Origin: Daphnia pulex
Lineage: Eukaryota > Arthropoda > Branchiopoda > Diplostraca > Daphniidae
Length of the DNA stretch: 64,000 nt
Direction of reading: 5' to 3'
NCBI RefSeq assembly: GCF_021134715.1
Contig: NC_060026.1
Span: 1,116,001 to 1,180,000 of the forward strand
In this document: positions 1-64,000 of the stretch, one piece after another
Layout: each line of letters starts with the position of its first letter
Numbering within the stretch: position 1 is the stretch's first letter
Position numbers and translations under genes: made by a program
The notes under the pieces: generated by a model
Databases searched by the model: none
What the model saw: only the letters and a program-made list of their open reading frames with translations
Told to the model about the DNA's origin: nothing

Positions 1-1255
1 AATAGGACATATGAAAATAGGAAAAAGGAAAATAGAAAATAGGAAAATAGGTAATAGGAAATAAGAAAATAGGAAATAGGAAATAGGAAAATAGGACATA
101 GGAAAATAGGAAAAAGGAAAATAGAAAATAGGAAAATAGGTAATAGGAAATAGGAAAATAGGAAATAGGAAATAGGAAATAGGATATTATGAAATTAGGA
201 AATAAGAAAATAGGAAATAGGAAAATCGGAAAATAAGAAATCGGAAATAGGAAAAAGGAAATAGGAAAATAGGAAATAGGAAAATAGGTAATAGGAAATA
301 GGAAAATAGGAAAATAGGAAATCGGAAAATAGGAAATAGGAAAATAGGAAATAGGAAATAGGAAAAAGGAAATTAGGAAATAGGAAATAGGAAATAGGAT
401 ATTATAAAATTAGGAAAATAGGAAATAGGAAAATAGGAAATATGAAAATAGGAAATAGGAAAATAGGACATATGAAAATAGGAAAAAGGAAAATAGAAAA
501 TAGGAAAATAGGTAATAGGAAATAAGAAAATAGGAAATAGGAAATAGGAAAATAGGACATAGGAAAATAGGAAAAAGGAAAATAGAAAATAGGAAAATAG
601 GAAAATAGGTAATAGGAAATAGGAAAATAGGAAATAGGAAATAGGAAATAGGATATTTTGAAATTAGGAAATAGGAAAATAGGAAATAGGAAAATCGGAA
701 AATAAGAAATCGGAAATAGGAAAAAGGAAATAGGAAAATAGGAAATAGGAAAATAGAAAATAGGAAAATAGGAAATAGGAAATAGGAAAATTGGAAATAG
801 GAAATAGGAAATAGGAAAAAAGGAAAATAGAAAATAGAAAAATAGGTAATAGGAAATAGGAAAATAGGAAATAGGATATTATGAAATTAGGAAATAGGAA
901 AATAGGAAATAGGAAAATAGGAAAATAGGAAAATAGGAAATAGGAAATAAGAAAAAAGGAAATAGGAAAATAGAAAATAGGAAAATTTGAAAATAGGAAA
1001 TAGGAAAATAGAAAAAAGGAAAATAGGAAAATAGGAAAATAGGAAAATAGGAAAATAGGAAATAGGAAAATAGGAAAATTATAGGAAATAGTAAAATAGG
1101 AAAATAGGAAATAGGAAATAGGAAATAGGAAATAGGAAAATAGGAAATGGGAAAATAGGAAATAGGAAAATAGGAAATAGGAAATTAGGAAATAGGAAAA
1201 TAGGAAATTAGGAAATAAGAAAATAGGAAAATAGGAAATAGGAAATAGGAAAGGA
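1..1255. repeat. Polypurine satellite (GGAAATA / GGAAAATA units) with higher-order repeat
   Basis: The + strand is an almost uninterrupted array of 7-8 bp units reading GGAAATA or GGAAAATA, with hardly any C. Variant units recur in the same order: the string around AATAGGACATATG at position 1 returns near 462, and GGATATTATGAAATTAGG near 191 returns as a close variant near 651. This gives a higher-order period of about 460-470 bp. The array runs off the left edge of the window and stops abruptly near 1255. The long minus-strand open frame inside it (Phe/Ile/Ser/Tyr-rich) comes from the repeat and is not a gene. Confidence 0.95.
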
Positions 1256-2518
1256 GTTTTCCACCGCCGCTTACCGTTTTGGTCACAGAGCATGTAACAG
1301 GTGTTATACATTTATAGGAGGAGACAAATCAACAATCAACAACAACATTCCATAAATAAAAAATAAAATCTTCAGGGCTCAGTTAAATTTCATGAGAGCG
1401 GTCGGGACGTAGCACTCCGTCGACTACGCGCAATTGACTAATATTCAACTGTTCAACCCGTTCTACTATAAAGTGCGATTTCGGCAAACTGGATGCTGTT
1501 GGCAACGCCCACGAAAACCCGACACGTCCTTCATCATTTCAGTTGATTTGATAAATTAATAACTACGATTTAGTTTACTTTCTCCCTTCACGAAAAAATG
1601 GTCAGCAGGTTAACAATATCGCCTGTTTCAGCTCTCGAGAAATCAAATCTGGAGTGGGAAATAACGAGGCCAACTTCTTTCTTTCACTGTCCTCAAACAG
1701 ATCTACCAGTAAATTTATTTTTATTTATATCATGAGCTCCGCTTCGTGAGTGCCCGGTCTGATTACAGAGATAGGGACATCAAGGACATTTATGTCGGAA
1801 TTTTGTCCGATTACTCATTAGCAAATGACGTTCTTGGTTCGGTTGGTAGCGGCATCATTGTTCATTGACAATTAATTCCTGCGTTCGAATATTGGTTACC
1901 GCTTCTGGTACGAAATAAATGACGTCAACATTCGTTTCACTTCCGGTGAGATTCGCCGATAACACTCGGTACTATCCTCAGTCAATTTCTTATCAAATTT
2001 TCATCATTATGCACATCAATTAAATTAAATAAGGAAAACCAGTTTGGCAAGAATCCTATGAGTGAGCTTTGGATCCCATTCAGTTGTTGTGGGCATGGAG
2101 ATTCCAGGTGAGAGATGCACTGGCCAATTGGCCATCATATCTCACGAATGGATCTCACGAATGAATGTGACATTTTGGAAAGATGAACTAATGGAAGTAC
2201 GTTATTAACAATTTTAATAGCACGTTAAATATTTATATAAATTAATTTCTTTAGATAAGTTGACTTTTGTTCTATTTTTGTAACAAGTTATGCACAATGA
2301 ATGCAAACACACACAACTTTACACGGAAAATTAATTTCAAAGAATTAGTTTTTAATATTATTTACAAACAAATTCAATAATATTCAGCAGAATCCACAGC
2401 ACGGACACGGACACGTCTCTGAATTTTCAACGGTCATTTATAAACAGTTCAAGTGGGTACGTGTTATATTGCACGAATTGTTGCAACTCTTTCGTAGAAC
2501 ATAGAAATATATAATAAG
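1256..2518. other. Intergenic, no gene supported
   Basis: Unique AT-rich DNA between the satellite and the 3' end of the RhoGAP gene. A short open stretch from an ATG at 1598 (about 37 codons, followed by GTAAAT) was considered, but nothing joins to it convincingly. An AATAAA lies near 1351, but I cannot assign it to a transcript. The RhoGAP 3' UTR on the minus strand should occupy part of 2300-2518. Confidence 0.6.
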
Positions 2519-4899
2519 CTATTTGACTTTGATACGAGATAATTGCAACAGCATTTCCGGCGGAATGGAGAAGAGTTCGTCCTGGTGGGTCACGAGAATC
2601 TCGGTTATCCGGTTGGTTTTCGAGGCATAGGCCATCTGTCAAATTAGAGTGCATTGGCTTATGGCGTCTTACTTTCAAGGTGCTTTTTGCTATTGTTTTT
2701 TTAATATATATATTGTGTTTGAAGAGATTTATTACCCCGTCTGTTAGCGATTCCATGTTGGTTTTGGTACTTGCTTTGCTTATTCGGGGTGGGAAAAGGT
2801 TGGGGCCCATCACTGTGGCCACATTGCTAACTGTCATTCGGTTTTGAGTTTGGTGATCCACGACGTCCTTGAGAAATCTGAGCAAAAGTCGAAGGGTCTG
2901 GCAATTTACGTCGGGCAGCTGGACAATCAGCAGGTTCAAAGCCCATATTTGATCATCAAAATTGGTAATATCTACACATGTGAAAATTCAATGTTGGTAT
3001 AAAGTCACAGCGTTAAAAATTGTGACTTTTTTCTACATATACCTCCAACTTGAGCGAACAAGTCCAAGCAATCTTGGGTAAAGAGTGATTCAGGTAATTG
3101 CCTCAAATATGTTTTCAGCAGGCAAGCAATTTCGTGTGACCCAGAAGTTTTCAAAATATGGGTGACTGTTTGCATCCCTTTGATATCTACATGGTTGTTC
3201 TTCCACTGATTTTCGATGACATTCTGCATGACCAACATCTTTTGTTTGTTGCCAGGCACTCTTAGCAAACCCTCTTCATCCAAACGGTGGTTCCTCAACT
3301 CTTCAACCAACTGCATTTCGGTAAGCCACACACAATTTGCATCAGTATCAAACTTTCCAAACTAATTGTTATATGTACATTGATTCCACATTGTTACCAT
3401 TGTGAAAATGATTGGCGTTCTGGCCTGATCCTTTTCCACTAATTTCTTTAGGGGTATGCCAAAGACGTTCCTTTCTCTACTCGACTGGGTGAAATTTCGG
3501 ACTCGCAGCCGACTGCGTTTCCTCATGGGCAGCCCGTATTTGTCAAACAAAGCGGTCAGTTCCAGTAGAGCCAGTTGACGTAATTTTCTCTTTTGCGCAT
3601 GGGTGAGTCCCTCCTCCAAAGAAATTTTCGGCTACAGCAGCGATGAATAAAACAAAACCACTGAATTAATATAACCTCAAAAATTGTGGTTATGTTGCAA
3701 TTGCAAATGAATCAACCTGTTGCGTCACCGGAATCAATTGTGTTACGTCCCCATATTGATCGCTGTGTCTCCTTTGACTGTAGGCCGAAGCCGACGAGAG
3801 GGTTCCGACCAGTTTGAACTTGACAATTTCGATTCCTTGTCTATCGACAGCGGCTACGTGACCTTCGGCCGCTGGACTGAAAAATCCCGGACGGGACGGT
3901 TTGAACGACTGCTGTTTAATCCCGTCAATTTGATTGAAACTACTCCGCCTCCTAGACTCTGATCTGTGGGTGTTGGGTATTGGAAGAAACGAATCCAGGT
4001 GAAAGATCTTAACAAAAGTAAAATAAAACAGAAAACATTGTTAAAATAACCCAGAAAAATTGTGTTTCAAAGAATTTTGACAGAGGACTACTTTGTTGTT
4101 GTTGCTGGAAATAGTCGCCGCATCATCTTCATCCAGACAGCTGCTTTGAAAGAGACTGGATAAAAGCTCGCCATCTTCCTGGCTGCCGGAGCGTGACCAA
4201 GTTTTAGGTGAGATGGCCGGACTGATGGTAAGTCGTCCTCCTCCTCCTACACTTGCCACTAAATTCTCCGTCGAGTGTTTCATCGAGTCCGAGTCCAAAG
4301 AGTCAGGGGTGGCTGATCGCGAACGGCCACTCGATCCGCCGCTGTGACTGGCCTGATCGTGTTTTTTTTTTATATTTTTAAAGTTTCCGTTAGCCGAGCT
4401 CAATTTTTTTCTATTCTTATCTCTCCATCAAAACTCACCTCCGGATCACGAAAAATGTCCCGGCAGTCGGGTCTCTGTTGGCCGGCTCCCGCTCGAGTTT
4501 TACGTCCTTTTAAAGTGACTCGAAGGGTCTCCACTCTTTTGCGGATGGTTTGGTATTGATTGGTTGTCAAATTGTCCTCGATGACGGCGTTGGCCAGGCT
4601 GGCTTCCGTCACTAATTGATTGTTTTCCATCAGGTTGTCGACAATGTTGCCCAATCCGACGTCGATGAGCCACGTAGCGGCTTCTTCCGCTTCTGTGTCG
4701 TGCCAAGAAAAATGGTTAACGGGACGACACTTTTGCTGTGTTTTTCATTTTGACATTGTGCGTCGAGTCGTTTACCTTCCATCGTCGAGGCGGAGCAGAG
4801 CAGCTCGTCTTCGGATGATGTGGTTTCAACCATTGACCTGACGTGGTTTTCCGGCCAGACGTCGTGAAGATGGGCTTCCCCTTCGACGACCGCTGCCAT
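2519..4899 (-). CDS. conu: RhoGAP domain protein, ARHGAP18/28/conundrum family
   Basis: Predicted GTPase-activating protein for Rho-type GTPases. Eight exons join in phase: 4899-4776, 4692-4439, 4352-4092, 3956-3717, 3631-3398, 3310-3043, 2971-2736, 2635-2519, giving 577 residues. The N-terminal half is Ser-rich and low complexity. The family-typical segment with LALLELTALFDKYG and FGIPLKKLVEKD precedes the GAP domain. The arginine finger is the R of GLLRVPG, followed by LLKTYLRQLPESL, and MTVSNVATVMGPNLF lies in the second half of the domain. ARHGAP18 family members are known to act on RhoA and cell shape; the specificity here is inferred. The weakest junction is the start of exon 4, where only one of several possible acceptors keeps the frame open. 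The symbol follows the Drosophila family member. Confidence 0.88.
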
Positions 4900-7846
4900 G
4901 ATGATGATGGGGGTTGCTGGAGTCTATAGTTTGGAGAGCTCAAACTTTCCCTGCCGCAAAAAAAGGTAGGATCAAAAGCTGAATATTATATAGTTGGTAA
5001 TCATACATAATAAGGATGAAAAAGGTTCTTCTTCTTCTTCACTTTCTAAACCTAGCCGGAAGCTATATATTTCCGAGTAGATGGCCAAACGCGATTCAAA
5101 AGCTTTTTTTTTCCTTTTTTTTTTTTTTTTTATTTAACACCGTCTGTCGTCGTGCGATCCAATACCATAAACTTTCACACTACATCGAACGCGGTACAAC
5201 AACAACAATTTTTTTTTCTAAATTTGTCGATGAAAGGAAGAAAGAAAAGAAAAAATACCTACAACTAACGAAAGAATTTTGTATTTTTTTCGGTGGGAAT
5301 GTGGACACAGCCAAGCGGAAAAGGTTGTAATTTTCTTAAATTATTATTTTATTTTTTTCAAGGAAAAAACTCGTGTGTGGGGTAGATGTTAGCCAAAAAA
5401 AAAATGTTAAGGTCTGCAATCAAGCCAATCATGCGGACTTTTCTTTTTCTTTCCATTTCTTTCTGTCTAGTGAAAGCTCACGAAAAAGGTGCACATTTAT
5501 AGAGTCACGTTATCACGCACTGCAGATAATTACTGAATCAACTTTTCCGAATAATCAAAAAAGGTTAAGCCGTAAATGAAAATAATTTCGCAACCGAGTT
5601 ACACCGACACACAGAAAAAAAAAGTGAAAAACTAGATCTCTGAATCGTAAATTTTATGACGCGCTGTTTGTAGTACGTTTAGGTTGGCGGGTGAAAACGG
5701 TTGCACCTTACAGTCGCTCATCTCGTCTAATTACGTCAGAGAAAATCACCTTGAGGCGAAGGAGGTTGTTAGCAAACTGAGTTAACAACAGGCGATCATA
5801 AAAGCGACCTACTTGGATTTTGCCGCGCGCTCAGATTAGACGTATATTACATTATAAGCCACTTGGCCTGAAAAAAAATAAAATTCACTTTCTTTTGTTT
5901 CGGAACCCAACAAAAAACGTAATTCTCGAGGGGAGTAACTCACCACGTTTTGTCGCGACGAAAGCGATCCTGATAAAGCGAATGCCAACGGGATCAGTGC
6001 GACAATAGTTTTTTTTTTCCCTCCGATGTGTCAACTCATTCGAAGGCATAAAACGGGCGTGAACTGAATCGTCTTATCTAACCCAACAAAGCTAGGTAGA
6101 GCTCTAAATCTCTTTCACAAGCCAGATAAGAAATGATTTTTTTTTTTTTTTTTGTTATCTCAAACAGGATGTCCCACGACCTTCCGTCACGGAAAAGTTA
6201 CTTTTTCGTTCATGTTGTTATGTGCGCGGACAAAATCATGCGCTGAATTTAATTTCCTTGTTTGATTTAGCGGTGAGCGATTTCGATTGTTCCACTAAAA
6301 ATCTTTCAAACTCGTTACACACACACACACACACACTGAGAAGGGGAGCACTAGACACGTTTTGGAGAAAAAGTGGATAGACACAAAGAAAAATGGGCAC
6401 GTCTTGCTATCACCGAGGCGGGGACAACACTGAAACTCGCACAATCCCTGCGCCGCTTGTATTATTACAGGTAGATACTAGAGAGAGAGAGAGAAAAGAG
6501 CATTGGACTTTTGCTGGAACCGGCCAGCAGGTGGGCTAGTAAAGGGACAGGGCGGCGGGAAAAAAAGGTACACACACACACAGAGAGAGAGAGAGGAGAC
6601 ACAGTTAAGAAAAGAGAACGTGATAGTATGTCTGCGCTCACGTTAGTGTGTAGATAGACACTGCATATGCGAGGCGGATTAAAAAAGAGCCAAAATAGCC
6701 GCTGGGGGGTGGATTTGACGCCGGGCATTGAAACACGAAAAATCACGAAACAGCAGCAGGTAAAAGACTGCCGTTTTGTTTGTTCGTAGAGAGGATATAT
6801 ACAGGTGGAGGCACCCTGTCGGGCCATCTGTTGCGCGACGAACAATTAATAAAATGAGATGCAAAAGAAAAGAAAAAATGTCCAGAAAAATAGGGAGTGA
6901 GACCTGAGCTGCTCGCCAAGGGGGGAGAGTTGTGACACAAAAGGAGGAAATAAAAAAGGCAAATAGCATTGGTTAAATTATTATTATTCCGACACACAGC
7001 AGCGGTGGTGGTGGTGGTGTGCTGCTGTTCACGCAAATCATTTTGACATAGAAAAATGGACAGGAGGGAAAAAAAAGTAGAACTCGTTGCTCTCAATCTC
7101 CACGACTGTAGTAATCGAATAATGTCACACAGATGTCGATCCATTACGGAATTCTTTCCCAGTTTGCCCATTGGCATTGGGATAATCCATTTCTTTTTTG
7201 TTTTTTGTTTTTTCTCTTTGCTACTTACTCACGATACGAATGAAAGGTTCCGTGCGGACCTGATACGCCAGTGTACTACCGCCGTGAGGGTCCGAATATT
7301 TGTCCGTTTCCAGTCGGTCGAACGTTAGCGAAAGCGTATAGAAATGTGTTTGGGAAAATTAGACAACAAAATGTACAAAAAAAAATGTTAATAGACGAAG
7401 GTATTTTTTTATCGGCGATCATTTCTTCGATAACAAAAAAAAAAGTTGAAGATAAAAAGTCTAGCGACAGTAATAATAATAATAATAATTTTGAACAAAA
7501 ATCTCAAAAAGGGCTCTATGGCACGATGCCCGTAGCCATTTCTATCCGGTTGTTGCAACATTGTTAATAAAAAACAAAAAGTGAAACTCTCTCTCCTTCC
7601 CAGATTAGCTCTATATATACGCTCTAAAAAGAGACAACGGTGATTGTTGTTTTTCTTGGTTGTTAACGAAACGATCTTGTGTGTGTATGCATATGCTAAT
7701 CACGTCATCGTAAATACATTTGGCGTTTTAGTTTCAACGTGTTTAGGAATGTGTGGATTTATGGCGTATCACGACGGCATTATTCTAGGCTCCTTTTTTA
7801 ATAATAGGATGGCGAAAAAATTCTCGACTGTGTCCGTTGCTCCCAT
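4900..7846. other. Intergenic, upstream of the RhoGAP gene; simple repeats
   Basis: No conserved coding frame was found on either strand. The region holds poly-T tracts (about 5104-5131 and 6137-6153), a CA run near 6320-6337, GA and CA/GA runs near 6481-6595, a GGT/CCA run near 7003-7019 and an AAT run near 7472-7488. It must contain the promoter and possibly a 5' untranslated exon of the minus-strand RhoGAP gene. The right edge is the 3' side of CCDC93. The many open frames of 60-140 codons here are low in complexity and match nothing I know. Confidence 0.6.
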
Positions 7847-10341
7847 TTAGTCGTTGTGATCGCTCAACTGCGACATCAACTGCTTATACTTGTGACTCTC
7901 GTGGCTGATGGCCTTGAGCGTGTCTCGGTATTGGTGCTCCTCGACGGCAAACTGGCCAAGGCAACGGCCCAGATCGTGGTGTTTCTCCGTCAACATTTCG
8001 ATCTGCTTCTCGATCTGATATGAACCGGAATAGAAAACAACACGCGCGAAAAAAAAAAAAATGAGAGTTGTTAAAAAGACAAAAGAAAATTGTTGACAAA
8101 TTTTCGAATGAAAAGCCGAACCTTATTCTTGTTTTGCCTGACGGCGGTGACGATTTTCTCCATTTGCTGGAGGAATTCTCCTTTGCCGGCCGAACTCGTC
8201 ATTGATTGACTGAATGAGTCGTGGATTGAGGTCAGCAGTGAGAGCTCTTTGTTCAAGTAGACTTTCGTGTCCTCCAACGTATTGTACAGCAAGTAATAGC
8301 CGTTCAATTCAGTTTGCTTCTCATTAACTGTCAATAACAATCAAATCTGTTTTTGTTTTGTTTTTCTTAGAAAAAGAAAGCGACGGCCGAAAAAGAAGAA
8401 GAAGAAATAAAAACCTTGGGTGCAGAGTTCGGTGAAACGTCGTTGGTACTGATTCAATTCAGAGTTGCCCGGCACGGCGTCCAACTGGCGTCGCAATTTC
8501 ATCAAATTCACGTTCTTCTCACCCAAAATTTTCAGGGCGCCAGCCAGCTGCTCACGGGCACTGTCCACTTGCCGCTTGAGGTGATCTTGATTGGCTGGAG
8601 CTTCCTCTTCTTTGCTTAATAATGCCCTGGCGGAATTTTTTCGTTTTTCCCAAAATTTTTAATTAGGCGAATCGTGTATAATTAAAATGAAAAAAAAAAT
8701 ATATGATTATTTGTTTTACTCGTTGCGTGACTGAAGTTCTTCCAGCTCTGTTTTACATTGATTTTTGAATTGCTTCCGCTGTGCATTGGCCGCTTCGTTC
8801 TGGCTTACGAGGCGATCAAGCTGATCCAAGGTCCTGGTTAACAAATGTCGTGATGGTTGTTAAATTTTGGTTATTTTATTTTTTTATCGAACGTCACGCG
8901 TGATTGAATTCATTACTGGCGATTCTCCTCAGTCTCCAAGGCTGCGAGCGATTTCTTCTGCTGCTCCAAAACTTCTTCTGACGCAATAAGATCGCCGATC
9001 TTGGCCTTCAACTGATCCATCACCTGTTGCTGCGAGGCGATTTGATTGCAGACGCGTTCCAGAGCTTCCGATGTTTTCTTATTGCGTTCCTCCAAATGAG
9101 TTCGCTCATCCCGCTCGCCCTTTTTATTGGGTTGGGATTTTAATAAAAATTATTAGATTTCTTTCTTTTTTTACGAGTCTGAGAAACTTTTTCTTTTAAT
9201 ACTTCGCGTTCGTTCTGGCGTTGGGTGTAGTCATCAATCGTTTGACTTATGAAGCCAGCTTGCTGGTGGATGAGATTGCTAACTTTATGGGCGATGGCTC
9301 GATTTTCCAGCTTTTTCTCGCTCTTCATCGTCTTCTCCACCAGCTGATTTGAATATTTTTTCCTTTGAATTGGTTTTCACATCTGATTCAGTGTTGTTGT
9401 GTTTACCTGTTGGGTGTCATCAAGAAGGTTGACCTTGTTGTAGCCGTATTCCATTAAAGTAGAAACAACCTGAGAATGCAGTGAAGGAAAACATAATGTA
9501 ATGAAAGACAAATAGTTGGATGCAAATCAAGTCATACCTCTTTCTCTATTGGCAGGGATTGACCCTGGACTTTCTTGAATTTCCTCTGAGGCAGGAATAA
9601 TTTGGGTAGATTCTTGGCTGTCTCTTGCAATTTCACTTCTGATTCAGGTAAAGGGAAGGTCTTCTGGTATTGTAGGTCAGCAATTTCTCTCAAGTGATCG
9701 TTGAGAGATTCTCTTGTTTCCATGGCTTTCTTCACCAACCACTGATTTTATTTTCACAGACTTGCCGATAACATAATGACCAATAATAGTTTTTACTGTA
9801 TGAGTGAAACTAATGTTTACCTGCATCACAGGAAGGATTTTTACTGTGTCAAGTCCTTGAATTTGGTGAGGTTCAAGGGCATAAGCACACTTGATTGACA
9901 ATAAAACATTAATAATTTTTTCAGTGATTTCACTAAAGGTTAAATAAAAAAAGATCAGTATAATAGACTGATAAATTTAAATTCCAAACATACATTTTTT
10001 CACCAATGTTGAGATTTTCTCGAAACAAGAAGTTGACGTCAACATCAACGGCACAAAGTTCCAAGCACCAGACCATGCCTCCTACCACCTTTTAAACAGA
10101 ATTTCTCAATCTAAATTTGTGGTGTTAAGATAAAGCGATTATCTACTTTATCAAAGGCAGACAATCCTTTGAGTCTCACGCGGAAATAGCCAGCAGCCAA
10201 GAGTAAATCGCAAATGTCTTGCAATTTTGCCCTTTGTTCTTCATCGTCCTTAACCTCAAAAAGTTCCTGCAGAAATGTACGAGATTACAGTTTGAAAACA
10301 TTTAGTGATTTCTTGAAGCTAATTCTTACTCTCTTATCCAT
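7847..10341 (-). CDS. CCDC93: CCDC93, subunit of the CCC/Commander endosomal recycling complex
   Basis: CCDC93 pairs with CCDC22 and COMMD proteins in the CCC complex, which works with retriever and WASH to recycle membrane proteins from endosomes. The start is the ATG at 10341 (MDKR, then splice to [15 protein letters not shown]). The N-terminal CH-like domain shows the family blocks [41 protein letters not shown] and [19 protein letters not shown] coiled coil in many short exons follows. The C-terminus carries [18 protein letters not shown] and [10 protein letters not shown], very close to the vertebrate protein, and ends SDHND before the TAA at 7847-7849. The middle coiled coil appears shorter than in vertebrates. 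The intergene to the divergent LRR copy 1 is only about 420 bp, so a shared promoter is likely. Confidence 0.93.
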
Positions 10342-10764
10342 TGAGTATACGAGGTGACAGAGACAGACGGACAGTGTACGGGCCAGGTACGGGCACGGCA
10401 ACGGGCTCTCGCTGTTTTCATAATTTGTTGTTGTTTTCATTGGGTACTTTCTTTTCGTCCGTTAGATGGAGATGACCGATTGAGTCATCGCGTAAAACGC
10501 GGGGAACCAAAATTTTTAAATATTTTATTTAAAAAAATATTCGTTAGCCTATTAGCCTGAAACGAATTTGATCGCCGTCGCGCCCGAGCGATGCGGCCAG
10601 GTGTTACAATCAAGTGGCGACCATAAACCGCATAAACTATTCTCTGGCAACATCCACCCATCAGCTTAAAAAAATCGGATTCGTTGGTCTGACGTCGAAG
10701 CACGTCAAAGTAAGTAAAGCAGCGAATTTGAATCTAACAAAAAATAGTTTTCAAGAAAAAGAAA

Positions 10765-12640
10765 ATGTTTCAAAGATATGTTTCTCGAAGAGATGAAAAT
10801 GTGTTACTAAATGTTAAAAAGAGTGTCAAGTCTCTATATGATGTGTGTATAGACAGTCTAACTCAGCATATGAGCCTCTGTCAGAAAAAGTGTTCGTTGA
10901 GACAACTTCAAGATGTGGACATTATAGATTCTGAATTTAATTCAAGTCCTTTTGAACAACTGTGTAAGTTACAGAAATTATAATTTGTTAAAGTTACACA
11001 TTAAAATTTTACTTTCCTTTATGGGATATGTAAATTATTAGCACAACAAATCTTGGCTGAAGTTGCCGAAGTTTACAATGAAAGGTATTTTGAAAGTAAA
11101 ACAGTCTTCATGCAGATGCTAACGCTAACCCCACACTGTCAGACCTTGACAATGGAAAATTATAAAGGAAAGCATGTTATAAGTTTACTTAAATTTGCTT
11201 CTGTCAGATGCCCGGTAAACAAATTCTATTCAATAATATCTTTAAAGATTATTTACAGCTTTTTATCATAGGAATTACAATTATTGCGGTTTTGGAATAA
11301 TTATGACATTCCAATGAAAGATTTATTACCTTCAATTTCTAAATTTACAAAATTGCAAGTCTTGCATATTGTGTCATCTCCTATAGAGCTGGACAGCCTT
11401 TTTAACACTCTTGGAGCTAACTGTCCAGATTTGAGGTATATTCTTTACACAAATTGTTGTGTTTTTAGGACATATGAACGAAACCATTATTTCTTTCAGA
11501 GCGCTGCAACTATCAGCGCAGGTGATGAGGGGATGTTGCGGTAAAATGGTGTCGGAAGATGGAATTCAAGGTCTGTGTGTCGTTGGTAAATGCAAGTTAA
11601 TTCATACATTAGTTTTTGATGACATCGAAGTTACAGAAGAAGTGATCGCGATAGCACTTGAAAATCTACCCGTGTTAAAAATATTTCCCCATCGCTTAAC
11701 TGTCAGAGTTTTAGCCAACCTTCATCGAAAAGCGCTCGGCAAAAAGTTGTTTATTCCTACTTTTTCGTTGTCAAGCATTGATTTATATAGACATGATGAT
11801 TACGCGACCGCCGAAGATTGCGTACTAGCATTAGCCGTTTGCCCCTTTATAACGAAAGTGACTGTCAGGTACTATGATCGTCGATTGACGGACGATGATT
11901 TTCAGGTCTTGCACTATTTCAAAAATCTAAGAAACCTTCATATGTATACAAGAGACTATACCAACGATTATACTAGTGGTTTAGCCCCTCTACTTAAAAC
12001 GGTGGGGAATTCTTTGATATTCTTAAAGTTAAAGGGTTTTCACAAATTGGATGTCTATGATATCATCGAGTATTGTCCCAATCTGCGCTCTCTTTCTCTT
12101 GTACGTAATCTCGACTATGGCAGAACTACCGTTCTCGATACACATAGAGCGAAGAAGAATATCGTACTTAAGAATCTCGAAATGTTGCATTTTAGTGATC
12201 TAAGTCATGTAAGTCGTGACAGTATGCTGCCTGAAAGTCTATCTTTACTCCTGTCATCGCCTTCCCTACGATATATTGACATGTACCGTTGCCAAGCAGT
12301 AACTGACGAGACCCTTCTAAAAGCTGCTAACCTTCACCTATTCCCAAACCTTGAGCAAATCCAATTACTACGCTGCGATCGCGTATCAAGAAAAGGGTTT
12401 GAGGCTATGATTAAAAAATGTCAATCCCTCAGGGAATTTGGGTTTTTTGATTATTTCAATGTTGGATACTTTAGGGGATGGCGAAAAACATTTGTTAAAC
12501 GCAATTGGCAGACGGATTTCAGTGTTGATGATTTCCTTGGTATATTTTTTGATTACCATGGTAACCCTATCGTTATAAACCAGCCAATAGATTTCAATGA
12601 ATATCATAAGCAAATGGTATTACTTTCTTCTTTGCGATAG
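10765..12640 (+). CDS. Leucine-rich-repeat protein, paralogue 1 of 3
   Basis: Four exons: 10765-10963, 11042-11214, 11272-11435, 11500-12640, with splice phases 1, 0 and 2; 558 residues. The start ATG opens a short N-terminal helix region (VKKSVKSLYDVCIDSLTQHM) that aligns with the same region of the two paralogues downstream. Exons 2-4 encode irregular 25-30 residue LRRs of the cysteine-containing/AMN1-FBXL type, with motifs such as LRNLHMYT, CPNLRSLSLV and LRYIDMYRCQAVTDETLL. The N-terminal S-L-x-D-x-C-x-D pattern resembles the start of ZYG11-type CUL2 substrate receptors. A ubiquitin-ligase adaptor role is therefore possible but only inferred. This copy is the most diverged of the three in its N-terminus and lacks the acidic tail of copy 3. 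Confidence 0.85.
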
Positions 12641-12969
12641 CCCATAAGGACAAAACAATCGATTCCATGATTATCTGAATAATGATGTTTTGAAGGAAGT
12701 ATTTTGAATATTTAAAAATTTTACTGTAGTTTGAATGGTTTGAATATATAATGTCTTCTTCTAAAAATCGTCCGATTCTACACTTGTATTCAGTTTATTT
12801 TTTTAAATAGTAGTTTTCATTGATATTTTTCATAAAAATTCATAAAATTGATAAAAAGATTAGAAATAAAATAGAAAATTACGCAAACTATAGAACATGC
12901 AAATAAAGCAGGGTATAATACAAAAACAAAGTCACCGCAATATAAAGACAGGTCAACGCCAGTGCAGTT

Positions 12970-14293
12970 TCACCGATCCTTGGAGTAGGTACACTGCTGG
13001 ACGAGCCAATATTGATGACAGGTGGCCGACTGTTCTCTGGGCTGCATGGAGGACTGTAGTGCAACAATAGAACTTAAAGAAAAACCTTTCTTAACAATTG
13101 AAAAGTAGTTAACAGAGACTGACATTGACTGCAAACGGTTTCTTGACATCAATCGCCTTCTTCCAATGTTAGCAAGCATTCTGGCGTAGTGGATCCTGCG
13201 TCTGTTATCTAGACGTTCCCTGGACAATAAGGGATTCCGAGTTAAGTTGCGAACAATTGATGCGACCATAGTCGAAGATGATACAGCGGCGGGTGGATCT
13301 ATCATACAGATAAAAAACACGACACAGATCAAACTTAAATCTTCACTGCACATACAGCAACCGGGAAACTGACTTTGAGCGATGCTTGGTAACTCCTCGA
13401 TTTGCATCTCTCCCAAAACCAGACCACGGTCAGTAATCCGGTAAAAGGGATTGTTGTATTCCGGTGTTCGTAGTCCAGCAGCCAAAAGATTTCGGTGCAG
13501 TTCCTGATGTTCCTTTTCAAATTTCCTCCTGTTAGATTGTTCTTCCTTCGAATACAAACTGATCATGATGGCAATCATGTTATCGACCAAGAAATTTCTT
13601 TTTTCAGCACGTATTGGCTCACGACAGATAGGGCATCCAGCTGTAGGCGACTCGCTTTTCCATTTAGCAACACAGTATTGGCATAATGTGTGCATACAAT
13701 TCAATGAAGTAGCCTATGTGATGAAATAAGATTGGTAGTGTAAATTGCGTTGGCGTGGGCGTAGGATAGAACTCCCGAGTTAGTCAACTTACGAAAACCA
13801 TTAGTTCTGAACAAACTCCGCAGCGAAGTTCTAACAACATTTTATCCAAAATATCCTGGTGATTTGGGTTAAATCCAGTGTGACTCTAAATTTTAAATAT
13901 TGATTCTATGCACAGTTAAAATCAAATTATATTGTTAATACTTTGAGTCCAGTGTGAAGTTGTAATTGGGCATAAATTAAGTTTAGCTCCACTTTAATAT
14001 GATCAAACTTCAAGGTGAAGACATCAAGCTTTTCCTGGCATTCAGCAACTTGTTGGCACTTCAGCTTATTCAAACAAGTTAAAAGATGGCATTGATACTC
14101 CATTTTGGCTAAACGCTGATCCTTGAGTAAACAAATTTCTTTCTCTTTATTTTTCATTTCCTGGAAAGGAAAAGGTTTTAAATTACTACTTAGAAATAAA
14201 TTTATAACAAACGTCCCAGCAGGTACTTACTTGTTTTAACTTCAACAATTTTTCTTTAAGCTCGAGTAGAAGTTGACACGCTTGTTTTTCCAT
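12970..14293 (-). CDS. RNF8-like RING-finger protein (no FHA domain)
   Basis: Four exons: 14293-14231, 14160-13942, 13885-13793, 13713-12970; 372 residues. The first about 95 residues form a coiled coil rich in Lys, Glu, Leu and Gln. A C3HC4 RING follows: CGVC, then CMHTLCQYC, then CPIC, with the first pair and the rest split by an intron. The stretch after the RING (FLVDNMIAIMISLYSKEEQ) matches the RNF8 pattern of a helix following the RING. RNF8 is a DNA-damage E3 ligase that reads phospho-proteins through an FHA domain. No FHA is present here, so the name reflects only the coiled-coil plus RING part. The last 130 residues are Arg/Ser-rich and unrecognised; a hydrophobic stretch near residue 258 might hide a short intron. 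It starts 450 bp from LRR copy 2 on the opposite strand. Confidence 0.72.
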
Positions 14294-14744
14294 GTTTGTG
14301 TTTGATTCTGCGGTGAAACTCATTCATTGATGTTCACGGACGTCGAGGGCAAACTGAAAGTTTGTTACTTGTCTATCTCATGCCTTCATAGGGTTACGAT
14401 GTACGAACGCAAAGTTTGACATTTTGACTTTTGTGAAATATCGATTCAATCCAAATATCGGATTAAAATGTTTAAAATTTAATTTTCGAAGAATTTCAAA
14501 GCCCATTTTAAAATGAATAAAAATTTCCGGTAAATAATTTTTTTAATTTAAGATATCTAATCTTGCCAAATTTTTTTGTTTAAAACAGTTTTACCAGAAA
14601 ATATTGTTGCGACCTGACATGTGCTTTTTTTTTGCTGAACAAAAAGCTAACAGCAGACGTCTGTAAAGGTGAAGAGATTATCTGTTTTTTAATGCTTAAT
14701 TATTATTATTTTTTCACTGAAGTTTTCTATGTTGTTTTTCTGTA

Positions 14745-16434
14745 ATGCCGCGAGTAAAAAGAGTGGAGTCTCTTTTTGAAATTTCCATAGATTTTATTAC
14801 CGAAAACATGGATACATTTTGTAAGGAAATTTCGACTCTGGGTGAGGTTGACGCTGTCAGTCTCGAAGGAAGCACAAATGTTTTTAATCTGTTACGTGAG
14901 TATGAGTTGTTCTAAATATTATCCAATTAGTCTTCAATTGATGTATTTCCATTTTTTTGGGCTGTGTCAACTTTCTAGCTTCCTGTTTTATCGAAGAAAT
15001 CATCAAGGTTCTTGGAGAAAAGGGGTATTTGAAGAAACAATTCCTTGAATACCTGATAACCCCCAGACTTCGTACTTTAGACTTTAGTACCATGTGTGTT
15101 AGAAATGAAATTTCTGACCTTCTCCGCTTTGCTGCCAACAGATGCCCAGTTAGAAATATAAAAATTTACACATATGGTTTTATTTTTAATTTCATTCCAG
15201 CTGTTGTGTTAGGAACTGAAAACTTTGATGCTCTTTCATCCCACATATTTCCTTGATAATGAAGACTACCTGAATTTCATCCCAAATTTTACTGAATTGC
15301 AAGTACTGAACATTTCTTACTCAAGAGCTGGAGATATTTGCTTGGGCATTCTTGGTAGCCATTGTAAGAAATTGAGGTAATTTTAAACAGTATAAGAATT
15401 AAATCTAGACATGTTGTATAATGTTTTGTTTTTTTAGGGAGCTGTATGCTGAGCATAGTTCAGTGACAGATAGTGGTCTTCAAGAGCTGTTTATTTTTGG
15501 GCAATGCAAGTCAATTAGTACATTGGATCTTGATTGGACGAAAGTGACCATGACAGGAATTCAAATGGCATTAGATAATTTACCTTCCTTGAGGGTGCTT
15601 CATCACCAATCTACTGTTGAATGTCTAGTCAAAATCCATCAAGCATCGTCTCATCAAGAGCTAGATATTATCCCCAAGTACAAATTGTCAATGCTCGCCA
15701 TCCGTTCTCCCTTTAAAAGTGGTAGTCTACGTATAGCGGTATCCTTTTGCCCTTTGCTTACTAATGTCGACATCAGAATGCCTAAAGAATTGACTGACGT
15801 TGACCTATTAAGCTTATTGGTTCTTGAAACCCTTTGCGACCTAAAAATTTGTGGGCATCGCGATGGAAATATTACATTTCCTGGCGGTGTGAGACCTCTT
15901 TTGAATTCATTAGGGAATTCGCTTAAATCTCTAGAACTTTCCCTGTTCCGTGACGTTAATATTCCAGTAGTGACGGGATCTTGCCCTAATCTTATCTCCC
16001 TTAATCTTTTAAACAATTTGAATTATATTAATCCCTGGCAAGATGGGCAGAATTTTTTCAAAAGCGATGAAATCTTAATGAATCTCGAGGCATTGAATTT
16101 AAAAGGCCGCATTCCCTCCCTGCATCTTTTTTTGCTCCTTTTTTCTCCCTCGCTTGTGTGCGTCCGCTTAAACGATTGCGACACCCTCACTGACGAAATA
16201 CTAATGATGATCTCCATTTTCCATCGATTCCATAATCTTGAGCACTTTGAAATTTCAAATTGTAACCTTGTGACCGAGAAAGGTATCGACGTATTCATGC
16301 AAGACAGCAATGCGCTTCAGAAGGTTGAGTTTAAATGGTGTGATAAGGTGACGCGGAAGAATATTTGTGACTGGAAGAAGAAAGCCAATGAAAAAAATTG
16401 GCAATTGTCTATTTCGGCTCAATTAAGTTTTTAA
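14745..16434 (+). CDS. Leucine-rich-repeat protein, paralogue 2 of 3
   Basis: Four exons: 14745-14895, 14979-15148, 15213-15376, 15438-16434, with splice phases 1, 0 and 2, exactly as in copies 1 and 3; 493 residues. The protein opens MPRVKRVESLFEISIDFITE, almost collinear with copy 3. LRR units include LLSLLVLETLCDLKICG, LNSLGNSLKSLEL, CPNLISLNLLNNLNYI and HNLEHFEISNCNLVTEKGID. The exon 3 acceptor was chosen at TGTTAG before GAACTGAAAAC because it keeps the 164-base exon length shared by all three copies. Function is unknown; a protein-binding scaffold or E3 substrate receptor is the best inference. An AATAAT-type 3' signal is not obvious. Confidence 0.86.
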
Positions 16435-16849
16435 AATTGTGTTGTCCTTTTATTGCATTCGTTTATGTAACATAATTGGGAATGTTCTGATAATTATCAA
16501 TTAAACTGAAATGGTTAACCTCTAAATTTTAGGAAAATTAAAAAACCGTTTAGTGCCTGTTTTTAAAACCGGAAATCGTCACTTCCTTATTTTTATAAAT
16601 CACCTATATCATGTGCACAGCAATAATAACAGGTAAAGACCTAATAAATTGTCAGCTACCTGTGCTGCGTTAAGCAAGGTACCCAGGCTGTTAGTGATTT
16701 TTTTTCCATAAAAAAAAATATATAGAATATGCCCTATCTCCTTTTGCAAACAGAATGACTATCTCGCTTCATCTTTATTTGTGAGGCCCACTTCAGGTTC
16801 GTAGCAAAGTTGCGGATTTTTAATAGAGTGGAGAATATGATTTCCAAAT
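16435..16849. other. Intergenic, AT-rich
   Basis: The 3' flank of LRR copy 2. It runs into the body that would follow the minus-strand tRNA-like SINE head at 16850-16918. No open frame or RNA gene was recognised. Confidence 0.5.
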
Positions 16850-16918
16850 GTCTTCGATGGGATTTGAACCCGGGACTCCGGCGTGTCAATTGGAGACTGT
16901 ACCACTAAGCCATAAGGT
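16850..16918 (-). repeat. tRNA-derived SINE head (minus strand)
   Basis: Read on the minus strand, a polymerase III A box TGGCTTAGTGGTA (16912-16900) is followed about 30 bases later by a B box GGGTTCAAATCC (16871-16860). The spacing fits a tRNA gene, but the acceptor ends and the anticodon arm do not pair properly, so this is read as a tRNA-derived SINE or tRNA fossil. The downstream body on the minus strand runs into 16850-16750 without a recognisable tail. Confidence 0.6.
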
Positions 16919-17010
16919 AATGATCAAGAGAAATGAAATATTGTTATGTATTCTCAGCCAATACTTTTTTAGGATATGATCTACTTCCGGTAATAGTTCG
17001 ATCAGGATAT

Positions 17011-17290
17011 GCGACCATGGTATAATGGTTATGGCATCTAGCGTTGTATCCAAATATCCCGGGTTCGATTCCCACTTCCGCCACATTGTCCTCCATTGTT
17101 GTTCCCAATATAGCCCGGTATAATATAACCTTGCATGTACTAATCCTAACTAAAACCAACTAAACCAACTACTAAACCAGTACTACTAACTACTATGATA
17201 AACTAACCATGCATGTACTTACCCTTACTAAAACCAACTTAAACTAACTACTAAAACACTACTACTAACTAAAACCAACTACTAACATCC
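17011..17290 (+). repeat. tRNA-derived SINE with an ACTAA-type tail
   Basis: The 5' part (17011-17082) resembles a tRNA gene: an A-box-like ATGGTATAATGGTTA and a B box GGTTCGATTCC (17062-17072). The T-arm pairing is imperfect and the acceptor stem is poor, which argues against a working tRNA. After about 60 bases of unique body, the sequence becomes a loose repeat of CTAACTAAAACCAACT units (about 17140-17280), a typical SINE 3' tail. It lies within 100 bp of the opposite-strand head at 16850-16918. Target duplications were not identified. Confidence 0.6.
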
Positions 17291-17813
17291 TATATGCGCG
17301 GCATATATATAAAAACATCTTAGATAAATTCGTTGGGGCAAGTCAGATCGCTTATCATCGTAAGACGTGGGACACTCTTGTACGCAGTAGTACTCGAGGG
17401 TTGGCTACTGCTGTAATAGACCGGTATGAGAGATGGCGAACCCTGAACGAAAAAACCTTTTCAATATTTTCATTTTATAAATGCCTATGAAAGCTTTAAA
17501 GCCTCCCGGCGAGCAAGATTAATATTTGTTTTTAAATGAATTGCTCAAAATGCTCATATCAAATTATCAATCAACTCATGCCGTCTGATGTCATCGAATT
17601 CGATTCCTATTTCCCGCTATTTCCAGAGTGATTATTTAGCAGTTTGGCAGCGTTGCACGACCCTACAATTTTTTAATCCTTTTGCTTTGTGCAGTAGCCA
17701 TAGCAGGTCATGTGAAGAAAAGGAAATAAAATAATTACTAGTGTCAGATCTTTCCTTATAATTGTAATCACATTTCCTTTGAATATCTGTGATTTAATAT
17801 TGTCGATGCAAAC

Positions 17814-19747
17814 ATGCCACAAGTAAAAGGTGTTGAGAGTCTGTTCCAGTTGTGTTTAGACAATGTTACAGACCACATGGATGAATGGGCTAAGAAATCG
17901 CCTAAGTTGAATGGAGTGGAGGACATCGAGTTCATCCAAAAAAGCACTAATCCTTTCTATGATTTACGTAAGTAACTTGAATTACATAATGATGTCGTGA
18001 CTTCATATGCATTTTTCTATTGTCAATTCTTTTAGCTTCTGTTATCATAGAGGAAATCATTCTGCTTCTTAAGAAAAAAAAATTGCTTGAAAACAAATTT
18101 ATTGAGCTTCTCATCACTCCACAATTATGGACTTTGGATTTCCGTTCAATGCGTGAAAAAGATGAGGTGTCTGGCCTTCTCCGTCTTGCCACCATCATAA
18201 GCCCAGTATGTTTCAAAATTTAAACATATTTAATGGCATGAACATTTTACTTACTGACACACTTTAGGATCTGAAAAATTTGTGGCTTTGTCATGAGGAA
18301 TACTTCGTAGACAATGATAAATATGAGAGTTTCATTCCCAAATTCTCCAATTTACAAGTTGTGGATATTTCATATTCTAAGAAAGGAGACTCTTGCTTGC
18401 AGTTACTTGGCCTATATTGTAAAGATTTGAGGTTGGTCTCTTTGTTTTATTTATAATGTCAGTTTACTACAAACAAAAAAACATTGATTTTTTTTTAGAG
18501 TGCTGCATGCTAAACACAGCTCAGTTTCAGACTATGGAATTCAACAGCTGTGTGTCAGTGGACGGTGCAAATCCATTCACACATTGGATGTTTTTAGTAG
18601 CTTCACGTGTGTTACAACTAAGGGTCTCCAGTTGGCCATTCAAAATTTACCTGCCCTAACTATACTTCGTCACCCATTATTAGTTGACGCTTTGGCCGGT
18701 ATGGCTCAGGCTGCCATGGATGAAAAACTTGAAACGCCCAAACTATCCTTGTCGACACTCGCCATCCATTCGTCATATAAAGCTGGTAGTCTGGCTCTTG
18801 CTGTGTCCATATGCCCGTCTATTACGACTATAGATGTAAGAATGGCAGAAGAAATGACTGACATTGAACTTCATGCCCTATTACCTCTTAAAAATATTAG
18901 TGCCATTCATTTTTGTGCTTCTGACCATAACACATTTGATGGTGGCATTGTCCCCCTTCTTAAGTCTTTTGGAAAATCTTTGAAGTCGTTGGAACTTTTT
19001 TTTTTCACCTCTACCGTTAAAATTCGTGCTGTTATCGAGTATTGTCCCAACTTGAAATCCCTAACCCTCTGTTGTAATAGCAGTTACTCGATGGCGTGGC
19101 CTGAAGAAGGTCAAAAATCTCGTGAAGGCGAACCGATCGATGGGGGACGACTCGAATTGAAGAAGCTTGAACAGTTGCAGTTTTTTCTTGGAAAAGGATG
19201 CATCGACAGTGAAGTTGTGTTGGCACTTCTTTCATCCTCTTCGCTCAAGTCTATTTTCTTAAGGGGTTGCTGCATTCTCACTGATGACGTTCTGCTGAAA
19301 GCCACTAATTACCACTCGTTCCGAAACTTGGAGTCTTTAGATATATTTGATTGCAAGTCGGTTTCAAGTAAAGGTATTGACGTCCTCATGGAAGAAGGCA
19401 ATTCTCTCAAGAGTCTCGACATTCGTGATTGTGGGCAGATTTTGATTAAACACATTTCATCTTGGGTCAGGAAAGCTGCGAAGAATAATTGGGAATTATC
19501 TGTGTATCCCAAAGTTCCTCTTTGTTGCGTTGAACACAGCGATTCTGATGATAGCGATTCTGAAGAAGGATTTGAATTGTTGCATTTTTTTCTAGCTGGT
19601 GTTATACATGATATGCTGGGTTCGGATGATGATGATGATGATGAAGATATAGAGGTAGAAGAAGACAGTGATGAAGACCAGAATTGGAATGGAAGTGCTG
19701 AAGAAAGTGAAGGTGTGGAAGACGATGACGATGTTATGGAATTTTAA
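17814..19747 (+). CDS. Leucine-rich-repeat protein with acidic tail, paralogue 3 of 3
   Basis: Four exons: 17814-17967, 18036-18205, 18268-18431, 18499-19747; phases 1, 0 and 2; 578 residues. The N-terminus MPQVKGVESLFQLCLDNVTD matches copy 2 closely. The LRR array includes CPNLKSLTLCCN, SSSLKSIFLRGCCILTDDVL, FRNLESLDIFDCKSVSSKGI and SLKSLDIRDCGQ. Copies 1 and 2 end soon after the last LRR. This copy continues for about 80 residues with a Ser/Asp-rich region and a long acidic run (DDDDDDEDIEVEEDSDEDQ), ending EGVEDDDDVMEF. The tail suggests a nuclear or histone-contact role, which is inference. The short AATAAT near 19756 may be the 3' signal. Confidence 0.87.
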
Positions 19748-20225
19748 AATTAATCAATAATGATTTTGTGAACTGGTTTTTACTGTATTCCCTATAGTTT
19801 CTGTTCGCAAGTTTGTTTTTTTCTACCGTTTTATTTTTTTGAATGGAAATAATGTTTGGCTGGAACGAGTCCTCACTCCGCATCCTGGAAATATAGTAAT
19901 CTTGATTTCAGTAGTCGCTTTCATTAGTTTTCATTATTTCGTGAATTGCGATGCATTTCGTTAGTTAAGGGACACGGTGAATCTGTTAAAAATTGGTCAT
20001 CACTTATTTCACATTTTTAATTTATTCTAGTTTCTATTTCCTGAAAAAAACTTCTTGGATTTATTTGAAAATTCAGTCAGCACTCGTCAATTACTACTTC
20101 GTAAATAAATAGGTTTGAAATATTAAAAATTTATTCCCGCTACTGATTTCAAGTTTACAACGTTCGTAATTAGATTTTTTTCGCTAGATGGCGTTGGAGC
20201 TGGTTTGTTTTGATTTCAGAAAGAA
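19748..20225. promoter_or_regulatory. Intergene between LRR copy 3 and SMYD4
   Basis: AT-rich spacer of 478 bp that must hold the 3' end of LRR copy 3 and the promoter of SMYD4. There is an AATAAA at about 20105. The short leader just before the SMYD4 ATG has no upstream ATG in frame. No TATA box is obvious. Confidence 0.45.
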
Positions 20226-23032
20226 ATGTCTCGTGAACTAAGTAACTGGCAAGAACTGTTAGATTCTTTTACCAAAACCGGCGTAAAACAAGGGAAAGTC
20301 AACAAAATTCATCAAATAAAAAACAGTAATGCCGACAGAATTAAAGAAATTCTACAGGATGAGGAATTGAGGTATGTCTTAAAATTGGTAAGCATTGATT
20401 TAAAAGTCACACAACACTCAGCTTCTTTTTGTATAAATTGCAGAGGGGTGTTGATAAAATGGATGAATCACCAGATAAAGCGTGAGCAATCCGATGAAGC
20501 AACTAAATATTTTCGGGAGGTTGGAAACAGACAGTTTTCTCTCAAGGATTACTCATCATGTATAGAAACGTACACCCAAAGCATTCTTAGTTGCCCTGAG
20601 GAAAGTGAAGTTGAAAAAAGTTTGGCCCTTGCTAATCGTTCTGCCGCCCTATTCCAATTAGAGTTATATGAAGACTGTCTTGAAGATATAAAGTTGGCGA
20701 TTAAAAAAAATTATCCTAGTCACTTGCTGCCTAAAGTTTTAATCAGAAAAATGAAATCGCTTAAAAAATTGGGCAAAGAAGAAGATTTACAAACAACAAT
20801 AGAAGAATTAGAGTCTGTCATGAAACACTTGCAAATGACAGAGAAAGGTTTTCATTTTTTCATTTAGAATTTAGTTCTTGAAATATATTTTCTAATTCTC
20901 TACAGGAAAAATCCAGTCAGATATTAGGTCTGTGTTGCTGGATAACCAAGATAATGAGAATGGTCCAAGGGAAGCATTATCAAAAAAAGAAGATCTGGTT
21001 TTTCCTTATTGCGGGGAAAACTCTTCTTTTAAAGGAGCAAGTTCTGCCTTGAATATCAGGTAAAATTTCACACTTTTTTCAAATGAGTATAATTTGTAAT
21101 GGTATGCTGCTATTTTATTCTTACGCTAAACAGCCACTCGAAAGAAAAAGGGCGCTACGTTGTAGCTAACAGAGATATTAAAGCTGGAGAAACTCTTTTT
21201 GTGGAGCAACCTAATGCGTTGGTGGTTTTGCCCGACTTCCAGACTTCTCGATGTCATCATTGTACTCGTCACTCATCAGCAAAACGATATCCGTAGTTCT
21301 TCTATACTATACAGGTGTCATGCAAATGCATTAATTCCCTTAATTTGCAGATGCTTGGCTTGCGGTAAAATTTGGTTCTGCAGCGATTCCTGCCGCCAAG
21401 AATCATCCTGTTACCACAATTTTGAATGTGGACTTGAAGCGGTACTGAACTCTGTTGGAATTGCCCATTTAGGAGCGAGAATTGTTCTCTCTCATGGACT
21501 AGATTCAGTGTTAGCCTTTCTGAAAGATACCGATAAAGTGAAAAAAGTGCCTGGTATTGATGGGCCATACGACACTAAGAGTTACCAGGTTATGTTCCAT
21601 CTAGTCTCTCATACTGAACGGATGGCTCCTGAAGAACTTTACCAATACGCGTTGGTAAGGAATTCTAATCTTCTTTTGTATCACTTGTATTGTTGTATAT
21701 TCATGGTTTCTTTATTTTTCTGATTGTAGACTGCTGCTTTCCTAACTTTGCTACTGGAACAACACTCGTCATTTTTTCAGTCAGCCTCTCTAGAGTCTCA
21801 GTATCTAGTTGGTGGCCTGATTTTGGTTCACGTCTGTCAGATGGTGAGCAATGCCCACGCAATTACGGAACTCTGCCTTATAGACGAGAATAATGAAAGA
21901 CAAGAAAGAATTGCAACCGCCATTTATCCCTCTGCCAGTCTTATGAATCACAACTGTGATCCGACCGTGATCAATAGGTTTGATATAGTAATTCAGATTT
22001 CTTTCCCAGCGATTTTCACTGAGTGTTCAAATGCCACCCATCTTGTAGTTTCCAAGGTAATACGCTGATTGTGCGAGCCATCCGTAATGTTCGCCAAGGA
22101 GACGAAGTATTCAACTGTTATGGACCACATTATCGCCGAATGAGAAGGAGTGAAAGAGTAGAAGCTCTAGAAGCACAATACTGCTTCACTTGCACCTGTG
22201 ATTCTTGCCTCGATAAAAATACTGAAGATTTCCAGGTAGCTGAATCCAGGCTTTTATTTCTAACTTCAGGATCTTCATATTATTTATTTGTTTACATTTC
22301 CAGGACGTTATATATTCATTCTCGTGCCCGTCTTGCCAAGGATCTCTCATCAACCCCACCGGAAATAATTCATCCGCTCAGAATCAGATGGCCCTATGCA
22401 GGTCGTGCAAAACACCTCAAAGTTATTTCACCCAGCTAAAAGCGGATTTAGAGGCAGTGTCACTTGATGCCAGAGGTATAATTTTTTAAAATTATTAATT
22501 TGTTACAAATATTTTCATTTTCAAACTAATTTTATTAAATAAAAAGGAACGGAAGCGATGGATCAAGGAGATATTATGGGAGCAATCAAACTGTTAACTA
22601 AGTGCGTGCAATTACGTAGCAAAGCTTTGTTCAAAGGGCATCCGGATTTGGGAAAGAGCGCTGACAAGTTGGCCCAGTGTTACGCTTTTATAGGTAAATT
22701 TCATGAATTTCATTTACAGAAAAAATTTTTAATTGCTTTAATTTTGTCATGCAGGGAAATACGAAGAATGCGAGAAAATGCTACGAATCTCTCTCACCGC
22801 CGTTGAGCATCGCTATGGTCGGTACAGCATTGAAATGGCAAACGAGCTGCAGAAATTCACGGATGTGTTGATGGAGTTGGCATCGGGCAGAAATCAGCGT
22901 GCGCGTGATGAGCTGGTTAATTATTTAGAAGAAGCAATGCTCATCTACCGAATCCACTACGGTCCCTGGAGCACCAGTTACAATGAGTTACAATCCAAAA
23001 AAGTCCATTTGACTTCTCTGTTGATGAACTAA
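20226..23032 (+). CDS. SMYD4: SMYD4, SET and MYND domain methyltransferase with TPRs
   Basis: Ten exons join in phase (20226-20371, 20444-20847, 20906-21059, 21134-21292, 21351-21654, 21730-21977, 22049-22235, 22304-22475, 22547-22693, 22755-23032), giving 732 residues. N-terminal TPR-like helices (about residues 75-180) precede a split SET domain: KGRYVVANRDIKAGETLFVE, then a MYND zinc finger (CHHC, CLAC, FCSDSC, YHNFEC), then SET motifs SASLMNHNCDPTV and GDEVFNCYGPH, and a Cys-rich post-SET (CFTCTCDSC). C-terminal TPRs follow. SMYD4 is known as a lysine methyltransferase family member linked to heart and muscle development; its substrate is poorly known. The NHNC and CYGPH motifs needed for cofactor binding are present, so it is probably active. 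It is slightly shorter than the vertebrate protein (about 800 residues). Confidence 0.94.
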
Positions 23033-23374
23033 ACCTCGAGTTAACTTCATGCGAAAACAAAGTTTCTTCAATTTAAAAAATCATTCGAGTTTATATGGAA
23101 AATCATGAATGAAATCAAACAAAATAAAATGCAAATAGTACGAAGAAGGTACTTCAGAAAACATGAATACGGGCCTCTCGTGAAATTTGTAAACACAATG
23201 CTTCTTATTGTGGTCCCTAAGACCTGACTCCCGGTGATTTCTCGTGTCGTGTCCCTTGTACAGGATTTATCTCTACCAAGATGCAGAACTTTAAGTGATG
23301 ACAAGGTAAGCTTAACTTTTTTTTAAAGGATTTTGATAGCTCTAAAGTGGGATGATTTATAGCAAGATGTCGAT

Positions 23375-24093
23375 GAGCTATAGAGCGTTAATTTGCACAA
23401 CACCTTAAAAGCATTATCCCAGTTCTTGTGAAGTCATTTTGATCTATCCCAGCGCACCCGAGTTTCTTTCTAAAGCTTTGAGCAACTTTAACCAATCACT
23501 TATGCTACAATTCATGTATTGTATACCTGCATAGTATGTATAAACTCCTATAAATGTAGATAGAATCAATCTGACTTTGCGCTATCATACTTCACTTCTT
23601 CAGCCAACTCATATTTTAATTATTTTAATGACACGGTCAGGTGCGCTGCAGTCTGACGTTGCGCTATCTTGGGTGTTGTAATTTGGACCTCTTGGAAGTA
23701 AGGTAGTAAATAACTCCTAAGAAAGGAGTTATATTTAAGGACCTTTAATATATTTAAAATTCAATGGAGTTCTACTTTCGGGAATGAAAATATTTTAAAA
23801 ATCGTTGGAGTTCTATTGTCGGACATGTAAATAATTTTTAAAAATTATCGGAGTTCTATTGTCGCGTAGTGGAGTTCTACTGTCTTTTTAATGATATTTA
23901 AAAAAAGAGTTCTTGTATCTTTGGAGTTCTACTGTCGCTGGAGTTCTACTGTCGCAAACAAAGTAATTTTTAAAAAATATTTAAAATATTGGGGTTCTAT
24001 TGTCGGTGGAGTCTTTAGAATCTGAACTGAGCTAGAGCGTTACTTTCACATCTTTAAAGGCATTATCCCAGTTATTGTGACCAGTAATTTTGA
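23375..24093. repeat. Direct-repeat pair flanking a minisatellite
   Basis: About 67 bp at 23375-23442 (GAGCTATAGAGCGTTA through GTCATTTTGAT) recurs in diverged form at 24029-24093 (GAGCTAGAGCGTTA through AGTAATTTTGAT), both containing GCATTATCCCAGTT. Between them lies the GGAGTTCTA minisatellite listed separately, and an 8-bp-arm hairpin AACTCCT/AGGAGTT near 23711-23731. The structure looks like the two sides of one old repetitive unit. No open frame is present. Confidence 0.6.
23766..24014 (+). repeat. Degenerate minisatellite, motif GGAGTTCTAYTGTCG
   Basis: The motif GGAGTTCTA(C/T)TGTCG starts at 23766, 23807, 23850, 23871, 23923, 23940 and 23991, with partial copies at about 23907 and 24008. 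Spacing is irregular (about 17-68 bp) and the filler is AT-rich, often AATATTTTTAAAAAT-like. The conserved 15-mer against random spacers is unusual for a simple tandem repeat. Confidence 0.75.
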
Positions 24094-24118
24094 TTGATAA
24101 TTGACTTAACTTTTTATA

Positions 24119-24512
24119 GCAACAAAGCTCACTTGTTAGATTTTAATAATGTGTTTTTTTTTTCCTACTTCCGGTTTTCTCATTTCAGTCAGTAGTTCAG
24201 TAAATATTCATTCGACGCACAAAAGAACCACATATTCGTGATCCTCGTCAAATTTGTGGTAAAGTTCATGTTTTGTTTTTTACGTACGCGTACTTCCGGT
24301 TTTGAGAGTTTTCCTGAACTATAGTTCAGGAAAATTCTCGATTTTGGCCAAATTTTGGATTTCGTTTAAATCACACTTCATCGACCCCAAATTTTACGGA
24401 GATCACGATTATTTTGTTTATTTTGTCGGCAGTTCAATGGTTAAGGCGCTATCGCTTACTTCCGGTACACTTCCGGAAAATTTGCATAAAACTAGCAAGT
24501 GAGCTTTGTTCC
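24119..24512. mobile_element. MITE of about 394 bp with 19-bp terminal inverted repeats
   Basis: The left end AACAAAGCTCACTTGTTAG (24121-24139) is the inverted complement of the right end CTAGCAAGTGAGCTTTGTT (24492-24510), with one mismatch. TATA flanks both sides, so a TA target duplication is likely and a Tc1/mariner-type MITE is the favoured class. The interior has no open frame, but has three copies of the string ACTTCCGGT and a perfect 26-bp palindrome at 24309-24334 centred on CTATAG. It is a non-autonomous element. Confidence 0.7.
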
Positions 24513-24663
24513 CTATAATGCTCTCAAGATTTCAAGCTAATTTTAATCAAATTATAGTGTGCTTTTCTAGCTCAAGTTGTGTCACAAAACTAATCACATT
24601 CTTGAGACTTTTCCGAGTTTCATAGTTGCCCAATAGATGGCAAGTGTCCTCGTTTTCCATGTA

Positions 24664-25738
24664 ATGGCGGATTGTTGTTGTCAAAAGTTCCTATTTTTCG
24701 AGTAAATTACCGATTAAATCAGAAGTAAATTCAAGTTTATGTCTGTGCAACTCGTTTAATTTATTATTCCGTATGTGTATTGGATCAAATTTCATATTTA
24801 TCATTATAACCTGTAGGAAGAAACGCGAAAGGAAGCATTCGCCTTCAAGTAGCCTACGATCAACCCTTTCGTAATCGACGGTTTGCTGAATGCATCATAC
24901 AGTTAATACAGGTAAAGACCGATGATAGCATTTTTGTTAATATTCATAATAATTATCTGGATTTTCTATTGATCTTGGTATGGTAGGTCACTAACCCCAG
25001 TGTGGACATACATTGTTTTTTTTCGAACATGTTTTTCTACAAATGTTGCATCATTGACACTTGACAGACAAGTATTGTTCATCTTTCAGAAATTTTAAAC
25101 ATTTTTATATGTCATAAATTGTATTTTTTGTCATAGAGAAAGCTAAAGGCCATGGGTAATCTTCAGGTTTAATGCAGCAACTTCCGAGAAGTCACATGAA
25201 AAGATGCAGGGCATATACCAACATTAGTTGCATTTTTCTGAATGTTTTACTCAAGTAGTAGGTAGCGATTAATTTCAGCTTATTGCAATCAATGTTGCAA
25301 TATTTATCGACATATTTCCTTTAGATTCATCATGATTAACTAGTCAAAGCTAGTTAGAACTCTAACTCAGATACAGAAGACTGCTGCTGCTGCCTTACAG
25401 CCAAAGATAGAAAAATTATTAAATTACTCTCCTTCTTCAGACAATTGTAAGTTTTATTTTTTGTCATAACCCCCATAGTTTCTGTCAATATTTTAGATTT
25501 CATGTTGGAAAGTTAACACAATTCTAAAATAACTAACTAAATCATTTGAATGCTCTGTCATAGGGAAAGCTGTTGGAGTAATCTCCTCGTCTTCAGCACT
25601 TGACTCATTACATCTTCTGGATAGCTTAGAGAAACCTGGTTGGTGTTATCAAGGTAACTTCATTTGTCATGTCAGTGAATGTAAATTTTGTTATTAATTT
25701 TGTTTTCTTCTTGATTAAGTCATTTAGATAATGACTGA
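24664..25738 (+). CDS. Possible small five-exon gene, 99 residues, unknown
   Basis: This gene was assembled by hand because no single exon is long. The exons are 24664-24701, 24821-24911, 25377-25446, 25564-25653 and 25728-25738. All four introns are GT-AG, and the phases (2, 0, 1, 1) carry one frame through to a TGA at 25736. The product begins MADCCCQKFLFFE. It contains GSIRLQVAYDQPFRNRRFAE and CIIQLIQKTAAAALQPKIEK, then WKAVGVISSSSALDSLHLL, and ends GWCYQDND. I do not recognise the family. Four consistent junctions support it as real, but exon 1 is short and its start and acceptor are uncertain. A piggyBac-type MITE lies 140 bp downstream. Confidence 0.42.
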
Positions 25739-25876
25739 AAGGATGCGGCTTACAGACTGTGAACATCAGACGGGATCAGACTTCAGCATCTCTACGACAG
25801 AAACGTGCAATGACATCCTACATTTTCTACGCGGATCATCTATTGTTATTGTTGGTATGAGTGTTTTCTTATTTAA

Positions 25877-26210
25877 CTCGTTGGCTGCCACGCCTTTGTT
25901 CTCCCATGTGTTAGCTCCTTAGCACGGGCCGCACTGTTTTGTCTCTTGGTCTTATGTGCCTTGGGATCGAACAGTTGCACCTGCCCCAGATTTGCCGAAA
26001 GGCCCTGTTAGGCAATGCACCATAGGGACTTCCCCCCTTGTCGATACGGTGATGGATTCTAGAGGTTGTGCATTCCATCTTCTCCTGTCACCGTGTCAGC
26101 CCGGACTTGTCAGAAATGGCAAGTCCCACTTTGGTCATGGATCCTTCAGACGTGGCGCGTAGAGTAGTAGAAAAACAACCTACGGGTTGTATGGCGTGGC
26201 AGCCAACGGG
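25877..26210. mobile_element. Non-autonomous piggyBac-like MITE with TTAA target site
   Basis: The 334-bp element is bounded on both sides by TTAA (25873-25876 and 26211-26214), the target duplicated by piggyBac transposases. The terminal inverted repeats are 18 bp, CTCGTTGGCTGCCACGCC on the left and the complement of GGCGTGGCAGCCAACGGG on the right, with one mismatch. The interior is GC-richer than its surroundings and has no open frame for a transposase. The near-perfect ends and intact TTAA suggest a fairly young insertion. Confidence 0.88.
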
Positions 26211-26214
26211 TTAA

Positions 26215-28850
26215 TTGTGTGTGTATGTATGTATGAATAATTGGATATATGTGTGCTTATAAAACAGTGGTGGAATTGTGGGCGGAGGTGGGACAATAAA
26301 TGCAATTCCTTTATACATTGTTTATTGTAATTCTTTAAATCAGTAAAAATTATTCCACAAAACATTAAAAACAAAAAGTTTCATTCACGATATCTTTGTC
26401 CTTTTCTATTAATAATCTGATTAACCAAAACTATCTCATATTACGGTCAAGAAATTTGAAAAGAAAATTACGTAAAAACTCTGATGTAACAGTCTTCACG
26501 GGTAACTAGTTTGACAATAGATGAAGCAGACTACATCATATTTGAAGTGGAAATTATTTTGCTCCATAAACCAAAATTTAGTCTGCCAGAAAAGTGTTGA
26601 ATACATCTTGGCCACAGGCTCACTGCATCTGGGAACATTTTCTTTAGGTCAAGCAACAAATTTTCCAATAGACATGGAACCCTGCTGTCGGGAATCCTAA
26701 ATTGAACAAAAAATACAATGAGAAAGCTAGAACACTAATAAAGTTCTGTAATTTGTCAAAGAACTTAAAGTGAAAGAGTAAAAATTACTTTACCAGTAAA
26801 TTAATATCAAGGTTCACTGCTGCAGGTCAAAGGTTCACTGCCTGAGAACATTTTCCTTGGGTCTGGTAACAAATTTCCTAACTGCTTAGGACCCTGCACT
26901 CTGGAAACTTAAATTATACAGGCAAGGCGCATTTAATTGTTTCGTGTTTTCTTTTGCCAAAATCGAGATGACATCCACCGTCAAATTCCGTTATCGTAAG
27001 TTGTTAAAAATTAGACTTGAAGAAAAAAATGTTCAGTCTCAGATGCCATAATGTAAATCAAGATTAACACACCTTTCCCATTTTTGTACAAAACTCGTGT
27101 AAATCCAGATACCCTCCCTTGTTAAGTAGAAAAGTGTTTTTTTTTAATTGAGAAATAATTAAGTTATCAAAACAAACTTTACATTACTTTAACAACTCGC
27201 AAGGAACACAAACATGATTTTGATGAAATGCAATCTAATGATGTGATGCCAAGTCTTATCCGCAAGAACCTAACAGAAATATGTAACTGCAATTATACGA
27301 TAGTTACAAATTGGTGCTAAGTCTTTGCATGTGAACTATAGTTTGATTTCTCTTAATGTGTTACATTTATATCAGTGGACGTTAACTTAAGAAGCTCTTT
27401 CTTACATTTCAACATTACCCAAAAATGTAGATTTGCTGGTTTGGCCTGTGAATGTTTAGGAGGTTGAGGCAAATTTTAGAGGATTCATACATTTCACTCA
27501 TAAATTTAACCAATCTCCTTTACATCCCCAGGATATCAAAGCCTCACTGTTGGCGTTGGGTGAACAAAGTGCATCAACGTTTATCGTCGATGCTGCAACC
27601 TCTGAAATAGAAAAGTAAAAACGATTTACCACAGAAATTCATCAAATCAAAGAATCGCATATCTAAAAATAATTGTAAACTTAACATAATTGCCTTTCGC
27701 CATGGTCTATTAACTTAATACCATGCTCGCCTTTGAGGAGAACACAAAATCATTTAACCATGCTTCCAGCCATGAAACTTTACCAACGAATTTTAAGATA
27801 ACCTCTGCAAATACTGTTAATTTACCTCTTAACAATTGTCCTGGTCTTCATTTTCTTTTCCTGGATGTTCTCGTTTGAATGTGAAAGCAATTTCCCAACA
27901 TTTAAGGGTAGAATTTCTAGCAGAATTGTTTCGTACGACCGGTTAATCGAAAGCATCATGGACGACTACCCAAGCCAAGCTTGATCTAGAAGCTTCTCTA
28001 CCAACTCGCCTTAGGCAAAAATGGCCACCGGAAACTCTGAATCCCCCTAGCGGCAGCTATTTAAAAACGTTTGAATTCGAACAAAGCATCATAACCGGAT
28101 GAGAAGATAGATGGAAAGATTTTCTATTTATTTCCTTCAAAAACATTTTTCATAGTACAAATTTCATTGTAAAATTACTCTCTAATCTTCGTGCATGCAT
28201 TATTCAGGTTAAATAGGCAGGTTGGACACAAAAAGAAGTCACCAAAATAACAAATTCTTTAAATGAGTATTTTAGATATTTACATCAATATAAAGATAGA
28301 GACGTAATCTCACATAATGTTCTGTACTGGAGCCATGTTACACTATAAATATGCAAATTATTCGTTATCAATATCTAAGGAGAAGATAGAATTTTTCAAT
28401 TTATGCAAGTGACTACAATTTTCGCATATAAATAAAGAGTCCTTGGAATTTAAAACCTTCAGCTACCTGTAAATTGCACTTAATGGCACTGAGCACGAAC
28501 TCGCTTACCATATTCGTCTGATTTCAATACTATTTACATTGACACGACATGTTTTGACTTCTTTCAATTTCTGTGGACAAGCTACAGTCAGTTGTTGTGC
28601 AACCATTTATTTGTAGCTACCTGCTGTCATCACTGAGTAATCCAGGGGCCGCTGTTTTATGGAAATCGACTGATCCCAATAAGGGAAGTTAAAATCGCGT
28701 GACAGACGTCACGCACAACTCCATGCCCAAATACGGAGGAGGACGTAACGAAAATGTAAACTGGCGACCTGAAAAAAGGATGGCGATACACTTTTGTATT
28801 TAGTATAAAAAAATACCGTGACAGCTCACCAGCACATGTGCAAAGCGCTT
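26215..28850. other. Gene-poor AT-rich region with a diverged local duplication
   Basis: A block of about 80 bp at 26625-26705 (including GGGAACATTTTCTTTAGGTC) recurs diverged at 26832-26912 (GAGAACATTTTCCTTGGGTC). A possible terminal exon lies at 27531-27618: acceptor CATCCCCAG, then an open frame beginning DIKASLLALGEQSAST and ending EIEK before TAA. No partner exon could be joined to it. Otherwise no gene was recognised. Confidence 0.45.
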
Positions 28851-29201
28851 ATCCTTCAGTAGTTTTCGTTTTATCGAATTTCACCGATTTTTCAGTAGGC
28901 CAAATCCTGGATGCTCTGAAGTTTTCCAACAGGTTGTTAACGTTAACTAATCCTCAATTCAACAGCTAAATGTAAGTCACAAAAGTTAACGTTTAGCTTC
29001 TTTTATTTCTTTCAAATAATGAAAATTTTGTTAATTTACCTTTTTGATGGATAAAATTCTCGTAACAAAACTCACAGGAATCTGTTTAAAAAACAATTTG
29101 AGAATGTATTTAGGTCAGTAATTTAAAAATTGGTTGGATTGAATTAAATCCTCTATAAAATAAACTATGGACGATGGAATTTTCGTATTAGAAATGCTAA
29201 A

Positions 29202-30028
29202 ATGATTTTAATTGCTAGGGATCGCCACTTAAGTAAGAACGACGAGGAATGCGGTGAAATCAAGTCTATCGAACTACTTTCTCAACCGCTTCCAAATTTA
29301 GCGAAACAAAGTAAGTCGAGCCCCGAGCCGTACGCCAAGTCCCTGGACAACATCGGCAATAACCAGTCTACGACGAAACAAGCGCACGAGAGACATTCAA
29401 TGGGAAAACCGGTCTTGTCGGTACTTTCTGATCCTGTTATCGGTCCTTGCTCCTCCGCTACTAATCAACATTCAACACAAGACGCGATTATGGAGGAAAA
29501 TGCCAGAATGCGGAAAGCCATCAACGATGTAAATTTGAATAATGATATGTAACCTGTTAAATGCGACAAAATTTGATCATGGCTAAATGAATTTAATCGA
29601 TGAAACAGGCAGTATTGGCTCTTACCCGGAAAATTCACGCTCCATCAGAACAGACTGAAAATGTCTTTTTAATGTTCAACATGCTGAAGGAATCTGAGAG
29701 AAAACTAATCAAACAACGTCGGGATTTGGAGGCTATGGCAATCAAGGTTATTAGAAGAAATATTATAGTTTTTAAAGTTCTTTGAAACTTATCGCATACA
29801 TTTACCAAACATCAGATGAGAACTCGAGAATCCCAGTGGAGTGCGGAGCGACTGGCCTTTGAAGAGAAGGAACAAGTCAGTAAACAAATGATTTTAACCT
29901 TGCAAGAAGAGAATTACAAGCTACGGAAATCACGTACAGTATGTTTTCTATCATAATAACTATTAAATCTTCTCATTCTAATATTCAATATTTTTCTTAC
30001 GCAGTTTGTCTCGACACCTCGCAATTAG
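29202..30028 (+). CDS. Coiled-coil protein of unknown family
   Basis: At least four exons. The first coding exon runs from about 29202 to the donor after AINDAT at about 29528. The second starts at about 29610 (AVLALTRKIH) and ends at AMAIK. The third (about 29816-29938) begins MRTRESQWSAERLAFEEKEQ and ends YKLRKSRT. The last adds FVSTPRN before the TAG at 30026-30028. The N-terminal 100 residues are Ser/Lys/Gln-rich and disordered; the rest is a continuous coiled coil. The upstream boundary is uncertain: the ATG at 29202 could be the start, or the acceptor TTGCTAG could open an internal exon. A likely 5' untranslated exon ends at a GTAAGT donor near 28972. I do not recognise the family. A cytoskeletal or centrosomal role is only what the coiled coil suggests. 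Confidence 0.6.
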
Positions 30029-31460
30029 ATTAAGTAAAGGAGTATCAAGTCATCTTTTAGAATCTGACCTTTTATGGTTCGTCGACTGGTTCGTTTGCAT
30101 TAAAGAAGCCCCAAAACAAATTTCCAAATGAAACTGTATTTCTTTTTCGCCTTGTGAAACCATTTTTAGCCAAAAGTACATTTGTCTTTGAGTCTATCTG
30201 TTCCATAAAAGAAGTAGCCTTGTTTTAGAAAGCGATTGTTCATCCAAATACAGAGATACATCCCTATGAAAAACACAAATTTTCTGAGAGTTGCAATACA
30301 CCAGCGATTTTAATGCGAAGATTGGAGCCGACGTGGCCTTCTGCATTGCAATGCAGTTACGTAAAAGTTTAAAAAGGAAAGACGGCAGCTGAAGTGGCCT
30401 TTGAGGCTTTGACATACTAAATTGAAATGGGCTCAAAATTTTCTTAGTGCATTTGATGAAATCTCCCCTCTTAATGGAGATGATGTTGTTGTTTAACCTT
30501 ACAACTCATTAGCCCTACCGCAATGTAATGCTGACAGAATCAGTACCCTCGAAAATTCAAATGACTCGAAATAACTTCCGATAAATTTCTTTTCCCCCAA
30601 AGGTTAAAAAGCCACAATTACAAACGATGAAACGACCTGTAGTAGGGCCAGCATACTGGCGACTCTGATACTAACGATTACATAATCACGCAAATTCGTG
30701 CGAGTAAAGAACATAGCGTAGAGTATCCTAAGTCTAATAAGGACTTCGCAAATACAGTGGAAAATACACTGCCTAAACACTCTGTTACAGACTCAATCAT
30801 AAGAAAACGATGCATAAGAAAAAGCAATAACTGAATAAGTTCATCACTTACCAATTGTCTAGTCTAGATTTCCAGTTCATGTCTACTGTTTATAACCTTA
30901 GTCTGTAGTATTATTATTTTCCTGAACCCTAAATATTGATAAAAATAAATATGTTGGATGATTTAAGCAAATTATCACAACATTTTGAATGGTTTATACC
31001 TCTAGTGCCTCCAACCAGCCTCCAACTTCAGAAGAATAATCTAGAACTTTGAAATAATTTTCGGACAATGAATATCAACACTTAATACATATGTTAACAA
31101 AAGGTAAACGAGTATCAGTTTTAAAAAATAGAAATAATTATTTTTAAGCTGGCTCCACTTTCCCAGGAACAGGATTAAAACAAAAAATTAGCAAAGAAAA
31201 ATTTGGTTTTCATTTTGATAAAAGTTAACATGCAGGGTTGCCAGCAAGCATCTATAGATTTCCATTTCTATTTATGGGTTTTTGAATTATTTCTATAATT
31301 TTATTTCATTATCTTTTACTTGAAAAACGTGCGTAATTTAAAAAGGTTTAAGAAAATGTAAACTTTAATTTCATAACGTTTGATTTAAATTTTTTTAAAT
31401 TAAAAATTCTACGCCGTGACAGACTGCTGACGAGGATAGCCGAAGATGCCTAGTGCCTAG
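30029..31460. other. Intergenic, no gene seen
   Basis: AT-rich DNA. An antisense open frame of 80 codons (30194-30436) has no splice partners and matches nothing known. The last part is the promoter side of the Pro-rich gene. Confidence 0.5.
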
Positions 31461-31470
31461 TTTATATAAA
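31461..31470 (+). promoter_or_regulatory. TATA box of the Pro-rich gene
   Basis: TTTATATAAA followed by GG lies 59 bp upstream of the ATG at 31529, a fitting distance for a transcription start near 31490 and a short leader. It is one of three clear TATA boxes in the window, all in front of genes that encode likely secreted or orphan products. Confidence 0.65.
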
Positions 31471-31528
31471 GGTCACCGCTGCCCTCTACATTATTCGAAA
31501 ATTTCTTTGAGATCTAACAAACTCAAAA

Positions 31529-33565
31529 ATGTCTTTCTCAGCTATGATTTCGATGGTTTCTTCGTGGTTGTTTACGAGTACTGCTACACACCAAACCCGA
31601 CAACCAGACAACTCACAGTCTCACGTACTCGATTCTCCTGTGTCATACCAACACCAGCAGGTGGAATTGAAACAAATACCTGATATGGAACGTGTACAAT
31701 TTGGAAATTTCAGTACCCGACTTCCTTCTTCCGGTTTAATTCCTCCTCCTCCATACCAGAGAGGATATATTCCGCCTTCATCTGGAGTAGTTCCTGGAAA
31801 CGTACCCTACATTTACCCTACACCACCAAGGGGTCCAGTTGTGATGCGGAAACCTACTTCCGGATTAATTCCTCCGTCACCAAACCAGAGAGAAATTATT
31901 CCGCCTTCATCTAGACTAGTTCCTACATACGTACCATCGAATGGCATCGCATACGGGATTTACCCTACACGACCAAAGGGTCCAGTCGTGAAGCGGCGAC
32001 CGGTTGCAGAAAGAAATCAAGATTTTCATCCACATCGCAAGATGAAAAAGAAACCAAAGCCATCAGTATTGGAGCCATCGAAAGGATCTTCTATTTGGAA
32101 GGATATTTTATTTGATTCACTAAAAGAACTTGGATCGATGCTACAGGATCATCAAGTAAAATACCCGTCGTACATGAGTCCAGATAGCTTGAACATGAAT
32201 AACGGCGTATGCCAGAACATCAAAGCCCAACTAAACTACCAAACTGTGTTGGAATACTCGAATGATCTTCCTACTGACCGTGCTGTTCAAGATTACGCTC
32301 AGAATCGATTACCTGAAGTTGACAGAACGTTGTCTTATCCGACCGAGTTCTACGGGCAACAGTTATCTCCTCCGCCAATGGCAAATGCTGGACACGAACC
32401 GGATTTGAGTCACAACACCAACCCATTCCACTCAGCTCCGAACCTCCCGACTAGCCGTGAATCAACGGATGGCGTACCTGAAGTCTATCCATTTCCAGAT
32501 GAAGAGACTTTTACTGGTGAGCAGCCGGACAATCAGGAAAATGTATGGATGGTTGCTGATTCTTTCTACGTTGCTCCATCCGTCTACTCGAATAAATCTG
32601 AAAGATTGATGCCGGAAACTAAACCGGAAGTCTTTGAAAAACCACAATCGGCTGTTCAAAATTACGCTGAGAATTTATTACCTGAAGTTGGCAAGACGTT
32701 GTATCATCCAACCCAGTTCTATGGGCAACAGATTTCTCCTCCGCCAATGGCAAATGCTGGACACGTACCGGATGTTAATCAAATCACCCCATTCCGACCA
32801 GCTCCTAGGGTCCGGACTGGCCGGGAATCAACGGATGACGTACCTAAAGTCCATCCACTCCCCGATGATAAGGCTTTTACTGGTGAGCAACCGGATAATC
32901 ACGAAAGTGTACGGTGGGTTGCTGACTACGTTACTCCATCCGTGTATCCGAATGAATATGGAAGATTGATGCCTGTAACTAAACCGGAAATGTTTGAAAA
33001 ACCAAAATCTGCTGTTCAAGATTACGCTCAGAATCGATTACCTGAAGTAAGAAGGACGTTGTCTCATCCGAACCAGTTCTACGGGCAACAGTTTGTATCT
33101 CCTCCGCCAATGGCAAACGCTGGACGCGTACCGAACACCACCCCATTCCGTCCACCTCCTAGAGTACAGGTTTCAAGGATGGCGGAAGTATGCGTATGGA
33201 TAGGAGAAGATCTTGCTCGGTACAGTACGAATCCGCCTACTCCAGCTGAGAGTGGTCTCCGGAGGGAGCCCTTGAAATATAATCCTTACCAAGAAGCACC
33301 GCATCAGTTGACGAGACCGAAAGTGGCACCAAAACCTAATGCTAAACCGAAAAAGGCACCAAAACCTAATAAACCGAAGCCAAAGGTTATACCAAAACAG
33401 GCAAAACTACAGGAAGAATCAGAACCCATTCCGGTACAGGACGAGAAAGGACGGGTAGGCGGGTTCAGTTTGAGCCGGTGGACTGGCGATTGGTTTAAAC
33501 AAACAGCGGCACACCCGACGCATTTACGTGATGAAACCAACCAGAGCTGGCGGAACATAGTTTAG
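31529..33565 (+). CDS. Proline-rich protein with three ~120-residue internal repeats, orphan
   Basis: A single open exon of 678 residues with a TATA box upstream and AATAAA at 33620 and 33648. The N-terminus (MSFSAMISMVSSWLFTSTAT) is hydrophobic and could be a weak signal peptide. Two short repeats follow (SGLIPPPPYQRGYIPPSSG and SGLIPPSPNQREIIPPSS), each continued by a YPTPPRGPVV-type motif. The main body has three repeats starting at 32281, 32650 and 33010: VQDYAQNRLPEV, then FYGQQ, SPPPMANAG, TGEQPDN and KPEVFEKP blocks. A basic tail of KPK/APKPN motifs follows. No known domain was recognised. Composition fits an extracellular matrix, cuticle or eggshell-type protein, but that is inference. 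The intron-free structure is unusual among its neighbours. Confidence 0.8.
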   Translation: MSFSAMISMVSSWLFTSTATHQTRQPDNSQSHVLDSPVSYQHQQVELKQIPDMERVQFGNFSTRLPSSGLIPPPPYQRGYIPPSSGVVPGNVPYIYPTPPRGPVVMRKPTSGLIPPSPNQREIIPPSSRLVPTYVPSNGIAYGIYPTRPKGPVVKRRPVAERNQDFHPHRKMKKKPKPSVLEPSKGSSIWKDILFDSLKELGSMLQDHQVKYPSYMSPDSLNMNNGVCQNIKAQLNYQTVLEYSNDLPTDRAVQDYAQNRLPEVDRTLSYPTEFYGQQLSPPPMANAGHEPDLSHNTNPFHSAPNLPTSRESTDGVPEVYPFPDEETFTGEQPDNQENVWMVADSFYVAPSVYSNKSERLMPETKPEVFEKPQSAVQNYAENLLPEVGKTLYHPTQFYGQQISPPPMANAGHVPDVNQITPFRPAPRVRTGRESTDDVPKVHPLPDDKAFTGEQPDNHESVRWVADYVTPSVYPNEYGRLMPVTKPEMFEKPKSAVQDYAQNRLPEVRRTLSHPNQFYGQQFVSPPPMANAGRVPNTTPFRPPPRVQVSRMAEVCVWIGEDLARYSTNPPTPAESGLRREPLKYNPYQEAPHQLTRPKVAPKPNAKPKKAPKPNKPKPKVIPKQAKLQEESEPIPVQDEKGRVGGFSLSRWTGDWFKQTAAHPTHLRDETNQSWRNIV

Positions 33566-34160
33566 GATAAAGATGAAAGAAGATGCTGGAACGCTACCGA
33601 GGAAGAAACGACAGGTTAAATAAATACAAATTTCAATTTCAATCTGAAATAAATACACGATTCAAATCATTAAAAAAATGTAAACACTTAATTACTTAGC
33701 AAGGTTTACGAGATTAACGAAAATTGCCCTAAGCAAGTTTAAGATAGTCTTCATTTAAAAAAAAAAACTTGTCAAATAAATAAATAGACTTCGCTAAGGT
33801 TAAATTACCTAGTTGGGTGGTGAGCGTAAACGTGAAATAACAACAAGCAACTTACCCTTGATTCCCGTTTGAACTTTGTATTAACACTTGAAGTGTGTCT
33901 CTGAATTTTGAATTTAAGACAAAGTCATAATAACACTGCGCTACTGCTTGTCAACTAACCTATAATAGATCGTGTTGATAGATGCCGAAGATGGGATTAA
34001 ATTTAACAAACAAAAAAACTGAACCATTTTAAGCTGCATTTTAACGAGGGAAAAAAAGAAAGTGGTGGTAAATTAAACCGAAAAGGAAATTGAAATGACA
34101 CGAGTGGAATATAATGTGAACAAAAATGGGGGGAAAACAAACAAATTGACGTTTCGTCAC
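33566..34160. other. Intergene between two convergent 3' ends
   Basis: Holds the 3' flank of the Pro-rich gene (AATAAA at 33620 and 33648) and, on the minus strand, the 3' flank of the AT-hook gene. No frame was recognised. Confidence 0.5.
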
Positions 34161-36243
34161 TTAAATTTGACGTTTACGACGAGGAAATGAAGGTGAAATT
34201 TTCTTTGAATCTGGTTCAGCAAATTTCTGCATTCCACGAGTTACTCTGGCAGCATCTGGAATTTCAACTTTAGATGCTGCAGCAGCCACCTTTTTTCTCT
34301 TTCCTTTGAGGTTGATCATTGCAATGCGCAAAGCTTCAACCTCCGGATCGCGTTCCAGCAATACGTAGCAACACTTCATTCTTCTTTCCAAGTGTGTTAA
34401 TGTTGTAGTTGTCCTGGTCGAACGGGTTGCGACTGCAATCGTGGAGGAAAATGCACAACAACTTCAAAATGAACTTTTCAACTTTTAATTACTTTTACAT
34501 ACCTGTATCTGGGGATTTCTCAATAGTCGCTTTTGGTGAAATGGATGCCTTGGCTGGACGACCACGTCGAGCTCCTGATTTCACGTCTTTCTTCTGGACA
34601 CTGTTGGTGACGTTTCCTTTTTCTGAATTTTCGACATCACCACGTGATTCAACAGCAGATGTGATGGATATTTCATCGGAAAGACGAATTTTCTTTGAAG
34701 GAATGACACTACTTGTGTTTGAATTTCGACGAGTCAAAATGTTGGTCAAGACAATTCTGGGAGAAGCTTTCAATGGACGGCCTCGACCACGTTTCGATGT
34801 CAATTTGGATGGAGTAACCTCAATCGGAGATTCTTTTTTATCAACAGATTGGGTATCTTGCTTGGAAGCTTCATTTTCTTTAGGTTGGCGTTCACTTACT
34901 CCCGCTGCTTCTTCTACAAAATCTTCGGCGTCAGAACTTTCGGAATGGAGTTTAGGTTTGGATTTAGCCGGAATAGTTTTCTTCGATTCCGGGTCGGCAA
35001 CCACAGTCACGTCATCTTCTTTTGAGGCAATTTGTTTGGTTAGTACCGGAGTAATCGACTTGCGTGGACGACCTCGGCGTCCTCGACCTGGGCGAGGTGT
35101 TGTCACCAACTTTTCCTCTGCTGTGATCTGTGGGTTGACAACGTCAGTCGGAGAATTTTCCTCGATCAATGCTGTGACGGAGGTAACAGGAAAAGCAATT
35201 ACGATTAGTGTAGCTGTGTCATTTTTTTCGACACGAGGTCTTTTCTCTTCTGACCCTTCATCCACCGATTCCATTTCTCGTTTACGAGAAGACAAAACCT
35301 CTGGTTCGTCGTCATCAACTTCATCCATAGAAAGAATCAGCTCCTCTTCAGGTATTTCTTCTTCCGCCAGAGGATCGTCTGGAACTGCCGATTTTTCGCT
35401 TGCCTCTTTTACTTCACTCGACGATTTCTGATTGGCAACTCGTACTTGAGAAACAGTCAGGGGGCTCAGCCGTTCTACAAGGACACAAACTGACCTCATT
35501 CTATCTGTCATGTTTTTATACTTCTTGAACTTTGCTGGTCCTTCCAACTCTTCTTCTTCTTTCTCGCCAACCGATTCTTCATTATTCTTCTGTGATGAAT
35601 GTGGCGTTGCAGCAGCTCGGCGACCTCGTTTCTTTACTGTAGTTTCTTCACCGGGCTTTTCCATGGCTGAAGAGGAGAATGATGAGGCCACAGATTTGTA
35701 TACGTCTGGTAGAGAAAGTGATCCTGATGTAGGTTGTTTTGGTGGTGAAGTAATAGAATTGATCTTCGTTGTGATTACTTTGCGACCTCGTCGAACAACC
35801 TTAACTCCAGAATCATTTGGCAACTTGACTTTTTCAACTTCTTCTTCGGAAGGTGTTTTAGTTTTACCAGGAGAACCATTTTGTTTTTCATCCACCACCG
35901 ATTTTACTTGCGACACATTTTCAGATTCTTTACTCAACTTTTTCTTAAAATTAAAACCTCTTCTACTTTTACTTTTACTTTTGCTTTTGTTACTTGTTTG
36001 ACTCATGTTACTTGATTTGTGACTTTGATCAGAAATTACTGAAGGGCTTCTCTTTTTGTTAGACGCGTCTTCTTCGGAAATCGACTTGTCGTCGTCTGTC
36101 TGGCTAAGCACGATGGTGACGTCGTCATCAGTAATTACATTTTCTTCGTGATTACCAACTTGGTTTTCTTCGATGTCGGATATGATCTTGTCTATTTTCT
36201 CCGCTAGTTCATCTTTGTCGGATGACTCGTGCAATTCAAACAT
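34161..36243 (-). CDS. AT-hook nuclear protein
   Basis: Two exons, 36243-34503 and 34432-34161, 670 residues. The protein is highly charged and Ser/Lys/Glu-rich, hence mostly disordered. It contains at least three AT-hook type motifs: RRGRPRKS near residue 395, KRGRGRPLK near residue 495 and RRGRPAKAS near residue 566. AT-hooks bind the minor groove of AT-rich DNA, so a chromatin role is expected. There are also acidic patches (EEEIPEEELILSMDEVDDDE) and basic runs (SKSKSKSRRGFNFKKK). The second exon, after a Thr-rich junction, holds a short helical segment (CCYVLLERDPEVEALRIAM) that may be a conserved terminal domain. I cannot place it in a named family. A 340-codon frame on the opposite strand is a shadow of this gene. 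Confidence 0.8.
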
Positions 36244-36920
36244 TTTAAAACAAGTTACCGTAGTGTGTAAACACTAAAAAGAAATTGTCTAAAAAGATCA
36301 ACCAACACTTTCCAAAATTCTACAAAGATTCAAGAAATACTTCGTCTTAGCTTAAATACGAATTTAACGAACTAACCATGGAACTAACTGTTGAACGACT
36401 GACTCATTCGGCCATTTTGGACGCTATGTCGCTATCGGAAACTTAGACAGTTAGACTAATCAGCAACCCAGGAAGCAGTGAAGCCAAGTATTTCTTTATT
36501 GCTTTAAAATTTTAAAAATTGCTGACTTTTTCACGCATAAAATATAATTAACTTATGATTCAATGAACTATGGAACAAATTCAATGAACATTGAACGTAC
36601 CCTATACAGTGCCCATGAGTTGTCTATAATGTTTTCCTTACAAGTTGAACGAAAACTGACTGAAACTCGCGGCCTCGCGGGATTTCGCGAAAATAAGTAA
36701 AACACCATAAGATGATCAATTTGGTTAAGCTGTGTAATATCTCGAAGTTTCAATTTCAACTAAAAAAGAACAGCTTGAGTTGCTTTCATGTATCGATTTG
36801 AACCATAACTTCTCGAGCTACATTAAATAATAACTTTTTTTTTCTTGAAATGAAAAACAAAAATTCTAAGGGAAACTAATCGTCTTAAAAATAAGGGGAA
36901 AATGTTGCCACACACGGTCA
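36244..36920. promoter_or_regulatory. Promoter side of the AT-hook gene and 3' flank of the taxilin-like gene
   Basis: Both neighbours are on the minus strand, so the left part holds the AT-hook gene promoter and the right part the 3' UTR of the taxilin-like gene. No TATA box and no coding frame were recognised. Confidence 0.45.
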
Positions 36921-38037
36921 TCAACGCAAAGAATTTGGACTTGATGCACAAAACATCTCTTCGACCAATGAATGGAGCATTTTTTTCTTTTCAGATTCAT
37001 TGTTCTCACGTTCTTTCCATGTGGCTATCTCCGATTCCAAAACCTGAATTTTCATCATGGTGGCATCCAAGATCCTCTTGTTTTCAGCGAAAATTGTAGT
37101 AGTATTCGTGACGATTTTAAGAAAGTATTCAAACCTAACAGAAACAAAATTTGAAAATCGAAATACGGAGACAAATACTGTATTATTGTAGACCTTTCTT
37201 CATAAACCGAAACCAGTTCACGCAATCTGAACTCTTCGCGCTGTATTGCGTCACATCTTAGCTTGCAATCATTTAATTCCTGTACAAAACGAGATTAAAA
37301 GATTATATTTCTACCAGGGAAATAATAAGGACTCACGAGTCACGACTCACCATTACAAGCTTCTCTTCTTTTGATACAGTTGCTGGACTCTTAGATATTT
37401 CCATACGATAAATTTCTGAATCCTCCAAGTTTTGTTTGTGGTCTTTTTGTTTTAAGTAAGCAATCTCATCTAAAGTGGTAATAAAGAAGTTTGAATTATA
37501 CTCAACATCAGAACCTAAACAGGAAAGTGTTCACCTTTTAAAGAATGGCAAGTTTGTTCTAGCTTAATGCAGGACATTGTCTTTTGAACATTCTCTGCAT
37601 GGAGTTCCTTGATGAGCTTCTGCATATGCTGCACATCTTCAAGAGAAAATTCCTCTGGTGCCAATTTGAACTAAAAAATTAATCATCAATTACTAAATAT
37701 GTATCTTTATGTGTAGTACAAATTGATGATTACTTGAGTTAAAATTCTCTTCTTTGGGGTAAATTGTTCTTTTTCCATACTAGAATTTGGGGAATCACTA
37801 CTAACTTGTTCGGCTTTTTGTTGGTTATGTAATGGAGTTGAACTCCATGTAGGTAACGGAGAAGAAAAATAGCTCTGCTGACCCAAGTCAAAATATTATG
37901 TATAATAGACCATTAGGTTACTTAAGTTGTGGTGATGTTTAACATACCGAATGCTGACTTTCACCTTCGTTTTCCTCAGAACAAGTCTTGTCATTGATGC
38001 TGATCTGCTGCATTAATGACTGAAGCTGAAAATTCAT
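36921..38037 (-). CDS. Short taxilin-like coiled-coil protein
   Basis: Six exons starting at the ATG at 38037 (MNFQLQSLMQQISINDK), about 262 residues, ending FCASSPNSLR before the TGA at 36921-36923. The middle and C-terminus are coiled coil. The segment RELVSVYEERFEYFLKIV, then TTTIFAENKRILD, then VLESEIATWKER has the spacing of the taxilin coiled coil, which binds syntaxins and nascent-chain machinery. Taxilins usually exceed 400 residues; this protein keeps mainly the C-terminal part, so it is a distant or shortened relative, or another coiled-coil family. The gene lies just left of the large inverted-repeat transposon, whose left end is about 330 bp upstream of its start. Confidence 0.62.
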
Positions 38038-38759
38038 TCTTCTATTACTAGATTGGACGACAAAATGAAAAAAGAAAATGAAATCATAAAAGAATCATGA
38101 AGACCATGTGTACAACAGAAATTTTTTTGTTTGGTTTCTCACCAATTTCCTACTGAAACTCTTTGTTATCAAGGTACTTAGTATTCTTTTAGAAATGTCA
38201 GCAATTCGGTAAGAGATAATCCAGTTATTAAAAAACCCCAAAGACCAAAACGAGGTTTAGGCCGTCAAAGACCGTTGATTCGGTGACTAATGGCAGTATG
38301 GCAAGTGGAGGATGGGGGAGGAGGAGCATAAACAACAAAGATGGCGCAATCGCGCAAGGGTGTCAATAGACCTCTTGCACCGTGCGGATAGCAGGATTCT
38401 TGTAGTCCGACAATGTTGCAATCCGCCATCTTAATAAAACCACACCCTTTTTTTACATGGGCTCTTATGGGAGTATTTTTTCAAAGTGCTTTTTCTCTTA
38501 CCTGGATTACAACTTCGACCAAAGAAAAATATGGAAAAATACTACATCATTCAGGTAATCCGTAGAATGTAAGTTTTCCACTATTGAAGTAGTGGAAGTC
38601 ATATTAATTAAATGTTTTGTATAGGGCATATGGGCATTGTTTACATATGTAGGACCAAAACATGTATAGTATACTTACAATTTTTAACATTTTCCCACTG
38701 AAACACTTGGTAATTGATTTTTCCTTATTATTTAGATTGTCGTGTGTGTGTGTGTGTCA

Positions 38760-39092
38760 ATTTTACACTGAAACACGATACGGAAAACAAGTTAATGTTG
38801 CGAATTGGAGATTTTGAACTGGAGATTTTGTTGCATCTGCCATTGCTGTGTGATTGTGAAGACAAAAACGTTCCATATGTCATATGTGTTTGTCCGTTCA
38901 AAGCAAGGTAATTTTATAAAATTATTAGTTTAGATGTGCTATAATAAACTCATTCTTTATTTAGCACTTGGACGTGCTTGTGGAGTCTCCCGTTCTGTTA
39001 TTGCAGCTTGTTCTGTGACTGTACATGAGGGATCATAACCGAAACCACAGATTCAGTCTTTACAACAAGAAATTGAAAAACTTCTCGTTTGA
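38760..39092 (+). pseudogene. SNU13: SNU13 (15.5K / NHP2L1) 3' fragment inside the transposon
   Basis: SNU13 is the L7Ae-family protein of U4 snRNP and box C/D snoRNPs. The first part reads LEILLHLPLLC, then EDKNVPYV, then (in a shifted frame) FVRSKQ. A 64-base intron with GTAATT and TTTAG follows, then LGRACGVSRSVIAACSVTVH, then EGS, a stop in place of Gln, PKPQIQSLQQEIEKLLV and the normal stop. The N-terminal exons are missing. An upstream run of GT repeats replaces expected coding sequence. With a premature stop and frame changes it cannot make SNU13; it is a captured, decayed copy. The retained intron shows the capture was from genomic DNA, not from mRNA. Confidence 0.85.
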
Positions 39093-39360
39093 TCTCTCTT
39101 GAGGGACAATGCTGTGCTTGAAAATACAATTGCCATTTGGCTGTTCATTGCCTAACATCTCATCTTTTACATTAATCTATCAGGTTCTCCATTCCATTTT
39201 GTAGATTTTGATATAGAATGTGCATTTCAATCCACAACAAATATGTACAGCATATCGGATTGTTGTTAAAACTATTACATTCAAGAGTTAACCCATAGAG
39301 TTCCTTCTGTGTGAATTATTAGACGTGCACTACTTGTTTAATACAATTTTTAAATGTTTA

Positions 39361-39531
39361 TTAAGCAGAACTTGAGAAGAGATTAGGATAAAAGACAAGG
39401 CCTCTAACAGTATCATCTCTACAAATCAATCCATTTCTTTCCATGAAATAAAGACGTTCTTGTGCCAACACAATCGATATTTGGAATTCCTGTGAAACCT
39501 CCAATGCTGTGAGTTTATCCCTAGCCTGTAA
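39361..39531 (-). pseudogene. VPS36: VPS36 last exon inside the transposon
   Basis: VPS36 is a subunit of ESCRT-II, which sorts ubiquitinated cargo on endosomes. On the minus strand, after the acceptor TTTTTTTAG, the frame LQARDKLTALEVSQEFQISI, VLAQERLYFMERNGL, ICRDDTVRGLVFYPNLF, SSSA, stop matches the C-terminal winged-helix end of VPS36 (the CRDDSVEGLRFYPNLF signature). The stop overlaps an AATAAA. No other VPS36 exon lies within the element or the next kilobase, so this is a captured last exon and its frame is still open. It faces the SNU13 fragment tail to tail. Confidence 0.85.
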
Positions 39532-40122
39532 CTAAAAAAATTTGAATATGTTAGGATTGCATTAAAGAAAAAGTAATGAATTTCAATAGAAGTATCAATT
39601 TGGCTGTGGGTTTAATAACTGTTATATTCATGTGCAACAGCCAGGACCTAGATCAGAAACAGCAATTGAGTTGAAAGTGTCGACCTCAGAATAATGAGAA
39701 TATGAAATCATTAAAAATACATATCAACACGATACTGGCTATTCAATCAGGAGATCAGCCCATTAATGAGCTCTTAAAATTGATCGCAGGGCGCAGAAAA
39801 GAAGAAGGACACCCTTTGACAACACACTTGTGATAAAACCAACTTTGAAATTTTAGGGGATGCCCTGTACAAAACATTTAATTAATATGACTTCCACTAC
39901 TTCAATAGTGGAAAACTTACATTCTACGGATTACCTGAATGATGTAGTATTTTTCCATATTTTTCTTTGGTCGAAGTTGTAATCCAGGTAAGAGAAAAAG
40001 CACTTTGAAAAAATACTCCCATAAGAGCCCATGTAAAAAAAGGGTGTGGTTTTATTAAGATGGCGGATTGCAACATTGTCGGACTACAAGAATCCTGCTA
40101 TCCGCACGGTGCAAGAGGTCTA

Positions 40123-40754
40123 TCAATTCTGAATATTCTGATTTCTGAATTATTAAAAGTCTGGGTAAGTAATTATTGAGTAATCTCTATGGAAAATAAG
40201 ATTAATGGGTTAAATACTTATAAAAAGGAAGAGATTTTTGTGGGAGCTCGGAGGGTGTTTAAAGGAAAAGCAAGCTTAGCGGGTACAGTATTTTCTTTTT
40301 GTAGACCTTTTCCAGATGATTCTGATTAATGCAATTATCGTAATGCAGCAAATTGATCACTAAATTGAATGCTTACATAGTGGTCGTTATTCATTATGCT
40401 ACAAATATTCGGTTAATCTATTGTATCGTACAAAATCTTCCAGAGTTCCAGACTTCATTAGAAAATCATTAGAAAATTATGAATTTTCCACGTAACTTCT
40501 TCTTTGGCCCTCTTTATTCATTGCCTAGGTATTTTATATCATTATTATAATATAGTCGACTTAGATAGTTTAAATAAACCGCGTAATGATAGTGACGCCA
40601 TCTATAAGCTTTGAGATAAACTATCGATAACTAAAAACGTTTTCGCTAGATGGAGTAGGAACTGACTAAAATAGTAAACAAAACAATTACAAACCACACC
40701 GGATCGAAAACTTCTTCTTTTTTCGTTGGAATTAACTTTCAAATACTTCCTGAA
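40123..40754. promoter_or_regulatory. Promoter side of RPP40
   Basis: AT-rich spacer between the right end of the transposon and the RPP40 start. The short leader before 40755 holds no competing upstream ATG that I could support. No TATA box was seen. Confidence 0.4.
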
Positions 40755-42100
40755 ATGTACAATCCAGAGGTAATAAATTTTCCTCCACCAAAATCCTTGA
40801 AACAAACATGCACATGGAAGAAAGACCAAATACTTAATAAAGTGCCTTCCCAAGACCTAGGAAATCATTTTCATGGGGTAAGAGTGAAACTTCAATAACT
40901 TTTTACATTATTCTAATAGAGGAGTATTCTTGTTACAGATTACTGCAATCTTGTCTGGGGAAATTACTGAAATAGCTGAAATTCAAGACTTCTTTTTAGA
41001 CTCAACATTTTACAGAGTTAACAAATTCCCCGTTCATAAGTTGCTGGACCCTGATTTTCTCTCTGCATTTGTTAAAAAAGGACATTTTGATGCCAGAACT
41101 TTAGGAACATGGGGTGAAGTTGATCAGAGTATTGTTGTTGAATCAGGCAAACTTCATCTTTCTGTCTGCAAAGATGTGTATCAAGAGCTAGGGTTAAGTG
41201 GCCAAGCAGAGGTAATTTCATCCAAAAAGTGTCCTGCTAAATACGGTAACTTAATTATTCACTGTAAATTTTTTCAGTTTGTTAACATTGTATTTGGTTT
41301 TCGTAGACATTTCTGTTAATCTTCTTGATGATAAGTTTTCCCCTGATTCTAAATACTACAAAAGAGTTAGTTGGTGTTTACAAAATCAGACAAGTCTACA
41401 ATTTGATTGGATCATGAATTGGCATCCACACGGTAAGGCTTTTCTTAATAGTGGAAATTGTATCAAGCGTTGACTAATAATAATGTTTTTACCACAGATT
41501 CTGACATCTGCCCATCTTCCCTTGCTGCTTACCTCGACTTGCTTGGCTTTCAGGTAGTTCAGTGTCTGCCATCCTTTGAAGAAAGAATTTTAAATCAAGT
41601 AAAGGTTCCACTGCTATGCACTGAAACAGACATTTCAGATGTTGTTGAATGGGTTGGAGCTGCTGCATTGAATATCACATGGTAACTAGATATGCTTTTA
41701 GAGTAAACTGAGATATTACATTCTTTGTTTTATTTATCTAAGTCCTGACCAAGAAGATTACACTTCTTCAATGACATGCCCAGAGCCCAGTTATAAATCT
41801 GAAAAGGTTCACATCTTGAAATGGAAAGGATTTTTTTCTGCAAGACAGGCAAAAGAGTTACTCGGCGTGATTTTGAAATTGCGACCAGAAGCAACAGAAA
41901 ACTCTGTTCAATCATGGCTTAATCTCACTCTCATTGGATTTGATGAATTCCAAATAGGTGTGTTTTATTGGCAATCATGTTAATTTCACATATTAATTTA
42001 TTTTTAATTTTCAGCATCAAGTATTTGCTCGGTTTTTACAACGGCATCGGACAACTGCCAAGTCTTTACAAACCAGACATCTAGAAGGAAAATCAAATGA
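40755..42100 (+). CDS. RPP40: RPP40, protein subunit of RNase P/MRP
   Basis: RPP40 (p40) is a protein subunit of nuclear RNase P, which cuts tRNA 5' leaders, and of RNase MRP. Six exons (40755-40877, 40939-41245, 41307-41432, 41498-41681, 41743-41957, 42015-42100) give 346 residues, close to the family's about 360. Family blocks are KFPVHKLLDPDFLSAFVKKG, ESGKLHLSVCKDVYQELGL, SWCLQNQTSLQFDWIMNWHP, DVVEWVGAAALNITC and VHILKWKGFFSARQAKELL. The last exon (ASSICSVFTTASDNCQVFTN) is less similar to vertebrates, and its acceptor is the least certain. Confidence 0.88.
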
Positions 42101-42866
42101 ATTCAATTCGACTTTTGTTATTTCATCTTCTGTAAAAACACATCTGAATAAATTAAGTCAGATACTGGATCGATTAAAACAAAAAATTAATCTTTTATAT
42201 CTGTACCTCATAGTTGCTTACACATGCAACTGCACTCCGGTATCACTCGAGTTTTGCCATTACAAAAAGGAGGGAAAGAAATGTAATAGCCATGTCCTCA
42301 AACAGCCTAAAATTCTGTGTCGCAAAACAATTTTTTCATAGCATTACTTAATGATTAGAACTTAAAATTGCGTATTGTTTATGTTTAAGGACTGAATACG
42401 TTTTTAAAAGAAATCAAGCTTTACACAGCTGCAAAAAACGCGGAAACTAGTTATTTCTACCGCAAATTTTTACAAAGAACGTTTTCACTGAACGACGACT
42501 GTGTATACTAATAATGACATACCTTTGACAAAAAGAGGGCCATGAGTCAACAGCTCAGTAGGAAATTCAATCAACAGCTGTCGGTGCACTGCTGCGAAAT
42601 ACCTTGAAATAAAACCACAAAAGAAAAATATTTACCACATGATTATTCGTAACAGAAGTTTCGAATCCTCTCAGACCGCACCAGTCTCGTATGGAGTTTG
42701 TTCCTTTCAAGGAGATACACCAGCTGCAACTGTGTAAAACGCAACCAAGTCAATATGTTTACGAAAAATTGAATGATTTAGTCAAAGAGCCTTTTAAACC
42801 CATAGCGAATCCTTGTCGCTAAATCAGTTGGGAAAACGGAACCTTCCGACTTGGGGCCATCGCAAA
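42101..42866. other. Intergene between RPP40 and the C1q gene
   Basis: AT-rich spacer with the RPP40 3' flank on the left and the C1q-gene promoter on the right. An in-frame upstream ATG at 42813 precedes the preferred C1q start. No other frame is supported. Confidence 0.45.
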
Positions 42867-43979
42867 ATGGCTCCACTATCGACAGCGTTATTCTATATAC
42901 TAATTTTGTCTTTTACCTGGTCGAGTTGCGCAGCTAAACTCACGTTAGAAGAAGAATTACAGCAACTGAAGGAAAGCTATGTAATAAATCAAAAATGTTT
43001 TATTTAATTAAATTTCATTTAGGTTAGCTTTAATGTTAAAACTATTTAAATTGCAAGGTTCACCTAAAGCAACTTATGGATATCAAAATTGTTCAACTAG
43101 AAGCTAAAGATGCTCAGTTAGAAGAACTTTTGAGACTAAAAGACCAGAAACATGTAAGTCATCGCTTTCACTGTTAAACCGGATATTAACGAACTATAAA
43201 GATTGTAAATCTAAAGCAAGGAATTGGGAATGCTCCTTCAATCAACAGTCAATTAACCCCAAGTAACGCTACTATGAGACAAGGACTAGCAACAAAAATG
43301 CCCACTTCCTGCTTGGATCTTAAAAGTCTAGGACACCAATTCAATGGAGTGTACTCGGTAATGGGAGCTAAGTATGTCGAAACAGTCTACTGCGACTTTT
43401 CCAAATTAACTTTCGATCCCAGTAAGTTCATCCTCTGATATAATACTTTGATTTGCTCAAAAGAAGGAGCATTGGAATGACTTTTATGATTTAATTAATA
43501 TAGGTTTTGAAACGCGAATTGGATTTTCTGATATCAAATCTACACCGACTTACTTCTTTGTCAGGAGAAACAAGAACGATGTTTTCAGTCAAGCAAATAC
43601 AACAATTATATTCGACGAAGAACTAGTAAATGTGGGCGGAGCTATGAATACATCAACGGGGAAATTCACGGCAACGACAACAGGGACTTACTTTTTCAAC
43701 CTGAACGGATTGGCGTGGTTTCCGGAATCTTCTTATAGACTACTCCTCTACATTGCGCTGAAGTTAAATGGCAAGGACATCACATATTGTCACGCTAATG
43801 CGTTCGCCCTAAGAGGCACATGGAGAACCTTTTCTCTGCCATCAACGCTGAGGTTGAAAAAGGGCGACCAAATTTGGTTTGAAATTAATCAACTCTCCAC
43901 CGGTATCTATCTAAATGGTAGGGGTTACACTCATTTTACCGGTGGACTACTAGAGGAGGAAGTATTTGCGTCACTATAA
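42867..43979 (+). CDS. Secreted C1q-domain protein
   Basis: Four exons (42867-42980, 43058-43153, 43217-43421, 43504-43979), 296 residues. The ATG at 42867 gives a clean signal peptide (MAPLSTALFYILILSFTW, then SSCAAK), so it is preferred over the upstream ATG at 42813. A short coiled coil (about residues 22-75) allows oligomer formation. A fibrinogen-like motif, SCLDLKSLGHQFNGVYSVMG followed by VYCDF, precedes the C1q domain of about 140 residues, with FSQANTTIIFDEELVNVGGA, GKFTATTTGTYFFNLNG and GDQIWFEIN. This fusion layout is common in branchiopod crustaceans (known to me from the family) and suggests a lectin-like recognition protein of innate immunity. Confidence 0.85.
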
Positions 43980-45050
43980 ATGGTCTGCTTTTCAATTGCT
44001 GAAACTGGAAATATATTCGAAGATTCAATTGGTTTTACTTAAACACATTATTTATTAGTAGTAATAGAGATAGATCATGAAAATCTTATTTGATCTGTTA
44101 AAACAAAATTGCTTCGAATATTGTTGGTGACTTACTTTGATTGTGGTTGATATTACTGTTTTCTTGCTGGCGGGCTTCCCCAATTACTGGCCGGGCAGAA
44201 CTACAATCAGTTCGTTTATTTTTCAAATTACGACGCGTTCCCGCCAACTGCAAAAGTTCGATCCCGCGTTTCTCCCGACATCGGTCAGTCTACTATTCTG
44301 GCTCTGGTGTCTTTTACTGCATGCCTAAAGAAGTTTAAAGGTAAAATTATTTCAGAGAAAAAAGAAATACCAATGATACACATAATGCACACGAGAAAGC
44401 ACGAAGATTTAAAGTTAAAGCGAGTCAAATACTTATACCTATCTTATGAATTACAATTTTAATATTAAAACCCAACCGTTCTAGTTTCCGCTTGAACGAC
44501 TAAACATTTCAGTTGTTCAGCTATTCTGAAATTTGTTTTAATCCAACTCGCTCATCGACAAGTGCAGGACAGTTGCGTTCCGATTATTCCCATTTAGTGC
44601 ATCTGGTGAAATCGTTCATGCGCGATCCTTTCGACGCGTGGCGCACGTATGCACAACAACAACAACAACACGAGTGAAAAAAAAATGTGTCATTGCGACG
44701 TACGGGTTAGACTTGCTGATGAAAGATAAACCTTATCCGGTTACCGGTCTCGTTTTTAAATAGTCTCCTCCCCCAGGGCAATGCAAAGTTGTTACTTGGT
44801 TTTACTTTGAAGCACTTTGAATTGGAATATACGAATAAGTGAATTACTGCAACTCAAAGTTGTCCCAATTCCAACCCGAAACTAATACGAATACTTTGAA
44901 AATGCGAGAAATGACGACGTGGTTCTAAAAGGTAGAAACACTTGTGAAACATTGTTGAACACATGTGAACTAAATCCGCCCATGGACGTCTTAGTCATCG
45001 AGAACTAAACCGAATGGATATTGACGCGAATTCAACAACTTTTTAGGCTC
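43980..45050. other. Intergene, upstream of the NPC2-like gene
   Basis: No gene recognised. It includes an ACAACA run near 44652-44670. The right end holds the TATA box described next. Confidence 0.45.
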
Positions 45051-45060
45051 TATAAAATAG
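45051..45060 (+). promoter_or_regulatory. TATA box of the NPC2-like gene
   Basis: CTATAAAATA lies 75 bp before the ATG at 45135. This predicts a start of transcription near 45080 and a short leader of about 55 bases. Confidence 0.7.
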
Positions 45061-45134
45061 CACAGTATGTTCAAAGGACGATCAGACCTGTTTGACTGAG
45101 CGTCCGGAAGCATTGCAAAGCTCCAACAGCAGCA

Positions 45135-45948
45135 ATGGCTCTTCAAATGAGATCCATCGCTGTACTAGTCATCGTTCTAGCCTTTTACGCCCATGCAGAC
45201 AAGACTCTGTATCGTGTATCAGTTCATCCTTGTTTCGGTAAGAACATTTACAAACTTTTAATTTCGCCCTATCTTGATTTTACGTCGGACTGTTCTGAAT
45301 TTTTCTCTGATGGAGATCGAAATTTAAATACGGCCATATAAAAATGTCGAACAATTTAAGTTTGAATTCTGATAAATATTGAGACGTAATTTTGAATTAT
45401 TCTTGGTAGGGAATGACATGACCGCCATCGTGCTGGAGGTGCGCGTATCCGACTGCCAAACGCTTCCATGTCAATTGACTCGAGGATCACAAGTAACTGT
45501 CGAGTTCGACTTTATTCCAGGTAAATATCGATTCGTGGAGCTAATGAAACGCATTCCTTATTCCTAATTTGTTTCAAGCAACCAACATTAAAAGCGACAT
45601 CACTACCGGAGCTGCTGTTACCATTGGAGATATCTCGTTGCCAGATCTGGAATCGAAAGAGAGTTTGGCTTGTCCCAGCATTACTAATAAACAGTCCGGA
45701 TTGGCCGTCGGTTGCAAATTGAATGCCAAAGAGGTTTACACCTACTCCAAAACTACTTCTATCTCAGATAAATACCCAGTGGTACGTTGAAAAATGATTC
45801 ATTTTTAGGCGATGGACGCTAATTTTTTTCTACATTTTGTTTTACTTGACAGGCTGAAAACGTGAACATTCAGTGGGAACTTTATGATGACGACGACAAA
45901 ACAATCGTCTGCTTAAATGTACCAGCCAAATTTGTGCGATCGAAATAG
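45135..45948 (+). CDS. NPC2-like ML-domain lipid-binding protein
   Basis: Four exons (45135-45237, 45410-45520, 45579-45781, 45853-45948), 170 residues. A signal peptide (MRSIAVLVIVLAFYAHA, after an optional MALQ) precedes an ML domain. Conserved parts are VRVSDCQTLPCQLTRGSQV, VEFDFIPATNIKSDITTGAA, CPSITNKQSGLAVGCKLNA and a terminal strand NVNIQWELYDDDDKTIVCLN. The cysteines fit the three disulphides of NPC2. NPC2 proteins carry sterols or other lipids in lysosomes or haemolymph; arthropods have expanded copies with roles in sterol uptake, chemosensing and immunity. Which one applies here cannot be said. Confidence 0.88.
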
Positions 45949-47624
45949 TTGAAATCAACTTCATGGCTATAACCCTAGAGGGTTAGTATTTAAAAAATCA
46001 GTGGATAGTTGCATTTAGAATCGTAGATGGTAATGGCACTTATTAAACAACAACATAACTAATTTTATCATTTTATAATATCCTGTGGGATTGGATTGGG
46101 TTCTATTTAAAACTTTGTCTGTCTGCACCATACTAAACAAAAAGTTCCTATTTGAGTCAATATGTTAGCTTTAACAATGCATTTTTCTAATACACGAAAC
46201 AAAAAGGTTGTGTGGATGAATTATAGGTAAACAAGACCCTACCCATTCGATAAAAACATATCGGTTCGCTCTAACGCTTATCAACTTTTACATGGCTCGA
46301 TTCTCTGCAATCAGTTTAGTATTCGGAAAGTTCGCTTAACTAATTCGGTAACATTTAGCTGGTGTTTCTGGAAAACAAACAACTTCGCCAACTCTTAAAG
46401 AAAACTACGTTAATTTTGTTTTTCATTAAACCACCTTTTTTCAACATTATCGTTGTCTCGAAGAGGATATAACAGAATAACTATTACAACAACAAAATAT
46501 ATATAGTTCTGAACTTACAAATGGCTAATGCTGGCTGGCGATAATCAGTCAGTAAGCTCAGTAGGCGATCTAGTGCTGAAGAATATCCACGTGGCAGTAC
46601 TTTTTGTCGTCAAGGTGAGGCCTGAATGAGGAAAGAGAAATAGTCACGTTTGAGAAACGTACATAAAATAAAATACGTCGAATGTATGAAGACGAATGAA
46701 CACAAGGTCACCTACATACATAAATACAACAAAGTGGAGGTGCAATCAGCTTCACATAAAACATAAAAAGGCTTTATGCTGGTTGTCATCTAGATTCTAG
46801 ATAGATCATCAGAAATAGTATTTTACACAGGCACATGTCTCGCTTATTATCACAGCTCACATTCAAACATGATCTGCTTTAGGATTTGCCGTCACTTGTA
46901 AAACACTTTTTGTTGCTCAAAGTGTTGTCACTTTTCAGTGGCTTTTGACAAAACAAATTCCTTACTTAAATGTAATAAAACTGTCCCATAATTGACCATA
47001 AATTTAGCTACATTTGATGGCGTCCAATTAAAGTGAACAAAATTTCCATCAATACTATAGCATTATTAGCCTACCTCGTTCCTCGTTGTTGGCTAAGCCC
47101 AAAACTCGCCCAAAATAAAAACGCCGCCAATCAACTGTGCAGATGGTCAAGAATTTTCTCACACATCAACGCTGCAAGTCTCTACTGTTGAAAACGTGAT
47201 TTAAAAATTCGTAAAGAATAACCTTTTCAGGAGTCAGGACATGCAAAATTGCAAATCGCAAACTTCGATCAAACTGAATTTTCCAATAGCAGACAAACTT
47301 AAGTGACAAAACAAGTTTGCCAAATTGCAAATTAAAGCAATCCTAATTTTAAAAAATAATCATTTTTTTTTTTGAATTTTGCTTCACCAAACAATTGTAT
47401 TTCATGTGTACCATGAATTTAACAGAAAAAAAATATTATCTTGAAGAAAAATAAGCAAACATCTAGAATATGATTGTGAAACATCGGGCCGCATCTTCGA
47501 CCGAAGACGGGCCCTTTCCTTTGTTGATATCAAAACAAACAAACAGTAATGACTTAGAAATAACTAGAAAATAGAAGAGATCCTTGACAATAGCAAAAAT
47601 GCCGAAAGAAAGTGGTTGAGTATG
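45949..47624. other. Intergene with a GC-rich hairpin
   Basis: No coding frame recognised. A GC-rich inverted repeat at 47486-47514 (GGGCCGCATCTTCG / CGAAGACGGGCCC around an AC loop) stands out in AT-rich DNA. It is about 110 bp from the 3' end of the KIAA0930 homologue. The right edge is the 3' flank of that gene. Confidence 0.5.
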
Positions 47625-49996
<2,372 letters not shown>

Positions 49997-50645
49997 AATG
50001 ACTGATTGCAAAGAATGTCAGATTTACTGAAGATCTATAATTGGAGCATTGATAATTGTTTGAAATGCTTTCAAATTGATTTGATGGACACCCAAAAGAG
50101 AACATGCATTACTGAAGAGCTTAGTAATAATCTAAGAGACAAAATGAGATTGTGACATTTGAGAAAACAAACAGGTTCAATATTTTCTGTCTATTTTGAC
50201 ACAGTTGACATTTGAAGGCAACGTCGAACTATTTATTTTTCAGGAAAGTTTCTAATAACACATACATAGCTGAAAATGAAACGAATATTTTATTCACTTT
50301 TAATTGATTTTCGCTTTATTATGTTTGAAAACTTTTAATTAAAAAATTGTATTTTTGATTCAAAAATACAATTGACACCGCTGTGATGTCAAAAATGTGT
50401 CGTCTGCTCATTCCAAATAAAATAAAAAAATCACATGGCGCCGATCGCACATGCGTTTTGTAACTACTGATTTAGTCGTTTTCTTTCGAGTTTGATTAAA
50501 ATCTGATAAAAAGCTACATCTAAACCGTGTTCACTACCTCAACATCTCTGTTCAATCAATAGTTGACTTCTGTTCTCATTGAGTGGTATTGTGACGAAAC
50601 TGTCAACTGTCTTTACATCTGAAAACGTTGCTGAACTTTTGAATA
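49997..50645. promoter_or_regulatory. Divergent promoter region, KIAA0930 homologue / TRMT6
   Basis: This 649-bp spacer separates two divergently transcribed genes and contains no gene. It is AT-rich without a TATA box at a usual distance on either side. Confidence 0.55.
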
Positions 50646-52056
50646 ATGGAATTAGTCCAAAATGATGAATTTGTTATAGTTCAAAGAAAAAGCCAAGTGA
50701 GTCTACACCAGCTGCCAAAGAAACAGGGCAAAAAATGGTACGTCACCTTTAAATTACATTTGTAACAAGCTTAACCTAATGAACAATATTTTTCTCGATA
50801 AAGGACTGTTAAGATTGGGAGAGATAAAGTCGATATCTCATCTGTGGTGGGAAAACCTCATGGGACTTTCAAGCTTGTACGTGAAAAAGATGGCAAAAAC
50901 AGTGTGTTTACACTTGAACCATCAGATGAGGTTGTGGAGATGAAAGATAAAATGAAAGACCTCAACTCTGGAGAGAACAATAAAGAAATTTGGGATGATG
51001 GCACATCTCAACAACTGAAGAAAGAAGATATTGAAGAATTAAGAGGTCAAGGGTTGACTGGAAGTGAAATAGTCACACAACTAGTTGAAAACAGCAAAAC
51101 TTTCCAAATCAAGACTGAATTCTCACAGGAAAAGTATCTAAACAAAAAAGAGGAAAAATATTCTGAATGGGTTGACATTCTGAAACCCAATATCAGACAC
51201 TTGGCTAAACACTTCCATTCCCAAGACCCCATGCAAATATTGTAAGCCTTTCCTTTCCAGTGAAGAATTGGATAATAATTTTATTTAATAATTTTTAGGA
51301 ATTTACGTCCCGACACCCTTGCGATGATTATGTCCTTAGCCAACATCAAGAGCAACGGCAAGTTTGGTGTTTTTGATGGAGGGTGTCAAGGATTAGTCAC
51401 AGCTGCTATTCTGGATAGAATTCAAGGGCACGGCACTGTCTGGAACCTGTTCCTAAAAGGAACACCGCAAAAGTAAACTGCAAATCTTTTTGAATTTTCT
51501 AAATATTTCAGCCGAGTAATCAACTATGTTGTAAATAGGCGAGTGATCCAAGCGATGAACTTTACTCCGGAGCAGTTGAAGCCCCTGAAGAACTGCAGTC
51601 TCTACAAACTGAAAGAAACGCTTGCGAAAGAAGAGAATGCGGATGGAGACGAGGTGCCGGCCAAAATGATAAAATTAGACGAAGATGCTGCGCCACCATT
51701 GGAATTCGGGTCACTCGACGGGATGGTAATTGTCTGTCGTCGACCGACCACCATCGCCAAGGAACTGGTGAAACTTTTGGCCCCATCTGGCAATTTTGTG
51801 ATTTTCAGTCCATACTCCGAGGTAAGACAAAACTTTTGAGATTTAAAATAATGAAGAACTAACAAACTGTATTTCATTCGTTAAGCCACTGAGTGAAACA
51901 TACATACAATTCCGCGAGTGCAACCTGGCCGTCAATCTGCAACTAACCGAAACCTGGTTCAGGACTCACCAAGTTTTACCGCTTCGAACACATCCCGAAG
52001 TGAACATGAGTGGATCCGGCGGATATATCCTTTCTGGAATCAAAGTTGTCTCGTGA
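50646..52056 (+). CDS. TRMT6: TRMT6, non-catalytic subunit of tRNA m1A58 methyltransferase
   Basis: TRMT6 (yeast Gcd10/Trm6) pairs with TRMT61A to methylate A58 in the tRNA T-loop. Five exons (50646-50737, 50804-51241, 51299-51472, 51539-51821, 51886-52056) give 385 residues. Family blocks are MELVQNDEFVIVQ, VVGKPHGTFKLV, LTGSEIVTQLVENSKTFQIK, FSQEKYLNKKEEKY, NLRPDTLAMIMSLANIKSNG, FDGGCQGLVTAAILDRIQG and the end RTHPEVNMSGSGGYILSGIK. It is shorter than the human protein (about 500), mostly in the linker. It has the Rossmann-like fold but lacks a catalytic cofactor motif, as the family does. The 3' end is only 51 bp from the convergent DIABLO-like gene. Confidence 0.95.
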
Positions 52057-52107
52057 AAGTGTCGTTTGTATTTGTTAAAATAAAAGAAGAATCTTCTACT
52101 CACCTCT

Positions 52108-52836
52108 TCATGTTGACTGGGACTTGACTATATACTGCATCTGCAATTCCAAATATTCTGTCTCTAGTTGTGTTGCTTCATTTTTCATCTTGTCAACCTG
52201 ATAAGTTATGGGACATTTAATCAAAAAACCAAAATAACAGTTTAGAAAATTATGTAATACCTCTTGTTGAACATTGTGTAGATGAGTGGATGCTAAACCA
52301 GATGAAACTTCATTGCCCACCAGGAAAGATATATTAGCCGCTTGATTGAGCAATTTTGTGGATTCATTGTAAACATAAAGGCTATCACTTATTTGCTGTT
52401 TTTGGTGGAAAATTTCTGACTGTAACTGAGAAATGTGTTCCTCGATTCCCAGCCTTTCGACCATGACAGGGCCAACCTCAATACTAGTTAAGAGGGCTTT
52501 TATAGCAGATCCCAGTAATGACACATATATCTGATGGGTGAATTGGAATGTGTGAAACGAACTAGACAAAACCAATATTGAGGAGTCTACAGCACTGTTT
52601 GCAGCTTGTTGAAGTTTAAACATGTTGCTGTATTCTTGAGGTTCAGCTACGTTGACTTTAGTTTTCACTTCATCTTCCTGATTCTCATCATCGTTGAAAG
52701 TAACGACAAAACCGCTAGCCAAACTGAAATTTAGAACGTGCTGCAAAGGTCTAAATAGCCGGGTACTTCTGCGACATCGATTTGATCTGACTAAGAATTG
52801 GGCTGTTCGAGCTACCAGATGTTTAAAAGCTAGCAT
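52108..52836 (-). CDS. Diablo: Smac/DIABLO-like mitochondrial protein
   Basis: Two exons (52836-52261 and 52197-52108), 221 residues. The preferred ATG at 52836 opens MLAFKHLVARTAQFLVRSNR, an amphipathic, Arg-rich presequence typical of mitochondrial import. The body is all-helical, like the Smac fold. YVSLLGSAIKAL resembles the RQYTSLLGKM block of human DIABLO. The last helices (QAANISFLVGNEVSSGLAST, HLHNVQQEVDKMKNEATQLE) resemble its [20 protein letters not shown] region. In vertebrates the cleaved N-terminus AVPI binds IAP BIR domains. Here no AVPI-like tetrapeptide follows the presequence; the nearest is AEPQ around residue 67. The assignment rests on helix pattern and weak similarity. 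Another mitochondrial helical protein cannot be excluded. Confidence 0.5.
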   Translation of the reverse strand: MLAFKHLVARTAQFLVRSNRCRRSTRLFRPLQHVLNFSLASGFVVTFNDDENQEDEVKTKVNVAEPQEYSNMFKLQQAANSAVDSSILVLSSSFHTFQFTHQIYVSLLGSAIKALLTSIEVGPVMVERLGIEEHISQLQSEIFHQKQQISDSLYVYNESTKLLNQAANISFLVGNEVSSGLASTHLHNVQQEVLHNFLNCYFGFLIKCPITYQVDKMKNEATQLETEYLELQMQYIVKSQST

Positions 52837-53638
52837 GGCAATTTCACACAAGAATGCGTTTACAACTATTGGTAACACGGAAAACAAATTGAACTAAACC
52901 CACTAAACCTTTAACAACGAAAAGAGAAATAAACTTAACAGCCAAACCATGCCGCCTTGTGCCTTGACGAAAATACTGCAGAGTGCAGACCATGGTGTAG
53001 ACGATGTTTACAAAACTGTAGTGCCATCTAGCTACCGATAATAACAAATAAAATATATTTTTTTTCATTATTTTTTAAATTTCATTTTACGAACAGAAAA
53101 AGAAATTGAATAACAACTGATTAGATTCGATTACGTTAAAGAGAAATCAAAATTTCTTTTGATCCCTTCCGAATGTATTTCAAAATTTTCAACAGCCATT
53201 GAAGCAGGTGATTTGTGTTTGGAATGAAAGGTAAAAGCAGCACATAAATTGTTGCCGACATTCCAATAAATCGAATATAAATTAAAATCGCATACCACTT
53301 AAATATGTACATAGGGTACCGTGGGAAGAGAATCAAAGTTAACAATAATAACATCCGTCATTTGAGTGTGGGGCTGCTGTTGTTGTTAAGTAAGAATTCT
53401 TATAAAAGTTGACAAAAGAAAAAGTTATAAACCAAACACCCTGGACGGCCATACTCCCCCATGCACTTAATGTCCTTATTTTGTGCACCATAACCGATGC
53501 ACCGAAAAAATGTTTCTTTTTTTGTTCATCAAATGATTAATTTTGTCGAAGAATTTTGCCGAGATAATAAATAGCCGGGATGGGTTATAAAATAAATAAT
53601 CAAATTGTTGTTGTTGTTGTTGTTAAGGACAGGTTGTT
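52837..53638. other. Intergene; possible small membrane ORF
   Basis: A 72-codon minus frame (53354-53136) encodes a very hydrophobic peptide (LTLILFPRYPMYIFKWYAIL and a second segment) that could be a small membrane protein. It has no recognised family. A GTT run lies at about 53606-53623. Confidence 0.35.
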
Positions 53639-54563
53639 TTAGTTCTTGATGAGGCGACTGGCCAAGTTGAGGAGAGCCGGAACAGCTGAGCCATCGCTAC
53701 GGGCCGGGCACTTGGGGTAGAGCTCGTGGCATTCCTTTCCACGGCGTCCGTTACGGGCAGCATCCACCAAAGAATCGTAACGCTGTGCGTCCTTACCGCC
53801 CAAGGCGTAACCGGCCATTGAACTTTTCACGGAAGAATAGACACAGAGAAAGAAAAGAAAACGGGAAATCAATTACAATTCCATGTCTGTGGTTTTTCTC
53901 CTTGAATGAATAATGAACAGATTAAATCATACCTGGCCAACTGCATGGCAATCTCTCCGGGCTTGCCGAAGCGTTGCTTAACCTTGACATTCAACTCGCA
54001 GAGCATGACCTGTTGGCAGTGGGGATGATCAGAGTCCTCGCTGAGCATGTAGCGAAGAGTCAGTGGGGCCATCATTGAGGAAGTCTCGTACAATACGCCT
54101 GGAACTCCCTTCATTCTCTTCCAAACACCGGAAAATCGGCCAGGATTGCTGTTGGAATCCATATCTCCATCACGACCATCCTCCTCAGACCAGTCCTCCT
54201 AATTAATTTTAATTTGAAACATTTTAAAATTGGGAAAAAATAAGGAATAACTTAAAAGTTTTTTAGAAATGTTTATAGTACCTGGAGGGCGTTGAAGAAA
54301 TTCATCATGGTCAACATGGCCAGGACGGGAAGAGGAACGGGACTGTTGGCAAGGGATCTGCTGGTAAAAGGATCTTCATCCCTGAAAGATAAATGCAATC
54401 AAAATTTAGTTTAAAAAAGAAATAATAAAATTTAAAAAAAATCAAAAATTCAAACTCACTCTGGGATTTCTTCGTAGTGTTCTTCGTGTTGATATTGCTG
54501 GTCGTTGGCCATGACTGTGGTGGCAGCAACAGCGGCAAGGGAACCCAAAACTGCGAGTTTCAT
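53639..54563 (-). CDS. Secreted arthropod cysteine-signature protein A
   Basis: Four exons (54563-54460, 54381-54282, 54198-53933, 53822-53639), 217 residues. A signal peptide (MKLAVLGSLAAVAATTVMA) is followed by an acidic segment (HEEHYEEIPEDEDPF), a hydrophobic stretch (PVPLPVLAMLTMMNFFNAL) and the conserved C-terminal module: CQQVMLCELN, FGKPGEIAMQLA, MAGYALGG, YDSLVDAARNGRRGKECHEL, YPKC. The same module is in the gene at 56987-59183 (CMQRIMCDAN ... DAYTQAGRTGRDGRTCAEIY, SQC), so both belong to one family with C-x5-C and C-x6-C pairs. This motif is frequent in uncharacterised secreted arthropod proteins; the function is unknown. Confidence 0.82.
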
Positions 54564-56986
54564 TTTCTTTTTTAAGTTTCTAAAGAATTTTCTATGATTC
54601 AAATTTCAAGTTTTCCTTGCTTTCTTCTTGTGTTGTGCACGGTAGAACGTTCAAGAGTCAACTGATCCTCTGAGCTGCGAGTGCTCGTCTTTTTTAGCTG
54701 GAGGACGAAACCCCACCGTCTGCCGTTGAGTGCACCCATCCAACAGGTAGAGACTATGAATAGGTGAAACACCTCTGCATCCGCACCGACTGTGTACCTC
54801 CAGGGCCGTCAGACAGCAGCCACGATAAGCCGTTATTCTTCTTCGCCATATCTTTCCTCGTCTTCTTTTTGAGCTCAGTACACCCGGAACAGATGTGGAG
54901 CCGGGCAAAGCTAAGAAAATTGCACCAAACCCTGGCGGGGGAAAAGCCAATAATTTTCTTTTCCATTTAAAGATATACTACCTTATTTCTTCTTTAGATA
55001 AGACAAAGAGATAGAAACGGATCGTTGAGCTCGATGATTGATGTGTGTGTGGGGGGAGAAGTTCTGGTCAATAAATTTTTATGTGGTGCGAATATTCCAT
55101 TTCATGGATTTTTCACGCAGGTAAAACGAAACGGAGAGTTCGTTGACAGTTGATATAACACGCCTTGACTTTGAAATTCTTTCTTCGTAATAGGAGAGAC
55201 TCGTATAACTTGATGCCCTTAACCTTGGGACAACTTGAAATTTCATATAGGAGCCTAAGATAAATAAAAAAAGGATCAATAAGCTCATTGTAAAAATTTT
55301 AATACTGGCAGACGACTTAACTCTTTTTTTGCTGTATCCATTCAAGGCGCCGGATTATAGTTGAGAAAGATGATGATGGCATATCTCTTGTAGGTCACAG
55401 CAATAGGGATATTTTTTGTGCAGCATCATTCCCAGAAGAATTTCGTTAAGAAATATAGTAGCGGATTGCACAAGATCGTGAGCGTCACAAACTTGTTTGT
55501 CCTCATTTTGTTTTTGTCTTATTTCACCGTTTCTTCGGTTTAGATCGAGGACTCGAAAAAATAGTTAAACTGTTTTCCAGATGTGTTTTTTCCCGAAGGT
55601 ACTATACAAAGAAATAAAAAACCGTAACTTGAGAACATTTTTTTTTTCAATTTGACATGAATTGTAGCAACATTTTCTCTCTAAAGAACGTATTGAACGT
55701 TTTAGTTATATTTTCTCCGTGTATCAGAATCAGAAAGCCATTGAAGAGGGAAATACACAGAGTTCGCTGACCATAACGGGTTTTATTCATCCTAAACTTC
55801 GTATGTCGTGTTCTACTCGAATTGTTCTCAAAATGGTTTATAATGTGGTTGTTGTACTCTCTAGCCGGGGGTTTGGTTTTTCTCGTTCATTTTTTTGTTG
55901 TTTGCGTTCAATTTTGTTATTTTGAGGCTTTTTTTGGAACGGCCATCTGTCGTTCGTGCACAAAAAAATATCAGAGAAATGTAAGCCCATCATGTGTTCA
56001 ATGCCCTTTTGCTGATGCAGGTCCAATGAAAACAATCAGACCTGCATCGAACCAGTTGATTTGTGATTGATGCCTATAGTTGAACCCCCCGTTTTAAAAC
56101 TGAATGAATTGGAATTGCATCATGCTTTCGTAACAAAACCCCCCAAAAGCACAAGTAGAGTAAGTTAACAATCTTCACAGCAGGAATTTCATAAAGGAAC
56201 ACGAGAGGGACAGGAGAAAGAATAAGAAAGGTGGAGGGGGGAGGAATAACCAAGTCGGACTAACGGTACTTTTCTTTCTTAACAGACAGGTACTCGATGG
56301 AAAAAAAGAACGAGTGTATACCTGGGAGAATATCCTCTCCTTTAGCCAAGTCATAGCGACGGTCATTTCCGCGTTCCTCCTTATTCTCACCACAAGAAAA
56401 CCCAACCAAAATAAAACCTGAGGGGTTTATACACAGAGGTTATTCACCTTCAATCTCTTCAGGTGTGTTTCTGTTTGGTTCGTCTGTTATTATCGTGTAT
56501 ACCCCAAGTGGTTAATACCAATTCCAACAGATGTCACTTAGTTCAGAGTCAATTTTCTCCGTCATTAAACAAAATAAAATTCTGATAGAAAAATACCACA
56601 AAATTCTTTGGCAGCTCACTGCTATCGATTATGTGCAAAAATAAAAGACGTTGAAATTCTTTTCGAAATAATTTATGTCTTTTTTTTCGTTAAACCATCA
56701 CAAAAGCATCAAAGAGGAATTATTTAATTTTATAAAGACAACAAGAAATTTTCTTCATTGGTTTTTAATAGTCTCACATATAATTAAAAAGCGGTTCCAG
56801 CCCGCTGGATCAAATCAAATTCAGATCAAATTCTTCTTCACATTTTGGAGGTTTTTGTTTTTGTTTTAAATTAGGGAATTATTAGAGCGGGTTTTATCAT
56901 TTGTGTTGTTGTTGTTGGGAGGATAAAAATTGAAAAAAAAAAAAACGGAGTATAAAGTTTCAATCAATCAAATATTGTTTCGTTGT
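54564..56986. other. Intergene between the two secreted-protein genes
   Basis: Contains the promoter of gene A on its left side and the 3' flank of gene B on its right. An 88-codon minus frame (55345-55079) with a single membrane-like stretch (MSLLILFLFILGSYMKFQVV) could be a small type II membrane peptide, but has no support beyond its length. No other frame was recognised. Confidence 0.4.
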
Positions 56987-59183
56987 TTAGAGCTCATTGC
57001 ACTGGGAGTAGATCTGAGCGCAGCTTTCGCCAGTACGTCCCTGTCGGCCAGCCTGGGTGTAAGCATCCAATGGGGTGAAGGTAGATTTTTCCAACAAGTA
57101 GCTGGCAGCATAACTATAAATTCATTGAAATAAATTAGATTTAAATTTTGTTTTTAAGCATCAAATTTGTTTAAAAATATGAACTTACGTTCCGAGCTGG
57201 CAGAAAAGGTAGCCGGAATCGGGAGCGTCACGAGCGCAAGCGTTATTGGCATCGCACATGATGCGTTGCATGCAAACCTCATCGGTGGTTTTGTGGGTAT
57301 CGACGTATCCCTATTGAATCAAATCAATTTTTAAACAAAAATGTTTCAAATTAATTTTAATCGAATTTACCTTCATGATTGTGACGGCAGCGACAGCAGC
57401 ATCAGAGAATGGGTCCTTGCTTCCGAGGGATCGGGCAGTGGAACTGCGTTGAGAGAAGCTAACTTTAAGGGCATCCATCAAGCTGGAAATGAGCTGGATC
57501 AACTATTTAAAAACAAAAATAAATTATTAGATAAAAAAAATGAATTCCAAATTTAAAAAAATTGGCAAATGTCAAATCGCGCAAAAGTCATTCGTGTGTA
57601 TGATAGGAGAATAAGGTTTTTTTTTTAAGGGATAGATTCAGTCAAGTAGTCCAAAGGATATGTCACGTCATTTAGTTTTTTGTCATTTGGGTTTTTGTTG
57701 TTTCAGACACTTACGTTGCCGGCTTGTTTGGCCAATGAGGCGACATCGGCCTTTTCTTGACCACCCAAGAAGCTGGCCATCAGAGGCAACAGCATACCCT
57801 ACATAAATTGTGATTGGTTGACATTTTTTTGGTTGGTTTGTTTTTATCACACAGAATTTCTTTTTGGTGTCATTAATTTTTGCTGGTGGTGCAACGTGAT
57901 GGGCAAAATTATAATCGGGTCAGTCGGTTTTTAATTGGTACCAAATTTGTGTGTGTCGTAGTAGTGTCGAAGAATGTGAAACCAAAAAAGCCTTCCCTTC
58001 CCACCCAATTTCAAAAGCCACCAGAGTTGAGTTAAGTTTGAGAAAAAGGCAAAGAAGAATTGAATCGATAACGATTACAAGGTTGGTAATTTTTAAAGTG
58101 TGGTGTGTGTGTAAAGAGCGGCTTTAAAAGATGATAGTGGAGAGATATACCTGAGAGAGAGAAGCCGCAGCAGAACCGGATTGGGAATCGGCTTTGTCGA
58201 GTCCCCCTGCAACTCCCGAGCCGCCGTTATTCAAAGTGGAGAGCATCAGACGAAGGCCCAAGTTCACCAGGCTCATCCAGTTGAAGCCACCCTGATTTTT
58301 TTTTTTTTTTTTGTTTTATATTGTTCGTACGCGAGGAAAAAGAGAAAGAGAAAATTGTTGGGGGGAAAAATGAGCGAAAAAATAGGAAAAAGAAATGAAA
58401 AATTCAGTAAGTAAAGTAAAGAGTGTGCGGCTGTCTGGATTTTTCTTGTAACGTTTTCAAATCAAAATCACTTAAAAAAAGGAATTTTCTTTTTGTAAAG
58501 ATAAGCCAAGGATTGTGTGAGAGAGAAAGAGAGATGAAGAAAGAGCCAGAAAAGCTATAAAATGGAATCATTTTGGTGCTGCTTTCAGACTTGAAATAAT
58601 AAAGATATTCGCTAATCCGGAGTCGGTCTGATTTCAGGAAATTTTAAAAAATAAAATAAGAACCCAAAACAAAGTCTGGGAGAGAATCTGTAAAGCCCAC
58701 ACTAATCCCCTGAAAATTGGTTGGTTTGTCCTTGGATTTTTAATTGTGTACCTGAGCTGCGTTGACTCCAGAGTCTGCCTTGTCAATTCCGCCGGAAGAG
58801 CCACCCAAAAACATCTGGATGAGCATGCCCAAAATGTTGCTCCATTGGAATCCGCCATTGCTCTGCTGTTCGGTCGGCTGCATAAATCAATTCAGATCTT
58901 CATCAATCTTGTTTAAATAACTGTAAATTTAAATTGTATGTACCGCAATTTCGTTGGATTCGGTAATCACTTTTTTGTTCGAGTTGGGTTTAACGGCGAA
59001 TTTCCTGCCTGTAAATGAACAAAAGGAATATTTAATGAAATCAACTTGATGATAATTTATTTTAAGAAAATATTTACCTTGTTCAGCGAATTTGTTGAAC
59101 ATCTGAGGAAGAGCCAAAGCCGGAAGTGCCAGCTGGAGGACAATTAGAGCAACCAGGCAGCATCCTAAATTTTGACGACCCAT
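56987..59183 (-). CDS. Secreted arthropod cysteine-signature protein B
   Basis: Eight exons (59183-59078, 59008-58944, 58877-58752, 58291-58151, 57798-57715, 57502-57371, 57310-57189, 57113-56987), 300 residues. The signal peptide is MGRQNLGCCLVALIVLQLAL, followed by PALALPQ. The middle exons carry two related Gly/Leu-rich segments: NILGMLIQMFLGGSSGGIDK with ADSG, and LGLRLMLSTLNNGGSGVAGG with LDKADS. A third LDK/EKAD-like motif follows (FLGGQEKADVASL). The C-terminal module has CMQRIMCDANNAC, then FCQLGTYAASYLLEKS, then DAYTQAGRTGRDGRTCAEIY, SQC, as in gene A. The repeated hydrophobic-Gly segments, each roughly one exon, suggest internal exon duplication. A 5' untranslated exon lies at about 60014-60095 (TATA box at 60121-60130), spliced to 59195. 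Function unknown; possibly lipid- or matrix-associated. Confidence 0.85.
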
Positions 59184-60120
59184 TGTGATATTTACCTATA
59201 GAAAAAGATTCGATTCGGTTATTAAATTTCACATTTTTTTGCGGTTAGAAGTCATTGACTGTTGAATATGCCAATTCATGAAATAAAGATACAAGAATAT
59301 CCGACAGTCATGCCGCACACTTCCGAGTTCGTCGAATTTTTCCTTCCGTAACGGGCAAGAACCGGAAAAAACCGAGTTGCAGCGAACAGGTGCGACGAAA
59401 AAATAATACGTCAGATTGTTGTGGGAGGATTGCAGTAGAAATACCCTCGGCCTTTTTATTAATTTTCCTCGTGTTCGTTGTACCGGAAATTTTACAATGT
59501 ACCAAAGGCGGAATCGGTTCCCGTTATTTTTGGTGTAGCACTTCACGGTGGAGTTGACACAGATATTCTTCTGAATTGTTATTCGCCCCCCTTTGGGCTT
59601 TCTTCTCGTTTGGGGGAGGGATGCAAACGCCATGCCCTCTTTTCTCTTTGTGTCATGTGGCCCCGAATAAGTAGCCCAAACTCCCAATTTCCTCATTTTC
59701 TCTTCCCTCAAGACATCTATTGAAAATGCTGAACCCAAACTATCGTTAAACTCCATAACTACTCGAGCGACGAGGATAAACAAACGAAAACTAAACACCA
59801 AAAGGGACAAAGGTTAGCGACCCATTCGTTCATTTAAATCGGAAACTGTAAATACGGACGAAATAACTTGCGAGTTTGTTATTATAATTTTACCGTTAAA
59901 TGGGAAAACGACATTCCTGGATTTTGTTTGCAACTTCTACGACTAAAAAGTGGGAAATTTCGTATAGAATCTGTAAAAATTTGAGGAATTTATGTGAGTT
60001 GATTTGTTCTTACCTTTTACTAATCAAAGATCAAATTCAGAATTCAATTCACGGAGCTGCAGAGTAGACGCCTTGGGTTGAGGTTGGTAAGTGAACGCTG
60101 GCCAAGACTTTACTCGGTCG

Positions 60121-60130
60121 TTTTTATATG
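60121..60130 (-). promoter_or_regulatory. TATA box of secreted protein gene B
   Basis: On the minus strand the sequence reads CATATAAAAA, about 25-35 bases before a leader that ends at a donor (60014, GTAAGAAC). The acceptor TCTATAG joins it to 59195, twelve bases before the ATG at 59183. The gene thus has a promoter and noncoding exon about 830 bp upstream of its start codon. Confidence 0.6.
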
Positions 60131-63100
60131 CCGAGGAAAAAAGGCAACAGCAAGCCCAGCAAGTGGAGAAGGTTCTTTTCTTGAAGAACAAGTCACGTGA
60201 CTATCTCAAACTCCGCCCACCCAAACGGCAACCCCATTTTCTTTGGAAAGATAACAATATAGTGAGGTTAAAGTCGTTTTCTGTTAGTTTCATCTTCTTA
60301 CTTTGGTATTATAGCGGGAGACTATATAGAAATTTTGTCCGTCTTGTTTTGGGTTTTCCTTCCACGTGTTTCTTTCTCACGCTTTTACATCTATAACACC
60401 AACCTATATCGTAAAATAACGACATGGCCGGCTCTAGTTCATTAGTGTCGCGCGGTAACTTTTGAAGCAAAAATCAGCCAACTGCAAACGAGTGTGAAAA
60501 TTTAAAGCCAATCAATTAGGACAATTCGTTACTTGGAGGCAACAAATGCAGACGGTTAGTAGCCACACCTTGGGCAGAGATCCCTGGATGAAGATTTATA
60601 CGGTATATATTTACCTGGCCAAATTTAGAAGAACAGGTTTTTTGTTTATACTGGGATGTAGGCCACTCGTGTGTTTATGTCATGCGGACCTTCTCTATTT
60701 TTCAAAACATGACAAAATGAGTACAGACTATAACCAAAAGGCTCTTTCTCTCTGATGATGTACAATAAATAAAAATGTGCACTACCTATACTAGTAGTTT
60801 AGATTGTGGGCCATCATATGCTACCCCAGAAAAAGGAAAGCTTATTCACACAAGAATTATATGACTGGGCGAAAAAATCTTTCCTGATTCCGGTCGGTTT
60901 TCCTCCTGCAAGACATTTCAATTATTATTATGTAGAGTCAATTTAATTGAAAGAGAAAATTCCGTGTTTGGAGGGGGGAAGTTAATTTAGGACACTACCT
61001 GGGTGCTGATGCACTTGTGTGTGTAATATAATTGTGTGGAGAATTGAGGTCAGGTCGACCATGTTGGTGCAGCGTATCGGTCATCGGCCGACGTCGCCAC
61101 GCGTCTCTTCTTTTCTTCCATTATTTTCTCGTCTGCACTTGAAAAACAAAAATAAAAATTAACTAACGGTTTAATTCCGTTGAGATTGATCCGGATGTGC
61201 ACGAATACACGTGGAGAAAGTGCAGTTTCTGAATTGTTATTTCTGGAGATGCCAATGACGTCAAATGATGATCTGTTAAGGATTTCCGCCACTTTCTAAA
61301 AAAATTTGGAGGTTTTAAAAAGTTCATCTTTGACGCACGTAGAAATCTGGTTGTGTTTTAATCCAGGAAATGAACAAGGAAACAAATGGGAAAACAGCAA
61401 TTTCTTTCTGTTAAAGCGGTGAATTAAAAAGAACAGCTACTGGGAAATGTAAAGTTGAACAAATCACCAGGTTGGTTTTCCAGGATTGTATATAAACCAA
61501 TGTCTAACGGAAAAACAATAAACGTTTTTAAAAAAATACAGTCCAGTTAGACTGCAGGCCCAATTGATTTAATGGACGACAACAACAACAATGGCCGCCA
61601 CCGACATTATTTTTCAGGTTCATGAAACAACTGGACAATCAAACTTGATGGTCTTCAACCAGAGCATAGCTCACTGCTGTTTTTACAACGTCAGCCAAAT
61701 GTTTTATTTTTATAGACTCAATTTTGGAAGATTTCTTTTACTTTTTGCCCTAGAGTCTACACAACAAAAAATGGCCGATCCCGTATATCTACCCGCATCA
61801 GCTGGTTGTATCACGAATTTAAAAGAAAAAAGGAACCATACTTACACACTGCAAGAGTTCTTCCATTCACGATTCAAATCCGTTACTAGCAGTTTGTGCA
61901 ATACAACTTCTCGTCAGCGTGTCGAGAGGCCTTTTCGTGTCGACATAACGGCACATGCAGCACTTTGGGGCACAGGCATTATTCGATAATTGCAAATGGG
62001 CTGGAGACATTTTCATTCTTTTATTTACCCATAAGTCTTGATGCACGACTGCTTTTTCCAACTGATTCACTGGTTCAACACACCCGTTCATAAATTTATT
62101 ATTCTCTGTAGACAAAGAAAGCAAGAGTTATCACCTCGTGGTCGAAATAACTGGAATGACTAAGCAGACGATATTTTCAAATTTCGTCAAGGACATCTAG
62201 AGGAGAAAATAATCAGTCGGAAACTGATGGGAGAAAAATCTAAAATGACACTAAATTGTTTGGCAAATATTATACACATAACAGTATTTCGGTGTAACAT
62301 TTGACTCCAATCGTTCATGACCGTTCCGCTTGACGAATACCTGAGGCTTCCTTAACGGGTTATTTTCTGCAGGATGTGTCACACGACAGGGCGTTAACTC
62401 TTGGCTAATAATAAAAAAGAAGGAATCCATCATTATAAAAATTTCACGAGCAAATTGAGAGTTTAATCATTGGCCGTGAGTTCTTGTCAGTGTGCATTTA
62501 CGTTATTTTCTCTCGGGGGCATCATAACACTAGCACTTTTTTCTTGGAATTATTACCTTGGGCTAAAATGAAGCGGTTAAGCTTCACCACATTGGTGCAT
62601 TTAAAAAACAAGTGTTATTGATCCTTTGTAAGAATGTCTAGAAGGTTTGTGCGGACACATAATGAGCCGATAGTTATAACGTATAACGGGACTAGTGGGA
62701 AACAATGCCTAATTCTGAAAGTAATTATTAAAGTTCAGCTGAATTTCTCATCGAATGTCGAACATTTGTTTCACACGGAAATACGACCAAAATTGTTGTC
62801 ACCTGCCGTTGTTTCCGTTGAAATGGTTTCCCTCTTTTGAATGTGGCGCCAAGGAAACCGAAGCCATCTAGTGTCAAATATCAAAACTGTATGCAAGACC
62901 TCTAGCGGTCCTCTGGTGAACGTTGATTGCCAAATAATTTAGAAGTTGTCGCTCGTTCAATCTCGACGTTGCACAAAAACAAAACAAAAAATCAAATGAT
63001 GGAGTGTCTTCGTTACAAAAAAGGTACACATCTTTTCCTGTAGTTATTTCCTTCAACTGAAGTATTAATAGAACTGCTTTTTCTGATTCAAATTCGTAGA

Positions 63101-63228
63101 GTGACGGACCTGTAATAGGACGCAAGCACTTCCCAAGGTCGTTTTGACAGATGCTCAAAAAACCAATAACAAATAAGCATACAAATCCACCGTCATTTAA
63201 TATTTGCTAACGTCTACGAGTCATCAAG
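60131..63228. other. Intergenic, no gene supported
   Basis: AT-rich DNA of about 3.1 kb. An acceptor-like TTTTTTTAG on the minus strand at about 61297 opens a frame (KVAEILNRSSFDVIGISRNN, to about 61160) that looks protein-like but has no convincing partner. A 132-codon plus frame at 61591-61989 has no splice support. No RNA gene or repeat was recognised. Confidence 0.4.
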
Positions 63229-63477
63229 ATGTATTGTCTACAGTGGCTGCTACCTGTACTGCTGATTCCCAAGCCCATCAATCCATTACTTCTGTACAAC
63301 CATGCTGTCTTCATGGTGCTCTACCTGGCTGGATTCTTTCTTGAACGGCAGCCTTGTACAATTTGCTCACTAGCCTTTCTTATCGCCCTTTTCCTTCTCT
63401 GCTATAGTGGGCTGGGCTGGTGCATCTTTTGGGAATCCGATTGTGACACTGTCAGATGTGGTGAGATGAACTTGTGA
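63229..63477 (+). CDS. BLCAP: BLCAP homologue, small two-pass membrane protein
   Basis: A single open exon of 82 residues. [60 protein letters not shown] align almost residue for residue with vertebrate BLCAP (bladder cancer-associated protein, 87 residues). The human start, [20 protein letters not shown], is nearly identical. Two membrane segments and conserved cysteines (CTIC) are present; the acidic-charged tail differs ([16 protein letters not shown]). The intron-free coding exon matches vertebrates. AATAAA lies at 63515. BLCAP is linked to growth control and its mRNA is edited by ADAR in mammals. The 3' end is 130 bp from the convergent exchanger gene. Confidence 0.95.
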
Positions 63478-63607
63478 TGGAATGTTACTCTTCTTTTCAT
63501 TTGTGTATTGCATTAATAAACCAAGTGACCCCAACAAGCAAATATATATCAGTAATTTGGGTGCCTAAAACACAATCTCAGTTTCTGCATTTTAATCTAT
63601 TATACTC

Positions 63608-63938
63608 TCAACAAGGAGGTGCATTAACTTGCATAAAGACATTCATTTCGAAGCAGCCTGCCAGAACTAGGAAAGCCATGTAGGAAATGAGTAGAATTGC
63701 ACCAATCTTTCTGTCGAGAACAAATTTGTTGAGGGCAATGGCGAAATAGAGAACCAAAATGGTGCAGAACAGCATCAAGACGCTGTAAACGACTCCTCCA
63801 GAGTTAACAGCCACGAAGTTTCCTTCGGCGGGGTATTCGGGCATGGCGGCCGCCTTTATCAGCCACGGCAGACCCATGCAGATAAGGATGTCGAAAGTAT
63901 TCGAGCCGACAGAGTTACTTATCCCCATCGAACCTTTG
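63608..63938 (-). CDS. SLC24/NCKX-type Na+/Ca2+-K+ exchanger, last exon (partial)
   Basis: The last coding exon, after the acceptor ACACAG at 63940, encodes about 110 residues ending MNVFMQVNAPPC before the TGA. It starts within the second alpha-repeat: GSMGISNSVGSNTFDILICM, GLPWLIK, the signature that forms the ion pathway of the Na+/Ca2+ exchanger superfamily. Two further membrane segments follow (GVVYSVLMLFCTILVLYFAI, IGAILLISYMAFLVLA). The GSNTFDIL and GLPW motifs point to the potassium-dependent SLC24 branch, as in Drosophila Nckx30C. The rest of the gene lies beyond the window edge. Confidence 0.88.
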
Positions 63939-64000
63939 CCTGTGTAATAGAAACAATGATTCAATTCATTGGCAAGCAACCGGTCGATATGAATTTGATT

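Follow-up and report, generated by a model that had tools for sequence, protein, structure and literature searches.

The 64-kb stretch of Daphnia pulex DNA considered here (the window; 38% G+C, zero N) carries an element of 1.76 kb in which pieces of two host genes, SNU13 and VPS36, lie between long inverted repeats. To its right RPP40 begins on the plus strand with an ATG at 40755 and is recognised by the Pfam family Ribonuc_P_40 (E 4.4e-40, exon translations joined with XXX). To its left lie minus-strand open frames that are coiled-coil-like by eye, with a start near 38037 guessed from the reading frame and no Pfam match above the cut-off. The element thus placed appears to separate two divergently oriented genes at their 5′ ends, a putative one on the left and RPP40 on the right. 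Its features are as follows:

38363 to 38366, no strand: TCAA, left flank, candidate 4-bp target-site duplication; the same four bases stand at 40123-40126
38367 to 38629, plus strand: left terminal inverted repeat (TIR), 263 bp, starting TAGACCTCTTGCACC; 262/263 to the reverse complement of 39860-40122
38736 to 38907, plus strand: SNU13 exon, from the phmmer match to hSnu13; alignment secure from ~38819, 5′ part and start at 38736 guessed
38908 to 38964, plus strand: retained SNU13 intron, 57 bp, GT...AG; the exon ends read RSKQ and ALGRACGV
38965 to 39092, plus strand: last SNU13 exon with its terminal stop TGA at 39090-39092, from the phmmer match and translation
39093 to 39360, no strand: 268 bp between the stop codons, which face each other; 3′ UTR or intergenic
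39361 to 39525, minus strand: last exon of VPS36, 54 open codons and a stop, from phmmer, Pfam EAP30 and translation
39526 to 39859, minus strand: sequence upstream of the VPS36 exon, without coding match, read as part of the preceding intron
39860 to 40122, minus strand: right terminal inverted repeat, 263 bp, inverted copy of the left arm
40123 to 40126, no strand: TCAA, right flank, candidate target-site duplication, equal to the left flank

The two arms, 263 bp each, enclose 1,230 bp of cargo and differ at a single pair of positions (38622 versus 39867); their length prints as 264 nt if the outer pair 38366/40123, which also matches, is included. A search of the whole window for inverted pairs of at least 28 nt, with arms at most 8 kb apart, gave five, of which these arms are by far the longest; the other four measure 29-31 nt with 71-76% complementarity. 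Folded as a single strand, the arm does no better than chance (z -1.36; 16/200 shuffles equally good). Each arm contains one copy of the 9-mer AAGATGGCG (complement CGCCATCTT), at 38424 and 40057, and the window has two more, at 38338 and 4169, the one at 38338 starting 29 bp before the left arm; we take this 9-mer to resemble a YY1/Pho site, and on that assumption the arms might hold promoter-like signals.

The plus-strand piece is identified by a phmmer search of the PDB, in which hSnu13 is the best match at E 1.9e-21 (49 distinct sequences, E up to 10); a longer query reaches E 4.1e-25, its alignment to human Snu13 opening at the residues IGDFE. The translation matches the human protein from LEILLHLPLLC to the C-terminal LLV, directly followed by the stop. 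Coding before ~38819 is suggestive only: a reading of matching length would permit an exon start at 38736, and an acceptor-like site ends at 38735. Within the matching part the frame is broken. Relative to human Snu13 there are in-frame insertions of 6 bp near 38852 and of 3 bp near 39003, a 7-bp tandem duplication at 38874-38887 shifts the frame and an in-frame stop occupies 39036-39038. With this frame shift and stop the SNU13 piece is unable to code. Six-frame Pfam searches gave no L7Ae-type match, because the frame shift splits the piece. A 14-bp near-tandem repeat with one mismatch lies at 38802-38829, near the 7-bp duplication at 38874; small tandem duplications were considered as a sign of error-prone copying and set aside, since two loci in 296 bp, compared with 84 across the 64 kb, are too weak a signal.

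On the minus strand the VPS36 exon is intact: coding runs from 39525 to 39364 and ends in a stop at 39363-39361, the frame is open throughout and its 162 bp contain no lesion. Two VPS36 sequences, one of them human, lead the five phmmer hits (human E 1.4e-10, the second E 1.8e-10), the remaining three being unrelated at E ≥0.34. The Pfam family EAP30/Vps36 matches at E 2.1e-5 and 24.8 bits, just below its curated cut-off of 26.8, in an alignment that takes in the last 36 of 219 profile positions. A splice acceptor AG ends at 39526, and an AATAAA begins on the minus strand at 39362 and overlaps the stop. Translated in its three minus frames, the stretch upstream of the exon gave no VPS36 match in the PDB at E up to 10; WNK1 (one chain, E 1.9) and NADH dehydrogenase subunit 9 (two chains, E 3.5) were taken as chance. 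In viral contigs 12 stretches fit the pattern of the VPS36 exon and none was confirmed.

The original prediction, made without knowledge of the organism, is borne out in its description of the locus: the inverted repeats with one mismatch and their TCAA flanks (262/263; 38363-38366 and 40123-40126), the 3′ part of SNU13 with its intron retained (hSnu13 E 1.9e-21; 57-bp GT...AG) and the last exon of VPS36 with its 3′ end on the other strand (E 1.4e-10, own stop) are all present, and the predicted tail-to-tail spacing of about 270 bp is 268 bp from stop to stop. The broken SNU13 frame had gone unmentioned.

Six-frame Pfam searches between the arms found no transposase and nothing else resembling a transposable element (TE); one sub-threshold match to Permu_RdRp_palm in plus frame 1 (E 0.21; 10.8 bits, cut-off 27) was taken as chance. 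Rfam returned 0 matches at gathering scores in the whole window. Elsewhere in the window, three long plus-strand open frames at 11435-19747 (401, 341 and 419 aa) are mutually similar by eye and probably form a local tandem gene family; of the two searched with Pfam, one has a leucine-rich-repeat match just above the cut-off (E 2.6e-6) and the other sub-threshold matches only. Overlapping minus-strand open frames at 402-1311 carry FPISYFLF-like repeats in all three minus frames and are probably a simple DNA satellite, not genes. At 43452-43979 the plus strand encodes a C1q-domain protein (Pfam E 1.5e-17).

In our interpretation the element is a "Pack-TIR", a cut-and-paste TIR DNA transposon that is non-autonomous and has captured host DNA; we put the probability of a TIR transposon holding captured host DNA at roughly 0.77. 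The transposon part is supported by near-perfect 263-bp arms that end at an identical TCAA and by the absence of any comparable inverted repeat in the window. Capture across a convergent gene pair is supported by the two pieces lying on opposite strands, each with its own stop codon, 268 bp apart. The cargo would be a copy of host DNA that starts inside SNU13, takes in the 3′ part of that gene, crosses the intergenic region and stops within the last intron of VPS36; such a contiguous stretch would explain both tails, the intron and the acceptor. The template would have been DNA rather than mRNA, since the SNU13 intron and the acceptor before the VPS36 exon are kept. All 1.2 kb would have been taken in one event from a locus at which SNU13 and VPS36 were convergent neighbours. 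Following the models of Tan et al. 2021, template switching would have brought this DNA in, either while a break in the transposon was being repaired or where a fork had stalled; the filled element would then have moved here with transposase made elsewhere, duplicating TCAA. Counted against capture by a transposon are the lack of a second arm copy in the window, the lack of a transposase and the match of only four flanking bases.

Several alternatives, which are not mutually exclusive, bear on parts of this interpretation. One concerns the age of the cargo. At most one difference in 263 has P 0.03 had the arms diverged by 2%; the arms look young, and apparently younger than the SNU13 piece. 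Set against this single arm difference, the three insertions and the stop in SNU13 would fit a SNU13 copy beside VPS36 that was already broken before capture, or a cargo older than its gene-converted arms suggest. We hold this as a tentative possibility, for the lesions could also have arisen during copying. The greater damage to the cargo may thus reflect homogenised arms, an already broken source or error-prone copying.

A second alternative changes the family and keeps the capture. Mutator-like elements, including Pack-MULEs, make a target-site duplication of ~9 bp, whereas here only 4 bases match between the flanks (left GGGTGTCAA, right TCAATTCTG). The original prediction of a Pack-type transposon therefore stands as regards a TIR-bounded element with captured host DNA and is overstated in the sense of the plant Pack-MULEs, there being no 9-bp flank repeat. 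Excerpts of two sources place the ends of Chapaev TIRs at CAC...GTG (PMC4079192) and the piggyBac target site at TTAA (PMC2884549); the present arms end in TAGACC...GGTCTA and the flank is TCAA. From the one copy the candidates for a target-site duplication are TCAA on both sides, or TA. The latter would make the element Tc1/mariner-type, with a TIR starting GACCTC and an outer TCAA match that is coincidental. TA does stand at both outer arm ends, and TcMariner elements make up 115 of the 370 animal Pack-TIRs in the excerpted survey of Tan et al. 2021 (PMC8277862). The outer TCAA matches too, however, and would have to do so by chance, and the 263-bp arms exceed the <100 bp which that text gives for TcMariner, so that we consider this assignment somewhat unlikely.

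Given a TIR transposon with captured host DNA, the cargo was probably acquired in one capture rather than two. The same kind of transposon could instead have captured SNU13 and VPS36 separately, in either order, the pieces ending up tail to tail by chance. In favour of this is the unequal lesion load, four in ~217 coding bp of SNU13 and zero in 162 of VPS36. The chance that all fall in SNU13 is nonetheless P ~0.10 if lesions fall evenly (the computation took 218 and 168 bp, which exceed the true lengths by a few bases), which makes the imbalance only a mild mismatch for one capture and no strong argument against a common origin. The two pieces point toward each other, each continuing out past its own 3′ end, nothing TE-like was found between the arms in six-frame Pfam searches and a single event is simpler; two separate captures are accordingly unlikely.

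That no transposon is involved seems more doubtful still. A 263-bp segment could have been inversely duplicated around a duplicated host segment by repair or by template switching in replication, or an assembly error could have produced a like shape. The near-identity of the arms would suit either, as would the lack of a transposase and of other arm copies. No further copy exists in the 64-kb window beyond chance matches: the 15-mer TAGACCTCTTGCACC, allowed ≤3 mismatches, has three matches, namely the two arms and 22466-22480, where its shuffles give a mean of 1.01 and reach ≥3 matches in 6/100. Nor does the arm end occur as an exact 25-mer in viral contigs or as an exact 22-mer in prokaryote contigs, although these empty scans say little, being expected under either reading. 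The matching TCAA (two random 4-mers of the window are equal with probability 0.0056, before correction for the several flank lengths inspected) and arms that end together at their outer edges fit transposition better. A retrocopy is ruled out by the kept intron and acceptor and by the use of two strands, and an intact native SNU13-VPS36 locus by the broken SNU13 and the finding of only the 3′ parts of both genes.

As to consequences, the captured element is most likely without function. Antisense RNA from the fragments, raised in the original prediction, is possible; here, however, the SNU13 and VPS36 fragments occupy the loop and not the 263-bp stem formed by the arms, and any single transcript would run antisense to just one of the two genes. 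Since the cargo includes, on opposite strands, the last exon of each gene with its stop, the element might conceivably act as a two-way last exon, or exon trap, into which transcripts from either flank would be spliced and ended. The VPS36 side offers an acceptor, an open exon and an AATAAA, and the SNU13 side a possible acceptor and an internal intron; the SNU13 half is weakened by the absence of AATAAA or ATTAAA from the plus strand of the 268 bp after its stop. We regard this as very improbable. Were it true and repeated across a genome, Pack elements would have a new role.

The captured-DNA reading would supply a clean single-locus example of a TIR element that captured the tails of two genes at the DNA level. 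Should the intact genes prove to be convergent neighbours, exact breakpoints would be at hand for testing gap filling against fork switching, a choice that hinges on copy number and the empty site. In the excerpts of Tan et al. 2021 gap filling is proposed where a Pack-TIR has a single copy, and fork switching with transposition where it has several (PMC8277862). The general picture is unchanged, animal Pack-TIRs having already been published there.

The survey in question reports 370 Pack-TIRs, spread over 55 of the 100 animal genomes it covered; of these elements, hAT (208) and TcMariner (115) account for 323, and the rarity outside plants implied by the original prediction is to this extent overstated for animals (PMC8277862, excerpts). 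According to the same excerpts the bird and insect reference genomes in the study have none, with Ssk-FB4, a family from fly populations, reported in addition, and two human Pack-TIRs with antisense transcripts are mentioned. The main text of the survey contains none of the words Daphnia, crustacean and arthropod. The Daphnia pulex DNA transposon inventory lists 55 (abstract) or 56 (text) families; its excerpts give no TIR sequences, and neither 'captur' nor 'gene fragment' appears in the main text (PMC2884549). In the part of it seen here, an arthropod MULE paper of 2026 names gene capture once, in general terms (PMC13359780). A shallow literature search found no published crustacean Pack-type capture among the matches listed, and in literature searches the terminal 12-mer of the arm led to one paper and SNU13 paired with VPS36 to two, all of them unrelated. 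Among the matches listed, only a DINE-1 paper contains both 'Daphnia' (1) and 'gene capture' (4).

Of the known systems, the Pack-MULEs of plants share long TIRs and captured gene pieces with the present element (PMC8277862, excerpts, and in part general knowledge of the group) and are set apart by the 9-bp flank repeat that it lacks. Ssk-FB4 of Drosophila likewise has long TIRs around captured host gene DNA, but its TIRs are ~700 bp and its target duplications 9-10 bp, compared with 263 bp and 4 bp here (PMC8277862, excerpts). The animal Pack-TIRs were found beside annotated TE consensus ends, and a cargo of two gene tails is not described in the excerpted text (PMC8277862). As defined there, the inverted repeats on either side of the cargo agree with the termini of a known TIR TE consensus; a unique parental copy is ≥90% identical, has 80-120% of the length and lacks a flanking TE; the cargo measures >100 and <5,000 bp, and one derived from a gene with several exons must not lack introns. 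The present cargo, at 1,230 bp, falls within this range and retains the 57-bp SNU13 intron and the VPS36 acceptor. The element resembles the animal Pack-TIRs in being a TIR element with captured host DNA, in its kept introns and in the size range of its cargo (PMC8277862, excerpts).
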